Shown in pieces: positions 1-64,000 of a stretch of DNA of 64,000 bases. The first letter of the stretch is position 1. The number at the start of each line of letters is the position of its first letter. The translations under genes were made by a program, and so were the position numbers. Location: the NCBI GenBank assembly GCA_028278125.1, contig JANQEY010000074.1, positions 1 to 64,000 of the forward strand, read 5' to 3'. Below the pieces are notes generated by a model. It did not search any database. It saw only the letters and a program-made list of their open reading frames with translations, and was not told where the DNA came from. The DNA is from a bacterium (lineage in GTDB: Bacteria; Electryoneota; Electryoneia; Electryoneales; Electryoneaceae).

Positions 1-556
1 CAATATCGCTACAGTGAACAGCACCGCACATATTCAGGCAGCAGGCAAGAGCAATACGGCATTTCGCCGGGAGCTTCATCTCTTTGAAATACTCGAACAA
101 TTCGTCCATGACTGCTTTTACAACACCTGAAGCATCAGTTGCTGCAGAGTGGCAGTGTACCCAACCCTGTGTGTGGACTATACTGGTTATTGAATTTCCG
201 GTACCACCAACAGGATTTCCGTACGCTTCCATCTCATCTTTGATTTTGGCGCAGTTTTCTTCTTTAGTGGTCAGGAATTCAACATTATGACGGCTGGTAA
301 AACGAAGATATCCGTCACAATATTTATCAGCTACTTCAGTGTAAAAACGAATTGAATCGATTGACACGAGTCGAGGTGATCCACAACGAACCGTGTATAT
401 TTTATCGCCGGATTCAGCAACGTGAACCATAACACCTGGCTCAAGAATCTCATGGTACTTCCACTGGCCATAATTTTCCTTAATTACCGGCGGAAGGAAG
501 TTATTATAATCCGGGGGACCTATATCGGTCAGTCTTTCTTGCATGGCCTCAGCCAT
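1..556 (-). CDS. dsrB: Dissimilatory sulfite reductase beta subunit DsrB (partial, C-terminus outside window)
   Basis: The minus strand from the ATG at 556 is open to the window edge and gives about 185 residues of DsrB. It contains the sulfite-reductase ferredoxin-like half domain ([19 protein letters not shown]) and the Cys-rich stretch [13 protein letters not shown]. DsrB forms the cytoplasmic alpha2beta2 siroheme/[4Fe-4S] enzyme that reduces sulfite, or runs in reverse in sulfur oxidisers. The start is supported by GGAGTG just upstream and lies 64 bp after the dsrA stop, the usual dsrAB order. The remainder of the gene is beyond position 1. Identity is confident. The direction of the pathway cannot be decided because dsrC, dsrD, dsrMKJOP and dsrEFH are not in the window. 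Confidence 0.93.
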
Positions 557-620
557 TTTTCACTCCTATTCTCAAGTTGTTAATTATCAGAATAAATGTT
601 CACTCTGTAACCGTGGTCGA

Positions 621-1814
621 TTACTCTTCCTCTTCCTCATCCTGAGCGAAGAAGATGTATGGATTATCCCGCGGGAAAGCCACCATCTCAGGAACTGGCT
701 CCAGGCCAACTGCTTCCAGGAAGTTGCCCATACCGACACGCTGGATAAACTCACCGATACGTTCACGGCTTTTACCCTCTTCACACCAGACATCCTGGAT
801 CTCTTCAATGATGTCACAGAATTCATCGAATTCTTCTTCGTCATCAATGTTGAGGAAAGGAATAAGAACACTGGAGAGTAACGCGCCTTCAACGATAGGA
901 GCTTTTGAACCGATAAGGACAATGGCACCCTTTTCATCACCAGGACGGAGCGCTTTTGTCATTACATTGATGCAATGCATACAGCGACGGCAATCGTTAT
1001 TGTCAATTTCAAGCTTTCCGTCAGTATACTTCATACATTTTGACGGGCAATTGAGAACAACATCGTTAACTATATCAAGTCCACCGTCAGCATAGTTTTT
1101 AACTTCAGCGTCATCAACTTTGATATCATCTTTCCAAGTCCCGATAACGGAAATGTCAGCACGTGCAATTGAAGCTACACAATCATTCGGGCAGCCGGAG
1201 AATTTAAATTTCCATTTGTACGGGAATGCCGGACGATGAAGCTCATCCTGATAGCGCATTGTGATGTCGTAGCAAACCTTAAGTGTGTCGTACATAGACC
1301 ACTCACAACGTCCCGGACCGACACAGCAACTAGGGGTACGCACATCTGATCCTGAACCACCAAGGTCAAATCCAGCCTCGGTCAGTTCTGAAAATGTAGG
1401 TTCGAGTTCATCGGTTGTTGTACCGAGGAAAATGATGTCACCGGTTGATCCATGCATGTTGGTCAAACCACTACCATGCTTTTCCCAGATATCACACAGG
1501 CTGCGGAGTGCATCGGAAGTGTAAAACCATCCTGAAGGCTGGTTTACACGTATAGTGTGGAAATGGGAAATATCCGGGTATTTTTCCGGCAGGTCTGTGT
1601 AACGGCCAATTACACCACCACCATATCCCATAACGCCAACGATACCACCATGTTTCCAGTGACCGATCCGTTCATCATAGGACTGTTCAAGAAGCCCAAG
1701 AAGATCGTTCGACATGGCGTTGTTTTTCGCAGCCAGCTTAATTTCCTTGACGAAACTCGGCCAGGGTCCCTTCTCCAGTTCGTCAAGCATAGGTGTTTTG
1801 TACTCCTTTGGCAT
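621..1814 (-). CDS. dsrA: Dissimilatory sulfite reductase alpha subunit DsrA
   Basis: A 397-residue DsrA. It shows the N-terminal [10 protein letters not shown] motif, [22 protein letters not shown], the siroheme/[4Fe-4S] cysteines C-V-G-P-G-R-C-E and G-C-P-N-D-C, and an inserted ferredoxin domain with C-P-S-K-C and C-R-R-C-M-H-C-I-N. The end N-P-Y-I-F-F is typical of the family. It is shorter than the roughly 420-437 residues usual for DsrA: compared with Desulfovibrio-type sequences from memory, a loop near residue 30 and one before the ferredoxin domain are missing, while all visible cofactor ligands are kept. AGGAGG precedes the ATG. It is followed by dsrB as one transcription unit. The tail is an acidic run of glutamates. 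Confidence 0.96.
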
Positions 1815-2458
1815 TTTTCCTCCTGAAACCTTTCCAAGTGTGGATTGCTGATACCCTCACCCTGCAGAGATCACAGTTTTCCAGACACTTTTACTTTGTG
1901 TTAATGTACACAAACTTTCGATGGTTTTTTGAATGTTTGCTTGTTCTATTTATATTCTTTTTTATCAACTACTTAAGTCAATATTTTTAAATGAACAGTA
2001 ATATAACTTGTGCAAGATGTCACAAGCAAGCATTAAGCCAGAATGAATAAACGCTTGATAATTGACTAATAATATATTGCAGATAAAAGTTAGTAAAACC
2101 AAAAAAACTGTTTAATGTTACGATTTGGTAACACTAGTTGCACTTTATTTATTATATAACAATAAGTTCAGAAGTTCGAGTACATTTTGTAACAGTGTTA
2201 CATATGCGAAACATTTCACACGTAAAATCCTTTCACCCGTACTAACTATTTATTTACATCAAGAAGTTAGGTGACTCTATCTGCCTCTCTTTTTTAGAAG
2301 GACAAACAAATGAACAAATCAGAATGCAATTTTCACGATGAATGTCTTGCCATGAATGTTCAAAGAATCTAGATTCAAACCTGTCGGATATGTTAGGATA
2401 ATACAGTAGCCGGTTACCGGTCACATGTAGCAATCCAGGGATGATTTGGAGGAAGACA
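1815..2458. other. Divergent intergenic region between dsrAB and yeiH
   Basis: About 640 bp, clearly AT-rich, with no convincing gene on either strand. It must contain the promoters of dsrAB (leftward) and of the transporter (rightward). The only structure seen is the pair of inverted repeats listed separately and a short palindrome around 2410-2420 built on CCGGTTACCGG. Confidence 0.6.
2116..2202. promoter_or_regulatory. Two inverted repeats with TGTTAC half-sites, possible operator
   Basis: Positions 2116-2133 read TGTTAC, six bases, GTAACA, a CRP/FNR-like spacing. Positions 2188-2202 read TGTAACA, one base, TGTTACA, a perfect 7-1-7 palindrome built from the same hexamers in opposite order. 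Reuse of the same half-site within 90 bp of a divergent promoter region suggests a regulator site. It is not the classical FNR, Rex or HcpR box, and no regulator gene lies nearby. The role is inferred only. Confidence 0.35.
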
Positions 2459-3802
2459 ATGACTAAACCAAACAGTTGGATGGAACTGCTCAAGAAGGAG
2501 GATTGGTGGGCAGTATGGTTTGGTTTTATCGTGATAATTGGTGCAACTGCCGGGTGGATCGGAAAAGTCCCAAAATTGGGAAAATGGACATCCAATCCAT
2601 TTGAGGTTTTCCTGGTTTTTAAGGAATCAGAAATTACCGTAAATATAGTTGTTCCTCTCTTACTCCTCTGGTTTGGCCTGGGAATACTTACTACTGTCGG
2701 TGTCTATGCAATGGGTGGCGATTACAAGCGTTATTTTGCCGGTTACACCCTGGTTTTCACCATTGGGATGATCTCGTATTTATTAGCCAACCATCAGCTG
2801 GCACGAGCATACGGACTTGGTTACGCAGTCTGGGCTCTTCTGATCGGTTTACTTATCTCGAATACCATTGGGACACCAAAATGGCTCCTTGCCGGAGCTC
2901 GCAGCGAGATGTATATCAAAACCGGCCTGGTTTTACTTGGAGCTGAAATCCTCTTTAACAAGATTCTTCAACTTGGGGGACCGGGTCTGTTTGTGGCCTG
3001 GCTGGTAACGCCTACAGTAATAATCTTCATGTTTATATTCGGCACAAAAACGCTCAAGATGGGTAGCAAAGCCCTGGTAATAATTATCGCAGCCGCAACA
3101 TCCGTATGCGGAGTTTCGGCAGCAATCGCAACCGCCGCCGCTGCTAAGGCTAAAAAGGAAGAATTGACCCTTGCAGTTGGAATGACCCTGATATTTACCG
3201 TGTTGATGATGATTTTTATGCCACCCCTGATTAAAGCGGTTGGAATGGACGCCATAGTCGGAGCTGCCTGGATGGGTGGAACCATCGACGCCACCGGTGC
3301 TGTTGTCGCAGCTGGAGCATTCCTTGGACCGGAAGCGGAGAAGGTTGCAGCCGTTGTTAAAATGATCCAGAATATTCTTATCGGTGTTGTTGCATTTGCT
3401 GTGGCAGTCTACTGGTGCACAAAAGTTGAGAAAGAAGAAAATGGCAGCGAAAATATCCGGAACAGAACATCCCTGATGGAAATCTGGTACCGTTTCCCCA
3501 AGTTTATTGTCGGTTTCCTGGCAGCATCCGTATTGTTTTCATTCTTATTGATGCCAACCCTGGGCGCTGAAGTTGTGGAAAATGATATCATCAAGATGGT
3601 AACTAAATCCCTGCGTGGTTGGTTGTTCTGTATGGCTTTTGTTTCGATCGGACTCGAATCCAATTTCCGAGACCTGGCATCACAGATGGTAGGTGGAAAA
3701 CCGTTAATACTCTACGTAATTGGTCAATCGTTCAACCTGGTGTTGACGGTCACGGCGGCATACCTGGCGTTTGGCGGGATACTATTCCCCAGGCCGATAT
3801 AA
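2459..3802 (+). CDS. YeiH/UPF0324 family putative sulfate/sulfite exporter
   Basis: A polytopic membrane protein of 447 residues with roughly ten or more hydrophobic segments. It has the family's conserved blocks: G-L-V-L-L-G-A-E-I-L-F, the S-V-C-G-V-S-A-A-I-A-T segment followed by K-A-K-K-E-E, and the W-x-G-G-T-I-D-A-T-G-A-V-V-A-A-G-A block, ending with G-L-E-S-N-F. The family is annotated as a putative sulfate exporter, with experimental support thin. The start chosen is the ATG at 2459 because GGAGGAAG at 2448-2455 is an excellent ribosome site for it; the ATG at 2441 would place that site inside the gene. It is divergent from dsrAB, so a role in sulfite or another sulfur anion linked to the Dsr enzyme is attractive but inferred. 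Confidence 0.85.
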   Translation: MTKPNSWMELLKKEDWWAVWFGFIVIIGATAGWIGKVPKLGKWTSNPFEVFLVFKESEITVNIVVPLLLLWFGLGILTTVGVYAMGGDYKRYFAGYTLVFTIGMISYLLANHQLARAYGLGYAVWALLIGLLISNTIGTPKWLLAGARSEMYIKTGLVLLGAEILFNKILQLGGPGLFVAWLVTPTVIIFMFIFGTKTLKMGSKALVIIIAAATSVCGVSAAIATAAAAKAKKEELTLAVGMTLIFTVLMMIFMPPLIKAVGMDAIVGAAWMGGTIDATGAVVAAGAFLGPEAEKVAAVVKMIQNILIGVVAFAVAVYWCTKVEKEENGSENIRNRTSLMEIWYRFPKFIVGFLAASVLFSFLLMPTLGAEVVENDIIKMVTKSLRGWLFCMAFVSIGLESNFRDLASQMVGGKPLILYVIGQSFNLVLTVTAAYLAFGGILFPRPI

Positions 3803-3818
3803 GATCTGGAAAAATAAT

Positions 3819-4145
3819 ATGGCATTTCTTCCAAAAAAAATAATTGATCAAAACCCGCAGGTCGCCTTAAGATTAATAAGATTCTTTGTGGGATTGTTCC
3901 TGATCTTTGGATTGTTTATTATCCTGGCTTCTTCCTCTCCACCTGTCGGGGTAACCGGTGACGTTTTGAGGCACAATCTTGAAGCCGATATTGACGCCAC
4001 TCCCCTTTTTTACTCGGAAGTCGAGAACATTGTTGAGATCGACAGGAAATTGCAGGAACTGCGACGAGAACGGAAACACGAGATTCAGAAAGGTAGCCCG
4101 GGATATGTGCGCAGAGGCGTATCAGTGTCTCCCGGGGAAAAATAA
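3819..4145 (+). CDS. Small single-pass membrane protein, unknown
   Basis: 108 residues starting M-A-F-L-P-K-K. One strong transmembrane segment (about residues 18-38, rich in Leu/Phe/Ile) is followed by a hydrophilic part with L-Q-E-L-R-R-E-R-K-H-E and a basic tail. It lies 16 bp after the yeiH stop and 2 bp before the glycosyltransferase start, so the three are probably cotranscribed. No family recognised. A longer reading from 3771 would overlap the end of yeiH and has no ribosome site. Confidence 0.6.
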   Translation: MAFLPKKIIDQNPQVALRLIRFFVGLFLIFGLFIILASSSPPVGVTGDVLRHNLEADIDATPLFYSEVENIVEIDRKLQELRRERKHEIQKGSPGYVRRGVSVSPGEK

Positions 4146-4147
4146 CA

Positions 4148-5800
4148 TTGAGCACAACTTCGAATAGTTTATCAGAAAATCCATCCTCGTTCAAAATACC
4201 TCGAACAGTTGAGATTTCTTTCCTTGTTGTTACTATCGCCTGGTTAATCCTGATCCAGTTTTACCAGTGGCCTACCCTTGTAAACGGTGGATTTGACAAT
4301 CGTGATTGCGCCGCGTTTGTCCTGTCAGGAGAGATGCTGAGGACTGGGCACACACCCTACATCGATTTCTGGGATCAGAAACCTCCCATGATTTATATAA
4401 TAAATGCTTTTGGTTTAACTATATCGGGTGGAAAAACCTTGGGACCATGGTTTATAAGTTTATTTACCCTGGTTTCTACACTTCTTATTAGTCACTTGAC
4501 GTTAAGAAAATACTTTGGTACTTTAGCCGCCCTTCTTGGATCACTAGTATTTGCGGCTTCATTTATCGGTGTCTACGCTGGTGGTAATTTAACTGAATCC
4601 TACGCCCTGCCGCTCCAATGGCTGACACTTCTACTCTTTCAGCGATGGTATAAAGAAGCTAAAGCAAACACCTGGATATTCGGGATTTTAATCGGAATTA
4701 TTACTGCCATATCATTCGGATTAAGGCAGAATCTTATTGGAACACAGGTAGCAATTTCAGCAACGGTAATACTCTTCCTGGTATTTAACAAACAATTCCG
4801 AGAGATATTCAAGTTTGTAATCGGGGGTTTGTCCGGCTTCATAATTATGGCAATGGCGATAATAATCTGGATTGACCTCTCCGGCGGAATTTCAGCTGTC
4901 GAAGCATTCTGGGAATATGCTTTTGTCTATAATTTCAGCTTCAAAATAGCTTCATCATTATTTGCAAAATTTATCGCTCATCTTACAGCATTCGATTATG
5001 TCCCAATCCTTGGATTAGCAGTCATTTCAGCAATATATCATTTAGTCAGATTAATACGTGGCAATTCTATCTATAAAACCGACGCATTTTTCCTTCTTTT
5101 AGCGATCTGGCTGCCAGTTGAGACAATTTTTGTAACTGTTTCCGGTCATGCTTTTAACCATTATTACCTTGCTTTCCTGCCGGTCTGTTCAACTTTAGCT
5201 GCATTTACTACTATTCAAATACTAGACAAAAGAGATCAGCCGAAGAGAATTAAAAACCTTTGGATTTTACTTGTAGTGTTGATTCTAGCCGTAACGGCGG
5301 TAAAACACCGGACAAAAATTATCCGGAACCTCGAGAATGATCGAGTTCGACAGGTTGCTGAAACCGTGGAAATTATCAAACAGAATTCTGATTCTTACGA
5401 TACTATCTTTTCCTGGGGTGTGATGGCTGATATTTATTACCTGTCAGGAAGAAAACCTGCAAGTCATTATACTCTGGTTTACCCTCTACTTGCACCTGGC
5501 TATACCGATTCATCCACTGTTCGAAAACTGATATCGGAATTGAACAAATCGAAACCTGAATTGATAATTGATGCTTCCAATAAAAACCGCCAGGTTCCTT
5601 CATTGGAGAAATGGGATCCTTCTATTGTCATCAATGGAGAACCTGTCCATCCGGCATTGAAAGACTTCTACGATTTTATCCATTCAAATTACATGATTTC
5701 GGAAACAGCCGGTGAGTGGGATTGGCAGGTATGGAAAAGGATAGGCAAAGAAGAGCCGAACGAAATTATCGGTTCAACAGCACCTCTAGAAAGGTTTTAG
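4148..5800 (+). CDS. GT-C fold glycosyltransferase (GT39/PMT-like membrane protein)
   Basis: 550 residues with about ten transmembrane helices. After the first helix comes the typical lumenal loop of the family, with an acidic pair and K-P-P: N-R-D-C-A-A-F, then G-H-T-P-Y-I-D-F-W-D-Q-K-P-P-M. This resembles ArnT/PMT_2-type enzymes that move a sugar from a polyprenyl phosphate donor to an acceptor outside the membrane. A soluble C-terminal region (about 410-550) follows the helices. The start is a TTG two bases after the previous stop, with GGGGAAA upstream. The 3' end overlaps the convergent GT4 gene by 35 bp. The acceptor is unknown. Confidence 0.8.
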   Translation: MSTTSNSLSENPSSFKIPRTVEISFLVVTIAWLILIQFYQWPTLVNGGFDNRDCAAFVLSGEMLRTGHTPYIDFWDQKPPMIYIINAFGLTISGGKTLGPWFISLFTLVSTLLISHLTLRKYFGTLAALLGSLVFAASFIGVYAGGNLTESYALPLQWLTLLLFQRWYKEAKANTWIFGILIGIITAISFGLRQNLIGTQVAISATVILFLVFNKQFREIFKFVIGGLSGFIIMAMAIIIWIDLSGGISAVEAFWEYAFVYNFSFKIASSLFAKFIAHLTAFDYVPILGLAVISAIYHLVRLIRGNSIYKTDAFFLLLAIWLPVETIFVTVSGHAFNHYYLAFLPVCSTLAAFTTIQILDKRDQPKRIKNLWILLVVLILAVTAVKHRTKIIRNLENDRVRQVAETVEIIKQNSDSYDTIFSWGVMADIYYLSGRKPASHYTLVYPLLAPGYTDSSTVRKLISELNKSKPELIIDASNKNRQVPSLEKWDPSIVINGEPVHPALKDFYDFIHSNYMISETAGEWDWQVWKRIGKEEPNEIIGSTAPLERF

Positions 5801-6956
5801 TTTTTTCTCCCCTTTTATCCCAGGTTAAAAATTGGGCACGTTGATGTGCCTTAACGGCAAGCTGCGCCTGTTTTTCCGGTGATTTTATCAGTTCCTCCAT
5901 TTTTTCTGAAAGATCGACTTTGTCACCCGGTTTGACATAAACAACAGCATCATCAGCAAGTTCACGTATTGCCGGTGTATCGCTGGAGATTACTGGAATT
6001 GCGTGACCAAGATAATCAAACAGTTTTGACGGTGCTGTCAGGTAATGGTTGTAAAACTTGTCCTCGAGCGGAAGAACGGCAATACTTGCCTGTTCAATTT
6101 TTTTACGCATTTTATTATTATCCAGCCAACCTGAAATTTCCACTTTTGAACTTAATCCCAACTCATTCACTCGGTGCTTTAAGGGATCGATTTCATTCCG
6201 GTCACGACCACCAACATAAGCCAGTTTCCAATCATTTGCGTCTACGTTTTTGAAAGCATCAAGCAGCATGTAGACACCTTTTTTACGCTGCAGGCTTCCA
6301 AGATAGAGAACATTTTTATGTTCTGGTCGGCCAGGCAATGATGGCCTGGCCTGGTCCAATCCAGGGTGTGCTGAGGAAACCAAAGGCTCATTTGAGTTGA
6401 GAGATTTCCTATATAAATCCGCTTGGACATCCAGCAGGGTCAAAACACCATCCAGTCTGGGAATATGTTTCCTTTCTAAATCCTGGTATCTTTCCCAGCG
6501 TTTTCCTGATAGATCATCCCTGGATTCTATGTCCATGTAAAAATTATGTGTATCGTGTGCTGTTTTAATATCCAGTCTCTGCCATCGAGTTAGATAAGGA
6601 AGCGCTCTGGTATCCCTGCTCATCACAACGTTTACGCCATGCTTTCTAACTAACCGTTTAAGCAGTCTTCCAGCCTTTGCCAGGTAAAAGATCCTGTCAG
6701 AGGCGGGTTTCCAGTGCGGCATGGGAATAACATGGATATTGAGTAATTCAGGGGAATCTATTCCATACTCGTTTTTGAGTACAGCTTTGCCATCACCATC
6801 ACAACCATTAAATCCTTTCGCTGCCGACTGGACAACAAGATGAGTTTCCACCCCGGTACCTGCCACGGCTGACATAAACCTTGCAGTAAACGGCCCGGCA
6901 GGAATAGCTGATGGCCAGCGAAGGATGTTGATATAACTGAGGACTGGTTTAATCAT
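5766..6956 (-). CDS. Glycosyltransferase family 4 (GT-B, group 1)
   Basis: 396 residues. The C-terminal half is a clear GT4 Rossmann domain: the N-V-L-Y-L-G-S-L-Q-R-K-K-G-V-Y donor-binding start, V-E-I-S-G-W-L, then the P-S-K-L-F-D-Y-L-G-H-A-I-P-V-I-S-S-D stretch that matches the family's E-x7-E region in variant form. The N-terminal half (acceptor domain) is divergent. Such enzymes add sugars to lipid-linked or surface glycans in the cytoplasm. It is convergent with the GT-C gene, with which it may share a glycan pathway. There is no clear ribosome site before the ATG at 6956. A 278-bp spacer separates it from the next gene; nothing was seen in it. Confidence 0.85.
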   Translation of the reverse strand: MIKPVLSYINILRWPSAIPAGPFTARFMSAVAGTGVETHLVVQSAAKGFNGCDGDGKAVLKNEYGIDSPELLNIHVIPMPHWKPASDRIFYLAKAGRLLKRLVRKHGVNVVMSRDTRALPYLTRWQRLDIKTAHDTHNFYMDIESRDDLSGKRWERYQDLERKHIPRLDGVLTLLDVQADLYRKSLNSNEPLVSSAHPGLDQARPSLPGRPEHKNVLYLGSLQRKKGVYMLLDAFKNVDANDWKLAYVGGRDRNEIDPLKHRVNELGLSSKVEISGWLDNNKMRKKIEQASIAVLPLEDKFYNHYLTAPSKLFDYLGHAIPVISSDTPAIRELADDAVVYVKPGDKVDLSEKMEELIKSPEKQAQLAVKAHQRAQFLTWDKRGEKTKTFLEVLLNR

Positions 6957-7234
6957 CGGTATATTATTAGTTCATCAATATCAGTATAAAAACTCGATCG
7001 GAATGAATATAGAACATTAAAAAGCGGATTTCTTTGTCAAGGATGATTATCTGGTCAAATATTGAAGCTGAATTTAAACCTGGATACATAATCATTTGGT
7101 TACGATCCAGAAGCGAAATTTGTTCCGCTCTCCTCTGAAGCAAAAGACTATCTGATTTCTTATATTCCGCTACCCGATTTTTTAACTTCATTTTTGTAAT
7201 AATTTTCACAATTTCTAACCGGATAGAGGGAAAG

Positions 7235-8374
7235 ATGGATTTTAAACTGAGCGAAGAACATGAGATGCTGAGGCAGACTGCACGTGATTTTGCGGAGAAG
7301 GAGCTTCGTCCCGGTGTAGCGGAACGTGATGAAAAGGAAATATTTCCTGCTGAACACATCAAAAAACTTGGTGAACTTGGATTCATGGGGATGGTGATCT
7401 CCGAGGAAAACGGTGGTGCCGGTTTTGATACTTTAGGCTATGTCATAGCGCTGGAAGAACTTGCACGTGTTGACCCGTCAACCGAAATCATCGTTTCAGT
7501 CCATAATAGTCTTCACATGTACCCATTGGAAAAATTCGGCAATGATTTTATAAAGAAAGAGTATCTCCCCAAGATGGCATCGGGTGAACATCTTGGTGCA
7601 TTTGCCCTGACAGAACCAGGTTCAGGATCAGATGCCGGCGCGATGAAAACAAAGGCAGTAAAAGACGGTAATGAATGGATTCTCAACGGCACAAAAAACT
7701 TTATTACCTCGGGCGCTAACTGCGATGCCTATGTCCTGGTCGCGGTAACCGATCCTGATGCTGGATCAAAAGGAACAACAGCCTTTTATGTACCCAAAGA
7801 CACACCAGGCCTTGAACTGGGTAAACATGAGGATAAACTGGGAATCAGGAGCACAGATACGATTTCAATATCACTTGAGGATGCTCGTATTCCTGAAGAG
7901 AACGTAATCGGTAAACATGGCGAAGGTTTTAAAATCATGTTGACCGCTCTTGACAGTGGACGTCTTGGTGTCGCTGCGCAGGGATTGGGAATTGCGCAGG
8001 GCGCGATGGAAGAATCCATCAAGTACAGCCAGGAGAGATACCAGTTCGGTAAACCGATATCGGCATTCCAGGCGATCCGAAACAAGGTAGCCGACATGCA
8101 GATAAAAATAGCCGCCAGCCGCTGGCTGCTCTACCATGCCGCCTGGATGAAAGACCAGGGAATTCGTTATTCAAAGGAGGCTGCGATGGCCAAGGTACAG
8201 TGCAGTGAAACAGCTACCTGGTGTGCCCTCGAAGCTATCCAGATTCATGGCGGTTATGGTTATTGCAAAGACTACCCCGTTGAACGGATGCTGCGAGACG
8301 CCAAGATTACCGAGATTTACGAAGGCACCAACGAAGTTCAAAGAATAGTTATCGGACGTTCTTTGTTCGATTAG
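7235..8374 (+). CDS. Acyl-CoA dehydrogenase (short-chain/butyryl-CoA type)
   Basis: 379 residues, the normal length, with all three domains: N-terminal helical (1-120), beta-barrel with the FAD motif A-F-A-L-T-E-P-G-S-G-S-D-A-G-A, and C-terminal helical with Q-I-H-G-G-Y-G-Y and the catalytic-base segment T-E-I-Y-E-G-T-N-E-V-Q-R-I. The glutamate there aligns with the base of short-chain and butyryl-CoA dehydrogenases. It oxidises acyl-CoA to trans-2-enoyl-CoA with FAD, passing electrons to ETF. AGAGGGAAAG precedes the ATG. No ETF, thiolase or enoyl-CoA hydratase lies next to it, so the exact substrate is open. Confidence 0.95.
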   Translation: MDFKLSEEHEMLRQTARDFAEKELRPGVAERDEKEIFPAEHIKKLGELGFMGMVISEENGGAGFDTLGYVIALEELARVDPSTEIIVSVHNSLHMYPLEKFGNDFIKKEYLPKMASGEHLGAFALTEPGSGSDAGAMKTKAVKDGNEWILNGTKNFITSGANCDAYVLVAVTDPDAGSKGTTAFYVPKDTPGLELGKHEDKLGIRSTDTISISLEDARIPEENVIGKHGEGFKIMLTALDSGRLGVAAQGLGIAQGAMEESIKYSQERYQFGKPISAFQAIRNKVADMQIKIAASRWLLYHAAWMKDQGIRYSKEAAMAKVQCSETATWCALEAIQIHGGYGYCKDYPVERMLRDAKITEIYEGTNEVQRIVIGRSLFD

Positions 8375-8413
8375 ACGGATTTTATAGCTGAATAATCGGT
8401 ATTCGGAGTATAA

Positions 8414-8992
8414 ATGCCAAAACTTTTTCTCTGTCTTCATGCGGAATCTGTAGCTAACAAAGAAGGCTGGGTATCCGGTTGGGACGATGTAGCCTTAACC
8501 GACAATGGTTTAATCCAGGCACAAAAACTTGCCGAAGCTCTTGAACAGGAAGATGCTGTTGGCGGGATTTTGACCAGCGATTTATCCCGTGCATCGAAAA
8601 CAGCCGAAACGCTAAGGGATCATCTTGGCCTGGAAATGGTTGTTGACGAAGGCTTGCGTGAGAGGAACTACGGAGAATGGACAGGTACTTCTTACAACGA
8701 CGCTTTTATTGTCAACAAGGATCAATGGGAAAGGTTACGTGAGGAGGAGAATTTCGCTCCACCAGGTGGAGAAACTCTCGAAGACCATCGCAGGCGTGTA
8801 ATCGATGCCCTTGGTCGCGGACGTGAACGATGGCCTGAAGGATTTATAGTTGTCACTCATCGAGCCGTCTTACTGTTAATCGTCAAAACATTGGGAATCT
8901 GGTGGAACGGAACATCCCCGACTCCCCTATCTCCACCCACATATATGCGTCTTGAATGGCATTTACAGGATTCAACCGGAGAGAAAGAATAA
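8414..8992 (+). CDS. Histidine phosphatase superfamily protein with altered RHG motif
   Basis: 192 residues of the phosphoglycerate mutase-like fold: T-S-D-L-S-R-A-S-K-T-A-E-T, E-R-N-Y-G-E-W-T-G, P-G-G-E-T-L-E-D and the second histidine in V-V-T-H-R-A. The usual N-terminal L-x-R-H-G-E-S is L-C-L-H-A-E-S here, so the nucleophilic His is kept while the phosphate-binding Arg is Leu and the Gly is Ala. Members are mutases, phosphatases of small metabolites or phosphoproteins. The lost Arg should weaken phosphate binding, so activity is uncertain. It lies 39 bp after the dehydrogenase, probably in one operon that ends at the 9091-9125 terminator. Confidence 0.8.
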   Translation: MPKLFLCLHAESVANKEGWVSGWDDVALTDNGLIQAQKLAEALEQEDAVGGILTSDLSRASKTAETLRDHLGLEMVVDEGLRERNYGEWTGTSYNDAFIVNKDQWERLREEENFAPPGGETLEDHRRRVIDALGRGRERWPEGFIVVTHRAVLLLIVKTLGIWWNGTSPTPLSPPTYMRLEWHLQDSTGEKE

Positions 8993-9090
8993 GCAGAAAA
9001 AGTTGTAATCATATAAATATCAATAACATTTCATTTGCATGAGGTAGTTAAGAAAAAATATATTTTCCGGGGTAAAAGCTTGTATTCTTT

Positions 9091-9125
9091 AAACCGGCGA
9101 AGAATTATTCTCGCCGGTTTATTAT
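9091..9125 (+). terminator. Rho-independent terminator after the histidine phosphatase gene
   Basis: AAACCGGCGA at 9091-9100 pairs perfectly with TCGCCGGTTT at 9111-9120 around a short A/T-rich loop, followed by ATTATT. It sits about 100 bp past the stop at 8992 and before nusB. Confidence 0.75.
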
Positions 9126-9250
9126 TAACATTATGTTTTTGTTACTGCTTGTTTATATATTAGGGTACTTGTTTTTAATAAGTCGAATGTTATAACTTTC
9201 TTCGTTTTAATAAATATTGATTAATCAGTAATGCAGTATTTGGAGTTTAG

Positions 9251-9805
9251 ATGCATGCGGGCTCTGTAAACAGCCGACACGAAGCGAGAGAGAGAGCGCT
9301 TCAGGTTCTTTATGCAGTAGAAATAGGTGAACACAATCCCCGTCTGGCTTGTGACGATCTCCTGAACGGTGGTGAGGAACGTTATATCGAGTTTGCTCGT
9401 CAACTTGTTCTCCTCACAGTAAAACACCGCGAAGAGATGAATGAACTGATCAGGGAACGTGCACAAAAATGGGATCTTGATCGTATCGCCCTGATAGACC
9501 GGCTGGTGCTGCGTTTAGCGCTCAGCGAACTTTTCCATATCAGCGATGTCCCCCCCAAGGTAACTATTAATGAAGCTATCGAAATAGCCAAGGCATACAG
9601 TACTGACCAGTCGGGCAGATTCATCAATGGTATCCTTGATGCGTTATTTAATGAGTATGAAGAAAAAATTCTGGATATAAAAAGCGTGCTAGATAAACCA
9701 TCAGCAGATGGCGATGGAAAAGAGGCCGGTAAACCTGCGAAAAAGGCACGCAAGAAAAAAACTTTGAAACAGGATCAGGCGGAGGACAATCCTCCCGGAG
9801 AATAA
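9251..9805 (+). CDS. nusB: Transcription antitermination factor NusB
   Basis: 184 residues. The all-helical NusB domain occupies about 8-140: R-H-E-A-R-E-R-A-L-Q-V-L-Y-A at the N-terminus, D-R-I-A-L-I-D-R-L-V-L-R-L-A, P-P-K-V-T-I-N-E-A-I-E-I-A-K-A-Y and G-R-F-I-N-G-I-L-D-A. NusB with S10/NusE binds boxA RNA during rRNA transcription. It is longer than the usual 130-160 residues because of a C-terminal tail rich in Lys/Ala and charged residues (K-K-A-R-K-K-K), probably disordered and RNA-binding. TTGGAG precedes the ATG. It is followed closely by the metallophosphoesterase gene. Confidence 0.95.
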   Translation: MHAGSVNSRHEARERALQVLYAVEIGEHNPRLACDDLLNGGEERYIEFARQLVLLTVKHREEMNELIRERAQKWDLDRIALIDRLVLRLALSELFHISDVPPKVTINEAIEIAKAYSTDQSGRFINGILDALFNEYEEKILDIKSVLDKPSADGDGKEAGKPAKKARKKKTLKQDQAEDNPPGE

Positions 9806-9819
9806 AAAACCTCCCGAAA

Positions 9820-10515
9820 ATGCCGGAAGGGAAGCTTGATTTGCTGTACGCGATAATTTCCGACATCCATGGAAACCTTCACGCACTTGAAGCTGTGCTG
9901 GAGAATATCAAGATGGATAATGCCGACCGTGTAATCTGTCTTGGTGACCTGGTTGGATATGGTGCATATCCGAATGAAGTAATATCTCTCACCAGAGAAA
10001 TTTCAGACGTAATCCTCGCCGGTAATCACGATCATGCAGCTGTAGGGCTTACAGATATTACTATCTTCAACCAGTATGCTTTTAATGCCGCTGTCTGGAC
10101 TCGTGATAAACTGAGCGATGATAATACGAGGTTTCTTAAACAAATCCCCTTTACACACTCGGAATCAGACCTGATTTTCGCCCACGCAACACCTATTTAC
10201 CCGGAAAAATGGCTTTATGTATTCTCTAACACGGACGCCGCAGATGTTATGGAGCAGACGGAATACGGCACGGCATTTATCGGGCACAGCCACGTCCCGT
10301 TCGATTACCGCACCAGGTATGGGCGCCTGATTAATGTGGGTTCTGTTGGTCAGCCACGTGACGGTGATCCACGTGCAGCGTATTGCCTCTACGATTCAGA
10401 TAGCGGGGAAGCACGATTGTACAGGGTAGAGTACGACAAAGTAGCTGCCGGAGATGCAATTCGTGACGCCGGGCTTCCAGAGTTTCTTGCAGATCGTCTT
10501 TCCATGGGTAGATAA
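9820..10515 (+). CDS. Calcineurin-like metallophosphoesterase (YfcE/MJ0936-type)
   Basis: About 230 residues with the full dimetal signature: S-D-I-H-G-N, G-D-L-V-G-Y-G, G-N-H-D-H-A and G-H-S-H-V-P. It matches short stand-alone phosphodiesterases and likely hydrolyses phosphodiesters or nucleotide derivatives in the cytoplasm; the natural substrate cannot be told. The ATG at 9820 is given, but GGAAGGGAAG lies just inside the gene and the TTG at 9841 would have better spacing, so the protein may be seven residues shorter. It is 14 bp from nusB, so cotranscription is likely. Confidence 0.87.
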   Translation: MPEGKLDLLYAIISDIHGNLHALEAVLENIKMDNADRVICLGDLVGYGAYPNEVISLTREISDVILAGNHDHAAVGLTDITIFNQYAFNAAVWTRDKLSDDNTRFLKQIPFTHSESDLIFAHATPIYPEKWLYVFSNTDAADVMEQTEYGTAFIGHSHVPFDYRTRYGRLINVGSVGQPRDGDPRAAYCLYDSDSGEARLYRVEYDKVAAGDAIRDAGLPEFLADRLSMGR

Positions 10516-10639
10516 ATATTTCCCTATTTAGTAAAAGATTGACAGCCTTCTCTCCTTTGGTTGTATCCCGTATTAATATTTATTTAGTTTATATAGACAG
10601 AAACTAAATCATACTTTACAGACCAATCAGGAGTATCTC

Positions 10640-11500
10640 ATGAAATTCCGGATTTTTACCCTCATTTTACTGCTGGTAAGTTTGACATTTCTCATTAGCT
10701 GCAGTGATGATGATGATAAGGATATAATCTCGATTTCATCTACTACCATGTATCCAATGGAAATCGGGAATACATGGGAATACAGGACAGTCATCAGCAG
10801 AGAGACACTTAATCCTGCTGATTCAGTTGTAATCAGTGACTGTACCTGGGTGTCGGAAGAAAGGTTTATTGTATCAATAGAAGATGTTGATGTCCTTGAA
10901 GACAGCCTGCCGGCTTATAGATTTACAACTGAGTTTTTTGAAGGTAACGATTTTATCGACAAAGGCTACCATTGGTATCGACAGGAAGATGATGGTTTAA
11001 GTTTATGCCAATATGCGTCAATAACCGGATCTGTAACTCCAAAACGTAATCCCAGCGAACTCAGGTTCAACAATCAATCCTTCAGCTCAATAGAAAATCT
11101 AATCTTCTTCTCTTTCACCGGACTGTGTTCTTTCGAAGAGGATAGTATAGTCTATTTTATTGATCCACCGGAACTCACATATCCCCACCCGGTCGAGGTA
11201 GGATACCAGTGGGGAGATAGTCCAGCAATCGGAAAAACTGTCTATAAAAAAGAAAACATAGAAGTTGAAGCAGGCTGGTTTGAATCCTATGTAATAGAAA
11301 CCCAACATTTTATCGGTCAGCTTGACGAGTGTTATGAAGAGGATTATATCTATGACTGGTTCAGTTCAAAAGGTTTGTTGAAACGTAGCGTTGGTGGATT
11401 GGTCAAAGAATATAGTGAACAGGCTGAATTTCTTGGGCTTTATCGTCTAAAGCTGGACCACGAGTTAATTGAATACTCGATCAATCAGTTAGTAGACTAA
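10640..11500 (+). CDS. Putative lipoprotein, unknown function
   Basis: 286 residues. A lipoprotein signal peptide with lipobox L-I-S-C at about residues 18-21 is followed by the acidic stretch S-D-D-D-D-K-D. The mature part has many aromatic and acidic residues, begins with Y-P-M-E-I-G-N-T-W-E-Y (a start common in FCB lipoproteins of unknown role), and looks beta-rich. AGGAG precedes the ATG. It is flanked by non-coding DNA and ends at a good terminator, so it is probably monocistronic. No specific family recognised. Confidence 0.75.
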   Translation: MKFRIFTLILLLVSLTFLISCSDDDDKDIISISSTTMYPMEIGNTWEYRTVISRETLNPADSVVISDCTWVSEERFIVSIEDVDVLEDSLPAYRFTTEFFEGNDFIDKGYHWYRQEDDGLSLCQYASITGSVTPKRNPSELRFNNQSFSSIENLIFFSFTGLCSFEEDSIVYFIDPPELTYPHPVEVGYQWGDSPAIGKTVYKKENIEVEAGWFESYVIETQHFIGQLDECYEEDYIYDWFSSKGLLKRSVGGLVKEYSEQAEFLGLYRLKLDHELIEYSINQLVD

Positions 11501-11522
11501 ATACTGATGGGTCTATATTCCA

Positions 11523-11560
11523 GGGGTGCTCAACTGGCTAACTGAGTACCCCAGGTTTTT
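11523..11560 (+). terminator. Rho-independent terminator after the lipoprotein gene
   Basis: GGGGTGCTCA at 11523-11532 pairs with TGAGTACCCC at 11543-11552 (one G-T wobble), followed by AGG and five T. It lies 22 bp past the stop at 11500. Confidence 0.8.
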
Positions 11561-11765
11561 CATTTAAAAACATTCTATATCTCCAGAGCCGTATCTGGCA
11601 ATTATTTTTTATTTCTCGCCGAAGATATTGACTCATTTCGCTTGCCAATTATCTTAGACATAACCGTTCGATTTACCACCGAGGCCGCCATGAAAGATTG
11701 TTATCCAATTATTATCTTATTAATTAATACTTAACAGGATACCCTGTCAAAAAGGAGTGTGTAAA

Positions 11766-12620
11766 ATGGATTCAATTAAAATCCTTTCATGGAATGTTGA
11801 GCACTTCAAAACTGCCAAACAAACTGAAGTGGCAAAGATAATACAGAGTTATGCTCCTGATGTGTTTGGTATCTATGAAGTGGAAGCCGCTGCCATCTAC
11901 GATTTTATGATTCAACATTTCCCGAATTATTCAGTATTTATTACTGAGGGTCAACAAACCCAGGAAATACTTGTTGCCTGTAACAACAGGTTCGAGGGAA
12001 TTAAGTTTCAACAGAAAAAGGAATTCAAGTCCGGCAATCCCAGGCTTCGTCCGGGAGCTTTCCTGACGTTTAAATACCCGGGAAAAGATCAGTATAATTT
12101 CCTCTTCTTACATACTGATTCAGGAACATCAGCGGTCGATTTTGGAAATCGGACCGAGATGTTTGACCATTCCTATAACTTGAAAAGAGCGTTGGATCAT
12201 GCAGCAGGCAAGCCAACCAATTTTCTCATAATGGGTGATTTAAATACGATGGGATTAAAATATCCAAGACCATATAAAGCTGATAAAATTGCCGAGACAC
12301 CCGAGGAACTGGAATACCTGGATTTCCACGCTTACCGTAAAGCCGGTAGATCAGCGAGAAAAAAGATACTGCCAAAACTTCGTCGTTTAACTAAACCCGC
12401 AGGTACTTTTTATGGTAAAAGCTATGGTATGGTAGACCTGGACCATATTATCGCTTCCGATCACCTCCAGTTTGAACCGCAGGATAATTTTGGTGAAACG
12501 GATCAACATGAAATCAGGCTGGACGGCTGGCGGAAGCATCTTGGCGATAAGGCTAAAATCGAGAAATACTGCAATGATATTTCCGATCACTGCTTGCTGT
12601 TTTGTGAATTGAAGGTGTAG
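11766..12620 (+). CDS. Endonuclease/exonuclease/phosphatase (EEP) family protein
   Basis: 284 residues of the EEP (DNase I-like) fold: S-W-N-V-E-H at the N-terminus (Asn of the active site), I-Y-E-V-E (metal-binding Glu), L-F-L-H-T-D-S-G, M-G-D-L-N-T-M (catalytic Asp/Asn) and I-S-D-H-C-L at the C-terminus (Asp-His pair). The fold covers nucleases, sphingomyelinases and phosphatases. No signal peptide, so probably cytoplasmic. The ATG at 11766 is preferred over the GTG at 11757 because AAGGAG at 11752-11757 is then at ideal distance. The substrate is not predictable; the sphingolipid genes are far away and give no support for a sphingomyelinase role. Confidence 0.8.
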   Translation: MDSIKILSWNVEHFKTAKQTEVAKIIQSYAPDVFGIYEVEAAAIYDFMIQHFPNYSVFITEGQQTQEILVACNNRFEGIKFQQKKEFKSGNPRLRPGAFLTFKYPGKDQYNFLFLHTDSGTSAVDFGNRTEMFDHSYNLKRALDHAAGKPTNFLIMGDLNTMGLKYPRPYKADKIAETPEELEYLDFHAYRKAGRSARKKILPKLRRLTKPAGTFYGKSYGMVDLDHIIASDHLQFEPQDNFGETDQHEIRLDGWRKHLGDKAKIEKYCNDISDHCLLFCELKV

Positions 12621-12643
12621 TTCTGCTAGATGGCAACTACTTG

Positions 12644-13486
12644 TTATTTTTCTACAAGTTCATAAAGCCGTCTTAAATCTTCCGCATACCCCTCTTCACC
12701 CAATGGCGTTTCGAGGATGGCGGGAATATCCGCAAATCTTTGGTCATTGACGAGAAACCTGAAAGGCTCAAGTCCAAGTAGCCCGTCGCCTATCTGGTCA
12801 TGACGGTCTACGCGACTTCCCAACGGTTTTTTTGTATCATTCAGGTGGAACACTTCAAGTCGGTCCAAGCCGATTACCGAATCGAATTTATCCCAGCTTT
12901 CTTTGTAAGATGATTCTGTTGTCAGGTCATACCCGGCGGAATTGGCGTGGCATGTATCAAAGCAAACAGCCAGGCGTTCATTCTCTTTCGTCAGTTCGAT
13001 CATCTGTGCTATTTGCTCGAAAGTGTAACCAAGATTTGTTCCCTGGCCAGCGGTTATTTCGAGGGCAATTTTTGATTTATAACCGGGTAACCGTTTGTGA
13101 ATTTCATCAAGCGATTCGGCAATCTTCTTTATCCCCCACTCTTCTCCCTCCTTCAGGTGGCTGCCGGGATGAACAACTACATGTGAGAGATCAAGTTTTT
13201 CAGCTCTTTCAACTTCTTCTTGAAGTGAGTTTAATGATTTTTCCAGTTTTTCCGGATCAGGTGCACAGAGGTTTATCAGGTAAGAATCATGGCTGACGGC
13301 ATGGGTGATGCCATGTTTTTTTATTTCGGCATGCCAGTTAGTTATCTCTTCTTCAGCCAACGGTTTTGCTACCCACTGACGCTGATTCTTGGTAAAAATC
13401 GCCATTGCTTTTATATCAAGTTTTGCGGCGTTTGCCGGGGCTTTATCCACCCCACCCGCCGTAGAAACGTGTGCGCCTAATATCAT
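12644..13486 (-). CDS. nfo: Endonuclease IV (deoxyribonuclease IV), AP endonuclease
   Basis: 280 residues, typical length. It has the TIM-barrel zinc ligands of the family: H-V-S at the N-terminus, V-S-H-D-S-Y, V-V-H-P-G-S-H, L-E-I-T-A-G-Q-G, C-F-D-T-C-H, H-L-N-D-T-K-K-P-L-G-S, D-R-H-D-Q-I-G-D-G and I-L-E-T-P. The enzyme cuts the phosphodiester backbone 5' to abasic sites in base excision repair, using three zinc ions. It is the last gene of a minus-strand group with the exporter, Pcm and GT2 genes, with 14 bp to its upstream neighbour. C-H-A-N-S-A-G differs slightly from the more common C-H-A-F-A-A-G; metal ligands are unaffected. Confidence 0.95.
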   Translation of the reverse strand: MILGAHVSTAGGVDKAPANAAKLDIKAMAIFTKNQRQWVAKPLAEEEITNWHAEIKKHGITHAVSHDSYLINLCAPDPEKLEKSLNSLQEEVERAEKLDLSHVVVHPGSHLKEGEEWGIKKIAESLDEIHKRLPGYKSKIALEITAGQGTNLGYTFEQIAQMIELTKENERLAVCFDTCHANSAGYDLTTESSYKESWDKFDSVIGLDRLEVFHLNDTKKPLGSRVDRHDQIGDGLLGLEPFRFLVNDQRFADIPAILETPLGEEGYAEDLRRLYELVEK

Positions 13487-13500
13487 TATTCAACTCTCTT

Positions 13501-14004
13501 TCAGATAAATACTTTTGCAATTCCTACCACTCCGAGTGTGGCAAGTGTGACGACAACCGACGCCAGGCATACCCCGATAAACACACAAAACATTGCCGGC
13601 CAGAAACGAACCCCAAAGAGGAAGGCAGCAACTGATCCAGTCCACGCTCCTGTGACCGGAAGAGGAATTCCCACGAACAGGATCAAACCGATCGCCTTGT
13701 ATCTCTCGATGGTCTTACTGCGTTTTCGTGTACGGGCGAAAAGCCATTGGAAAAACCTGTCGAATACACTCCATCGTGAGAGGAAATTCGAGACTGGCCC
13801 GAGTAGTAATAATATAAATGGTACCGGTACCAGGTTTCCGAGGATTGCCAGGGGAACTGCTGTCATCCAGTCAAGGTCGCCAAGTGTTAACGCCCAAGGG
13901 ATAGCGCCTCTCAATTCAGCGATTGGAAGCATTGCTATTATTACTGTAATTATTTCGGAGGGGCTACCCTGAAAATGTTCTGCTATTCGTCCTGCGATGT
14001 CCAT
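13501..14004 (-). CDS. Small multidrug export family membrane protein (COG2426)
   Basis: 167 residues with about four transmembrane helices and the family motif P-I-A-E-L-R-G-A-I-P-W-A near the N-terminus, followed by L-G-N-L-V-P-V-P-F and G-I-P-L-P-V-T-G-A-W-T-G. The family name comes from an early drug-export report; real function is poorly established. The ATG at 14004 is chosen because GGGAG precedes it; an extension to 14037 adds eleven hydrophilic residues. It overlaps the end of pcm by 22 bp, suggesting translational coupling. Confidence 0.82.
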   Translation of the reverse strand: MDIAGRIAEHFQGSPSEIITVIIAMLPIAELRGAIPWALTLGDLDWMTAVPLAILGNLVPVPFILLLLGPVSNFLSRWSVFDRFFQWLFARTRKRSKTIERYKAIGLILFVGIPLPVTGAWTGSVAAFLFGVRFWPAMFCVFIGVCLASVVVTLATLGVVGIAKVFI

Positions 14005-14633
14005 CCGCCACTCCCTACCAGTGGTACAAAAATACATCCGCCTTTTGAATGTACCACGGGTTTCCCATCCTGTTTAGTTATAAGTTTAAGGTCCTGTACT
14101 CTTCGCGGTCCAATCGGGATCACCAGTTTCCCAGCTTCAGCCAACTGATCAGTGATACTGATCGGGGCGGCCGGGGTTCCAGCTGTGACCATAATACATT
14201 CATATGGTGCAAACTCACGCCATCCCAGGGTACCGTCTCCAACCTTATGAAGAATATTCGTGATATCCATCTTCTCCAGCCGGTCCTGTGCGGTTTTAGC
14301 CAGGCCGGTAATCCGTTCTACAGTAAAAACCTTGGTTGCCAGTTTTGCGAGAATAGCCGCCTGGTACCCCGAACCGGTTCCTATTTCCAGAACCTTTTCT
14401 TTGCCGGTCAGTTCAAGGAGTTCTGTCATCCGGGCAACCATATATGGTTGCGAGATGGTCTGTCCATTTCCGATGGGCAACGGAACATCTTCATAAGCCC
14501 TGGCTCGTAAATTTGGCGGGACAAACTGGTGACGTTTTACTTCACCAATCGCTTCCAGGACTCTATCGTCCCGGATCCCCTTTACCCTGAGGGACTGAAC
14601 CAACTCTTCACGTGCCAGCTGGTAATTGATCAC
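13983..14633 (-). CDS. pcm: Protein-L-isoaspartate O-methyltransferase
   Basis: About 216 residues. It shows R-H-Q-F-V-P, A-Y-E-D-V-P-L-P-I-G-N-G-Q-T-I-S-Q-P-Y and the SAM-binding motif V-L-E-I-G-T-G-S-G-Y-Q-A-A. It methylates isoaspartyl residues in aged proteins to start their repair. The GTG at 14633 overlaps the TGA of the upstream GT2 gene as GTGA, a classic coupled start; a TTG at 14654 would add seven residues. Motifs for the catalytic loop are complete. Confidence 0.93.
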   Translation of the reverse strand: MINYQLAREELVQSLRVKGIRDDRVLEAIGEVKRHQFVPPNLRARAYEDVPLPIGNGQTISQPYMVARMTELLELTGKEKVLEIGTGSGYQAAILAKLATKVFTVERITGLAKTAQDRLEKMDITNILHKVGDGTLGWREFAPYECIMVTAGTPAAPISITDQLAEAGKLVIPIGPRRVQDLKLITKQDGKPVVHSKGGCIFVPLVGSGGWTSQDE

Positions 14634-15328
14634 GGTTTCACCACTGTTAAACAAATCATCCTGATAAATCTTAAAGTATCCGCAAATGGCTTCATAGAGC
14701 TCACTGTCGAAGAATTATATATAGTTTTTATCGGTAAAAATGCTATCCTTGTACGTCGCCATGCCATTCGTAGAAGCAATTCACTCTCGAAAGCATACCC
14801 GTCTTCCCTCCACTGAATATCAGGAATTCCGGCCAACCTCACAAGACGATAACCGCACTGGCTGTCCGGGATATACCTGCCCGCCAGGCGTGATATTATT
14901 TTACTTGTAATTTTGTTGGAGAGTTTCCTCTCGTGCGGCATGTTACTTTGAACAAAATCTCTTTTCCCGATGACAAGGTCCCATCTATCAAGTTCAGCAG
15001 CTCGAATGAACTTTGCCAACTCTTTAGTATCGTGCTGACCATCAGCATCCAGGGTTATCGCCCATTTTATTCCCTCTCGTTTCCAGAAATCAAATCCTGA
15101 TCTTAAAGCCGCGCCTTTGCCGCTGTTCGAAGATTGTCTCAGGAACTGAACCTGGAATCTAGCAGCAATAACCGAGGGAGTATTCACACCTGAGGTATTA
15201 CTGCCGTCATCAACTACTAAGACATGATCCGGTGAAATAAAACGGCACACACCTTCCAGGACATGTGGCAATTGCTGAACATGGTTAAATACTGGAATTA
15301 TTACAGCGATTTTTTTATTCACGCTCAA
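14630..15328 (-). CDS. Glycosyltransferase family 2 (polyprenyl-phosphate sugar synthase-like)
   Basis: 232 residues of the GT-A fold: V-I-I-P-V-F-N, V-V-D-D-G-S, N-S-G-K-G-A-A-L-R-S-G-F and the D-A-D-G-Q-H metal site, then D-S-Q-C-G-Y-R-L at the end of the catalytic domain. This arrangement matches DPM1/UgtP-type enzymes that move a sugar from a nucleotide donor to polyprenyl phosphate. Such a product could supply the GT-C enzyme at 4148, but the genes are not linked. TTG start at 15328 with a possible GTG start two codons in. It is the first gene of the GT2-pcm-exporter-nfo group. Confidence 0.87.
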   Translation of the reverse strand: MSVNKKIAVIIPVFNHVQQLPHVLEGVCRFISPDHVLVVDDGSNTSGVNTPSVIAARFQVQFLRQSSNSGKGAALRSGFDFWKREGIKWAITLDADGQHDTKELAKFIRAAELDRWDLVIGKRDFVQSNMPHERKLSNKITSKIISRLAGRYIPDSQCGYRLVRLAGIPDIQWREDGYAFESELLLRMAWRRTRIAFLPIKTIYNSSTVSSMKPFADTLRFIRMICLTVVKP

Positions 15329-15410
15329 AGTTACAACCTGGCAGAGATTGTCGCAACGTGATAAAATTTAGATTTAAATAACGAAGGGATTTCAGCTATA
15401 TCTGGCAGGA

Positions 15411-17114
15411 TCAATTGTCGGGAATATACAGGGAGAATAATGTACCTTCGCCGGTTTCCGTCTTTAAGGTTAACCTGAACCCGGACTGTTCAACTGCTTT
15501 TTTCACGGTATAGAGGCCGATACCGGTTCCTGACGGTTCCTGGCCGGGATCATCCGGTTTACGCTTGGTCGTGAAGAACGGTTCATAGAGAATATCTCTA
15601 TGTTCCTCAGCAATTCCAGGACCGTTGTCACGAATTGTAATTTCAACTTCCCTGTCGACCTGTTTGGTGGAAACCCAGATGGCGGGATCTTTACAGCTCC
15701 ATAATGCGTCCACAGCGTTTCTCAGGAGGTTACCAAATATCTGTGATACATCACCGTATCGGCAGAACACTTCTCCCAGGTGCGGATCGAGATCTTCCTG
15801 GAGTGTCACACGTTTAAATCCCTTGTAAACCTTTAGACTTTCCAGTTCATCCCGGACAACGGCGTTAATCGCAACATTGGTTTTCTGCCGGATATGTTCA
15901 CGCATGGTTTTCCGGGTGAGGTTCTGGATCAGCTCCTGCATCCGAAGCGCGCTGTTAAGGATCTGGGTAATATGTTCATCATCAGGGTTTTTACGGAGAG
16001 CTATATCAGAATAGCCAATAATGGCCGTGAGGGGTCCGTTAAGGTTATGAGCAATACCTGCTGTCATCAATCCAATGGTTGCCAGGCGGCTTTCATCCAT
16101 CAGCTTGAGTTCAAGGTTTTGACGTTCCTGGTTTACTCTGTCCAGCTCCTCTTTCCTGCGCCAGATTTCCTTTTCAAGTAGCTGGGAACGGTTACGGATC
16201 TCCTCGGTAAGGAAATAACTGGAGATGGCCGCGGCGGCCTGGTAAGCAATCAGTTCCAGTTCCCGAATCTGTCGCAGGTTCGGACGTTTTCCGCTCCTGG
16301 GCTGGTCAACTGAAAAATAACCAAGGAACATCTCACCACTCTCGATGGGTACCAGGAGAAAATCTTCCGCACGCCATGATTCCTCCTCAATTCCCATATC
16401 CCATCCGAAAAACACACGTTTTTTCGACCAGGGATGATCGGCTTCAGCTGGAATAAAGAAACTGTTGGAGACACGGTACTCATCGCGATACCAGCTTAAC
16501 TGGCTCTTGGGCATAATGGGACGTTGAGGACGAGACACAACCTTTTCCACATGATCATCCGTAAACCCGACCATCACTTTCGGCCCGGTTAAACCTCGGT
16601 TGATATCCCGGATGCTGAGAAGTACCCGTCCCCAGCCGAGGTCATGATGAATAATCTCAGCCACTCTCTGCAGAATCTGTTCGATATCAGTCAGGTTGCG
16701 CAGTTCATCGCTGAATGCGAGAAGTGTTTCCTGGATAGCACCGTTTCTGCGGATAACCAGCAGGTCGCGTAAACGGGAAATTACGGCGTTTTCGGATTCG
16801 GTTTCTGCCAGCGCTCCAAAAGCGCCCGATGACCAGCATGATGAATAATCTTCTTCCGTTAAATCGCCATTGGCGAGAAAAACTACGGGAAACAGGTGTG
16901 GATCTTTATCTTCATGGAGTTGTTTAACCAGTTCACTTACGTCATTTCCTGCGCCGGGATGTTCTATCATCATCAGCGCAGACTTCTGCCTTTTAATTAT
17001 TTCAAACAAGTCATCGATGTTTTCGCAGAAAGAGACTTCCCCTTTACCAAGGGCTTGTTCCACCCTGGAAACCCACGGAGAATCATTGGAAAGCTGAGCG
17101 AGGAAAACCGACAT
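15411..17114 (-). CDS. Sensor histidine kinase with pseudo-receiver and GAF domains
   Basis: 567 residues, no transmembrane helix. Residues 1-120 resemble a degenerate response-regulator receiver, about 130-310 a GAF-like sensor, 310-350 a coiled coil, then HisKA with phospho-acceptor A-G-I-A-H-N-L-N-G-P-L and a HATPase domain with N-L-L-R-N-A-V-D-A-L, D-N-G-P-G-I and G-T-G-I-G-L-Y. The residue after the His is Asn where Glu or Asp is usual, which may reduce phosphatase activity. It is cytoplasmic and has no response regulator beside it. AGAGG precedes the ATG at 17114. A 280-bp spacer to the next gene shows nothing recognisable. Confidence 0.88.
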   Translation of the reverse strand: MSVFLAQLSNDSPWVSRVEQALGKGEVSFCENIDDLFEIIKRQKSALMMIEHPGAGNDVSELVKQLHEDKDPHLFPVVFLANGDLTEEDYSSCWSSGAFGALAETESENAVISRLRDLLVIRRNGAIQETLLAFSDELRNLTDIEQILQRVAEIIHHDLGWGRVLLSIRDINRGLTGPKVMVGFTDDHVEKVVSRPQRPIMPKSQLSWYRDEYRVSNSFFIPAEADHPWSKKRVFFGWDMGIEEESWRAEDFLLVPIESGEMFLGYFSVDQPRSGKRPNLRQIRELELIAYQAAAAISSYFLTEEIRNRSQLLEKEIWRRKEELDRVNQERQNLELKLMDESRLATIGLMTAGIAHNLNGPLTAIIGYSDIALRKNPDDEHITQILNSALRMQELIQNLTRKTMREHIRQKTNVAINAVVRDELESLKVYKGFKRVTLQEDLDPHLGEVFCRYGDVSQIFGNLLRNAVDALWSCKDPAIWVSTKQVDREVEITIRDNGPGIAEEHRDILYEPFFTTKRKPDDPGQEPSGTGIGLYTVKKAVEQSGFRLTLKTETGEGTLFSLYIPDN

Positions 17115-17394
17115 CTATTTAACCTCTAGTGGCAGAATTAAGAGAAGATACAACAAGCATCAGCTCGTGACAAGGAGCCCATTTTGAATCCAAAGGGATT
17201 AGGGATATTATTAATAACACAAAACTACCCTACTACTATTCTCGGCTACTAACTGCAATCTCTTAACTCCTATATAGAGCATAATTAAAGGAACTACTAT
17301 AATTCCTGCCGCGTAGCATGATATAGAGATTGATTTTATATTAAGCGTGGTGATTTGATATATTAAAGATGCAATTCCCGGATCTTCTTTCTAG

Positions 17395-18102
17395 ATGGGA
17401 CAAACGATGTTTATGCCAATTTTTGATCCAACATTCTTTCTTCTAATTCCAGCCCTGATCCTTGCTTTCTGGGCGCAGTCGAAAGTACAGAATACTTATA
17501 AGAAATACAGTCGTGTCCGTAACCTTTCCGGCCTGAATGGAGCACAAACCGCACGCCGAATCCTGGACAATTTTGGATTGCAGGACGTTAAGGTTGAAAA
17601 AGTTTCAGGATTGTTATCTGATCATTATGATCCTGTAAAAAAAGTGGTCAGGCTTTCGGAAACAAATTACGTTCAACCATCTGTTGCGGGACTTGCTGTC
17701 GCGGCACATGAATGCGGGCATGCTATTCAGCATTCCGAAGGCTATTCAGCCCTGAAATTACGTCATGCGATGGTCAAACCGGTCCAGATAGGAAGCTGGG
17801 CAGCGTTCCCACTGTTTCTCGTTGGCCTGTTTATGGCCAGCCCTGCAATGATGGATATCGGGATTATTTTGTTCAGCCTTGCTGTTTTGTTTCACATGGT
17901 GACATTACCTGTCGAATTTGACGCCAGTAAACGGGCGATACAGATTTTATCCACTGATGGGTATGTAAATCCTAATGAAGCATCCGATGCGAAGCGGGTT
18001 CTAGACGCGGCAGCATGGACATATGTAGCAGCAGCAACCATGGCTGCGTTGCAGCTGGTACGTCTTCTCCTGTTAAGAGGTATGATTGGTGGGGATGAGT
18101 AG
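17395..18102 (+). CDS. Zinc metallopeptidase, YugP/COG2738 family membrane protein
   Basis: 235 residues: an N-terminal transmembrane helix, the gluzincin motif A-A-H-E-C-G-H-A-I-Q-H at about residues 103-113, then two central hydrophobic helices and F-D-A-S-K-R-A as the family's third-ligand region, and a last hydrophobic segment. Such proteases sit in the cytoplasmic membrane with the active site inside; substrates are unknown. It stands alone between non-coding regions. Start at 17395 has no strong ribosome site; ATGs at 17407 and 17413 are possible alternatives. Confidence 0.87.
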   Translation: MGQTMFMPIFDPTFFLLIPALILAFWAQSKVQNTYKKYSRVRNLSGLNGAQTARRILDNFGLQDVKVEKVSGLLSDHYDPVKKVVRLSETNYVQPSVAGLAVAAHECGHAIQHSEGYSALKLRHAMVKPVQIGSWAAFPLFLVGLFMASPAMMDIGIILFSLAVLFHMVTLPVEFDASKRAIQILSTDGYVNPNEASDAKRVLDAAAWTYVAAATMAALQLVRLLLLRGMIGGDE

Positions 18103-18132
18103 TATCTTTCGAATATAGTAATTTGTAGAAAT

Positions 18133-18290
18133 GTAGCCCGGATTTATCTGCCTGTGGTTGATTGCGCATGCTGAGAATCCGGATTTTATATACATACCCC
18201 TGTTAGTGTAGCCCGGGTTGCGCATGGAGCGAACCCGGGTTTTTGTATGAATTTCCCGGATATCAGTCTAACGACTGACTATCCGGGCTA
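18133..18290. repeat. Cluster of GTAGCCCGGG-type hairpin repeats
   Basis: Three copies of a 'TAGCCCGG' theme lie here. CCCGGGTT at 18212-18219 pairs with AACCCGGG at 18232-18239 and is followed by five T, so it can act as a terminator for the peptidase gene. CCCGGATA at 18255-18262 pairs with TATCCGGG at 18280-18287, with an inner TCAGTC/GACTGA stem. Similar words recur at 55.5-55.9 and 56.3-56.6 kb, so this looks like a dispersed REP-like or palindromic repeat family in intergenic DNA. Confidence 0.65.
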
Positions 18291-18362
18291 CTCTACTATC
18301 AGTGCTTGCCCCCCCTTTGGCTGATTTATTTGTAATAGTGGAAAAACTTGGAATGTAGTCGT

Positions 18363-19634
18363 TCACCACGCAAACACCAGTAAAAGATTACCACCACCAA
18401 AACTTCCTACCCAGTTCCTGTCGAGGTTCTGCATCACTCTCAACCTGAGTTCGCCCCGAGGGACAGAACGATTTTCTCCACCTAGATTGACATTTCCACC
18501 TGGAAATTCTATCCCCGCAGAAATACCTATCCTTGGATTAATCTCATCCAGGGTACGTGGTTCTTCAAAATTGCCGGTTTGATCGAGGTTGCGATATACT
18601 GCCATCGTCACAAGTTCAGCGAAAGGAAGTTTTCCAAAGTGACGCCGCACCGAAACCTGAGGATATATTTCAATTCCCCTGCGGTCTCTATTCAGGGTGG
18701 GAGGAGACGATGCCCTCTTAATATAATCTTCAGCAAAATATTCAACCGGGAAATCCGCTTCGTATGAATACTTATCTCCACGCTTGAAATAAAACAACTT
18801 CGTTACTATAGAAGATGTTGATATCTCTTGAGGAGTAATTCCACCATATTTATCACACAAGTAATTCTTAAAATATGAAAAAGTTACACCATACAATCGA
18901 TTGTTATTTATGTTTTCAACCCTGAGATTTATCTCATTTTGATAACCTTCCTTGTTCACTTCAACAATGAACATTTTCTCGATATAATCCTTTAATCTCC
19001 ATCTCTGTTCAAAAAACGCTTCAAGTATTATCCTGTAATTATTCCATCCATATCGTCCTTCGACTATATACTGGTTTGGGAATGATTTGTAGCTTGCCCC
19101 ATCCTTCTCCTTTTCGTTGAAAAGCCATCGGTGGGCGATATAGTAAAGCTGGATGTACCTTTCCGGATCATGGTAGTACCCGGTAATGGCACCAATATCC
19201 ATATCCTCTTTTTCATAGAACGCGCTACCGAGGATGCCAAGGATTATTCCCGGTTTGGTTCTCCATTCAAGCTCTGCCCTATCTTTGAAAATATCAGTAT
19301 CGAACTCTTCATGACGTTTATAATAGAACCTTGCCAGCAATGATCCGGTAATTGGGGCAACAATTCTCGCCTCTTCATCAACCAGGTACCGTGATGTGGA
19401 AATGGAACCGATTGTAGCTCTGAGGGCTGTTTTATCGGGATTCCTGTACCACTCATGGTTATGGGATTCCCTCAGGAGATATGAGAAATACGCCGCACGT
19501 GGAGGAGTATCCCAAAAATCAAACTCGCTGTCCGGGGATATGTCCTGGGAAAAGCCCGGTAACGGGAATATTGATGACAACAATATCAGTGGATATATCA
19601 GGTTACGGTATATTTTCACATATCGCTCATACAT
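18363..19634 (-). CDS. Secreted, probable outer-membrane beta-barrel protein, unknown
   Basis: 423 residues. It has an N-terminal hydrophobic signal segment (about 12-29, ending F-S-Q), then alternating hydrophobic/polar strands rich in Tyr, Arg and Glu, and ends L-L-L-V-F-A-W with a C-terminal aromatic residue, as outer-membrane barrels do. No domain recognised. The ribosome site before the ATG is weak. Upstream of the ferritin-like terminator it has its own unit; the left flank is the 18.1-18.3 kb repeat cluster. Confidence 0.65.
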   Translation of the reverse strand: MYERYVKIYRNLIYPLILLSSIFPLPGFSQDISPDSEFDFWDTPPRAAYFSYLLRESHNHEWYRNPDKTALRATIGSISTSRYLVDEEARIVAPITGSLLARFYYKRHEEFDTDIFKDRAELEWRTKPGIILGILGSAFYEKEDMDIGAITGYYHDPERYIQLYYIAHRWLFNEKEKDGASYKSFPNQYIVEGRYGWNNYRIILEAFFEQRWRLKDYIEKMFIVEVNKEGYQNEINLRVENINNNRLYGVTFSYFKNYLCDKYGGITPQEISTSSIVTKLFYFKRGDKYSYEADFPVEYFAEDYIKRASSPPTLNRDRRGIEIYPQVSVRRHFGKLPFAELVTMAVYRNLDQTGNFEEPRTLDEINPRIGISAGIEFPGGNVNLGGENRSVPRGELRLRVMQNLDRNWVGSFGGGNLLLVFAW

Positions 19635-19664
19635 TTAACCGGACAGGGATTTTTATCTATTAAA

Positions 19665-19698
19665 ACTAAAAAACCCGGTCTCAAACTAAAACCAGGTT
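19665..19698 (-). terminator. Terminator for the ferritin-like gene
   Basis: On the minus strand AACCTGGT (19698-19691) pairs with ACCGGGTT (19679-19672), one wobble, followed by a T-rich run at 19671-19665. It lies 19 bp after the stop of the ferritin-like gene. Confidence 0.65.
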
Positions 19699-19716
19699 AG
19701 AACAGAATTTAATTTT

Positions 19717-20175
19717 TTATGCCTCTTTGAGGTAGTGTTCGTCGTACTCGATTTCAAACTTCAGTTTATGGCGAGCTTCTTCCTGGGCGAGTTCAAGAAA
19801 AAATACACTCATTTCCTCGTCCTCAACCTGTGCGGCCAGGTTGGTATACATTTTAAACGCCGCCTTTTCCCTTTTCATTGCCAGGACTAAGGCTTTACCA
19901 TAATCCATGTCCGAAGATTCAGGATTAACATCATCCAGGTAATCTGAAATTTTCAGGTCGACGACTTTTTCCAGCGCACCCGGTAACAGGTTTCCTTCTT
20001 TCACCTTGAGTAGTTTTACCTTGTGCATGTCTTCTTCCTTGGCAAATTCTTCGAGTGCAATCTGCATTGCACGGTTGTTTGTTTTGGTTGCCAGGTTCCT
20101 GTAAAAAGCAGCAGCTTCCTCTTCGTTTTTGATGGCAAATTCCAGGATTTCTTCGATAGAATTAAAATCACTCAT
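19717..20175 (-). CDS. Ferritin-like diiron protein (rubrerythrin-type, no rubredoxin domain)
   Basis: 152 residues forming a four-helix bundle. Two helix pairs carry the carboxylate/His ligands of the family: N-E-E-E-A-A-A-F-Y and E-E-D-M-H in the first, K-R-E-K-A-A-F-K-M-Y and E-E-A-R-H in the second. The rubredoxin domain of classical rubrerythrin is absent. Likely roles are peroxide reduction or iron handling in an anaerobe. GAGGAAAAG precedes the ATG. It is separated by 41 bp from the DUF4835 gene upstream. Confidence 0.87.
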   Translation of the reverse strand: MSDFNSIEEILEFAIKNEEEAAAFYRNLATKTNNRAMQIALEEFAKEEDMHKVKLLKVKEGNLLPGALEKVVDLKISDYLDDVNPESSDMDYGKALVLAMKREKAAFKMYTNLAAQVEDEEMSVFFLELAQEEARHKLKFEIEYDEHYLKEA

Positions 20176-20216
20176 CTTATCTTTTCCTCAATGTTACCTA
20201 TCTACTTATATATTTA

Positions 20217-21086
20217 TCATTGTTTTTTAAGCAGTTTCTGGTACAGATCAGCGCGTTCTTCTTCATCGGTATCAAGGGTTGCTACCTTGCTTAAAGAAGC
20301 GAACTCTTTATACTCCGATAACATGTCTGCCAGGTTATAATAGTTCAGTTCAAAAAACCGTTCCAGCTTCTTATCCGGGATCTTATCCATCTGTTTGACG
20401 GCATAGAGAACGTATTGTTTGGCTGTATCCCTGTCTCTCTCTTCATAGAATAGCCATTCACCGGTATAATAGAGAAAATTCAAGTACCGGTAATGATCAT
20501 TCTCTTTTTCCAGTGTATCCTCTACCCACTCCTCACGTTTATCCCATCCATTAAAATACCTGCTGGAAAAACGGGCATTCTGGGCTATCTGGCGGGCGGT
20601 TTCAAAATATTGCAAACCTCCGAACTTCTTTACCTTGTCAAATTCATGCCCCAGTACCATGTGGATATAATAATCGATCATACTTCGGAATGGATCAAAC
20701 TGGTTGCCATAGATGAGCTTCACACCCGGCTCGAGGGGGAAATCCCATCGACGGTCGTTATACTGCGCGTCACTCCGGTTAGAAATCGCGACCCTCGCAG
20801 CGTACCTGTCCTCGAAGCTGATCGGTTTAAACTCTTCGAAATGGATTTCCATGTCCAAGTATATATCGTATCCGTAATCGTTTGGAGCCCATTCACGCTG
20901 ATTGATGTACGCCTCAATAATCCGGTCAAGTCCCTGGAGTTTATTCTGGTTCTCCTGTGGCAGACGGTCATAGTTTACATTTATCTCGGCGATCAGCTGT
21001 TGAGAATAGACAGGCAGTAGTGTCAGAGCAAAACATATCACTGCGAGAAATAACTGAACTGGAATTTTCAAAAATATATTATTCAT
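20217..21086 (-). CDS. DUF4835 family secreted protein
   Basis: 289 residues with a signal peptide ending about residue 28 (V-Y-S-Q). The start of the mature part, A-E-I-N-V-N-Y-D-R-L, and the central I-D-Y-Y-I-H-M-V-L-G-H-E-F-D-K-V-K-K-F-G-G segment fit DUF4835, known from Bacteroidota where it often sits near coenzyme A biosynthesis or DNA repair genes. The C-terminal third is helical and ends K-L-L-K-K-Q. Function is unknown. A 227-bp gap to the next gene holds nothing recognisable. Confidence 0.72.
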   Translation of the reverse strand: MNNIFLKIPVQLFLAVICFALTLLPVYSQQLIAEINVNYDRLPQENQNKLQGLDRIIEAYINQREWAPNDYGYDIYLDMEIHFEEFKPISFEDRYAARVAISNRSDAQYNDRRWDFPLEPGVKLIYGNQFDPFRSMIDYYIHMVLGHEFDKVKKFGGLQYFETARQIAQNARFSSRYFNGWDKREEWVEDTLEKENDHYRYLNFLYYTGEWLFYEERDRDTAKQYVLYAVKQMDKIPDKKLERFFELNYYNLADMLSEYKEFASLSKVATLDTDEEERADLYQKLLKKQ

Positions 21087-21313
21087 AATCTCTTTGGAGT
21101 TTTAAAACGTGACCATGATAATAATACTATTCATGGACACGAGATACCTGTCTTTTTAGTTCCCGTAGCGAATATAGTAATGAAGATAATCTCTCGCGAG
21201 TCCTGATAAAGTAAGACTTCGCATGTAGAGTTGAGATTTCCATTGTGGAGTATATAATGAGAATCTATATTAAACTTACATGAATATTAAATGGTTATAC
21301 CAATGGAGGCAAC

Positions 21314-21772
21314 GTGGAAATTCGTGATTTTTTAGAAAAAAATGGTCTCGTTGCTGGATTGACTGACGAACAGATTAACCAGTTGATTGAAATTGCTGAG
21401 CTCGAGGAATATGAGCAGGGCGATACAATTATTCCTGAAATAACAAGAACTCGTGACCTTTACGCTTTAGTCACCGGTGTTGTATCTATAAGTATGTCAA
21501 TACCTTTGGAAAACAGGAAAGCTGAGATGATCGATACTCTCCATCCGGGTGAATTGATGGGTGAGATTTCATTCCTCGACGGCTCTCCCAGGTCTGCCTC
21601 CGCCGTTGCTGAACGTGCTGCGGTTGTGTACAAGTTCCCTTATGATAGGCTGAACCTGCTTCTTGAAGAAAATCCCAGGATAGGCTATATCCTTATCCGT
21701 GGACTTGCGCAGAAAGTTGCCGAAAAAATGCGCCAGACCAACCTGGCCTGGCGAAACATGATGATGTGGTAA
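21314..21772 (+). CDS. Cyclic nucleotide-binding domain protein
   Basis: 152 residues, essentially one cNMP-binding (CAP_ED) domain: beta-roll with G-D-T-I-I-P-E, H-P-G-E-L-M-G-E-I-S-F-L-D-G-S-P-R-S-A-S-A as the phosphate-binding cassette, then a C-terminal helix. There is no helix-turn-helix domain, so it is not a CRP-type regulator by itself. The phosphate cassette with G-E and R-S-A is intact, so cAMP or cGMP binding is plausible. The GTG start has TGGAGG upstream. It precedes the GlcD-like gene by 77 bp. Confidence 0.85.
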   Translation: MEIRDFLEKNGLVAGLTDEQINQLIEIAELEEYEQGDTIIPEITRTRDLYALVTGVVSISMSIPLENRKAEMIDTLHPGELMGEISFLDGSPRSASAVAERAAVVYKFPYDRLNLLLEENPRIGYILIRGLAQKVAEKMRQTNLAWRNMMMW

Positions 21773-21849
21773 TTCGATAAATAGTATTCAACAATGAAAA
21801 TAGCAATTCTAATTAGCTCAACTATTCGGGTCGTCCAGGGGATATCGAT

Positions 21850-23253
21850 TTGATTTTCAAAAGTAAAGACCCATTTAAAAAACTTAAAAGACGTATTGGA
21901 AGTCATAAGGTTCTTGATCGACGTGAAGACCTTGTAGTCTATTCAGTCGATGCCAGCTATACATCTCCCCCGGGAAATCATGATCCCGATATTGTTATCC
22001 TGGCTGAAACAACTGATGATGTGATAGCCGCGGTCCATTTTGCCCTCGAAAAAGGGATGCGATTGATCCCCCGTGGAACCGGGACTGGAATGAGTTCCGG
22101 GGCTGTTCCACTTGGTGGTGGGATGGTTTTATCAACGGAACGGATGAAACGGATAATAGATCTGAATGTTAATGGTCGCTGGATTCAATGTGAACCGGGT
22201 TTGACTACAGCGGAAGTAAAGGATGCGGCCTCAAAACATCGGCTGTTCTATCCACCTGATCCATCCAGCTATAAAATAAGTTCAATTGGCGGCAACATAG
22301 CTGAAAATGCCGGCGGACTGCGTTGTGTTAAATATGGAACAACCAAGGACTACATTCTCGGCTTAAAATATGTGGATGCTGAGGGCGAACTACATACGAC
22401 TGGAGTCCTCAATCCTGATCCACAGCCACTGGATTTAACGCCGATAATTATTGGTTCGGAGGGATTATTCGGGATAATTGTTGAAGCACGTTTGGCATTG
22501 ATCCCGGCACCTCGTTCAGTAAATACCGTGTTAGCGCATTTTCCCGACATGTACCAGGCCATCGATGCCATCCATACTTTCCTGCCAGAGCTGGTACCTT
22601 CGGTATGTGAATTTATGGATCAATCGGTGATTGAAGCCATCCGAGGACATGATCCCTACCCATTCCCTCAAGGCACTGAAGCTGCACTCTTGATTGAAAC
22701 TGATGGTGATTCTGACCAAGCGCAACTGGAAGCAGATCGTGTCCGGGAAGTCCTTGAGGATTTTAGTGCCCTGGAAATCCACCAGGCAAATGATCCAACC
22801 CAACGTGAACGGCTCTGGAACCTGAGGCGTCTGGTTTCGCCTGCCCTCTCTCGTATCGCTGATGGAAAAATGAACGAGGATGTGGTTGTTCCAATAGGTG
22901 AAATGGGAAACCTGCTGCAAAGGGTAACCGAGGTTGCCGAGGAATATAACCTTCATATACCTATTTATGGTCATGCCGGTGACGGCAACCTGCACCTGAA
23001 CGTCATGTATGACAAATCCGATCAAAAAGCAGAAGCTACAGCCCACGAAGCTATCACAGCCTGTTTTAAGATTGTCGTTAATGAATGCGGAGGAACGATC
23101 AGTGGAGAACATGGAATCGGTGCTGCTAAAAACCGTTACATGAACATCCAGTTCAGCGATGACGAGCTTGTTGTCTTAAAAAGTCTCAAGGATGCCTTTG
23201 ACAAAGACAGGTTCCTGAATCCCTTTAAAGTACTTCCTCCTTCGATGAGATAA
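21850..23253 (+). CDS. FAD-linked oxidase, GlcD/D-lactate dehydrogenase family
   Basis: 467 residues. PCMH-type FAD domain with P-R-G-T-G-T-G-M-S-S-G-A, S-I-G-G-N-I-A-E-N-A-G-G-L-R-C-V-K-Y-G-T-T and G-S-E-G-L-F-G-I, then the C-terminal FAD-oxidase domain with Y-G-H-A-G-D-G-N-L-H and G-E-H-G-I-G. It oxidises 2-hydroxy acids such as glycolate or D-lactate. GlcE and the iron-sulfur GlcF partner are absent here. TTG start with AGGGGAT upstream. It ends in a strong bidirectional terminator. Confidence 0.92.
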   Translation: MIFKSKDPFKKLKRRIGSHKVLDRREDLVVYSVDASYTSPPGNHDPDIVILAETTDDVIAAVHFALEKGMRLIPRGTGTGMSSGAVPLGGGMVLSTERMKRIIDLNVNGRWIQCEPGLTTAEVKDAASKHRLFYPPDPSSYKISSIGGNIAENAGGLRCVKYGTTKDYILGLKYVDAEGELHTTGVLNPDPQPLDLTPIIIGSEGLFGIIVEARLALIPAPRSVNTVLAHFPDMYQAIDAIHTFLPELVPSVCEFMDQSVIEAIRGHDPYPFPQGTEAALLIETDGDSDQAQLEADRVREVLEDFSALEIHQANDPTQRERLWNLRRLVSPALSRIADGKMNEDVVVPIGEMGNLLQRVTEVAEEYNLHIPIYGHAGDGNLHLNVMYDKSDQKAEATAHEAITACFKIVVNECGGTISGEHGIGAAKNRYMNIQFSDDELVVLKSLKDAFDKDRFLNPFKVLPPSMR

Positions 23254-23279
23254 GTTTGAGAATAGTGAATAGATAGAGA

Positions 23280-23314
23280 AAACTCTTAAGGTATTACCTT
23301 AAGAGTTTATTTTT
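23280..23314. terminator. Bidirectional terminator between convergent genes
   Basis: AAACTCTTAAGGTA pairs perfectly with TACCTTAAGAGTTT across one central base (in practice about 12 bp with a small loop), followed by ATTTTT on the plus strand and by TTTTCTC on the minus strand. It serves both the GlcD-like gene and the LVIVD gene. Confidence 0.88.
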
Positions 23315-23335
23315 GCTCGTTTTAAAGAATACATC

Positions 23336-25846
23336 TTATTTAATCAACACAACTTTCCGCATATTACTGTACTTACCTGCTACTTCCATCCTAATAAAAT
23401 AGATCCCACTGGCCAGGTTATCTGCATTATAGGGATACGAATAGTTTCCTGCAGGGTGACTTCCCGTATGTAGTCTTTCAACTTCCTGACCACCGATATT
23501 TATTATATCCAGGTGCAAATTCGACGGCTGAGGTAATCCAAACGATACAATTACTGTAGAATTAAAAGGATTCGGATAGGGAGCTCCCAGCGAATATTGA
23601 GATGGGAGATGTGATTTATCCTGGTTTTCAACATCAAGGTCTGGATCGATAATAAAGGTGAACCGTTTAGCTGATTCAGTAGTATCTCCCTCAGCAATAG
23701 CATTAACCCACCAGGTTATTACTTCCTCGTTGTGAACCTGCCCAAGTCCAAGTGAGAATGGGACGTCAAGGGTAATTGTTGTATCCAGTATCATCGTTGC
23801 GCAGATGGTGGTATCTTGTCCCGGTCCAATGGGTGTGCTTAAATACGCCTCGTAATAAACAAAGTCACCATTGAGGTCAATCGCTGTATTCCACTTGAGA
23901 TCAAGGTCAGTACTTCTCGTGACAGTTATTCTTTGGTCGTCCAGGGGTTCCTGCAGGTCAAAGGGTAGTGGTGGAACCGGTAGCGTGTGCTGGAACATCT
24001 GGATCGAGAACCAGTTGCCCGTGAATATCCTATTATCCTTTACAGCAATGCAGTTCAATCCTGTCTCAATCTCGTAGTATCCCATTTCCTGGAAATTGTG
24101 TGGATCGGCATCACGAATAAAAACACCGTCATCACTGTCAATCCCGAATATATAATCATCATATAGTGTAATTTCTTCAACGCGGAAATTTCCTGAGGGT
24201 ATCCGTTGCACATAACCGGGATCAGAAATATCCATAACAAATACACGGTCGCCCTGGCGTGCCAGGTACACATAGGGATAACTATATTCCATATCTATAA
24301 TGTTCATAACCGCGTCATAGGTATAGAGTACTTCGATCTCCTCAGGATTATGGATATCCATTACGTAGAATATCGACCCATCAGATATATATGCCAGGGT
24401 ATCAGCTGCAATAAGTTGACCGTCATTATAGAAATTCGCGAAAAATCCCATATGTTCAGGTTGCTGTGGATCGCCGAAATCAATAATCCCAAACCCCAGT
24501 GTCGCCAGGTAAAAAATCCTACCGGCTTCGGCATCAACATCCAGCAGCCCCTCAATTACAAAGTCGGTTACCCACTCAATGCTATCAGGTTCGGAATTTG
24601 AATAAACTCGAACGGTATCATCTCCGATGGCGAAAATGTAGTCGTCATTGATCTTAATGGTACGTGTACTAAATGGATCAATGTTATGGGTTACATCGTG
24701 TGGATTTTCCCGGTCTGATATATCCAGGATTTGTATTCCACCTTCAAGATCGGCTATGTAGGCATAATTGCCATTTATTGTGATATCATTTATAGAGCCC
24801 GGTGTCGAATAGTCAGATATAATTTCCGGTGCTGTCAGGTCAGATGCATCGATTACAGTCACCCCCGGATCAACGGTATCATCGGGATCAACCTTTGTTC
24901 CGATAAACGCGGTCGAATCACCCAGCGCTAAACACTCCGCATATAAAGTAGAAGTATTCAGCAATCCCATCTCGTATGGAGATTCAAAATCTTCGAAGTT
25001 TATAATCCTGAGATTCCTGGCGAGTGGGTGAATGTTATAATTACACATAACAAATGCATACTCGGCATCATGGTATACTTCAACCCTGGCTGCGTTCGGA
25101 GCAAAACAATCGAAACAGTAGGTAAGGAAATGGTCACCATGCAAACTGACAACCTGCAATCCATCATCCGGGCCAACCAGTAGCATAGTTGTATCAAAAA
25201 CCGCAATACCATGCGGATCTTCGAGGCCGTAATATGATCCGTAGAGATTTGGTTCATACGGATCGGAAACGTTTATTACCCTCATCCCCTCGTAATTAAA
25301 CGTCACGTACGCCAGGGTATCAGCAATAACCAGGTCACGTCCAAAATTTGGAAAGTCATAAACGCCTGTTTCGAAGGGATTCTCAGGATCAGAGATATCG
25401 TAAATCCGCAGTCCACCACCATAGCTGGCTAAATAGGCATAATCCCCATTCATCCTGAGACGTGAGGGTGTACCATCCGTTTCGCATGATCCCATCAATA
25501 CAGGATATGCCCGATCTGTAATATCCAGTGTATACAGCCTGCTGTTTTCAAGGTCATCTATTCCCGCAACACAGGCCCTGTTTTCGTCAACGGCAACACA
25601 ATGCAGCGAAGTTGAAGGTATAACACCACCCATTTTCAGGGGATTTCCAGGATCACTGACATCCAGGATATTCAGCCCGGAATGACCTGTCGCGCAGAAC
25701 AGGTAGTCGCCGTCAAGGGTTATATCTTCGCATGTTTCCCAGTGGAAAGGCAGATAGCCATTAAAAGTAACTTCGAGACTATCCTGGGCCTGGAGACAAC
25801 AGGCGGGAAATATCACCAGGAGAAGGCAAATCAACGCAACTCTCAT
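23336..25846 (-). CDS. LVIVD-repeat beta-propeller surface protein with T9SS sorting domain
   Basis: 836 residues. Signal peptide (ending L-Q-A-Q), then many repeats of about 45 residues with the pattern G-D-Y-A-Y-L-A ... G-L-R-I-Y-D-I-S-D-P-E-N-P, the LVIVD repeat, forming one or two beta-propellers (to about residue 620). An Ig-like stretch with P-P-L-P-F-D-L-Q-E-P follows, and the last 90 residues are a T9SS type A sorting domain (Y-P-N-P-F-N-S-T, then A-S-G-I-Y-F-I-R and final V-V-L-I-K). The start at 25846 (M-R-V-A-L-I) is chosen for ribosome-site spacing and because the neighbours begin M-R-[AV]-A. The ligand is unknown. Confidence 0.85.
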   Translation of the reverse strand: MRVALICLLLVIFPACCLQAQDSLEVTFNGYLPFHWETCEDITLDGDYLFCATGHSGLNILDVSDPGNPLKMGGVIPSTSLHCVAVDENRACVAGIDDLENSRLYTLDITDRAYPVLMGSCETDGTPSRLRMNGDYAYLASYGGGLRIYDISDPENPFETGVYDFPNFGRDLVIADTLAYVTFNYEGMRVINVSDPYEPNLYGSYYGLEDPHGIAVFDTTMLLVGPDDGLQVVSLHGDHFLTYCFDCFAPNAARVEVYHDAEYAFVMCNYNIHPLARNLRIINFEDFESPYEMGLLNTSTLYAECLALGDSTAFIGTKVDPDDTVDPGVTVIDASDLTAPEIISDYSTPGSINDITINGNYAYIADLEGGIQILDISDRENPHDVTHNIDPFSTRTIKINDDYIFAIGDDTVRVYSNSEPDSIEWVTDFVIEGLLDVDAEAGRIFYLATLGFGIIDFGDPQQPEHMGFFANFYNDGQLIAADTLAYISDGSIFYVMDIHNPEEIEVLYTYDAVMNIIDMEYSYPYVYLARQGDRVFVMDISDPGYVQRIPSGNFRVEEITLYDDYIFGIDSDDGVFIRDADPHNFQEMGYYEIETGLNCIAVKDNRIFTGNWFSIQMFQHTLPVPPLPFDLQEPLDDQRITVTRSTDLDLKWNTAIDLNGDFVYYEAYLSTPIGPGQDTTICATMILDTTITLDVPFSLGLGQVHNEEVITWWVNAIAEGDTTESAKRFTFIIDPDLDVENQDKSHLPSQYSLGAPYPNPFNSTVIVSFGLPQPSNLHLDIINIGGQEVERLHTGSHPAGNYSYPYNADNLASGIYFIRMEVAGKYSNMRKVVLIK

Positions 25847-25976
25847 CTTCATTCTCCTTCCAAAATGATAAAAAATGCGGCTCCAACAATGCCAGGAGGC
25901 AACAAACTCAAAAGGACGTACTTCCAGTTATCAATACCGGAATTATTTCACCGGTTTGACGGTGCGGGGATTATGG

Positions 25977-26006
25977 AAGATAGTCAGAAAAGCATCTGTT
26001 AATCAA
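25977..26006 (-). promoter_or_regulatory. Putative promoter of the LVIVD gene (copy 1 of a repeated promoter)
   Basis: On the minus strand TTGATT (26006-26001), 18 bases, TATCTT (25982-25977). The same pair occurs before the two genes upstream in the array. Just downstream, the leader contains a short CACCG/CGGTG hairpin. Confidence 0.5.
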
Positions 26007-26044
26007 GGATTATAAGTAGGTTCCCTTTTAAATTTTAGTCGTTT

Positions 26045-27820
26045 TTATTTCAGATACAACACTTTGCCGCAAGCTCTACCCATATTTGATGAAATATTCA
26101 CCAGGTATATACCACTTGAAAGATTCACCGGTGTCCAGGTTACTCGACTGTATCCCGGTAGTACACCTGCCAGTTCCTCTGAATAAACCAACCGGCCATC
26201 TATTGAATACCAGTTAATGTTCAGATCTCCAGCCACAGGAACAGATATCTCCACTTCAACAGTCGGATTAAATGGATTCGGATAGATTTTATTTATCCCG
26301 AAATGCCCTGGTACTGATGTTCGTAAATTATCTTCAACACCTACAAAATCAACGACTAGCGGGTACGGAGCATAAAAATATTGGTCGGGAAAGAAAAAAT
26401 CGTCTATCTGTGCACATAGATAGTACGTGTTATCATTTATAAAATTGTTGGTGATTGTCCAATTAAACGAATCCTCTCCATTTATAACAGGTAGTCCATA
26501 TCCACTTGGAATCCAAGCTCCCATAGAATCGAATGGCGGCGTTTCATAGAAAAAACTGATAGTTGCATCCTCATCTTCGGAAGAATTGTATGCTACAAAT
26601 TGTACATTCAAAACCGTTCCTGGTTCTGTAACAATAACTTCTTCAGAGTTGAAAGTCACATAATTCATCCACGGCGGAATTTGAGCCTGGTTTATATAAA
26701 CCGTATCAATCCTGACATTATTACTGTCACTCCACTCATCCACCAGGCTGTCCGCATCAAGAACCACCGCAAACGACATGTAGCCGGTATCCTGCGGTAC
26801 ATATGTCATAGCAAACAGTGTATCGTGAAATATACCATCAATTGAGGTAGGCCATTGATAGGTAATTGTATCCTGCGGTAAATCCCAAATATGGATATCG
26901 TCATCGAGGTTATCGTCAATATAAATCATATGATTTACTTCCGTCTCAGGATCAAGCCCACGAACTAAAAAATCTATCCTGAACCTGATTGGATCGTCCA
27001 CATGAAGTTCATAATATTCCCATCCAATATTTTCAGCATCCATATACCTAAGATCATAGAGGTTAAAGTCAAAAATCCCATCATCATATCCTATACTAAA
27101 GTCATCGACCACGATACCGTAATCAATTGGATTTGGTGGAGGACCACCACGCATGATGTTGTTGGACATGAAGTAGAGCGCAATATAGGTTTCATTCCTT
27201 TGATGAAGCACCATCTCGTCATCGTAAAAAGGCATGTAACTTACAGAGTCGCCGGCAGAATCAAGATCCGCGAAATTCCATGTTGTGTACCACCACATAC
27301 CACCTGTTGATCCTTCCTCGAAGAAAAAAGCGGTACAGCAATCTTCCATCGTCCCGAGGTTGTCCACGTTGTCGGTAACCAACAGCCGGAAATCATCACC
27401 CTCTCCCTCATCGTATGGTTCATAGTTTCCCCAGAAATAAAATATACCTCCAGGTTCATACATATCCTCGGTAATGAGCATTGGACCCCAGACAGCCCAC
27501 GAATTCAAATTTTCCGGGTATGAGTCTTCTCCAGCAACCAAATCATTTGGAAGTCCCGCACACCAAATTGCCCTGGTTTGATCTGGGTGTCCAACGTGCC
27601 AGATTGTATCGGTTTCTTTGCCCCATGTATGTAATGGACCAGGTCCTGGTAGCCAGGGCAAACAGGACCATCCAGTTTCCAATCCTCTTCTCTCACCTGT
27701 TGACCATGGCCATGCCACTTCAGTCACTTCGAAATTCTCATAAATTATACTATGCCAAAAGGCGTGTGAAGCCCCACAAAGCGCCAGTACAAGCAGAACA
27801 CAAATCAGAGCAGCTCTCAT
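26045..27820 (-). CDS. Secreted T9SS cargo protein, tandem paralog 1
   Basis: 591 residues: signal peptide (to about 20), a jellyroll-like N-terminal domain of about 230 residues (N-F-E-V-T-E-V-A-W-P-W-S-T-G, then I-V-V-D-D-F-S-I-G, resembling choice-of-anchor/MAM-like beta-sandwiches), a CARDB-like domain around residues 245-370 (S-D-S-N-N-V-R-I-D-T), a second beta domain and a T9SS type A sorting domain at the end (Y-P-N-P-F-N-P-T, S-S-G-I-Y-L-V-N, final K-V-L-Y-L-K). It is highly similar to the genes at 28015 and 30563. A role at the cell surface, perhaps adhesion or carbohydrate binding, is inferred from the folds. Confidence 0.8.
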   Translation of the reverse strand: MRAALICVLLVLALCGASHAFWHSIIYENFEVTEVAWPWSTGERRGLETGWSCLPWLPGPGPLHTWGKETDTIWHVGHPDQTRAIWCAGLPNDLVAGEDSYPENLNSWAVWGPMLITEDMYEPGGIFYFWGNYEPYDEGEGDDFRLLVTDNVDNLGTMEDCCTAFFFEEGSTGGMWWYTTWNFADLDSAGDSVSYMPFYDDEMVLHQRNETYIALYFMSNNIMRGGPPPNPIDYGIVVDDFSIGYDDGIFDFNLYDLRYMDAENIGWEYYELHVDDPIRFRIDFLVRGLDPETEVNHMIYIDDNLDDDIHIWDLPQDTITYQWPTSIDGIFHDTLFAMTYVPQDTGYMSFAVVLDADSLVDEWSDSNNVRIDTVYINQAQIPPWMNYVTFNSEEVIVTEPGTVLNVQFVAYNSSEDEDATISFFYETPPFDSMGAWIPSGYGLPVINGEDSFNWTITNNFINDNTYYLCAQIDDFFFPDQYFYAPYPLVVDFVGVEDNLRTSVPGHFGINKIYPNPFNPTVEVEISVPVAGDLNINWYSIDGRLVYSEELAGVLPGYSRVTWTPVNLSSGIYLVNISSNMGRACGKVLYLK

Positions 27821-27945
27821 TTTGATCTCCTATTGAGAATACTTGTCTTGCAGCTGATGATATATCTGGACATAGGGAAAATGGACATACTTCTTTTTAT
27901 CAATACCAGGTGTATTTTACCGGTTTGACGGTGAGGGGATAATGG

Positions 27946-27975
27946 AAGATAGCCAGAAAAGTATCTGATTATCAA
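27946..27975 (-). promoter_or_regulatory. Putative promoter, copy 2 of the repeated promoter region
   Basis: Minus strand TTGATA (27975-27970), 18 bases, TATCTT (27951-27946), followed by the same CACCG/CGGTG leader hairpin. The block from here to the upstream stop codon is nearly the same as the block at 25.9-26.05 kb. Confidence 0.5.
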
Positions 27976-28014
27976 GGATTATAAGTAGTTTCCTTTTGAA
28001 TTTTTTTATCGTTT

Positions 28015-29790
28015 TTATTTCAGATACAACACTTTGCCGACATCTCTACCCATGTTTGATGAAATGTTCACCAGGTATATACCACTTGAAAGATTCACCG
28101 GTGTCCAGGTTACTCGGCTGTATCCCGGTTGTACACCTGCCAGTTCCTCTGTATAAACCAAGCGGCCATCTATTGAATACCAGTAAACGTTCAAATCTCC
28201 AACCTCTGGTACGGCGATCTCCACTTCAACGGTTGGATTGAATGGATTAGGAAAGATCTTATTTATTCCAAATTGCACTGGTACTGATGTTCTAAGATTA
28301 TCTTCAACACTTACAAAATCAACGACTAGCGGGTACGGAGCATAAAAATATTGGTCGGCATGATAAAAATCATCAACCTGAGCGTAAAGATAGTATGTAC
28401 TATCATCCAAATACTGGTTAGTTATTGTCCAATTGAATGAATCCTCGCCATTAATCACCGGTAGTCCATAACCACTTGGAATCCATGTTCCTAATGTGTC
28501 GAACGGGGGAGTTTCAAAGAAGAAGTTAATTGTTGCAGCCTCATAATCCGGTGAATTATATGCTTCAAAATGAACTTCTAAAACCGTGTCAGGATTGGTA
28601 ACTGAAACTTGTTCGGTACCGAAAGTAATAAAATTCATCCACGGTGAAAGCTGTGCACCATTAATATAGACCGTATCTATTTTCACGTTATTTGAATCGC
28701 TACGTTCTTCAACAAGGCTGTCCGCATCCAGTGCAACTGCAAACGATATGTACCCGGTATCCTGCGGAAGATAGGTCATAGTGAACAGTGTATCATAGGT
28801 AATCCCATATCTTGAAGTGGGCCAATGGTATGTGATCGTATCTTGTGGTAAATCCCAGATATGTATATCATCATCGAGATTTTCGTCGATGTAAATCACG
28901 TGGTTTACTTCCATTCCCGGATCCGGTCCACTAGCTTCAAAATCTATCTTGAACCTGATGGGATCATTTACATGAAGCTGAAAATATTCCCATGATATGT
29001 TATCAGCATCCATGTATTTGAAATTAATCAAGTCAAAATCGAACAAACCATCAAACTCACCGACACTGAAATCATCAACAACAATACCGTAATCAAGGGG
29101 ATCAGGCGGAGGTCCGCCACGAGTATTATCGTTGGACTTAAAATAGAGAGCTATATAGGTTTCATCACGTTGATGGAGCACCATCTCATCATCATAAAAA
29201 GGCATATAACTGACTGAGTCACCTGCTGAATCCAGATCAGCGAAGTTCCATTCAGCGTTCCACCATGATCCACCAGTGGTTCCCTGGGCAAAGAAAAAAG
29301 CTGTGCAGCAATTTTCCATCGTTCCCAGATTATCCTCGTTGTCAGTTACCAGCAGACGAAAATCATCACCAGCTCCCTCGTTATAGGGTTCAAGGCTACC
29401 CCAGAAATAAAAAACTCCACCAGCTTCTACCATATCCTCAGTTAAAAGAACCGGACCCCAGACTGCCCAGGCATTCATATCTTCAGGGTATGTATCAACT
29501 CCTGCTTCCCGATCATTGGGAAGGCCTGCGCACCAGATAGCCCGGTAGTATCCAGGAATCCCAACGCGGTAGACAGTACTGTCTTCTTTGCCCCAAGTAT
29601 GATCTTCATCAGGACCAGGTGGCCAGGGTATACAAAACCATTCAGTTGGCCTGCCATCAATAATACCTGTTGACCACGGCCAGTCCAGGTTAGACTCTTC
29701 AAAATTCTCATTGAAATTTAATTGTCCGATGGCAGTGAAAGGACCACCTGCCATTAAGACCAACAGTAAACAAATCGCAGCAACTCTCAT
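28015..29790 (-). CDS. Secreted T9SS cargo protein, tandem paralog 2
   Basis: 591 residues, same length and architecture as the gene at 26045: signal peptide, jellyroll-like domain with the W-P-W-S-T-G and E-N-C-C-T-A-F-F-F blocks, CARDB-like domain, beta domain, T9SS type A domain ending K-V-L-Y-L-K. The similarity extends into the flanking intergenic DNA, so the unit was duplicated together with its promoter. GGGAGACAAA precedes the ATG. Differences are spread over the whole length, which fits divergence under selection rather than a very recent copy. Confidence 0.8.
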   Translation of the reverse strand: MRVAAICLLLVLMAGGPFTAIGQLNFNENFEESNLDWPWSTGIIDGRPTEWFCIPWPPGPDEDHTWGKEDSTVYRVGIPGYYRAIWCAGLPNDREAGVDTYPEDMNAWAVWGPVLLTEDMVEAGGVFYFWGSLEPYNEGAGDDFRLLVTDNEDNLGTMENCCTAFFFAQGTTGGSWWNAEWNFADLDSAGDSVSYMPFYDDEMVLHQRDETYIALYFKSNDNTRGGPPPDPLDYGIVVDDFSVGEFDGLFDFDLINFKYMDADNISWEYFQLHVNDPIRFKIDFEASGPDPGMEVNHVIYIDENLDDDIHIWDLPQDTITYHWPTSRYGITYDTLFTMTYLPQDTGYISFAVALDADSLVEERSDSNNVKIDTVYINGAQLSPWMNFITFGTEQVSVTNPDTVLEVHFEAYNSPDYEAATINFFFETPPFDTLGTWIPSGYGLPVINGEDSFNWTITNQYLDDSTYYLYAQVDDFYHADQYFYAPYPLVVDFVSVEDNLRTSVPVQFGINKIFPNPFNPTVEVEIAVPEVGDLNVYWYSIDGRLVYTEELAGVQPGYSRVTWTPVNLSSGIYLVNISSNMGRDVGKVLYLK

Positions 29791-29919
29791 TTTGTCTCCC
29801 TTTGAGAAATCTTGGCTTGCGGCTCTAAATTGTCGAGATGCGGATATGTCAACTGGGCATACTTCTCTTTACCAAAACCAGAGTGATACTCTGTGGTTAG
29901 ACGATGCGAGGATTTTACA

Positions 29920-29948
29920 AGATAATTATAGAGTATTTATGAATCAAG
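29920..29948 (-). promoter_or_regulatory. Putative promoter, copy 3 of the repeated promoter region
   Basis: Minus strand TTGATT (29948-29943), 17 bases, TATCTT (29925-29920). The rest of the leader has diverged, but the two hexamers are retained, which supports them as functional. Confidence 0.45.
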
Positions 29949-29960
29949 GACTGTAAATAG

Positions 29961-30510
29961 TTTTCTTTTAAAACATTAGAAAAATCATTACTGTTACATT
30001 TTTTCGATAGGAATTATTTTAAGCTTAGGTATAAAATATTAACGCCGGGGAGGGATAGGCCCCGGCGCTCGCATGAAGAAAAGTTTCCGGCCTGCTCACT
30101 CATTCAGGCCAAGTGTCACTTCTTATGTGACACTTCAATATGGGAGGAGACTCATGTATTATTAAAAAGTGACAGTGCAAAATTCTGACAACTTTGCATA
30201 GCTCCTCTATGGAGCTCGTTGTAAGAAAACTCACCACTATCACCCGGGATGAAATTCATTTTCCTGTTAGACGAATAGATGTCTATCATCATCATCATTA
30301 ACAACTTGCAGGGTTGAATAAACCTGGCCGAACGAAATCAGGGCAGTCAATAAAGAACCCAGGATGAAAAAACTGTTTAATACTAACTTCACTTTTTTCT
30401 ACCTCCATCTTAACGTCTATATTATATATATGCAAACATCATGCCCAAGGTTCCAAATGAGAAGTATGGAAGATTATTCCAGAAAGAATTTCTTTTCTCA
30501 TTTGGGTATA
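29961..30510. other. Non-coding region inside the T9SS array
   Basis: About 550 bp without a convincing gene. It holds the triple-hairpin element at 30043-30135 and a smaller hairpin AGCTCC/GGAGCT near 30200. A short reading frame at 30364-30555 runs through the terminator of the neighbouring gene and is not accepted. Confidence 0.6.
30043..30135 (-). ncRNA. Three consecutive perfect hairpins, possible structured RNA
   Basis: Read on the minus strand: AAGTGTCAC/GTGACACTT (30135-30111, 9 bp), GGCCTG/CAGGCC (6 bp, around 30110-30089), CGCCGGGG/CCCCGGCG (30067-30043, 8 bp), the last followed by TTAATATTTTAT like a terminator. This could be a small RNA or a leader of the gene at 28015. It could also be a cluster of palindromic repeats. 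No known family recognised. Confidence 0.3.
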
Positions 30511-30540
30511 AAAAAAGGCTGCCGAAACCGACAGCCTTCT
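30511..30540 (-). terminator. Terminator for T9SS paralog 3
   Basis: Minus strand AAGGCTG (30538-30532) pairs with CAGCCTT (30521-30515) and continues into a run of T down to 30511. It lies 22 bp after the stop at 30563. Confidence 0.85.
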
Positions 30541-30562
30541 TATCTTGAATTTTAAATATTGC

Positions 30563-32359
30563 TTACTTGAGGTAGAGAACCTTACTGGTGGCGTTACCCA
30601 TTTGAGAAGATACTCTCAGCAGGTACATTCCACTGGAAAGATTATCCGGTGTCCAGGTTAATCTCCTGTAGCCGGGTTGTACACCCTGTATTGATTCAGA
30701 ATGCACCAACCTTCCTTCAAGTGAGTACCAGGAGACGTTGAGGTCACCAGCTTGAGGAACCGCTATCTCCACTTCAACTGTCGGGTTGAATGGATTAGGA
30801 TACACGCTCTCAATACCAAATTTTTCCGGTACTGCCGCCAGGTCATTATATCCTTCACTTATATCATCATGATCAACAATCAATGGGAATGGAGCATAAA
30901 AATATTGGCTCGGGAAGAAAAAATCATCAACCTGGGCATAGAGGTTGTATTCCGCATTACTATAGTCTTCGTTGATAGTCCAGCTGAATGAATCCGGACC
31001 GTTCAGCACCGGCAGATAATATCCACTCTGAATCCATGTTCCTAATGTGTCGAACGGCTCGAAATCATAGAAGAAACTGATTGAGGCACCTTCAAGCTCT
31101 GGAGAATTGTATGCCTCGAAGTTAACCTCTATAATTGTTTCAAAGGTATCAACAATTATCGCTTCAGTGCTGAAAGTAAAGAAGTTCATCCATGGTGCAA
31201 GCTGAGCCTGGTTAATGTAAACGGTATCGATCTTGATGTTGTTACTATCGCTCCACTCTTCTGCCAGGCTGTCGGAATCCAACGCTATTGCAAACGACAT
31301 GTACCCGGTATCCTGTGGCACATAAGTCATAGGGAAAAGTGTATCGTGTACAACTCCATACCGCGAAGTAGGCCACTGGAAGGTTACTGTATCCTGTGGT
31401 AAATCCCAGATGTGCACATCATCATCGAGGTTATCATCAATATAGATCACATGGTTTACTTCAACCTCCGGATCGGGCCCACGAGCTTCGAAGTCTATCC
31501 TCAACCTTATGGGATCGTTGACATGTAACTCGTAATACTCGCGAGATATGTCATCCGCTTCCATGTAGCGTAGATCATAGAGGTCAAAGTCGAACAAACC
31601 ATCATCAAACCCGACACTGAAGTCATCCACCACGATACCAAAGTCTAAAGGTGCAGGTGGAGGTCCACCACGTTCGAAGTTATTAGACATGAAATAGAGA
31701 CAAATATATGTTTCATCTCGTTCATGGAGAACCATTTCATCATCGTAGAACGGCATATAACTGACCGAGTCTCCTGCCGAATCCAAGTCAGCATAGTTCC
31801 ACTCGGCATTCCACCAGAGTCCACCGGTTGTTCCCTGTCCGAAGAAGAACGCCTCGCAGCAGTCCTCCATGTTGCCAATATTGTCCTCATTGTCCGTGAC
31901 CAGCAGGCGGAAATCGTCGCCGGCACCCTCCTGGTACAGCTCAATGCTACCCCAGAAATAGAAGACTCCCCCGGCTTCCTGCATATCCTCGGTAACCAGG
32001 TATGGACCCCAACAGGCCCAGGAATTCATGTTCTCCGGGTATGTATCAACACCTGGCTCCCTGTCATTTGGGAGACCGGCACACCAGATTGCCCGGTAAT
32101 ATCCCGGTACACCAACCCGGTAGACAGTACTGTCTTCCTTACCCCAGGTGTGCCACGGTCCGGGACCGGGAGGCCACGGTAAACAGAACCATTCTGTTGT
32201 CCTGTTCTCAATAATGCCTGTACTCCAGGGCCAGGCGACATCGCTCTCTTCATATGTCTCGTTAAATGATGTATGCCAGAAAGCATTCACATTCCCAAAC
32301 GCCACCATTACCAGCAGAATAACAAGACACAGAAGACAGGATTTTTTCTGCAAATTCAT
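30563..32359 (-). CDS. Secreted T9SS cargo protein, tandem paralog 3
   Basis: 598 residues, same architecture as the genes at 26045 and 28015: signal peptide (hydrophobic L-C-L-V-I-L-L-V-M-V-A-F-G), jellyroll-like domain (S-D-V-A-W-P-W-S-T-G, D-C-C-E-A-F-F-F), CARDB-like domain, beta domain, T9SS type A domain (Y-P-N-P-F-N-P-T, final K-V-L-Y-L-K). The conserved paired cysteines in the D/N-C-C motif may form a disulfide or bind metal. GGGGAGGAG precedes the ATG. It lies 126 bp downstream of the selenoprotein pair and may share their transcript. Confidence 0.8.
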   Translation of the reverse strand: MNLQKKSCLLCLVILLVMVAFGNVNAFWHTSFNETYEESDVAWPWSTGIIENRTTEWFCLPWPPGPGPWHTWGKEDSTVYRVGVPGYYRAIWCAGLPNDREPGVDTYPENMNSWACWGPYLVTEDMQEAGGVFYFWGSIELYQEGAGDDFRLLVTDNEDNIGNMEDCCEAFFFGQGTTGGLWWNAEWNYADLDSAGDSVSYMPFYDDEMVLHERDETYICLYFMSNNFERGGPPPAPLDFGIVVDDFSVGFDDGLFDFDLYDLRYMEADDISREYYELHVNDPIRLRIDFEARGPDPEVEVNHVIYIDDNLDDDVHIWDLPQDTVTFQWPTSRYGVVHDTLFPMTYVPQDTGYMSFAIALDSDSLAEEWSDSNNIKIDTVYINQAQLAPWMNFFTFSTEAIIVDTFETIIEVNFEAYNSPELEGASISFFYDFEPFDTLGTWIQSGYYLPVLNGPDSFSWTINEDYSNAEYNLYAQVDDFFFPSQYFYAPFPLIVDHDDISEGYNDLAAVPEKFGIESVYPNPFNPTVEVEIAVPQAGDLNVSWYSLEGRLVHSESIQGVQPGYRRLTWTPDNLSSGMYLLRVSSQMGNATSKVLYLK

Positions 32360-32485
32360 TTTTCACTCCTCCCCTTCGCGCGAACCGTACGAAGGCATTT
32401 CATCCGCTGAATGCAAACGGGGGATGCATTTATATCCTGCCGGTACGCAGGTGGCCGCAATACCGGCAGAATAAAAAGTTAAGAT

Positions 32486-34531
32486 TTATTTCAGTAACAG
32501 CATTTTCCGAGTTTCGGCAAAACTCTGGCTTTCACCGGTCGCCGAAAGACGGTAAAAATATACACCACTGGCTGAATTATCAGCATTCCATGTGAAGTTG
32601 TGATGTCCGGCCTGGTAAGCCCCATCCGCCAACCTGGCCACTTCACGGCCTGTAATATCGAATATAGTTAATATAATACGAGAATTAGCCGGAAGCGAAA
32701 GAGAAATCTCTGTTGAGGGATTAAAGGGGTTCGGATAATTCTGATGCAATTGGTATTTTTCAGGCAGGGAATTGCCTGCTAAATCGTCATCTACACCATC
32801 ATAATCCCATGTGGTCATATAATCCAGCACTCCACGCATCAGTGCAGTTCGATCTTCAGCTGTCGCTATGGCTTCAAATGGGAAACCTGTCAGGAAAGTC
32901 CGGTAGTTCTCACCTTCATTGCGAATAGCTGCCCGGCGGATATTGTCTGCATATTTCATGCAGGTAACCCCGTTTCCGAATTCGTCGATGTAGCATGGAA
33001 CTCTAAGGTTATCTGCACCATCACCACCGACAAGGTCAAACTCCAGGTCACCGGTTACAGGATCATCACCAAGACTGTATACGTGGGTATTATCCTCGTC
33101 GTTATAATAACTTTCGTAACTTGCGCCCATCATATTCATCAATTGAGTCGCCCATAATTCATGAGCCATGTCGCTGCCGCTCATGAAGAGGTTGCCACCC
33201 ATATTCAGGTAGTCTACAAGTCCGTTTGTTACAGTGGTATCAAGTTCTCCACCATCACCCAGGTACCAGATGACCATTTCAATATCCGAGAGAAGCAGAT
33301 CATCCATGTTCAGGGGATGAGGAGTCTCTTCCCAGATTCCATAACTGACAAGATCATCTGTTTCAATCGCTGCATTTATAGCGCTGGTGAAGTATTCAGA
33401 GTAGAGACCTTCCGGATCTCCATTAACGATCAACACCTGCTCTTGTGCTGATGTCTGGGCGAAGAATGAGAACTCAAACGTGTTTTCAGGATCTCCCTGT
33501 GATGTAACTGTGATCGAAAATTCACCATTTTCATTGGCAACATCACCGGGTATCAGTGATACGGTGCTGGTGTATTCTCCCAGGGGATCAAGAGCGATAG
33601 TTGAGTTACCGGTCTGTTCACCATCAGGAGTTGTATACATTATACTCCAACCGTCCGGCAATCCATCGGTATTAACCGTTATATCAAGGACATCGTCCAA
33701 TATTCCCAAGTTTATCAGGCCTATGGTGTATGTACTAGTCTCACCCGGATCAACAAGGTGGGTTGTATTGCCACCCTGCCACGCATCAAAGTCGTAGAGT
33801 GGGGTCATCTGGACAACCGCCGCCTGCGCGACTGACTGGGTCAGGTCATTCTGGACAAATGCCACCACCTTAACGTTTTCCTGGACAAGGTCTTCACCGT
33901 TAAACTCTATAGGCCAGTCATGAGTAACGGTAAACGTCTCGGTATCATTCTGATCCAGGTCAACTGTAAAACCATCCGGATCAGGGACAAATTCCAACAG
34001 GTCGCTGTACCAGTCATCAATTGCTGCACCATCCCAATAGATGTACCCAGTAAGAAGCGCTATCCTGAGAGTGTGGTTATCACCGATTATCACATCTTCG
34101 GTTGAAACTACAACGTCAGCAATCAGTTCATCACCATCAACATAGGCGGTAAGATCAATCGCACATGGCGCAGCCTGGGCGACACGGTTATTATAAGCCT
34201 CATTTAAACTGGCTGCATTAAAACCTTCATATAACAATGTCCCATCTACAACCAGTGTGGGTGTTACACCCATGTCATAATAGGTAGACCATCTAGCTAC
34301 ATGATGAGCACCCATGTGATCTGTCCATGGATCTGTTCCAGCATGGTATACAATTACTGCAACTTCTGCTTCATGTAATTCTTCAAAGTTGTGTAAAGCC
34401 TGTCCCGCAGGCCCACACGGTCCTCAAGTATGTTGTGTTAACTCTTCGAAGAGGACAATACGGGGGAACGCATGCAACGATCCAACCAGCAAACCAACTA
34501 TGGCCAAACCGACAGCAACTTTTTTCAACAT
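32486..34531 (-). CDS. Predicted selenoprotein: secreted Omp28/thioredoxin-like protein with UGPC site and T9SS sorting domain (copy 1)
   Basis: 681 residues if the in-frame TGA at 34426-34424 (codon 36) is read as selenocysteine. From the ATG at 34531 (AAGGGAAAG upstream) come a clean signal peptide (M-L-K-K-V ... S-L-H-A), then V-L-F-E-E-L-T-Q-H-T-U-G-P-C-G-P-A, a thioredoxin-like redox site with Sec replacing the first Cys. A helix and strand follow, and a T-P-T-L cis-Pro loop at residue 91, as in Omp28-like thioredoxin folds. Next are a beta-sandwich, a glutamine-amidotransferase-like domain (V-L-I-V-N-G-D-P-E-G, G-G-N-L-F-M-S-G) and a T9SS type A domain. Conventional calling from 34315 loses the signal and redox site. 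A plain nonsense mutation is unlikely because the neighbour has the same TGA. It follows the second copy by 27 bp. Confidence 0.85.
34391..34426 (-). promoter_or_regulatory. bSECIS-like stem-loop after the TGA of copy 1
   Basis: Immediately 3' of the TGA (34426-34424) the mRNA can form GTGTGGGCCTG / CAGGCTTTACAC with loop CGGGA; two G-T pairs and a bulged T are in the lower stem. The G-rich apical loop begins about 16 nt after the TGA, within the range described for bacterial SECIS elements. Confidence 0.7.
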
Positions 34532-34558
34532 GTCTTTCCCTTTCGTTCACAATCCTGT

Positions 34559-36595
34559 TTATTTCAATAGCAGCATTTTCCTGATGCTATCAAAACTTCC
34601 GTATTCACCAGTCGCTGTAATCTTGTAGAAATACATGCCCGAAGTTGCGTCTTCAGCGTCCCAGGTGACACTATGATAACCCGGCTCCATAGATTGGTTA
34701 GCCAGAACAGCTATTTCCCTTCCCATTACATCAAAGACGGTTAATGTTACCTGCGCCATCTCCGGAAGAGAAAATGCTATATCTGTCGTTGGATTAAATG
34801 GATTTGGATAGTTCTGGTACAGTGTAAATGACTCAGGGATAACATTCTCAAGTCCTGCCTCCGGTGTTGAGAGTATATCCAGGTCGGTAAGATAACCAAG
34901 AATTCCCAGCATTAACTGGTTACGTCCATCCTCTGTAGCGATGGCTTCAAATGGGAATCCCATAATATATGTTTTGTATGTATCGGTTTCGTTCCTGATT
35001 GCAGCCCTGCGGACATTTGTATACATCAGGCTGGCAACACCATCACCTGCGATTACCATTGAGCTTGGTTGACGACGGTTATTTGCCCCATCGCCACCTT
35101 CAATATCAACATCAAGATCGCCGGATATAGGATCATCGTCATCGGGACTGAATACATTGTCTCCATCGGCGTAATGACTCTGGAAACCGGCACCCATCAT
35201 CCCAAGCAAAGGATATAGTGACATATGATCAGGGGCATCAGTGCCGCTGATACAAAGGTTTCCACCAGCGCTAAGGTAATCCTGGAGAGCAGTAGCTTCT
35301 GCAGCTTCAATAGTACCGCCATCACCCAGGTACCACAGCACGAGATCGATATCCGCAGCTGCCAGGTCTTCGGTGTTTAGAACATAATCAGCTTCTGGCC
35401 AGACACCATAAGCACTAGCCGCATCCAGTTCGGTTGCGGCATCCATGGCGTTTGTATAATAGGCGCTATAAGCTCCTGCCGGATCACCATTTACTACAAG
35501 CACAGGACTGGCATTCTGGACATAAAGATCAAATTCATAAACCGGGGCAACATCAGAACCCTGTGAACTGATATTGAAGCTGATAATTCCACTCGCTCCT
35601 TCAGAAGCGTCAGTTTCAAGTGTTAAGACACTGGTGAAATCTTCAAATGAAGCGACTGCGATGCTGGAGTTACCATATTCTACACCATCCGGCGTAGTAT
35701 ATGAGAAATTCCATCCTACGGGAAGACCGTCAGTGTTTACTTCTATATCATAAACATCATCTTCCGTTCCGATGTTCAGGAAAAATACTTCAAAAGTCGC
35801 ACTTTCTTCAGGATTAACAAGATGTGCCTGGTTGTCTACAGTTGCCAAATAATAATATGGTGGTGCTCCCATTCCTGATAACGCTGCCTGGCGTACTTCC
35901 TGGTCCGCATCATTCTGAACAAAAGCCACAACTGAGACATTGTCTTCTTCCAGGTCCTCGTCGTTAAAATTGATAGGCCAGGGGAATGTCACATTAAATT
36001 CTTGTGTACTGTTGGCTGCGATATCTACGTCCAAACCGTCCGGATCAGGTGAGAATTCCAGTAAACTGTGATACCAGTGTTGGATAAAGGTACCGTACCA
36101 TTGAATATAGTTTGACACCAGTGCGAAGCGAATTTTATGATTGCCACCAATCGCTTCATCGCCTGTTGTTACAATGGCAGTGACATCAATCTCATCTCCT
36201 ATATTCATAGGTATGAGTTCTATACTGCATGGGCTTTCAATATCAATCCTGGTATCAAAAGCGCTGCTTAGATCTGCTTCACCAAAGCCTACATGCCTGA
36301 TGGTACCGTCTACATCCACTGTTGGAGTAAACTGAACCCCGTAATAATTATGCCAGCGTTCCTGGTGGTGTGCACCGTTGTATTGCGTCCAGGGATCGTT
36401 ACCCGCATGGTAAACAATCACCGCTGTTTCATCTGCATTGTTTTCGTGAAACTCGTGTAGGGCCTCCGCCGCAGGCCCACAACTTCCTCAAGTATGTTGT
36501 GTAGTCTCTTCAAAGAGAACTACTCGGGGGAAAGCATAAAGGGAGGCAGTAACTAGGAATAATACTACAACAAAAATCGGTAACCGTTTAATCAT
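34559..36595 (-). CDS. Predicted selenoprotein: secreted Omp28/thioredoxin-like protein with UGSC site and T9SS sorting domain (copy 2)
   Basis: 678 residues with the TGA at 36490-36488 (codon 36) as selenocysteine. AGGAGG precedes the ATG at 36595. Signal peptide (I-F-V-V-V-L-F-L-V-T-A-S-L-Y-A), then V-L-F-E-E-T-T-Q-H-T-U-G-S-C-G-P-A, with the cis-Pro loop T-P-T-V at residue 91. Sec, Cys and Pro are at exactly the same positions as in copy 1. The remaining domains also match: a beta-sandwich, an amidotransferase-like domain (V-L-V-V-N-G-D-P-A-G, G-G-N-L-C-I-S-G) and a T9SS type A domain (Y-P-N-P-F-N-P-T, final M-L-L-L-K). Probably exported, folded in the periplasm and surface-anchored. It is the first gene of the pair. 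Selenocysteine machinery (selA, selB, selC, selD) is not in the window. Confidence 0.85.
36456..36490 (-). promoter_or_regulatory. bSECIS-like stem-loop after the TGA of copy 2
   Basis: TGT-GGGCCT pairs with AGGCCC-(T)-ACA around loop GCGGCGG; the loop starts 16 nt after the TGA at 36490-36488. Compared with copy 1 the same stem is kept, G-T wobbles there being G-C pairs here, with the bulged T in the same place. Confidence 0.7.
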
Positions 36596-36835
36596 CAGAT
36601 CCTCCTGTCCACAAAGATTTGTCAATGTACCTCGTTTTACTTTAAGTCCTAATCATTTAAAATACATACTATACCTGCAGGTTCACAAGTCAGTATCGCT
36701 AAATAAAATACCCGCTTCTCAAATTTTGATTTCGCCGTAACCATTTTTAATTCCATATTTTGCTTATATTAACAACATCTATACGATAAAAAATTCTGAT
36801 TTTGGATAACGTCTGGGAAACAAAAATAAAACTTA

Positions 36836-37741
36836 TCAGAGGTTAAATTGAAAGGCGGCCAAAGTATCTTCAGGAATTAATTCGGGATCCAGGAATAAAA
36901 CGGTCCATCCACCTGGTTCCGGAAAATTTACTTCTCCCGAATAAAAACCATTCTCATTATGAACAGGATTTGTGTTATTTGAACTGGGCTCAAGGTTAGT
37001 TGTTCGCTGGACAGCGACATCAAGTAACATTGTCGTATCAGGCTCAAACTTCAACAATCCTAATGATGATTTCCAGATTTGCACAGTAAATCGTTGTACT
37101 CCGATAACTGGAACATCAGGTATACGCCATGCAGTAACATTCCGCTCGAATTCAACGCCATGTTCTATAACCCTGGCAAAGGGCCTGGCCTGTTCAACAT
37201 CAAGTTCGATATAAGAAATATTACGCTCATCACCGTTTTTCCAGGTAAACTCAACCAACCAGTCTCCCTGGTTAGGGGGCACTATATAACCATCAAAAAC
37301 ATCAATATCACTTTTATATTCCAGGGTGTTCGAACATGGCGCACCTATTACCTGGTCGTCTTCTTCCCGTAACAAGCTGAGCTGCATTGACACATCCGCC
37401 ACGGGATCTAGGTTGATAGAATCTATTCCAGGTAAATCACCGTACACAATGATCCTGATTGAATCAAATTCTGCAACAGGTGCCACGGACAGACCATACA
37501 GCTCAAGCACGGATTCTCCAAGAATAAAATCATCCCAAAAATAGTAACCTTTTATTCTCGGATCGTTTTCTTCATTTGAATCATTATCACAACCGGTAAA
37601 AACAAATCCCAGGATAAGGACTAAGAGAAAATACTTCAGGACAGATATTGAACAGTGAGATTTGAACCAAGAGGAAGAATGTTTTCTTGCGTTGGTAGAG
37701 TTTCTCTTCACCGGCTGCACTACAGATGACTCCCTGTTCAA
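36836..37741 (-). CDS. Putative lipoprotein with two YtkA/FixH-like beta domains
   Basis: 301 residues at most. A hydrophobic segment with lipobox F-T-G-C at about residue 50 is followed by D-N-D-S-N-E-E-N-D. Two similar beta units follow; each ends in a turn with P-x-x-G-x-W: P-P-N-Q-G-D-W-L-V-E-F and P-E-P-G-G-W-T-V-L-F, as in YtkA-like domains. The 30-residue leader before the hydrophobic part and the TTG start make the true start uncertain; no better start codon sits next to the signal. About 240 bp to the selenoprotein start holds no gene. Confidence 0.6.
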   Translation of the reverse strand: MNRESSVVQPVKRNSTNARKHSSSWFKSHCSISVLKYFLLVLILGFVFTGCDNDSNEENDPRIKGYYFWDDFILGESVLELYGLSVAPVAEFDSIRIIVYGDLPGIDSINLDPVADVSMQLSLLREEDDQVIGAPCSNTLEYKSDIDVFDGYIVPPNQGDWLVEFTWKNGDERNISYIELDVEQARPFARVIEHGVEFERNVTAWRIPDVPVIGVQRFTVQIWKSSLGLLKFEPDTTMLLDVAVQRTTNLEPSSNNTNPVHNENGFYSGEVNFPEPGGWTVLFLDPELIPEDTLAAFQFNL

Positions 37742-37819
37742 TCGATACCTGTATTCGTTGAGATTCAGTATGCAGTATTCAACGAGGACGAATAAGCCTT
37801 AAGATAGTAATTCAGGACG

Positions 37820-37849
37820 TAAAAAACCGCATTCATCAGAGAATGCGGT
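37820..37849 (-). terminator. Terminator for the small zinc-ribbon gene
   Basis: Minus strand ACCGCATTC (37849-37841) pairs perfectly with GAATGCGGT (37834-37826), followed by a run of T. It lies about 30 bp after the stop at 37879. Confidence 0.85.
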
Positions 37850-37878
37850 CTAAAACTTATTTGCCGGCATAATATTGA

Positions 37879-38109
37879 TTAATCACCCACACCTGCGAGA
37901 GACATCAACAGTTCACGGTCAAGTTGTAATGGACGTCGGGTCTTCACAGCTTCCATTTCACAGCGCCAACAACGGTCATTGACAGATCGCCAGTTAACCT
38001 TTGTCCCACAGCCACCGCAACCACCGGGGTTTGAACCCCTGGATTTATGCACGCGGCTTGATAAAGGCCATGAATAGGAAGGCGAAATCTTCATGACTTT
38101 ACGACTCAT
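37879..38109 (-). CDS. Small zinc-ribbon-like protein, unknown
   Basis: 76 residues starting M-S-R-K-V-M-K. The centre has G-C-G-G-C-G-T and C-W-R-C, two CxxC pairs 14 residues apart, a probable zinc ribbon. The tail ends in a helix with L-D-R-E-L-L-M-S-L-A-G-V-G-D. AGGAGG is at ideal distance before the ATG at 38109, and a perfect terminator follows, so this is a real short gene. It may be a nucleic-acid binding or regulatory protein; function unknown. Confidence 0.7.
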   Translation of the reverse strand: MSRKVMKISPSYSWPLSSRVHKSRGSNPGGCGGCGTKVNWRSVNDRCWRCEMEAVKTRRPLQLDRELLMSLAGVGD

Positions 38110-38503
38110 GATATTGCCCTCCTTTTTTGCGTGCAGAGTATTGAAGAGCACCCTGCAGCCGGTGTTAAGATGACTTTCCCCTCCAGGAACCACCAGAAAA
38201 CTATCTTAAATGCATCCAGTTAAGCTTATATCTTCAACATCGCCGGCGTTGACTATGTTATTTGCAACGCATATGCCAGAGTTTGTGAAATATATGACAA
38301 GGCTTTATTCGTTAATTATGATGATGTTATAAGTTGTATAAATGAATTGGATACAATAGTGGAGATACTGATAAATTATTACCGGGATTTCACTGCGCTC
38401 ACCTGTGAATGATATGCGCAGCTGATTTTGGGTTGACATTATAACCGGTAAATGCAACTATCGAGGGAAATATTAGAGTAGAGGATACATCAAGAGTACA
38501 GGG
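38110..38503. other. Non-coding spacer between the zinc-ribbon and DUF4175 genes
   Basis: About 390 bp. A plus-strand frame at 38224-38412 is open for 62 codons and reads protein-like (Y-V-I-C-N-A-Y-A-R-V-C-E-I-Y) but has no start codon near its beginning. It may be a gene remnant. Otherwise only the upstream region of the zinc-ribbon gene is here. Confidence 0.45.
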
Positions 38504-41500
38504 TTATTCATTTTCTACCTGCACCTTTTCGAGTGCACGGAAATAGTCCCTGATAACAGTTTTCCAGGGAGTCTGGAAATCATCTTCCAGGGCTTTCAAC
38601 ATCTTTTCCCTGAGCATATTCTCATGCATCGAATAAATATCTGAAGGTGATAGTCGACGAATATCCTCACCGGTTTGGGATAATCTTTCGCGGCTTTTTT
38701 CTCTCTCCTGGAGCGACTTTAGTGAATCGAGCAGTCTCTGCAGGATGCGCTTTTGCAGACGTTTAGTACGATCTGAGATATTCATATCCTCAAGATCTTT
38801 AGCCACTGATTCCATTGCATCCCCAAGTCCATCGAGGTTACCGAGCACATTTTCCATTCTTTGTGCATCATGTTCCAACTGTCTCATCGCCTCAGCCATA
38901 GCCCGTTGCTGAGCCGCAAGCTCGGAAAGATTCTGACCACCCGGCGACTGACCCGGCATGGGCATCGGCATTCCCTGCGAAGCCTGGTTCAATGATTGTT
39001 GCTGGGCTGCCATCTGGGACAATTGATCCATCATCTCCTGGTACCCGGAACTGCTTGATGACTGCTGCATGCTCTGTTGCGCCTGGCTTAATTGCCTTAA
39101 TCCTCGATGAATCGCGGCAATTGCATTGGTCTGTTCACCACTGACGTCTCGTGGACGACGATCGGTATATTTGCCCAGTGACCGTTCCATCGCACTGCCG
39201 GCATTACCCAGTTCGCTGAGTAATTGCACTCCTACAAAAAATGTCTGTTTAGTCAACTCCATTGCTGATTCATAGGCAACAGACAGAGCTTCTATCATGT
39301 TTTTCTGACGTGCTGCAAGCTGGCGATACCTTGGGCTGGCAGTACCAAGCTGCGATGATTCATTCCTTAAATTTTCCTGGTATCGGCTGATGGAGAGAAG
39401 CTGTTCCATAATTTTGTCCATCTCTGCCGTGATAGCGTCTTTGGACTGCTGAATCATCTGCATCTGCATCGCGCTCAATTGCTGGGCAAGTTGATCAAGT
39501 TGCTGCTGGTTTTTTCTTGAACTTTCCGAAGCTTCACTTCTTTGACCGGATTTAAGCTCCTGTGATGTTTCTGACAGTTGTTGAGACAGCTGATCTTCGG
39601 ACATCTGCTTTTCAAGGTTGGCAAGTGAATCAGCCAATTCAGGGAATTGTTCACTGAGTTCATCACTGGCTTTTTTCATGTCCTTCATCAGGTCATCAAA
39701 ATTCTTCTTTATCTGATCCTGGCGGAGTGCTTCATGGTCGAGATCCTGTGGCTGGTCACTGTTCAACCGGTCCGTCAACTCCTCCTGTCTTTCCGCAAGG
39801 TCTTTAGCCCTGTTGACCAGTTCTTCCATACGGCGTTCTGCCTGGAGTTGTTTGAGGATGGATAATGACCTGTCCAGGTTCTCGAGGAATTTTTCCTGGT
39901 CCATTGTAAACTGTTCGAGAGCATTTCTCAGTTGTTCACCGTCCTGGTTTTCTATCGCCTCCCTGATTTTATCCATTGCTTGCCGCATCTCCGGGGTTGC
40001 AATCTCTTCCATCAATTCCTGCAGTTCACGGTATTTAGTCAGCAGTTCTTCGTTGACCATGTTGTGTTCTACAAAGGATTTTTCAAGGTTTTTCAGGGAT
40101 TCTGCAATTTCCTCCATTTGTTTGACAAGATTTTCCTGTTTTTCGAGAGTTTGCTGCATCGCCTGCGATTCTTCCCAGCTGAGTTCCTCCGGGTTACTTT
40201 TTAATCTTTCAAGCGTCTGCTCAACTTTTTCCCTGATGGTTTCCGCGTCTTTCAGGACATCGTTGAGTTCTTCAACCGTTTGAGTCTCGGTTTCCTCTGT
40301 CCTTGTAAAAAGATCTTCCATACTTGGGAAGACTAATCTGCGAAGTTCACTCCTTGCCCTTTTTGCTCCATTCCACCCGTCATTGTCCCACACTTCAACG
40401 AAATAATGAACCTCTTCGGACGGGATCAATGGAAAGTCTGCTAAGCTCCAGATACTTTGCACGATGAAGCTTGCTGACTGGTCGGAAGTTCCCTGCAATG
40501 GAATAGTGTTAAATTCATCTTCGCCAACAGAATCCGCGCTGATCATCTCGTTGTAGATCCTGAACCGTAGATTTGCCCTGGAGATACCGTAGTCGTCATT
40601 TGCCACAACAACAAGTGGAACAGCCATAATCTCCGGGATTTCAGCCCCATCTTCAGGTAAACGGACTTCAACGTGCGGAAAATAATCTTCCAGGATATTT
40701 ATCTTCCAAAGTAACGGATCATCACTCTGTACCCCATCGGTCGCTGTAAAGTTCACCCACCATGATCCATTGCCTGAAACCAGGAAACTGCCTGATGCAG
40801 TACGGTTAACAACGCTCAGGTTGATGCTGTCGCGTGGCGAATCCTCTTTTCCAAGAAATATTTTTGCTTCGTTCAATTGCCTGTTTGATTCCAGTTTTAC
40901 CCTTATCCTGCTTCCAGGTAAAGCGGCAATATCCCCAACACCTTCAGGAAGATGCTGGACAGCCATCCCTGTATATCCCGGTGGTTTTACCTGTACTTCC
41001 AACCTGGCAATTCTCGGCCTGGGAATGACATTCACATGAATCGTATCGCTGAAATATTTATCTCCCTTTGCGAAAACATCAAAACTTCTTTTAATATCTT
41101 CAATTGACGCTGAGAATTTTGACGGATTTCCCGGCAATGGTACCCCATTGACCTCATTGATTGAACCGGCACCTTCATCCATGAAAAATCTGACGTATTC
41201 TGGATTATGGTGTTTTGTTTCAGCTTTCAGCTCCAGGCTATCTCCCTGGACAATTGACACTGAATCTGCCATATCCATTGATATTATTACGGTTCCCGGT
41301 TTGAGATATTCACGAGTGGGATGGATCAGCCTGTCACCTGCCTCGATGAGTGACTTTCCCGCGATAAATCCCGCAAAGACATAAACAATTAAAACTACAC
41401 CAGAGAAGCGGAGCGATTTTTTTAACCATCTCCTGTGTAAATAATCATCTTTGTCAAGCTGGACAGCTTGTTCATCAATCCTGCGGATGGCTTCAAGTTT

Positions 41501-41878
41501 TAGAGATTGGCTAGAATATTTATCGGTTGAGTCTGCCAAATCGAGAGCGTCAATAATTTTATCCCGGACCTTCTGATCTCGTGACCAGATTATCCTCGCA
41601 AGTTTTTCATTTGCGGGATAATTACGTCTTACCAGTAAAATTATCACTGATACTATCGACGCCAGGATAATCAAAGCGGAAACACCTGAAAACAGGTTAA
41701 AAACCGGTTGTCTTACAGAAGTATCAAACCAGGCGATGGATTCAACAACAGCTGCGATAAATAATATCGAGGCCAAAACCGGGATCAAGCCGATGAGGGT
41801 AGAGCTGATCCAGATAATTTTCTGGTGCAGGCGAATGTTACTTAATAATTTATAGATATTTTGTAATTGAATATGCAT
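38504..41878 (-). CDS. DUF4175 family large membrane/coiled-coil protein
   Basis: 1124 residues. Two N-terminal transmembrane helices (about 22-45 and 56-80) and a third near 165 are followed by Ig-like extracytoplasmic beta domains (about 190-500) containing V-K-P-P-G-Y-T-G and D-D-Y-G-I-S. A very long Gln/Glu-rich coiled coil follows (about 530-1000) with M-Q-Q-S-S-S-S-S-G and P-M-P-M-P-G-Q-S-P-G-G linkers, and a helical C-terminus. DUF4175 proteins are widespread in FCB and alpha-proteobacteria with unknown envelope roles. It closes the operon that starts with the sphingolipid genes, 70 bp after the small membrane protein. Confidence 0.82.
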   Translation of the reverse strand: MHIQLQNIYKLLSNIRLHQKIIWISSTLIGLIPVLASILFIAAVVESIAWFDTSVRQPVFNLFSGVSALIILASIVSVIILLVRRNYPANEKLARIIWSRDQKVRDKIIDALDLADSTDKYSSQSLKLEAIRRIDEQAVQLDKDDYLHRRWLKKSLRFSGVVLIVYVFAGFIAGKSLIEAGDRLIHPTREYLKPGTVIISMDMADSVSIVQGDSLELKAETKHHNPEYVRFFMDEGAGSINEVNGVPLPGNPSKFSASIEDIKRSFDVFAKGDKYFSDTIHVNVIPRPRIARLEVQVKPPGYTGMAVQHLPEGVGDIAALPGSRIRVKLESNRQLNEAKIFLGKEDSPRDSINLSVVNRTASGSFLVSGNGSWWVNFTATDGVQSDDPLLWKINILEDYFPHVEVRLPEDGAEIPEIMAVPLVVVANDDYGISRANLRFRIYNEMISADSVGEDEFNTIPLQGTSDQSASFIVQSIWSLADFPLIPSEEVHYFVEVWDNDGWNGAKRARSELRRLVFPSMEDLFTRTEETETQTVEELNDVLKDAETIREKVEQTLERLKSNPEELSWEESQAMQQTLEKQENLVKQMEEIAESLKNLEKSFVEHNMVNEELLTKYRELQELMEEIATPEMRQAMDKIREAIENQDGEQLRNALEQFTMDQEKFLENLDRSLSILKQLQAERRMEELVNRAKDLAERQEELTDRLNSDQPQDLDHEALRQDQIKKNFDDLMKDMKKASDELSEQFPELADSLANLEKQMSEDQLSQQLSETSQELKSGQRSEASESSRKNQQQLDQLAQQLSAMQMQMIQQSKDAITAEMDKIMEQLLSISRYQENLRNESSQLGTASPRYRQLAARQKNMIEALSVAYESAMELTKQTFFVGVQLLSELGNAGSAMERSLGKYTDRRPRDVSGEQTNAIAAIHRGLRQLSQAQQSMQQSSSSSGYQEMMDQLSQMAAQQQSLNQASQGMPMPMPGQSPGGQNLSELAAQQRAMAEAMRQLEHDAQRMENVLGNLDGLGDAMESVAKDLEDMNISDRTKRLQKRILQRLLDSLKSLQEREKSRERLSQTGEDIRRLSPSDIYSMHENMLREKMLKALEDDFQTPWKTVIRDYFRALEKVQVENE

Positions 41879-41948
41879 TACCGGTTTCCGGGATTATCAC
41901 TAACGAAGATACGCTCCTGCCTGATTTTCGTTTCAGTTTCAGAAAATG

Positions 41949-42398
41949 TCACTTAAATACAACCAGTAAGACCAGCGCCATAATTCCAAAAAGAAAAACT
42001 GTTCCATTTCTTATAATGCGCTGTTTAGACAGGAGTTTAAAAGCGGAATTATTGGTAGCAATCTCGGTCATTTTTTTCTGCGAGTATTCCTTGTCGCGAA
42101 ATCCGGGTACTATGATTTCCAATGTTCCCGGCAGTTGATCTGTTCCTGGGAAATGGATCGATTTATTCCAGACGATAAGGGGCCGAATAATACCAACAAC
42201 TGCCAGGTAGGCAATTCCCAAACCTCCTGCATAAATGATTACCCCAATTCCAGTACCGTTAAACCGGGCAACAAAAATATCTATATCCACCAATATCGCC
42301 GATAATCCCAGGACAATCAGGACTCCTTCAAATGCGATAAACAGGCAGTATATCCTCCATATTTGCCTTAAAGGATCGCGTGTGGATTTTTTGCCCAT
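41949..42398 (-). CDS. Small membrane protein, unknown
   Basis: 149 residues with three probable transmembrane helices (about 17-38, 51-74 and 129-148) and a soluble loop between the second and third with P-G-T-L-E-I-I-V-P-G-F-R. No family recognised. It lies between the nitrilase and DUF4175 genes in the same orientation with short spacers (55 and 70 bp), so it is probably part of the operon. DUF4175 genes are often next to small membrane proteins, so the two may work together. Confidence 0.6.
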   Translation of the reverse strand: MGKKSTRDPLRQIWRIYCLFIAFEGVLIVLGLSAILVDIDIFVARFNGTGIGVIIYAGGLGIAYLAVVGIIRPLIVWNKSIHFPGTDQLPGTLEIIVPGFRDKEYSQKKMTEIATNNSAFKLLSKQRIIRNGTVFLFGIMALVLLVVFK

Positions 42399-42453
42399 AC
42401 AGGCTTTCTCAATTTGTGTAATCTAAATTTACAACAAAACAACCAACAAAATT

Positions 42454-43260
42454 CTAAAGCAATTCCCCGTAAATATCAGTACGCCTGTCGACCAGGAGAT
42501 TATTGTGCTCAGTTAACATTTTGTCATCTGCTTTATCCACGTCAACTTCTACAATTCCAATATGATCTTTATCTTCTGGTGCATTTACCAGGATAGTTCC
42601 CTTGGGATCGAGTACCTGGCTGTACCCGGTAAATGTCAGGCTCCTGTCTGTACGATTCTCAGTCCCAATACGATTACAGGTTATTGTATAAACACCATTT
42701 TCGACACTCCTGGCAAACATCGCCCGTTGGCAGTATTGAAGAACCAGGTTGGATGGATGAGCAACTATTTGAGCTCCTTTTAGAGCAAGAATTCTTGCTG
42801 TCTCCGGATAAACCCAGTCAAAACAGATCATCATCCCTATTCTTCCCGCAGGCGTATCCACGACATCAGGAGCTTTGTCGCTCTTCTCAAAAATTGCGGT
42901 TTCACGGGAGAACAGATGTATTTTACGATAGTTGGATTTTGTCCCGTCCGGGCAGATAAGCATTGATGAATTGTAGACTTTATCGCCGCCAAGCTCAGGA
43001 TACCCGACCACTATCACAACATTATATTCTTTTGACAGTCCGGAAATTTCTTCTGTAATCTGTCCATTTTCTAAGGATTGCGCAAACGATCGAAGCTCCT
43101 CATTGCTTTTAAAATCATATCCGCATACACACAGTTCCGGGAACACGATCAGATCCGCATCTGATGCTTCTTTTGTCATCTCCCTGATGGTGCCCATGTT
43201 GCCAGTTACATCTCCGAATTGAGGAAAAAACTGAGCGTATCCTATCTTAACATTTTTCAT
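42454..43260 (-). CDS. Carbon-nitrogen hydrolase (nitrilase superfamily)
   Basis: 268 residues with the full Glu-Lys-Cys triad: F-P-E-L-C-V-C-G-Y (Glu), Y-R-K-I-H-L-F (Lys), M-M-I-C-F-D-W (Cys). It hydrolyses a small amide or nitrile-like C-N bond; branch (omega-amidase, N-carbamoylase, other) cannot be assigned. It starts 14 bp after the reductase gene of the sphingolipid operon and so is cotranscribed; a link to lipid amide metabolism is possible but unproven. Confidence 0.88.
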   Translation of the reverse strand: MKNVKIGYAQFFPQFGDVTGNMGTIREMTKEASDADLIVFPELCVCGYDFKSNEELRSFAQSLENGQITEEISGLSKEYNVVIVVGYPELGGDKVYNSSMLICPDGTKSNYRKIHLFSRETAIFEKSDKAPDVVDTPAGRIGMMICFDWVYPETARILALKGAQIVAHPSNLVLQYCQRAMFARSVENGVYTITCNRIGTENRTDRSLTFTGYSQVLDPKGTILVNAPEDKDHIGIVEVDVDKADDKMLTEHNNLLVDRRTDIYGELL

Positions 43261-43274
43261 ATTCTGCCTTCTGA

Positions 43275-44636
43275 TTATTCCGGACGTTTCTGCCAGGGTA
43301 GTGCATGTGGAACTGTACGGTAATGGACATGCGCATGTTCCGGGATTCTTCGCTGGGTAAAATCTGGATGCTGGTCTTTTTCGAAAATATCTTCGAATAT
43401 TTTCATCAGCAGTTTCTTCTCATCCTCGGTAAAACTGGAACGGTGTTCTTTGAGTACAGCCATGGGGACGTTACAGATAAGGCAATCAACTATTATAAAT
43501 TTATCGTCTTCGTAATGTTTTTTCGTCTTGATCTCGCCGTCGAATGACAGACCACACAGATCACAAGTTGGATCATAACGGCAGTCTTTTCCATTCTGTG
43601 ACTTTTTAGTCACCCTTGATCCACCGCAATTCTTTAAACGGTCACGTTTCGAGAGAACCCATTTTTTCCACCTGTACCACTCAACCGTCTGGCCAACTCC
43701 AGCCAACAACGGCATCTTGCCCTCGAATCCAAGAACAGATTCCGCTTTTTCACCGCTGATTGTCCACCCGGGTGCAAACAGGTCAGGAAGTTTATCCTTT
43801 CTGAATGGTGGTTTGATCCCGGCAATCTTGATTGCAGGATAAAGTAATGGATAAACATACTTTATGACCTGATCATTTAAGGGTATCACACGTGGATTTT
43901 CACAAAGGATTTTGGAGATTGTATCACCGAATTCTTTATAGGAAGTAGGCTCAAATGGCGCGGCATGAAAAATCTCGCCTATTGCCTTTTTATCTTCAAG
44001 TTGTACCATCACCTGGCGAGCAACATCCTGAACATGTGTCATGGTCAGTTTTTTATTCTGCCCGATCAGGGGTAGAAATCCCTTTGTAATCATCTGGAAT
44101 AAAGGCAACCAGGCGTAATCACGGGGTCCATAGAGGGCAGGCGGACGGATGATACTGATCGGGAATTTATCTTCAAATTTCCTCAGATGGTTTTCAGCCA
44201 GGAGTTTACTTTTTCCGTAAGCTGTAATTGGTTCGGGTCTCTGGTCTTCCGAACGAGGAACATTGTTCAGTGTAGGTCCACCGGCAGCCTGGCTGGAGAC
44301 AAGCACAAACCTTTTAATTTTCGGCGAAACATCAACTGCAGCCTGTGCCAGGTTACGGGTTCCATCACTGTTGTACTGGAAATAATGATAATATTCATCA
44401 ACCGATACAATTCCAGCATTATGAATGATTCCCTGCACACCCTTAACGGCTTTTCGCAGGTTAGACGGTTCATCCAATGCAGCGTAAACTATCTCAACAG
44501 GCTTGTTTTCCAACCATTGCAGATTAGAGGTCGATCTAACCATCGCACGGACTTCATATCCCCAGCGCAGTAACGCATCGGTGATATGGCTTCCGAGAAA
44601 ACCGTTGGCACCCGTCAGTAATATTTTCTTTGGCAA
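43275..44636 (-). CDS. Extended SDR reductase (ceramide reductase-like) fused to a Cys/His-rich C-terminal domain
   Basis: 453 residues. Residues 1-335 are an NAD(P)-dependent epimerase/dehydratase-type SDR: G-A-N-G-F-L-G-S-H, V-L-V-S-S-Q-A-A, Y-G-K-S-K (catalytic Y-x-x-x-K) and R-P-P-A-L-Y-G-P-R. About 345-453 is an extra domain with C-D-L-C, C-L-I-C-N-V-P and P-E-H-A-H-V-H-Y-R, which looks zinc-binding and vaguely HIT-like at H-x-H. With the adjacent acyltransferase and palmitoyltransferase genes, the SDR part is the likely 3-ketoceramide reductase (CerR in Caulobacter). The fusion is continuous in frame. The role of the tail is unknown; it is not expected in CerR. Confidence 0.78.
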   Translation of the reverse strand: MPKKILLTGANGFLGSHITDALLRWGYEVRAMVRSTSNLQWLENKPVEIVYAALDEPSNLRKAVKGVQGIIHNAGIVSVDEYYHYFQYNSDGTRNLAQAAVDVSPKIKRFVLVSSQAAGGPTLNNVPRSEDQRPEPITAYGKSKLLAENHLRKFEDKFPISIIRPPALYGPRDYAWLPLFQMITKGFLPLIGQNKKLTMTHVQDVARQVMVQLEDKKAIGEIFHAAPFEPTSYKEFGDTISKILCENPRVIPLNDQVIKYVYPLLYPAIKIAGIKPPFRKDKLPDLFAPGWTISGEKAESVLGFEGKMPLLAGVGQTVEWYRWKKWVLSKRDRLKNCGGSRVTKKSQNGKDCRYDPTCDLCGLSFDGEIKTKKHYEDDKFIIVDCLICNVPMAVLKEHRSSFTEDEKKLLMKIFEDIFEKDQHPDFTQRRIPEHAHVHYRTVPHALPWQKRPE

Positions 44637-44665
44637 TTCTTCACCTTAAAATGATCAATAAAAAA

Positions 44666-45796
44666 TCAGAGCTCTTTTTTATATACCCTGTAAGTCTTAT
44701 AAACTTTCCCGCCCATCATCTCTGCGGCACGATTCATCATGGTATTTGTTTCCAGTATCCAGCTCATCTCACCCCACTCTAAACCGTTTTCCTCCGCTAC
44801 TTTAAAATGGTCATAATAAAATACCGCATCTACTCCTTTTCCCCGGTACTCCTCGAGAACACCCATTATCAAAATGCGAGCGCTTTTAATTGCACCTTTT
44901 CGAGTATTCCACAGGAGCTTTGGTAATCCAACGGGGAACAAACGACCATCCCGGATTTTAATGATCGCCTCGTTAAGATTAGGCAAGGCAAGAGAAAATC
45001 CTACAAGTTTATCATCTTCGTCTTCGGCCAGGAAAATGATATCAGGATCAGCGTACTGTTTCAGGTTATCAACAAGATGCTGGAATTCATCGCTGGTCAA
45101 TGGAACAGCACACCAGTTATTTTCCCATGCTTTACTGTAAACATCCCAAATTTTAAATGCGTCTTTTTCAAGGTTTTTACCATCCAGTTTCCGGTATTTA
45201 AGCTTGGTTCTTTGACGGATTTTTTCAGCAGCACGTTTTAGTTTTTCTGTCATCAAACTGTGGTCGATATAATAACAGTAGAGATCCATCTCTTTTTCGA
45301 ATCCACATTTTTCTATCAGTTTAGGATAAAAGGATGGATTATGCGGCATCATAATCGTCGGCGGTGTATCAAATCCATCAACCAGCGTACCGATATCTTC
45401 ATTTACACTGGGATTAAAGGGTCCCCGTATATGTTTTAAGTTCCAGTTCCTGGCTGTTTCTTCCGCAACGTCGAACAAAGCTTTTGCTGCTGTTTCGTTA
45501 TCAAAACATTCAAAAAAACCGAACATGCCCGTATCATCTTTATGGATATCAAGGTGTGACCTGTCCTTGACTGCGGCAATTCTTCCTATTGGTTTCCCAT
45601 TATCGAGGGCAATGAATTTTTTCAATTCAGCATGATCAAAAAAAGGATTTTTCTTTGGATTGAGTAATTCCTTGACCTGCATTCTGATCGGTGGAACCCA
45701 GTTCGGATCTGACTTCTGAATCATATAAGGTATTTCAAGAAATTGTTTATACGCTTTCCCTTCATCTGCCGGTATTACATTAATATCCTGAGCCAT
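44666..45796 (-). CDS. GNAT-fold acyltransferase, probable bacterial ceramide synthase
   Basis: 376 residues. The N-terminal half has P-N-W-V-P-P-I-R and R-G-P-F-N-P-S-V-N-E-D-I-G, the C-terminal half a GNAT-like fold with V-G-F-S-L-A-L-P-N, R-I-L-I-M-G-V and Y-R-G-K-G-V-D-A (the acetyl-CoA-binding region). In Caulobacter a GNAT-type enzyme (bCerS) acylates 3-ketosphinganine; this gene has the same neighbours, so ceramide synthase is the best call, though based on context and memory of that work. No transmembrane segment. It lies 29 bp before the SDR gene. Confidence 0.7.
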   Translation of the reverse strand: MAQDINVIPADEGKAYKQFLEIPYMIQKSDPNWVPPIRMQVKELLNPKKNPFFDHAELKKFIALDNGKPIGRIAAVKDRSHLDIHKDDTGMFGFFECFDNETAAKALFDVAEETARNWNLKHIRGPFNPSVNEDIGTLVDGFDTPPTIMMPHNPSFYPKLIEKCGFEKEMDLYCYYIDHSLMTEKLKRAAEKIRQRTKLKYRKLDGKNLEKDAFKIWDVYSKAWENNWCAVPLTSDEFQHLVDNLKQYADPDIIFLAEDEDDKLVGFSLALPNLNEAIIKIRDGRLFPVGLPKLLWNTRKGAIKSARILIMGVLEEYRGKGVDAVFYYDHFKVAEENGLEWGEMSWILETNTMMNRAAEMMGGKVYKTYRVYKKEL

Positions 45797-45819
45797 ATAA
45801 ATTCTCCGAAGAAAGTAAA

Positions 45820-45839
45820 GAGCCCGTTTTCACGGGCTC
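45820..45839 (-). promoter_or_regulatory. Hairpin between spt and the acyltransferase gene
   Basis: GAGCCCGT pairs with ACGGGCTC around a four-base loop (GAAA on the minus strand, a stable GNRA-type loop), followed by TTTACTTTCTT. It may be a weak terminator or processing site that lowers expression of the genes after spt. Confidence 0.6.
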
Positions 45840-45866
45840 ACAATTCCGTAAAAACTATTGTCCTTC

Positions 45867-47081
45867 TTAAACCTCTTTTTCAACCTTACTGCTTTTCTTC
45901 TGCATAAATCCAAGAGTTTTCCCTACCTTGACCAACTTTTCAATGGTAAAATCAAGATGTTTCATCTCAAGGGTTGACATCAATGAAAGCCTGATCAGTG
46001 CTTTATCAGGCGGAACCGCTGGTGAAATAACCGGATTCACAAACACTCCCTCTTCCTGCAACATCATGCAGGCCTTAAAAACTGTGATATCATCACCGAC
46101 ATATACCGGAATAATTGGAGTCTGGCATTCACCCAGGTTAAAACCGGATTCAAGCAGGGCGTTCTTGAGGTAGTTAGTAAGTTCCCAAAGCCGTTCTATT
46201 CGTTCCGGTTCACGTTTGATGATCTCAATTGCTTTAATTACCGAAGCGACACTTGCCGGTGGTGGACTGGCAGAGAAAATCAATGCACGCGAATGGTGCT
46301 TAAGATAATGGATTATATCATCATTTGACGCAATAAAACCGCCAATCGAGGCTAATGATTTACTGAAAGTTCCTATTGTTGCTAGTACTTTGTTTTCAAG
46401 TCCGTAGTGGGAGGCGGTTCCTCGTCCACCCTCCCCAATAACGCCAACAGCATGGGCGTCATCAAGAATAATATCTGCGTTGTATTTTTCAGCTATTCTC
46501 ACCAGGTCCGGAACCGGGGCTATGTCCCCCTCCATGGAAAATACACCGTCCACTACGATCAGTTTCGGCTTATCCTTGAATGGCTGGATCTTTTTCTCCA
46601 GGTCTTCCATGTCATTATGAGCAAACTTAATCGTTTTACCGAATGACAACCTGACTGCATCGAGGATACTTGCATGATCCATTCGATCGACAAAAATGTG
46701 GCAGTCTCTGCCGGCAAGAGCGGAGATTGACCCGGTATTGGACATCATACCTGTAGAATAGACCAATGCCGATTCTGTTCCCATATAATCGGCTATTACT
46801 TCTTCACATTCGATGTGAATTGCCAGCGTGCCATTGAGAAACCGTGAGCCTGCACAGCCAGTACCGTACCGTTCAATTGCCTTTTTCGCGGCCTCCTTAA
46901 CTTCTGGATGGTTTGTCAGACCGAGATAATTATTCGATCCCATCATCAGAACGGACTTACCGTTCATAGTAACTGTAGCACCCTGTTCACTTTCGATAGC
47001 CCTGAAATATGGGTAGAGACCCATTTCCATTATACGACGTGCTTCCGTGAACTCTTTTACCTTTTCAGTAATCAGACTCAT
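45867..47081 (-). CDS. spt: Serine palmitoyltransferase-like alpha-oxoamine synthase
   Basis: 404 residues, PLP-dependent alpha-oxoamine synthase. The start of the body, M-G-L-Y-P-Y-F-R-A-I-E-S, is typical of bacterial serine palmitoyltransferases rather than BioF or Kbl, followed by G-S-N-N-Y-L-G-L-T, G-T-G-C-A-G-S-R-F-L-N-G-T, D-D-A-H-A-V-G-V and the PLP-lysine segment G-T-F-S-K-S-L-A-S-I-G-G. It condenses serine with palmitoyl-CoA or acyl-ACP to 3-ketosphinganine, the first step of sphingolipid synthesis. The adjacent acyltransferase and SDR support this over 2-amino-3-ketobutyrate ligase. It lies 54 bp after proS. Confidence 0.85.
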   Translation of the reverse strand: MSLITEKVKEFTEARRIMEMGLYPYFRAIESEQGATVTMNGKSVLMMGSNNYLGLTNHPEVKEAAKKAIERYGTGCAGSRFLNGTLAIHIECEEVIADYMGTESALVYSTGMMSNTGSISALAGRDCHIFVDRMDHASILDAVRLSFGKTIKFAHNDMEDLEKKIQPFKDKPKLIVVDGVFSMEGDIAPVPDLVRIAEKYNADIILDDAHAVGVIGEGGRGTASHYGLENKVLATIGTFSKSLASIGGFIASNDDIIHYLKHHSRALIFSASPPPASVASVIKAIEIIKREPERIERLWELTNYLKNALLESGFNLGECQTPIIPVYVGDDITVFKACMMLQEEGVFVNPVISPAVPPDKALIRLSLMSTLEMKHLDFTIEKLVKVGKTLGFMQKKSSKVEKEV

Positions 47082-47135
47082 TAAAATCCATTGTTAGTCA
47101 ACTGCTATCTTTAAATGTTTAAAAACAAGGGTTTT

Positions 47136-48863
47136 CTATTCAGGTGCAGTCCGGTTTAAATCATCCTCGTACCATCTTTCGAGTGTAGTCATCGCTTCTT
47201 TTTCATCTACCAGTAATTTTTCCCCGTCATATCGTCTTTTCAACTCGAGTTTATTTTCAGCCAGGTTACGTTCGCTGACAACCACCTGGAATGGATACCC
47301 CAACAGGTCAGCATCTTTAAATTTGAATCCGGGACGCACATCGCGATCATCAATTACAACAGCCCATCCTTTATCACTAAACTGCTGATACCATTTTTCA
47401 GCTGTCTTGAGGACCGATTCATCCTTTGACTTTAATGGTAGGATGATTATCTCGTAAGGCGCAACAGAAACAGGCCAGACAATACCATTTTCGTCAGCAC
47501 TTCCCTCAATTATAGAGGCAAGCAGCCTGCCGACCCCTATACCGTAACTTCCCATAACGATCGGGACTTCTTTACCGTTTTTATCGAGAACAGTGGCTCC
47601 CATTGCATCGCTGTACTTTGTACCCAGCTTGAAGATATGCCCCAATTCAATTGCACGTACTACCTTAAGTGCGGCACCACATTTCGGACAGGGTTCACCC
47701 TCTTTTATGGTACGGATATCAGCCCATTCGTCAGGTTCGAATGTTTCACCAACCTGGACTCCAACCACATGATAATCGTTCTTATTTGCGCCGGTTGCAC
47801 GGTTTTTTCCGCCTTTTAAACGGTTATCTGCTATAATTCTCAGCTTTCCCTTGAGACCGACAGGTCCCAGGAATCCGATTTCCGCCCCGACCAAATCCAG
47901 AACTTCTTCAGGATGAGCCGGCCTCATTGATGCGCCAAGCAGCGGAAGCAATTTAGCTTCGTTAACCTCCTCATCACCACGGATAAGAACCATCGCAAGA
48001 CCATCATCACCCATAAACACGAGCGATTTGATAAAACGGTCAGGTGTAAGTCCAAGGAATTCCGAAACCTCGTCAACCGTTCTCTTTTCAGGTGTATGGA
48101 CTTCTTTAAACTCTTCAGTATCCTCGTCCAATATTTCTTCTTTCAAAACTGATGTCGCGACTTCAATGTTTGCGGCGTAGCCACAGTCATTGCAGACAGC
48201 ACATGTATCCTCGCCCGCGTCCGACTCGACCATAAACTCTTCAGAACCCGTACCACCCATCAATCCACTGGAAGCACCGACGACAAAAAAGTCAATGCCA
48301 CACCTGCGGAATATCCTGCGGTAGGCACGGTCATGGTAGGTGTAGACCTCATCGAGATCATCATAATCAACCGTCAGGCTGTATGAATCCTTCATGAAAA
48401 ACTGGCGTGTCCGGAGTTCGCCACTGCGAGGACGTGGTTCATCACGGAACTTTGTCTGGATCTGGTACCAGATCTGCGGAAGCTCTTTATAACTGCGGAC
48501 TTCACCCCTTGCTATGCTGCAGATTATTTCTTCATGGGTTGGGGCGAGAACAAGTTCACGGTCTTTCCTGTCCTTCAGGTGGAACATCTCTGGGCCGAAA
48601 TCCTGTGCCCTGTTAGTCTCTTCCCATATCTCAACCGGATTCATAATCGGCAGATGGAATTCCTGTCCGCCGATCCTGTTCATTTCATCGCGGATTATAT
48701 TGATAATTTTTAACGCGGAGCGTTGCCCTATTGGCAGGTAATTATATACTCCGGCCATTAATGGACGGATTAATCCGGCACGGAGCATCAGTTTATGACT
48801 GGTGACAGTAGCGTCTGCCGGGATTTCTTTTAATGTGGGCATAAACGCCCGGGAAAGCCTCAT
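47136..48863 (-). CDS. proS: Prolyl-tRNA synthetase (bacterial type, with editing domain)
   Basis: 575 residues, the normal length of the long bacterial ProS. Class II motifs: L-M-R-A-G-L-I-R-P-L-M-A-G-V-Y, the T-H-E-E and F-R-D-E-P-R-P-R-S-G motif 2, and G-S-Y-G-I-G-V-G-R motif 3. The inserted YbaK-like editing domain lies around 225-385 and a C-terminal anticodon-binding domain follows. It charges tRNA-Pro. It is first in the minus-strand group before spt. Confidence 0.97.
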   Translation of the reverse strand: MRLSRAFMPTLKEIPADATVTSHKLMLRAGLIRPLMAGVYNYLPIGQRSALKIINIIRDEMNRIGGQEFHLPIMNPVEIWEETNRAQDFGPEMFHLKDRKDRELVLAPTHEEIICSIARGEVRSYKELPQIWYQIQTKFRDEPRPRSGELRTRQFFMKDSYSLTVDYDDLDEVYTYHDRAYRRIFRRCGIDFFVVGASSGLMGGTGSEEFMVESDAGEDTCAVCNDCGYAANIEVATSVLKEEILDEDTEEFKEVHTPEKRTVDEVSEFLGLTPDRFIKSLVFMGDDGLAMVLIRGDEEVNEAKLLPLLGASMRPAHPEEVLDLVGAEIGFLGPVGLKGKLRIIADNRLKGGKNRATGANKNDYHVVGVQVGETFEPDEWADIRTIKEGEPCPKCGAALKVVRAIELGHIFKLGTKYSDAMGATVLDKNGKEVPIVMGSYGIGVGRLLASIIEGSADENGIVWPVSVAPYEIIILPLKSKDESVLKTAEKWYQQFSDKGWAVVIDDRDVRPGFKFKDADLLGYPFQVVVSERNLAENKLELKRRYDGEKLLVDEKEAMTTLERWYEDDLNRTAPE

Positions 48864-49114
48864 AACCGTGTAACTCTCATGTAAAACCGTTAATTTGAAT
48901 ATTATCTACAGTTTCTAATCGTCTCCCCTTCCGGGGAATACAGTTCAGCAATCGCCAGATGAGGTGGACAATCAGGATTAAAACTATGGAGTATAACTCA
49001 TTATCCCCTATTGAGCAAGGAATGAACTATAAATGTGAATTGTTAAGATTTTATAAACTTCGGTTGAATATCAAACTGTACTTTGTGTTAATGAATATAA
49101 TTCAACAACATAAA
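48864..49114. other. Non-coding spacer
   Basis: About 250 bp upstream of proS and downstream of the Rieske-like gene; AT-rich, probably carrying the proS promoter. No gene or clear structure was seen. Confidence 0.5.
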
Positions 49115-49528
49115 TCAATCTACTGAAATGATTATTTTATTGCCTTCCTTTACAAGCGTGAATGGGGTTAGCGGATCACGTGCAGCGCCGGATTTTAAAT
49201 TTCCTTTATAGTCAAAAGTGGATTTTCCCAGGCTGCAGCATTGAACGGCCTGCCCGCCTGGAACAGGATCGAGACGACGACCGCCATGTGTACACTGGTT
49301 GCAGAAAGCATAGTACTCGTTGTCATCTCCCCTGACCAACAGAACTCGTTTCGGTAGATTTTCACCCTCAAACCGGACACCGGTTCCCGGTTCCGAAAGT
49401 TCAGGTGTTTTTGCGATATCAACCGTTAACCTGCCTTCTTTAAATTTCCAGCAAGATGGATCTTTAGGCGGATTGGTGGCTGGTTTTCCGATAATTCTCT
49501 GAAAGATATTTCTTTTTAATTTTCTCAT
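49115..49528 (-). CDS. Rieske-fold protein with one histidine ligand replaced
   Basis: 137 residues. The C-terminal 80 residues have the Rieske [2Fe-2S] pattern: Y-A-F-C-N-Q-C-T-H-G-G-R-R-L-D-P, then V-Q-C-C-S-L-G-K-S-T-F-D-Y-K-G. The first C-x-H is intact, but where the family has C-x-x-H-G-S the sequence is C-C-S-L-G-K-S, so the second histidine is Leu. Extra cysteines nearby (C-N-Q-C, C-C) could give a Cys3-His1 site. It may be a low-potential electron carrier or a degenerate fold without a cluster. It is a single gene, without an oxygenase partner. Confidence 0.75.
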   Translation of the reverse strand: MRKLKRNIFQRIIGKPATNPPKDPSCWKFKEGRLTVDIAKTPELSEPGTGVRFEGENLPKRVLLVRGDDNEYYAFCNQCTHGGRRLDPVPGGQAVQCCSLGKSTFDYKGNLKSGAARDPLTPFTLVKEGNKIIISVD

Positions 49529-49692
49529 CTTTATTCCCAGTTGATTTTAACACTTCCAGGTTCTCAAATTGAACAACACAAAAAATAATCTCCCCGCCTC
49601 TTTGGTCTTTAAGATACACCCCGAATAATCTTATCTTCAATTGGTATATCCTTTCATTGTTTCAAAGTTTCGAAATATCCGGGGAGAGAATC

Positions 49693-51111
49693 ATGAAAAT
49701 CGGAAATGGACATTTTGCATTCGTGGTTTCAATATCAGCACTAGTTTTTCTGACTATTGCCTTTTCCCCTCAATCAGAAGTTTTTGCACAAACTTCTACT
49801 AAATCGGATGATATAAAGAAGGTGCCAATTGCCGTGACAATTTTCCCGGGATTCAGCAGTACGGGAAAATATGGTCATAAAGTTGAGCCATCCTTTGCCC
49901 TTAACCTCGTAGGGCGTTATTCACGGTTAAATGGAGCCGAGTTTGGTTATTTCGCCAACTGGGAACTTGAATATGTTGATGGTGCTCAGTTTGCCGGATT
50001 TGCAAATGTTGTGGAAGGATGGGTAGACGGTGCACAATTTGCTGGCATGGTCAACTATGCCAAGGGTGACCAAAGATGGCTGGCAATGGCAGGTTTTACA
50101 AACTATTCGGGTGGTAATACAGAGGGTGCACAACTTGCGGGACTGGTAAACTATTCAGCTATTGACCAGTCTACTTTGGCAGCCGCAGGCATGGTCAATT
50201 TTTCAGGTGGACTCAGCGAGGGCGTTCAGCTTGCAGGATTGATTAACTATGCAGCAAGGGATCAGAAATGGATTGCCTTGTCCGGGTTAGGAAATTATTC
50301 GGGTGGGAATGTTACCGGATTTACCGCTACCACCTTACTTAACTATGTTGACGGTTCTTTTAAGGGTATCCAGGCAGCATACGGATTTAATATTGTCAGG
50401 AATAACCTTGAAGGATTACAGGTATCCGGTGTTGTAAACTACTCGGGCAAAATGGGAACGGGTATCCAGTGGGGTTCGATTAACTACGCTCACCAACTTG
50501 AAGGAATCCAGCTGAGTGTGCTGAACATCGGTGGTTCCCTCAATGGTATCCAATGTGGAGTGGTTAATATTGCCCGGAATGTGATAGGAACCCAGATAGG
50601 CGTCGTAAACATCTGCCGAGACATCCGTGGTGCGCCAATCGGATTAGTCAGTTATGTTCACAGTAATCCGCTTCGATTTGACCTCTGGGCAAGCGAAACC
50701 GGGCAACCTCATATTGCAGTCAGGTATGGGGCCCCAAGGGTTTATGGTCTCGCTTCAGTAGGAGCAAACTGGCTGGAAGATTCAGCTCATTATTTTTATG
50801 GTATCGGGATAGGCTACCATCACCCATTTGTGGAACATTACCTGGAAATAGACCTTATCAGTTACTACGTTGATAATGTTGATGTCGACAACGAAGAGAC
50901 TTCTATTTTAAATAAACTTCGTTGTACCTATGGTATCCCGATTAAGGAACGTTTAGATGTATTCGCTGGATTCACATTGAACTCGTTTATTTCAGGTGTT
51001 GAAAAGCCCGGTGATTTTGCATTGTGGGCCAGTGACGAACGGTTAAACGATGAGGAAGACGTTGACGGAATATTCATTTGGCCGGGATTTATCCTCGGAG
51101 TCAGGTTTTAG
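49693..51111 (+). CDS. Outer-membrane protein with LA_2272-type surface repeats
   Basis: 472 residues. Signal peptide (ending V-F-A-Q), then about ten imperfect repeats of 20-25 residues such as G-A-Q-F-A-G-M-V-N-Y, G-A-Q-L-A-G-L-V-N-Y, G-V-Q-L-A-G-L-I-N-Y, G-I-Q-C-G-V-V-N-I. The pattern G-x-Q-[LF]-[AS]-G-[LV]-[VI]-N fits the LA_2272 family of surface repeat proteins, likely a beta-solenoid or barrel. The C-terminus (P-G-F-I-L-G-V-R-F) ends in Phe as in outer-membrane barrels. The ATG at 49693 has GGGGAGAG upstream; a TTG at 49657 is less likely. It ends 11 bp inside the convergent methyltransferase gene. Confidence 0.75.
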   Translation: MKIGNGHFAFVVSISALVFLTIAFSPQSEVFAQTSTKSDDIKKVPIAVTIFPGFSSTGKYGHKVEPSFALNLVGRYSRLNGAEFGYFANWELEYVDGAQFAGFANVVEGWVDGAQFAGMVNYAKGDQRWLAMAGFTNYSGGNTEGAQLAGLVNYSAIDQSTLAAAGMVNFSGGLSEGVQLAGLINYAARDQKWIALSGLGNYSGGNVTGFTATTLLNYVDGSFKGIQAAYGFNIVRNNLEGLQVSGVVNYSGKMGTGIQWGSINYAHQLEGIQLSVLNIGGSLNGIQCGVVNIARNVIGTQIGVVNICRDIRGAPIGLVSYVHSNPLRFDLWASETGQPHIAVRYGAPRVYGLASVGANWLEDSAHYFYGIGIGYHHPFVEHYLEIDLISYYVDNVDVDNEETSILNKLRCTYGIPIKERLDVFAGFTLNSFISGVEKPGDFALWASDERLNDEEDVDGIFIWPGFILGVRF

Positions 51112-52048
51112 TAATTCTTTCAGCAATAGCATGTATATGTTTCTCGGTGGTGCCGCAGCAACCACCGAGTATTTTTAAACCAAGCTCTCCTGATGCTTCC
51201 AGCATAGCACCAGCAAACAATCCGGGATCCTCGGTATAAAATTCAGTTGATCCATCCAATTCCGCGGGATCCAGGCGTGAAGCATTTGCCTGGAGGCCTA
51301 CTATTCTCTCAATAAAATCATCACCCAAGCTGGAAATATTCCTTATTCCTTCCATCAGATTGGTCGGATGGATGCAGTTAAACATATACCTGGTTGGATT
51401 CGGATTTATAACAGAATCAATATATTCGATCGCTTTATTAATTGGGGTTCTATCAAGTAATTTACCTGTTTTCCGGGCTACAAAACTGATCATGTATGGC
51501 AGATGTGCAGTTGAAATCGCTTTTGCTATTCCAGTTGCTTCAGATAAGGACGGCATAGTTGAGGCCACGACAAAATCAACTCCTGAGGCTGCCAGCCATT
51601 CAGCCTGGGATTTATGGAAGAATTCAGCATCCTTTTCCGACAACGCTTCAACGGGATTGTATGCGTCACCTTTTGGTCCCATCAATCCACCAACAAGAAT
51701 CTTTTCTGAGTAAGCACCATAGCTGGAGCAGATATTCTGCAGGAATGAATAGTTATCCTGAATTAGCTTTTTACCATCCCCAACACCTGCTTTAGCCAGG
51801 GCGTCAGGATTTGCTTTCCAGGTGGGTAGCAATACTATAATCGGCAGGTCAAACTCATGACCAATATCAAGATACTCTCGGTAGATTTTTTCGAGAATTA
51901 TACGAGTGTTCTTGTCCTCATACATCCTCGCGTTATATAAATAAGGATCGAACTCAACGTCAAATTCACGGCTCAGTCTTTCAATAATCGATCCCTCAGC
52001 AAGGATGTATTTCTCTTTCGCCAGTATCCGCTCTAATTTATTATTCAT
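51101..52048 (-). CDS. Homocysteine S-methyltransferase family protein
   Basis: 315 residues of the TIM-barrel family. Zinc ligands are visible as N-C-I-H-P and the G-G-C-C-G-T motif near the C-terminus. The enzyme uses a methyl donor such as S-methylmethionine or betaine to methylate homocysteine or a related thiol. The donor is not predictable. The start overlaps the stop of the upstream transglutaminase gene by 8 bp (ATGAATAA), so translation is coupled. Member of the lemA-htpX-transglutaminase-methyltransferase unit. Confidence 0.87.
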   Translation of the reverse strand: MNNKLERILAKEKYILAEGSIIERLSREFDVEFDPYLYNARMYEDKNTRIILEKIYREYLDIGHEFDLPIIVLLPTWKANPDALAKAGVGDGKKLIQDNYSFLQNICSSYGAYSEKILVGGLMGPKGDAYNPVEALSEKDAEFFHKSQAEWLAASGVDFVVASTMPSLSEATGIAKAISTAHLPYMISFVARKTGKLLDRTPINKAIEYIDSVINPNPTRYMFNCIHPTNLMEGIRNISSLGDDFIERIVGLQANASRLDPAELDGSTEFYTEDPGLFAGAMLEASGELGLKILGGCCGTTEKHIHAIAERITKT

Positions 52049-53657
52049 CTTCTACGTCGGCAGGGCTCCATTCCCCGGTCGCTTCGGTGAAAATCTTCAC
52101 TGGCCCTTTGCTGATCCAGTGCTGGTCGTAATTATATCCCCAACCCAGGTATTCGGACGCTCCACCTCCGGTGGTTGTGATCAGGAAACGGTTATCCACG
52201 ACACCTATGGATTCCGCAACATCAGCCGGTTTTTCCTTGTCACCACCCTGCGGATCAACATGAATCCATCCATAGCCGGGCAGATAAACCTGGCTCCAGC
52301 GATGGAAATACTGGTCTGTTGAAGCATCATCCCCTCGTACCACTACAGCACCAACATACCGTGCCGGGATTCCAGCAGATCGGCACATCGAAATAAAGAC
52401 AAAAGTATACTCACTGCACGATCCGTTTCCCCTTTCAAGTACCTTCGGCGCAACATTCCAGCCGCCTGCAAGTTCGTAGTGGAGTCGTTCACGGATGTAT
52501 TTATGAATTTTTCTCATCTTCCAGTACAGGTTATTCTCATCACCAACCGCTTCTTTTACAGCACGCTTGATTATCGGATCGTTGATCATGTATTTGTCTT
52601 CATCGACCAGGTAAAGCTTTTGGATATCTTTGGGAATTTCATTTTCTGAGCGAACCTTGTGTGGATAGATATAATGATGAGCATCGGATAATTCAGCTGT
52701 TACCTCCATTGTCACCATGTTACGTTCAGATATGCCCAGGTCCTCAAGTTTAAAATACGCTATTCTCTGATTCCACCTGTCCTCGATGAACGCCATCGGT
52801 GCCGGATCAAACAAAACATCACTCTTTAGAACCTGGTTTGGCAGGTCAGATGGAAACGCGATATAGATATTCAGTTCAGGTACTTCACCCGGTCCATAAT
52901 TCCTGAACTCATAGTTCAAGGTCATGTTTAACGTTGTGCTGTTGCTGGTTTTAATAGGATTGTCGTCATCGATGACAAGTTTGTAAATTTTATCATCCTG
53001 GTAGTCAACATTCCAGAGGACTTTTCCATCAGTAGCCAGGCCACGCGGGTATTTTCCAGGAGAATCGAATCCGAAAACCACTTCTCCATGTTCGGAATCA
53101 ACAAGGTAAATCTTATCATCCCTGCGATCTGAGCACCAGATATACCCGTTCCACCATGTGAGTCCATCAGTATTTCTTGAGGGTGCCTGGTGGCTTACAA
53201 TTGTTGTGCCATCATCGGTTGAGATGCGGCTTATTTTCCTGCTACCGGCATCTCCCAGCCAGAGATATTTTCCATCCCAGGTGAGGCCATGAGGATTTGA
53301 TGTCGGCGATTCAATTGAGTTAATCGCCATCCCGGTTTTGATATCCAGCTGGATAATCCGGTTTTCTTCACCATCCACACACCAGAGATATTTTCCGTCC
53401 CATGCCAGTCCACGGGGTATGAAACCCGGTGCCGATATTGTTTTTTCTACTGAACCGTCACCTGGATTAACCGCATAGAGAGAATCGGAAAAACGATCCG
53501 CCATCCAGATATTTTTCCCATCAAATGTCAACCCTGTAGGGTGAGATGAAGGGATTCCGTTTGAACTAATTATATCACCGGGAGAAGCGATTAACGGATT
53601 TGTTGTTATAAGGAAAATTACTGCAATTAAAACTGCGACGGATAATTTCTTAAACAT
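52041..53657 (-). CDS. Secreted beta-propeller plus transglutaminase-like cysteine protease domain
   Basis: 538 residues. Signal peptide (to about 25), then about six NHL/streptogramin-lyase-like propeller repeats with D-G-K-Y-L-W and D-G-K-N-I-W motifs (30-240), a beta domain (240-350) and a transglutaminase core (350-510): Cys in R-G-N-G-S-C-S-E-Y, His in Y-F-H-R-W-S-Q-V, Asp in W-I-H-V-D-P. Likely a periplasmic or surface peptidase/transglutaminase. The ATG at 53657 is preferred to the TTG at 53669, which overlaps the GGAG ribosome site. Confidence 0.83.
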   Translation of the reverse strand: MFKKLSVAVLIAVIFLITTNPLIASPGDIISSNGIPSSHPTGLTFDGKNIWMADRFSDSLYAVNPGDGSVEKTISAPGFIPRGLAWDGKYLWCVDGEENRIIQLDIKTGMAINSIESPTSNPHGLTWDGKYLWLGDAGSRKISRISTDDGTTIVSHQAPSRNTDGLTWWNGYIWCSDRRDDKIYLVDSEHGEVVFGFDSPGKYPRGLATDGKVLWNVDYQDDKIYKLVIDDDNPIKTSNSTTLNMTLNYEFRNYGPGEVPELNIYIAFPSDLPNQVLKSDVLFDPAPMAFIEDRWNQRIAYFKLEDLGISERNMVTMEVTAELSDAHHYIYPHKVRSENEIPKDIQKLYLVDEDKYMINDPIIKRAVKEAVGDENNLYWKMRKIHKYIRERLHYELAGGWNVAPKVLERGNGSCSEYTFVFISMCRSAGIPARYVGAVVVRGDDASTDQYFHRWSQVYLPGYGWIHVDPQGGDKEKPADVAESIGVVDNRFLITTTGGGASEYLGWGYNYDQHWISKGPVKIFTEATGEWSPADVEDE

Positions 53658-53690
53658 ATTCGACTCCAATACACCTTCAATTTCTCTGGA

Positions 53691-54779
53691 TTATGTCATG
53701 GCTTTTACCCTGCGGATTCGTTCCTGCAGGGGAGGATGAGTACTCATCAGGGCTCCGGATTTAGCGCCGAATTTCCGGAGAGGATTAACTATGAACAGGT
53801 GTTGTGTCGCACGGTTCGCGGAAGGCAGGGGTATCTCCTCAACATGATTATCAAGTTTTTCGAGGGCATTGGCCAGTGCTACCGGATTACGTGTCAGCTC
53901 TACCGCCGTCGCGTCCGCCAGGTATTCGCGAGTTCTCGATATCGCCATCTGTAGCAACTTTGCAAAAACCGGGGCAAGGATAGCCAGCAGGATAGCGATA
54001 ATGATCAGGTAAGATCCGCTACTACCACTACCGGTTCGCCTGCTTCTCCCTCCCCACCACCAGCTTCTCCGCATGGCGTCAGCCAGCAAGACAATCGCAC
54101 CAACCATTGCTGCCACCAGCATAGCGTAACGGATATCAAAATTCCGTACATGTCCCATCTCATGAGCGACAACAGCCTGCAATTCTTCGCGATTCAGTTT
54201 TTTGATTAAACCACGTGTTACTGCGACAGATGCGTGCGCTGGGCTTCTTCCGGTAGCGAATGCATTTAATGCCTTGGTTTCTATCACATAAACCTTGGGC
54301 ATCGGCATACCTGACGCGATACTCATCTCTTCAACAACATTTATCAGGATAAAATCACGGACTTTGTCAGCAGGACGGGCTTTACTGACCCCCAGGATCA
54401 TTTTATCGCCAGCGAACCATGAAACCAGCATATAGATTACAGCGATTCCTACACCTGCAATAATCCCATAGAGGCTGTACCCGCCGAACCATTCACCGGC
54501 AGACCACCCCATAGCTACAATCAATAATGGAAAGAAAAACATGAGGGTGAGTGTCCGTCCGCGATTTGCCGAGATTTCACTGGCAAAGTCACGTTTTTCC
54601 AGGGATATATCACCTGGTTTGGCCAGTTCAGCGCCACCTGAATCCGAGGTGAACGCAGCCACCCCCGGATTGGATGCACCAACCTCGCCTGCTGCACTTT
54701 CGAAGACATCCCCACAAAGTTTACACATCGGGATTTCGTCGGGATTCTGATCATAACCGCATTTGGGACAGGTTTTCAT
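53691..54779 (-). CDS. HtpX-like M48 metalloprotease with N-terminal zinc ribbon
   Basis: 362 residues. The N-terminal zinc ribbon C-P-K-C ... C-K-L-C (first 25 residues) is followed by two transmembrane helices (about 77-120), the M48 active site V-V-A-H-E-M-G-H at about 204-211, another helical pair with a G-S-G-S-S-G-S loop, and the R-T-R-E-Y-L-A-D-A third-ligand region. HtpX proteases degrade misfolded membrane proteins with FtsH-like roles. Ordinary HtpX has no zinc ribbon; such extended forms occur next to lemA. It is 12 bp after lemA. The ATG at 54779 is preferred over TTG at 54785. Confidence 0.87.
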   Translation of the reverse strand: MKTCPKCGYDQNPDEIPMCKLCGDVFESAAGEVGASNPGVAAFTSDSGGAELAKPGDISLEKRDFASEISANRGRTLTLMFFFPLLIVAMGWSAGEWFGGYSLYGIIAGVGIAVIYMLVSWFAGDKMILGVSKARPADKVRDFILINVVEEMSIASGMPMPKVYVIETKALNAFATGRSPAHASVAVTRGLIKKLNREELQAVVAHEMGHVRNFDIRYAMLVAAMVGAIVLLADAMRRSWWWGGRSRRTGSGSSGSYLIIIAILLAILAPVFAKLLQMAISRTREYLADATAVELTRNPVALANALEKLDNHVEEIPLPSANRATQHLFIVNPLRKFGAKSGALMSTHPPLQERIRRVKAMT

Positions 54780-54791
54780 GGTCAATAAGAA

Positions 54792-55346
54792 CTAGCGCAG
54801 GTCAACTTTTACATTTTCCTTTTCGGACGCTGCAACTTCAAAATAATCTTCCTTGCCGAATCCGAACATCACAGCCACCATGTTTGACGGGAAAATTTCG
54901 ATCTTGTTGTTCATCCTCATGGCGGAATCGTTGTAGTATTGACGGGCGAAAGCGATCTTGTTTTCCGTGGAAGTCAGTTCTTCCTGGAGCTGGGTGACAT
55001 TCTGGTTGGCTTTCAGGTCAGGATAATTTTCAACCAATGCGAAAAGGCTTTTCAGAGCTCCCGTAAGGAGATTTTCAGCTTCAGAAGTTGCGTTAACGCC
55101 CTCCGCAGCCATTGCCATATTCCTTGCCTGGATTACCTTCTCGAGTGTTTCCTGCTCGTATTCCATGTAATCCTTAACGACCTCCACCAGGTTAGGGATA
55201 AGGTCATGGCGACGTTTTAACTGGACGTCTATCTGCGCCCACGCGTTTTTTACCTGGTTACGGGTTTTCACTAGCGTGTTGTACAACCCGATAATCCAGG
55301 CAATTATCACCACCAGGACAACTAACATAAATATGGTAAACGCCAT
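54792..55346 (-). CDS. lemA: LemA family protein
   Basis: 184 residues, typical length. An N-terminal transmembrane helix (about 3-22) is followed by a long helical bundle with Y-N-x-L-V-x-x-R-N-Q-V-K-N-A-W-A-Q-I-D-V-Q-L-K and R-R-H-D-L-I-P-N-L-V-E, then Y-N-D-S-A-M-R-M-N-N and F-P-S-N-M-V-A. Function unknown; the lemA-htpX pair is common and suggests a joint membrane quality-control role. First gene of the minus-strand operon that continues through htpX, the transglutaminase and the methyltransferase. Confidence 0.92.
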   Translation of the reverse strand: MAFTIFMLVVLVVIIAWIIGLYNTLVKTRNQVKNAWAQIDVQLKRRHDLIPNLVEVVKDYMEYEQETLEKVIQARNMAMAAEGVNATSEAENLLTGALKSLFALVENYPDLKANQNVTQLQEELTSTENKIAFARQYYNDSAMRMNNKIEIFPSNMVAVMFGFGKEDYFEVAASEKENVKVDLR

Positions 55347-55499
55347 CAGTTACCTCCTGATTTGTTTACGTTCTGTTTATTGAATCAAATTGTACGGTTT
55401 ACAGTTGTTAGTGGCAAGTAAAGGGGCTCGGTGTGGGAAGAATATTGCTAGATGATCACTGATGGTTCACCAATAAAAGGATATCCGTGATTTAATACT

Positions 55500-55870
55500 T
55501 TAGGTGTAATCCCAGATTTATGCGCCGTGGCGTACTTTCCTGTCCGCCAAATCCTTGGCGACGGCGGAACCTGGGATCTAGTGATGTAGCTCGGACCGCC
55601 CTCGGTCCGGGAACAAGCATGATAAAAACCATGACACCCGACAATAATGTCGGGCCACCCATCCGGCTGATATTTGATAGGACATCAGTGCGAGGAAACG
55701 AAGTGACGAACCAGAACGCAGTGTAGCTCAGTGGGTGTAGTTTCCCACCAACAAAGCAATCTAAACGTTTTCTCGAATAGGATTGAGATTGCTTCGCTAC
55801 GCTCGCAATGACGGCGGGTGGCCCTGTTGGCTTTGACAACAGGGTTTATTATTATTTCCTTGTGAAGACT
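55500..55870. repeat. Dense patch of palindromic intergenic repeats
   Basis: About 370 bp without a gene. It is a mosaic of short palindromes: CCCGACA/TGTCGGG (55637-55643 and 55648-55654), CCCTGTTG/CAACAGGG (55822-55829 and 55837-55844, followed by a T-rich run, possible terminator), and the 'ATTGCGAGCGTAGCGAAGC' theme common in many anaerobes. Words such as 'TTTATGCGCCG' and 'GGGATC' recur at 56.4 kb. Long reading frames through it are low-complexity artefacts. Confidence 0.7.
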
Positions 55871-55946
55871 TTGCATAGTTCTTTGATTTCGATTAGTGTA
55901 TATTTACAGCCAGGTTATACTATCTCAAATCCTGCGGACAATAGAC

Positions 55947-56309
55947 ATGCTGGCTTATATTCATACTCTTCTTATCTGCCTTGTCCCTTCAATCTTTCTC
56001 TCTTATGTCCTCACCTATCGCAGATTACGGAAGAATTATCCACCGGATACAGGTCCTTACGGTCTCTATTACAGGTATTGTTCAAAAAGCGCAGCGATGA
56101 TAACCTACCGTCATATTGCCGCGGGATTGTTAATAGGTGGGATTTCGGCATTGGTGATTATCGGTCTTCAAGTTTTCACTGATTTTGACCTGTTTACTGG
56201 TAACCTGGGAATGCTGTTAGTGTTTTCGATAATGTATTACCTCGCCTGGTTATACAGCTTCGCCAGCGGTCGTTTTAATCCGAAGAAGTATCGGGATATT
56301 TATAACTGA
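55947..56309 (+). CDS. Small membrane protein, unknown
   Basis: 120 residues from the ATG at 55947. Three probable transmembrane helices (about 2-22, 55-76 and 85-107), an R-R-L-R-K-N-Y-P-P-D-T-G loop with Tyr and Arg after the first, and a basic C-terminus (R-F-N-P-K-K-Y). No family recognised. It lies between two repeat patches with no partner gene. The TGA stop of this gene shows that TGA is an ordinary stop in this genome. Confidence 0.55.
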   Translation: MLAYIHTLLICLVPSIFLSYVLTYRRLRKNYPPDTGPYGLYYRYCSKSAAMITYRHIAAGLLIGGISALVIIGLQVFTDFDLFTGNLGMLLVFSIMYYLAWLYSFASGRFNPKKYRDIYN

Positions 56310-56349
56310 AAAAGAGCCAACAATTTCAAACTTCATTTATAAGAAATCC

Positions 56350-56610
56350 TGCTTGCCAGTCAAGCCGGGCTATCAAAATGTTGTCATCCCGGATTTATGC
56401 GCCGAGGTGTACTTGATCCGGGATCCAGTGTCTTTTTGTTAATTGATAAGTTACTTCCCCGGGATTCACTGATCACACCAAAGGCGGACAAGTCCCGGGC
56501 TACAACACTTAAAGGATCACAGGATAGTAGGTATGTGATACTTCAAACCTGACTATGAAACCGCGACAAGCTAAGCTTGTCGGGCCACCCGGGTTGAAAT
56601 CAACCCGGAT
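56350..56610. repeat. Second patch of palindromic intergenic repeats
   Basis: Contains GCCGGGCTA, ATCCCGGATTTATGCGCCG and GATCCGGGATCC words like those at 18.2 and 55.5 kb. Perfect hairpins are CGACAAGCT/AAGCTTGTCG (56564-56582) and CCGGGTTGA/TCAACCCGG (56589-56597 and 56600-56608). The last lies close to the end of the aspartase gene and may help terminate it. Confidence 0.65.
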
Positions 56611-56614
56611 AAAA

Positions 56615-58474
56615 TCAAGCTGTCCCAATCATATTTTCCGGTGACAACAGCTTATCCAGTTCATCCCGAGTAAGAAGGTTTTTCTCGATGACCAGTTCGT
56701 AAACACCCCTGTTTGATTCGAGTGCCACTTTCGCCAGTTCGCTACAGACTTCATAACCGAGGACGGGATTAAGAGCAGTGACCAGTCCGATACTATTCTC
56801 AACTGTTTCCCGGCAAAGGTCTTCGTTAGCGGTGATATCGTCAATACAACGGAATTTGAAAGTTATCATGGCATTCTTCAGCATCTCGATGGATTCAAAG
56901 AGACTTTGTACAATCACCGGTTCGAATACATTCAGCTCGAGCTGACCACCTTCAGCGGCAAGGGTGACTGTGAGGTCATTTCCAATAACCTTAAACGCCA
57001 CCTGGTTGACAACCTCCGGGATCACCGGGTTAACTTTCCCGGGCATTATCGAAGAGCCGGGCTGCATCCGAGGTAGATTGATTTCGTTTAATCCCGCGCG
57101 TGGGCCGGACGATAAAAGACGAAGATCGTTGGAGACTTTTGATAGCTTGACAGCCAACCGTTTAATCGCCGATGAATACATGACAAATGCCCCGGTGTCC
57201 TGTGTAGCTTCCACGAGGTTGCCGGCAAGACGGATATCCAGTCCGGTGATACTTCTCAGGTGTTCAATTACTTTGCCGCTGTACTTTGGATCGGCATTGA
57301 TTCCGGTCCCAATTGCCGTTCCGCCCATGTTCACTTCAAGGAATAGATTGGCGTTTTCGTCGAGACGCTGAATTTCCTCATCGAGGGTGGCTGCATATGC
57401 TTCAAACGTTTGCCCCAGTGTCATCGGAACCGCATCCTGAAGCTGGGTACGTCCCATTTTTAAAATATTCGCAAACTGATCAGCTTTGTTTTTAAAACTC
57501 TCCACCAGTTGCTGCAGGACTTCCACCAGTGAACGGTTGCTAAAGATTAACGCAATTTTGAGGGCTGTCGGGTATGCGTCGTTTGTGGATTGAGCAAGGT
57601 TAACATGGTTGTTGGGATGGCAATACTTGTATTCACCCTTTTCATAGCCAAGAATTTCCAGGGCTCGATTGGCGATAACCTCATTGGCGTTCATGTTTGT
57701 TGACGTACCCGCACCACCCTGGATCATATCGACAACAAAATGGGTGTGAAACTTCCCGTTGATTATCTCGTTACATGCCTGGACAATGGCATCTGTAACA
57801 GGCTGCGATAATTTTTCAAGGTCGTTGTTTGCTTTTGCTGCAGCCATCTTTACCATAGCCATCGCTTCGATCAGGACAGGAAAATGAGCAAGGGATATTC
57901 CAGAGATGTTAAAATTTTCCAGCGCCCTTAATGTCTGGACACCGTAATAGAACTCGAATGGAACCTGGCGGTCACCGAGTAGGTCATGTTCGCTTCGTGT
58001 TCGTCCCGAGATATACTGTTCGCCGGCGTTTACTACCCTTGTGCTTGCTTGCCGGATACGACGTGAAACTACGTGTGCAATTGCTGAGAGAACTTTATAG
58101 GCAATAATTGGTTGATCTTTGAAAAACTCTTCGAAATCCTCTCTCTGTATTGATAAAATCGTGGATTTTAGCATCGCCCTGGCTGAGGTGGAATGGGGAT
58201 ATTGGTCCATCAATGCTCCCTCACCCAGGAAATCGAATTTCGTGAATATCCCCAGCCGTTTTTCTTCACCGAACGAGGTTCTTTTGAATAATTCTATCTC
58301 ACCATCATAGATAATAAAAAGGGCTTTCCTTGGACTGTTCTCGCTGAACACCAGGTCGTCTTTTTCAAATTCATTAACTTCTACGTTCTCAGCCAGTTGT
58401 TCCATCTCGGCTGGTAACAATTCTTCAAAGAGTTCGATCCTGTTCAGGAAATCTATTATCCGTGACTTTTCCAT
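56615..58474 (-). CDS. Aspartate ammonia-lyase fused to an N-terminal cyclic nucleotide-binding domain
   Basis: 619 residues in one frame. Residues 1-150 are a cNMP-binding domain (F-S-E-N-S-P-R-K-A-L-F, F-D-F-L-G-E-G-A-L-M, P-H-S-T-S-A-R-A). Residues 155-619 are a complete aspartase/fumarase: T-R-S-E-H-D-L-L-G, the G-A-G-T-S-T-N-M-N-A-N-E region, the H-P-N-N-H-V-N-L-A-Q-S-T-N-D loop, and the signature G-S-S-I-M-P-G-K-V-N-P-V. Aspartase converts L-aspartate to fumarate and ammonium. The fusion suggests control of the enzyme by cAMP, cGMP or a related ligand. It is followed upstream by the SSS symporter gene, possibly an amino-acid importer in the same unit. Confidence 0.9.
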   Translation of the reverse strand: MEKSRIIDFLNRIELFEELLPAEMEQLAENVEVNEFEKDDLVFSENSPRKALFIIYDGEIELFKRTSFGEEKRLGIFTKFDFLGEGALMDQYPHSTSARAMLKSTILSIQREDFEEFFKDQPIIAYKVLSAIAHVVSRRIRQASTRVVNAGEQYISGRTRSEHDLLGDRQVPFEFYYGVQTLRALENFNISGISLAHFPVLIEAMAMVKMAAAKANNDLEKLSQPVTDAIVQACNEIINGKFHTHFVVDMIQGGAGTSTNMNANEVIANRALEILGYEKGEYKYCHPNNHVNLAQSTNDAYPTALKIALIFSNRSLVEVLQQLVESFKNKADQFANILKMGRTQLQDAVPMTLGQTFEAYAATLDEEIQRLDENANLFLEVNMGGTAIGTGINADPKYSGKVIEHLRSITGLDIRLAGNLVEATQDTGAFVMYSSAIKRLAVKLSKVSNDLRLLSSGPRAGLNEINLPRMQPGSSIMPGKVNPVIPEVVNQVAFKVIGNDLTVTLAAEGGQLELNVFEPVIVQSLFESIEMLKNAMITFKFRCIDDITANEDLCRETVENSIGLVTALNPVLGYEVCSELAKVALESNRGVYELVIEKNLLTRDELDKLLSPENMIGTA

Positions 58475-58497
58475 GGTTAGCTCCGTATACTACTATT

Positions 58498-60117
58498 TTA
58501 GAAGAATATAATCCATAATATTGTTACGATACCGATCAAAACAGCCGTCGCCGTTAAGTTGATTTTCCTGTGGAACGGATTTGTTCTCAGGTACTCTGGC
58601 AATTCTGTATCACCGGCTACCGCGTATTTATACGTGAGACCGTAAAGGTGTTTATTGTCAGGACGGTTGGTCAGGTAACTGACAATCACCAGCACGACTG
58701 TACACAATGCGAACAACATAACCGCAAAATGAAGAAAATTCACCGACGCGATCCACGCGAGAGTTGTCGATTCGAGCGGATTTGCCTTATGGATAAGTTC
58801 GAGTATAAGCCTCAAAGCTCCAAATACTAGCCCTGTCATTAACGCCGCAAACGCACCTTTTGAATTCGCTCGTGTCCAGAATACCCCGAAGAGGAAAACC
58901 GCCGCAATCGGTGGACTGATATAAGCCTGTACACTCTGCAGGTAAATATACAACTGACTTGAAAGGTGACTGATAAACGGCACCCACATCAGCCCCAGCA
59001 GAACAAGAAATCCTGTGGAAATCCTCCCCACCAGGACAAGTTTTTTCTCACTGGCATCCGGCCTGAGTTTTCGGAATATGTCAATGGTAAAGAGTGTTGA
59101 CGCACTGTTAAAACATGACGCCAGCGAAGACATCAGGGCAGCCAGTAGACTCGCTATTACTATTCCCTTCAGACCTGCAGGCAATAACCTGGATACCAGC
59201 GCAGGGTATGCTTCATCACCGGCAATGTCAGGATATAAAGCTCTGGCAATAATACCCGGCATCACAAGTATAAACACCGGGAGTATTTTCAAATACCCGG
59301 CAAAAATACTTCCACTTCGAGCATGATCGAGTCCTTTTGCGCTCAATACTCTCTGAACTATAAACTGGTCAGTACACCAGTACCAGATCCCCAGGATAGG
59401 TGCACCCAGCAGGATTCCTGTCCAGGGGAAATCGGGGTGGTTCATCGGTTTGAACATGCTCCAGAAATCCGGGGGAACAGCGTCACGGACGGCGGTAACT
59501 CCTCCAGCTTCGTGCAGTCCCATCAAAGTCAGAATTACAGCACCACCAATCAGGATAAATGTCTGGATCAGTTCAGTGTAGATCACTGCCGCAAGTCCAC
59601 CGATAATTGTGTATAATCCGGTTGCCAGAAGGAGGACAATCGCCGATGTCACCATGTCCCAGCCAAGGAGAGTATGGAGCAGCAAACCTCCTGCAAAAAG
59701 AGTTACCGATACTTTTGTCAGGACATACCCAAGGATAGAGATAATTGTCAGGTACCACCTGCTGGCTGGTCCATACCTCTTTTCCAGGAATTCCGGCATA
59801 GTAAATACACCGGATTTGAGATAAAACGGTGCAAACACCCAACCGAGAACAAGAACGATCAGGCAGGCCAGCCATTCGAAATGACCCACAGCCATCCCGG
59901 ATGAAGCACCTGTCCCGGCAAGACCGATAAAATGTTCACTGGAAATGTTTGACGCGAAAAGGGCTGCCCCAATAGCGAACCATCCTACACCACGCCCTGC
60001 AAGGAAATAATCCTCGGCGTTTTTCCTCTGTCTTGACACCCAGATACCGATTGAAAAAACCACAAGGAAATACAGGACAATAATTATCATATCGCCGGAA
60101 GACAGGTTTTCGGTCAT
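58498..60117 (-). CDS. Sodium/solute symporter (SSS family, SGLT-like)
   Basis: 539 residues with about 14 transmembrane helices. Conserved features: Y-F-L-A-G-R-G-V-G-W near the first helix, N-I-S-S-E-H-F-I-G-L-A-G and the middle T-G-L-Y-T-I-I-G-G-L-A-A-V block typical of SGLT-type symporters, W-Y-W-C-T-D-Q-F-I-V-Q-R, and A-L-M-S-S-L-A-S-C-F-N-S. The family imports sugars, amino acids or carboxylates with sodium. The ATG at 60117 has GGAGG at ideal spacing; a TTG further upstream includes that site. It precedes the aspartase gene by 24 bp, so aspartate or a dicarboxylate is possible, but W-Y-W-C-T-D-Q is more typical of sugar transporters. Confidence 0.88.
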   Translation of the reverse strand: MTENLSSGDMIIIVLYFLVVFSIGIWVSRQRKNAEDYFLAGRGVGWFAIGAALFASNISSEHFIGLAGTGASSGMAVGHFEWLACLIVLVLGWVFAPFYLKSGVFTMPEFLEKRYGPASRWYLTIISILGYVLTKVSVTLFAGGLLLHTLLGWDMVTSAIVLLLATGLYTIIGGLAAVIYTELIQTFILIGGAVILTLMGLHEAGGVTAVRDAVPPDFWSMFKPMNHPDFPWTGILLGAPILGIWYWCTDQFIVQRVLSAKGLDHARSGSIFAGYLKILPVFILVMPGIIARALYPDIAGDEAYPALVSRLLPAGLKGIVIASLLAALMSSLASCFNSASTLFTIDIFRKLRPDASEKKLVLVGRISTGFLVLLGLMWVPFISHLSSQLYIYLQSVQAYISPPIAAVFLFGVFWTRANSKGAFAALMTGLVFGALRLILELIHKANPLESTTLAWIASVNFLHFAVMLFALCTVVLVIVSYLTNRPDNKHLYGLTYKYAVAGDTELPEYLRTNPFHRKINLTATAVLIGIVTILWIIFF

Positions 60118-60305
60118 CTTTTCCTCCAAAAACTGGTATCAAATCGCGGATATTGATAGTAGTCTATTCAGAACAGTTTGATCAATATCTTTCTCTCTTC
60201 AATTGAAAAAAATGATCTGTCCGGGGAACATCTGGCTGCCATTTAAGTATATTTAGTGGAGGATTCCGATTAATAGAAAGAAATTTTCGATCTTCTTTAA
60301 CGACA

Positions 60306-60683
60306 ATGAATACTATGACACAAACAAGAAGAATATTCAGCCTTGTGTTTATCCTGTTTTTCCTGGGTAATTTATATCCGTTTGTTCAGGATGACGGGAC
60401 ATTCGGTGTAATCCACGGAAGTGACGAGACTATTAACAACGTTGAATCTGTTTGTTGTTCTACAGAAGATGGCAACTGCTGCTGCGGTGATGATTGTACC
60501 TCTAAACATGAATCTCACCATTCAAAATGCAAATGTAGTACTTCAACTGTGACTAGCATTGGAATTCTCAGTGAGTTTTCTCTTGTTCCACCTTCAAGCG
60601 AAAACATCAATTGGCAGGAAACGTTCAATGAATCAGCCGATGATGTTCTAAACTCCATATTCCATCCACCCACCCTATACTGA
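60306..60683 (+). CDS. Small secreted Cys/His-rich protein, likely metal-binding
   Basis: 125 residues with a hydrophobic signal segment (about 10-24). The centre is very rich in Cys and His: V-C-C-S-T-E-D-G-N-C-C-C-G-D-D-C and K-H-E-S-H-H-S-K-C-K-C, and the end is H-P-P-T-L-Y. Proteins of this style often precede TonB-dependent receptors and heavy-metal genes in FCB bacteria. It probably binds a soft metal (copper, mercury, zinc) in the periplasm. The receptor gene follows within 90 bp. It uses TGA as stop. Confidence 0.65.
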   Translation: MNTMTQTRRIFSLVFILFFLGNLYPFVQDDGTFGVIHGSDETINNVESVCCSTEDGNCCCGDDCTSKHESHHSKCKCSTSTVTSIGILSEFSLVPPSSENINWQETFNESADDVLNSIFHPPTLY

Positions 60684-60773
60684 TCTCTATTAGTCCATTT
60701 GGATCTATCTAAAGTCGTTCGAGATTTCTCGAATGTGTATCTCGAAACAATTTCAAAGCATGGAGATCAGATT

Positions 60774-62981
60774 GTGATATATTTAAAAAGTCGGATATTA
60801 AAGACAAATCTCCTTTTATTAATAATGATGCTGATATCTTTTTCAGCATCAGCAGCGACTATCACGGGCAAAGTTCTGGATGATTACGGTTATCCTCTTG
60901 GTGGGGTGAATGTCATTCTCGATGGCACAAATCAAGGCGCCGCATCGAACATTAATGGCACATACAAGATCGAAAATGTCGAAGCAGGAAAATATCTACT
61001 TCGTGTTTCGCTTGTCGGGTATACCACGATTGAAAAACCAGTCGAAATTCCCGCGGGAACAGGTGAGATTTTAAATATTGAAGAAATTAAACTTGCCGTT
61101 GATCCGGTTGCTCTTGAAGAATTGATGTTCAAGCTCCAGGCAATGGACTCCAGGATTGATGCTGACGCGATGGTAAGGAAGGAAGTTGTCTCATCAGAAG
61201 ACATGCAAAGTTCTACACAGGATGGCGGAGTATTATCCGCCCTGTCAAAGAAGACCGGCTTGAATACCCGTCCCTGTGCCTTATGTGGATCAGCGGGAAT
61301 TGGAATGCAGGGGCTTGATCCATCCTATACTGAAATAAATGTGGATGGGATGCCTGTCCTCTCGGGACTTGGCTCACTCTACGGATTAGACGGTGTTGCT
61401 GTTTCCGATGTTTCGCAGGTTGAGTATGTGAAGGGGAGTTCATCAAGTGAATTCGGCGCAGGCGCGGTTGCCGGTGGTGTTGACCTGGTTACGATGTCAG
61501 CACAATCAAAACCCGCCTATCGTTTTCGAATTTCAGGTGGAACAACGGGAAGGCATACTGTTTCAATCGGTGTTCAAAAACCTACAGGAAAATTATCAAA
61601 CCGGATCTCGTTAACCTATTCAGGCGAGCCTGTCAAAATTGACGAGAATGGTGACCGCCTGACCGATACTCCCCAGTACAGCAGGTTCAATGCCGGTTAC
61701 AACGCACAACTCCCCATTAAAACCGGCACCATTTCCGGCAATTTCAGGGGATATGGAGAACGCAGGTTTGCTGGCGACGTGGATTGGACAAAAGACAGCC
61801 GGGGCAGTGAATCGGTTTATGGGCGAGAGATTTTCACAAATCGCGGTGAGGTCTCTTTCCGGTACGCTCATAATCCTGCTTCCTGGGGTAACTGGTCAAT
61901 CGAGTCATCAAATGTATTTCACCAGCAGGATTCCTGGTACGGCTCAACCGAGTTCGACGCAACCCAGGTAAAATCCATCAGCCGGTTATCAATAAACCGT
62001 CGCTGGAACGTCCTCAACTCAACATTACTGCAGGGATTGTATACATACGAGGAATACAGGGATAACCTTGAGCTTGAAAACGAAACAAACAGAATAGATA
62101 ATATCCCTGGAGTAATGATTCAACACACCTGGATTCCTTCAACAACCTGGACCCTCCAGGGCGGGATTCGTTCGGAGATTTACCAGGAAGACGGATTTGT
62201 TCCAACATTCAGAGGATCGGCACTTTTTAATCCGACAAAAGCATGGGGATTTCGTTTATCAGGTGGAACAGGATACCGTCCTGTTACAATCTTCAGTCTT
62301 GATAAAGCCGTACATGCCGGTTTCGACAATGTTATTGTCCCCAATGAGCTCGAACCTGAAAGAAGCATAAACGGTTCCCTGAATGTTAATTATCGCACAG
62401 CCTCACCTCGAAGTTCTTTCCAGGTTGATCTCAACGGTTTTTATACCGTCTTTGAAAACAAGGCGATTCTCGCTTACGGGCACCATGAGGGCACGACCGA
62501 GTACTCGAACGCTGAGGAGGCTTTCAGCAGGGGATTCGAATTGCAGCTAACCTGGAGTCACCATCCCGGTTGGACTCTCGGCTTGGGCGGAACGGTTACG
62601 GACGTCCAGTACAAGAACGAATCAGGCTGGCATTTCACGGAGATGCAAAACAAGTATACTGCAGATGCGTCATTATTAAAAGAATGGGCCTTACCACAAA
62701 TTTCTGCGGAAATACGTGCGAATCTTTATGGTCCACAGGCACTTCCCGAGGGAAGATCACGTTCGGATTCTCCGGTTTATACTATCTTCAGTACCGGGAT
62801 CAGCAAAAAGTTTAACGGATTAACATTAGCATTGAACGTTGAGAACCTGACAGACTGGACACAACCAGACGATCCATTTGTGTTTATCCCGGGAACAGAC
62901 GCGAGTTTCATCGATTCAGCAATGATCTATGGACCGATGCTGGGAAGAACATTCCAGGCAAGTATCGATTACAATTTTTAA
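60774..62981 (+). CDS. TonB-dependent receptor, putative metal/metal-complex uptake
   Basis: About 735 residues. The signal peptide (I-M-M-L-I-S-F-S-A-S-A) is followed by a carboxypeptidase-like domain (T-I-T-G-K-V-L-D-D-Y-G-Y-P-L-G-G-V-N-V), then a plug with R-P-C-A-L-C-G-S-A-G-I-G-M-Q-G-L and V-D-G-M-P-V-L-S-G-L-G, and a 22-strand-type barrel. The plug's C-x-x-C and Met residues suggest a soft-metal ligand. The GTG at 60774 with GGAG upstream is given as start because it begins right before the signal; a TTG at 60699 would add a poor leader. Flanked by the Cys-rich protein and the YHS-like gene. Barrel ends with Phe. Confidence 0.85.
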   Translation: MIYLKSRILKTNLLLLIMMLISFSASAATITGKVLDDYGYPLGGVNVILDGTNQGAASNINGTYKIENVEAGKYLLRVSLVGYTTIEKPVEIPAGTGEILNIEEIKLAVDPVALEELMFKLQAMDSRIDADAMVRKEVVSSEDMQSSTQDGGVLSALSKKTGLNTRPCALCGSAGIGMQGLDPSYTEINVDGMPVLSGLGSLYGLDGVAVSDVSQVEYVKGSSSSEFGAGAVAGGVDLVTMSAQSKPAYRFRISGGTTGRHTVSIGVQKPTGKLSNRISLTYSGEPVKIDENGDRLTDTPQYSRFNAGYNAQLPIKTGTISGNFRGYGERRFAGDVDWTKDSRGSESVYGREIFTNRGEVSFRYAHNPASWGNWSIESSNVFHQQDSWYGSTEFDATQVKSISRLSINRRWNVLNSTLLQGLYTYEEYRDNLELENETNRIDNIPGVMIQHTWIPSTTWTLQGGIRSEIYQEDGFVPTFRGSALFNPTKAWGFRLSGGTGYRPVTIFSLDKAVHAGFDNVIVPNELEPERSINGSLNVNYRTASPRSSFQVDLNGFYTVFENKAILAYGHHEGTTEYSNAEEAFSRGFELQLTWSHHPGWTLGLGGTVTDVQYKNESGWHFTEMQNKYTADASLLKEWALPQISAEIRANLYGPQALPEGRSRSDSPVYTIFSTGISKKFNGLTLALNVENLTDWTQPDDPFVFIPGTDASFIDSAMIYGPMLGRTFQASIDYNF

Positions 62982-63003
62982 TAGCTCTTAGAAGGAAAAT
63001 ATC

Positions 63004-63468
63004 ATGAAATTCAAAAGCAGTATAGTATTCCTGTTGTTGATCTTTTTATCATTTTCACTTTCAACGATTTGTGCTCAGGAACAGGCTAGTTCATCTTCCA
63101 TCCAGGAAGGCAATATCTGGTTCACAGAGGACAGCACCAAGTATTTTACCTGCCCGGTGATGAAGGGCGAAATGAAAGTTTCACACGCTTTTGCCTACAG
63201 TGATATCGAAAACGTCCGCTATTACCATTGTTGCCCACCTTGCCAGGGACCTTTTCGAGCTGAGACGGAGAAATTCCTCGATGAGCTAAAGCTTCCGGCT
63301 AATGTTTCCAGCGTAGATGAAATGGGAAATAAAACATTTCGCGATCCGATTTCGGGGAAAGAATTTATCCATGCGAGCGCGAAAGATTCTCTCGATGTCG
63401 AAGGGTACAGGTATTATTTCCATAAAAAGAAAAACAAAAAGAAATTCATCGCTCATAGCGATTTATAG
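63004..63468 (+). CDS. Secreted YHS-like metal-binding protein
   Basis: 154 residues: signal peptide (to about 24, I-C-A-Q), then two short metal-binding units: Y-F-T-C-P-V-M-K-G-E-M with Y-Y-H-C-C-P-P-C-Q-G-P-F (YHS-like), and F-R-D-P-I-S-G-K-E-F-I with Y-R-Y-Y-F. The C-terminus is lysine-rich. YHS domains are found in copper and heavy-metal resistance proteins. It follows the receptor by 22 bp, so the three genes 60306-63468 form a probable metal module. Confidence 0.75.
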   Translation: MKFKSSIVFLLLIFLSFSLSTICAQEQASSSSIQEGNIWFTEDSTKYFTCPVMKGEMKVSHAFAYSDIENVRYYHCCPPCQGPFRAETEKFLDELKLPANVSSVDEMGNKTFRDPISGKEFIHASAKDSLDVEGYRYYFHKKKNKKKFIAHSDL

Positions 63469-63496
63469 AATCTGACAAACGAAATAGTACGTTGAC

Positions 63497-64000
63497 TTAT
63501 TTATATAACCTGAACGCCAAGTTCAGGTTTACTATATAATCAATATTCACATCTCGGAGAAACTGAATGTAATTGAGCGATACTTCTACTCGTTGATGGC
63601 TGATTCCTATTACCCCGCTAGCGAGAATTGATTCAAAATAATCTGTGGTCTCAGTTTTACCCAGTTCGTCATTAAACTCATTAAAATTTAGATATATCTC
63701 GTCCCACGCATACCCGCCGCCTATTCCAACGAAAAGTCCTGTTTTTTCATAAGGCGGTTTTCTCTTCCATCGCAGGAGATAATTCAGGTTAAGAAGGTAG
63801 GTTGTCTGCTTCAGCTCGAGATCGGGGAAAAACAATCCCAGGTAGTAATCGGCGAACGGTCTACCCAGCAAATAATCGAACTTCAAGCGAACAGATTCAT
63901 ATTCAGCAGCTAATCCCGTACCATATCTCAAACTACCGGACAGGTCGGAATCGCCCCCGGAATAACCTGCTTGACCTGACAGGTAAATTCCATCGCCTGC
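63497..64000 (-). CDS. Outer-membrane beta-barrel protein (partial, N-terminus outside window)
   Basis: The minus strand is open from the window edge to the stop at 63497 (168 codons). It shows alternating strands with Tyr, Leu and Gly (Y-L-L-N-L-N-Y-L-L-R-W, G-L-F-V-G-I-G-G-G-Y-A-W) and ends N-L-A-F-R-L-Y-K, like an outer-membrane barrel. The start is beyond position 64000. It is convergent with the YHS-like gene. No family identified. Confidence 0.6.
   Translation of the reverse strand, partial: AGDGIYLSGQAGYSGGDSDLSGSLRYGTGLAAEYESVRLKFDYLLGRPFADYYLGLFFPDLELKQTTYLLNLNYLLRWKRKPPYEKTGLFVGIGGGYAWDEIYLNFNEFNDELGKTETTDYFESILASGVIGISHQRVEVSLNYIQFLRDVNIDYIVNLNLAFRLYK

Follow-up and report, generated by a model that had tools for sequence, protein, structure and literature searches.

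A tandem gene pair with TGA at codon 36 in an Electryoneota contig probably encodes secreted thioredoxin-like selenoproteins

Two tandem genes in the window, by which we mean the whole 64,000-nucleotide stretch analysed here, each carry an in-frame TGA at codon 36 that is best read as selenocysteine (Sec), and they likely encode secreted, thioredoxin-like UxxC selenoproteins. We put the probability of this explanation at about 90%. Sequence comparison gives strong support to the selenocysteine reading: TGA and Cys exchange at this site among the relatives, a covarying hairpin follows the TGA, and sel genes are present in kin genomes.

The gene pair and its in-frame TGA codons

The two genes are head-to-tail neighbours on the minus strand. 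The frames, with the TGA read through, and the associated features are:

34559..36595, minus strand: gene A, ATG at 36595, 678 residues, TGA read as Sec36
32486..34531, minus strand: gene B, ATG at 34531, 681 residues, TGA read as Sec36
36601..36606, minus strand: AGGAGG ribosome-binding site of gene A, read in the sequence, 6–11 bases before the A of the ATG
36488..36490, minus strand: predicted Sec codon of gene A, TGA at codon 36, motif UGSC, context TQHT-TGA-GSCGPA
34424..34426, minus strand: predicted Sec codon of gene B, TGA at codon 36, motif UGPC, context TQHT-TGA-GPCGPA

The reading frames confirmed the TGA at codon 36 of both genes that had been proposed in an initial sequence-only reading; each gene contains exactly one in-frame TGA, and the rest of each frame is open. 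That reading had also described a good start and ribosome site in each gene, which held for gene A (ATG, AGGAGG) and for the start of gene B, the ribosome site of gene B being weaker than that of gene A. Ordinary gene calling yielded only the downstream open reading frames, of 620 and 609 residues. When aligned, the two proteins are 49% identical and agree at position 36, Gly37, Cys39 and Pro91. Codons 21–35, just upstream of the TGA, comprise nine identical codons, four synonymous differences and two non-synonymous differences between A and B, a pattern that fits coding sequence rather than decay. The earlier argument that paralogs keeping the TGA, Cys39 and Pro91 speak against decay is borne out by these upstream codons.

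A mechanical scan of the window returned 25 TGA read-through candidates, among which conserved sequence on both sides of the TGA was seen by eye only in A and B; none of the other 23 was convincing by eye. The window gave no matches in an Rfam scan at gathering thresholds or with ARAGORN, and six peptide patterns of gene B matched none of the viral contigs.

TGA and Cys alternate at site 36

A homolog search with the whole proteins was swamped by the type IX secretion system (T9SS) tail and was therefore rerun without it. The tail-less search found ten proteins from outside the window, with 34–39% identity. Four of them reach site 36 and have CPPC, CSPC, CGPC and CNPC there; the remaining six start downstream of the site, and P0015 (in L004), whose DNA was examined, has TGA at this position. 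A third search, with the alignment as query, brought up the window's own protein plus five more, none of the six annotated as a selenoprotein in the source; the best new one (P0023) has CGPC at the site. Scanning GTDB genomes produced 28 loci, four of which are clear relatives over the N-terminal part: a CPPC copy and a TGA copy (UGFC) in Candidatus Electryonea clarkiae, and TGA copies in two further bacteria (UGPC and UGFC).

We then ran a profile search against 39 genomes of the phylum of Candidatus Electryonea at a threshold of E 1e-20, which gave 94 rows from 38 of the genomes. Of these, 78 rows extend to the N-terminus and were analysed; the other 16, which begin at or beyond profile position 60, were set aside. 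At aligned site 36 these relatives have TGA in 23 cases and Cys in 53, and their matches contain no other in-frame stops. The proposal that the TGA occupies the place of the first Cys of a CxxC motif is thus upheld, and full-length homologs with Cys at codon 36, the check that had been suggested, do exist. A non-Cys residue at this site, which together with a lack of conservation upstream of the TGA had been named as evidence to the contrary, was found in two of the 78 relatives, one Asp (L076) and one Ser (L140). A Cys at +3 is present in 22 of the 23 TGA rows; the motif of one member (L146, genome G034) is UGPNC, where the resolving Cys would move to +4. Position 36 (Sec or Cys), Cys39 and Pro91 are invariant in a six-row family alignment.

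In a tree of the 78 relatives and the window pair, built by a quick method with the site masked, A and B are sisters (SH-aLRT 99), and seven of the eight rows in the set that contains them have TGA. By the same quick method, at least eight changes are needed to place the TGA and Cys states on the tree, so these states have switched several times.

A hairpin behind the TGA

Nine sequences, including both window genes, align without gaps after the TGA. The consensus structure predicted from them is a hairpin in which eight pairs enclose a loop of three bases, GGC or GTC (but GGG in gene B), beginning 17 bases past the TGA. The candidate SECIS elements of the window are:

36460..36478, minus strand: predicted SECIS hairpin of gene A, columns 13–31 of alignment A5, 7 of 8 pairs with one G-G mismatch, borderline by strict stem-loop rules
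34396..34414, minus strand: predicted SECIS hairpin of gene B, columns 13–31 of alignment A5, 7 of 8 pairs

Within the consensus hairpin, 94.4% of cells pair and both-side (compensatory) changes occur in six of the eight pairs; slid registers pair at 28–54%. None of 500 shuffles reached any of the five measures, although this test favours structure, since the nine sequences were selected from 25 TGA genes for their common register. In six other TGA members (L094, L098, L099, L102, L103 and L109) the stem is a different one, whose GAUCC/GACCC-type loop lies 18 bases past the TGA. The mean fold energy was −16.5 kcal/mol for the 25 TGA genes compared to −12.1 kcal/mol for 55 others, and a looser stem rule found a six-pair stem in 17 of the 25 TGA genes and in 21 of the 55 non-TGA genes. 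By this looser rule no good stem was found in L114, L123, L126 and L135. Six of the eight hairpin pairs can still form in the closest Cys relative (L072).

The bacterial SECIS rule given in section 5 of a recent review (PMC13188914) comprises a stem of 4–16 bp, a loop of 3–9 nt with G in the first two loop positions, a distance of 16–37 nt after the UGA and a minimum free energy of −7.5 or lower. Gene B conforms to this rule, with seven pairs, the loop CGGGA, a distance of 16 nt and −14.3 kcal/mol for 50 nt. For gene A the fold energy is −18.5 kcal/mol, and in the register of the family 7 of the 8 pairs form, with the G-G mismatch next to the loop. The gene A loop lies 17 bases after the TGA if the closing C-G pair is counted and 15 if it is not, the latter just outside the published 16–37. 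Under the strict stem-loop rule gene A yields no element, and under the looser rule only a five-pair stem elsewhere.

Selenocysteine machinery in related genomes

The prolyl-tRNA synthetase of the window is 76% identical to that of the E. clarkiae genome (G001), and on this basis we grouped the organism with the 39 genomes. Matches over the cut-offs were found for SelB in 33 of these genomes, for SelA in 34 and for tRNA-Sec in 32, and we infer from these kin that the host would have its own Sec machinery. SelB is present in each of the 13 genomes that carry a TGA member, and none of the six SelB-less genomes has such a member; the difference (13/33 vs 0/6, ≈0.07 by our own arithmetic) makes a statistically weak link, since SelB is near-universal here. 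One TGA genome (G024) had no tRNA-Sec at the threshold used.

Two SelB over the cut-off were present in each of seven genomes (G013, G014, G016, G017, G018, G038 and G039; loci L152–L165), two SelA in G013–G018, G038 and G039, and two tRNA-Sec in G013–G018 and G025. In a quickly built tree covering 39 of the 40 SelB rows, the two copies of G013, G014, G016, G017 and G018 fell into two separate, fully supported clades. Six TGA members of G014, G015, G017 and G018 have the GAUCC/GACCC-type hairpin, unlike the window type. From the duplicated SelB, SelA and tRNA-Sec and the second hairpin type, two parallel Sec systems are conceivable.

Alternatives to selenocysteine

We considered the possibility that the TGA is a true stop, with translation restarting downstream (at GTG 36421 in gene A and ATG 34315 in gene B) and a leader part that is decaying or forms a separate peptide. 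The shorter reading frames are exactly those of standard gene calling, and the shorter forms are recorded in the protein database (P0003, P0012). Against this, the downstream starts would truncate the thioredoxin domain and leave off both the active site and the signal peptide, there are full-length relatives that have Cys at this position, the TGA recurs at exactly codon 36 in 23 of 78 relatives with no other stop, and the codons upstream of it are conserved between A and B, all of which makes a true stop very improbable. A reassigned code, in which TGA would encode an ordinary amino acid (Trp or Gly) with no involvement of selenium, would equally keep the frames open, as would any residue. 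However, 10 of the 44 window ORFs that we took as genes end in TGA, which argues that the genetic code is not reassigned; each of the two frames has a single TGA, and among the relatives TGA alternates with Cys rather than with Trp or Gly. We regard the probability of this explanation as close to nil. Decay, a downstream start and a reassigned code were thus rejected on upstream conservation, Cys exchange and stop usage, and selenocysteine is the preferred reading of codon 36.

Domains, fold and predicted export

The following parts were delimited in the two proteins:

36533..36595, minus strand: hydrophobic leader of gene A, residues 1–21, a likely signal peptide judging from the sequence
34469..34531, minus strand: hydrophobic leader of gene B, residues 1–21, likewise a likely signal peptide, with helix 3–15 in the structure model at low confidence
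35864..36532, minus strand: Thioredoxin-Omp28 unit of gene A, residues 22–244 by alignment to B, Omp28 in Pfam just under the cut-off
33800..34468, minus strand: Thioredoxin-Omp28 unit of gene B, residues 22–244
34871..35503, minus strand: GATase1/ThuA-like domain of gene A, approximate, by alignment
32807..33439, minus strand: GATase1/ThuA-like domain of gene B, residues 365–575
34607..34810, minus strand: T9SS type A sorting domain of gene A, residues 596–663, PF18962 at 33.5 bits (cut-off 27) and TIGR04183 at 33 (cut-off 23)
32522..32737, minus strand: T9SS type A sorting domain of gene B, residues 599–670, PF18962 at 31.4 bits (599–668) and TIGR04183 at 33.6

In the structure model, the Thioredoxin-Omp28 unit most resembles the surface thioredoxin HBP35; there are also a GATase1-like domain and a T9SS tail. 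Helix 39–52 follows strand 26–32 and Pro91 precedes strand 92–95, so that in the model the motif lies at the start of the first helix and the proline before the following strand, as in a thioredoxin fold; the loop proline predicted at residue 91 of both proteins is accordingly found there. Pfam Omp28 (PF11551, gathering threshold 34.9) scored 34.5 for A, a near miss, and 17.1 for B, and neither passes. A PDB search by sequence gave no useful relative. In Foldseek's own ranking, HBP35 was followed chiefly by transglutaminases and further multi-domain proteins, at query TM-scores of 0.13–0.17; because of these low scores, the fold assignments were taken from a second structural comparison.

The ThuA match in Pfam covers residues 365–494 (E 2.2e-4, under the cut-off). 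The GATase1-like domain matches by fold and, by eye, has no Cys at the expected nucleophile position, in which it differs from GATase1-like and ThuA-like proteins (3rht, 1t0b); it is therefore probably not an amidotransferase. The architecture originally suggested, a secreted selenium-dependent oxidoreductase fused to an amidotransferase-like domain and a T9SS domain, is thus retained, with a predicted Sec, the thioredoxin fold and the T9SS domain; by eye, its amidotransferase-like domain shows no catalytic Cys. The surface location and the enzymatic role of the proteins are predictions.

The proteins could also be selenoproteins that work in the periplasm or in the manner of GOS_C, the named UxxC family discussed below, with a C-terminal domain of a generic FlgD-like fold in place of a T9SS anchor. 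FlgD_ig also matches the tail, and two GOS_C-type stretches (L192 and L196) have only Omp28 in Pfam. This is nonetheless unlikely, as Por_Secre_tail and TIGR04183 score over their cut-offs, SprA is over the cut-off in 35 of the 39 related genomes, and the closest solved fold, HBP35, is a Por-system secreted protein according to the title of PMC3120885. We therefore retain T9SS-anchored surface enzymes as the preferred reading.

Comparison with known systems

NCBIfam contains the model NF045500, with the name Omp28-related selenoprotein; the 2026 review (PMC13188914) lists it as the hypothetical protein GOS_C, with the motif UxxC. GOS_C was described as new on the basis of 74 Sec sequences found in ocean metagenomes, and its fold as thioredoxin-like (PMC2398784). 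The window proteins share with it a thioredoxin-like fold with an Omp28 region and a UxxC Sec in the same aligned column. Like the window pair, NF045500 genes have neighbouring copies in some genomes and TGA in most rows over the cut-off. BLASTP aligned residues 2–264 of gene B to the NF045500 member L196 with 22% identity, active site on active site. The window pair, however, scored 23.8 and 31.5 bits and did not reach the NF045500 cut-off of 200 bits. NF045500 open frames mostly have ≈370–440 residues (a few 545–1177), compared to 678 and 681 for the window genes, and the two GOS_C-type stretches tested (L192 and L196; 373 and 371 residues) lack the sorting and GATase-like domains. In the phylum to which the Neomarinimicrobiota locus L007 belongs, NF045500 was over the cut-off in 24 of 245 genomes, and in the Electryonea phylum in none of the 39; in eight other genomes there was none at E 1e-10, but the controls were silent as well, which makes that result uninformative. 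One genome of the phylum of L007 (G164, contig C23, 6038–13582) has four NF045500 TGA genes close together.

HBP35 of Porphyromonas gingivalis (PDB 5y1a; PMC2907840) has two Cys and is 14% identical in the structural alignment. AGR_C_4864 of Agrobacterium (PDB 2axo) is 13% identical, and Pfam DUF1223 lies under the cut-off in both window proteins. A paralog of Candidatus Electryonea clarkiae (P0013, in L001) has a similar length (675 residues) and the same domains, but it has CPPC in place of UGSC or UGPC and no Sec codon; the same genome also contains three TGA members (L071, L075 and L081).

Below the NF045500 cut-off and with further domains, yet GOS_C-like in working, the window genes form a new branch of a known selenoprotein type; they are distant kin of the named UxxC family and not categorically new. 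Of the earlier description as undescribed-looking selenoproteins, the multi-domain branch outside NF045500 remains, whereas GOS_C and Omp28-related selenoproteins had already been named. The literature searched contained no selenoprotein work tied to type IX secretion (apart from one paper on rabbit diet), Omp28 or Electryonea.

Genomic neighbourhood

Comparison of the window neighbours with L001–L004 showed no conserved gene neighbourhood, as the neighbours matched mainly through the sorting tail; one longer match, with 23% identity, occurred in L003. Directly downstream of the Sec genes are three tandem minus-strand paralogs of 591–598 residues (26045–27820, 28015–29790 and 30563–32359), and in the one tested Pfam recognised a T9SS sorting domain, with the rest left unassigned. 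The region 60699–63468 on the plus strand encodes a TonB receptor-like protein (by eye), then a small protein with CPVM and CCPPC motifs and a metal-related look that has no Pfam match. A sulfite/nitrite reductase protein (NIR_SIR), DsrA-like by eye, is encoded at 621–1814 on the minus strand, in agreement with the sulfate-reducing lineages that PMC10439189 includes in the Electryoneota.

Proposed mechanism and implications

During translation, SelB and Sec-tRNA-Sec would read the hairpin that starts after nine spacer bases behind the TGA, leading to insertion of Sec instead of a stop. The protein would be exported by its signal peptide and then cross the outer membrane via the type IX system through the C-terminal sorting domain. 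Once at the surface, Sec36 would act with Cys39 as a selenenylsulfide/dithiol pair that may reduce or exchange disulfides or sulfur compounds, and the beta-rich (Ig-like) middle part and the GATase1-like domain may serve as spacer and binding module. A wider proposal, to which we would give somewhat less than even odds, is a type-IX-secreted selenoprotein set across the Electryoneota, consisting of surface thioredoxins with repeated Sec/Cys swaps that form a selenium-based layer for exchange of disulfides or sulfur, with the GATase1-like module holding the substrate.

Standard gene calling places the starts of these genes after the TGA, so that the active site is lost and a selenoprotein family in an uncultured phylum goes unnoticed. 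If our reading is true, these genes would be a case of selenocysteine carried to the cell surface by T9SS cargo, and the 23 TGA and 53 Cys relatives would provide a natural set in which to study why selenium is retained or lost in a secreted enzyme.
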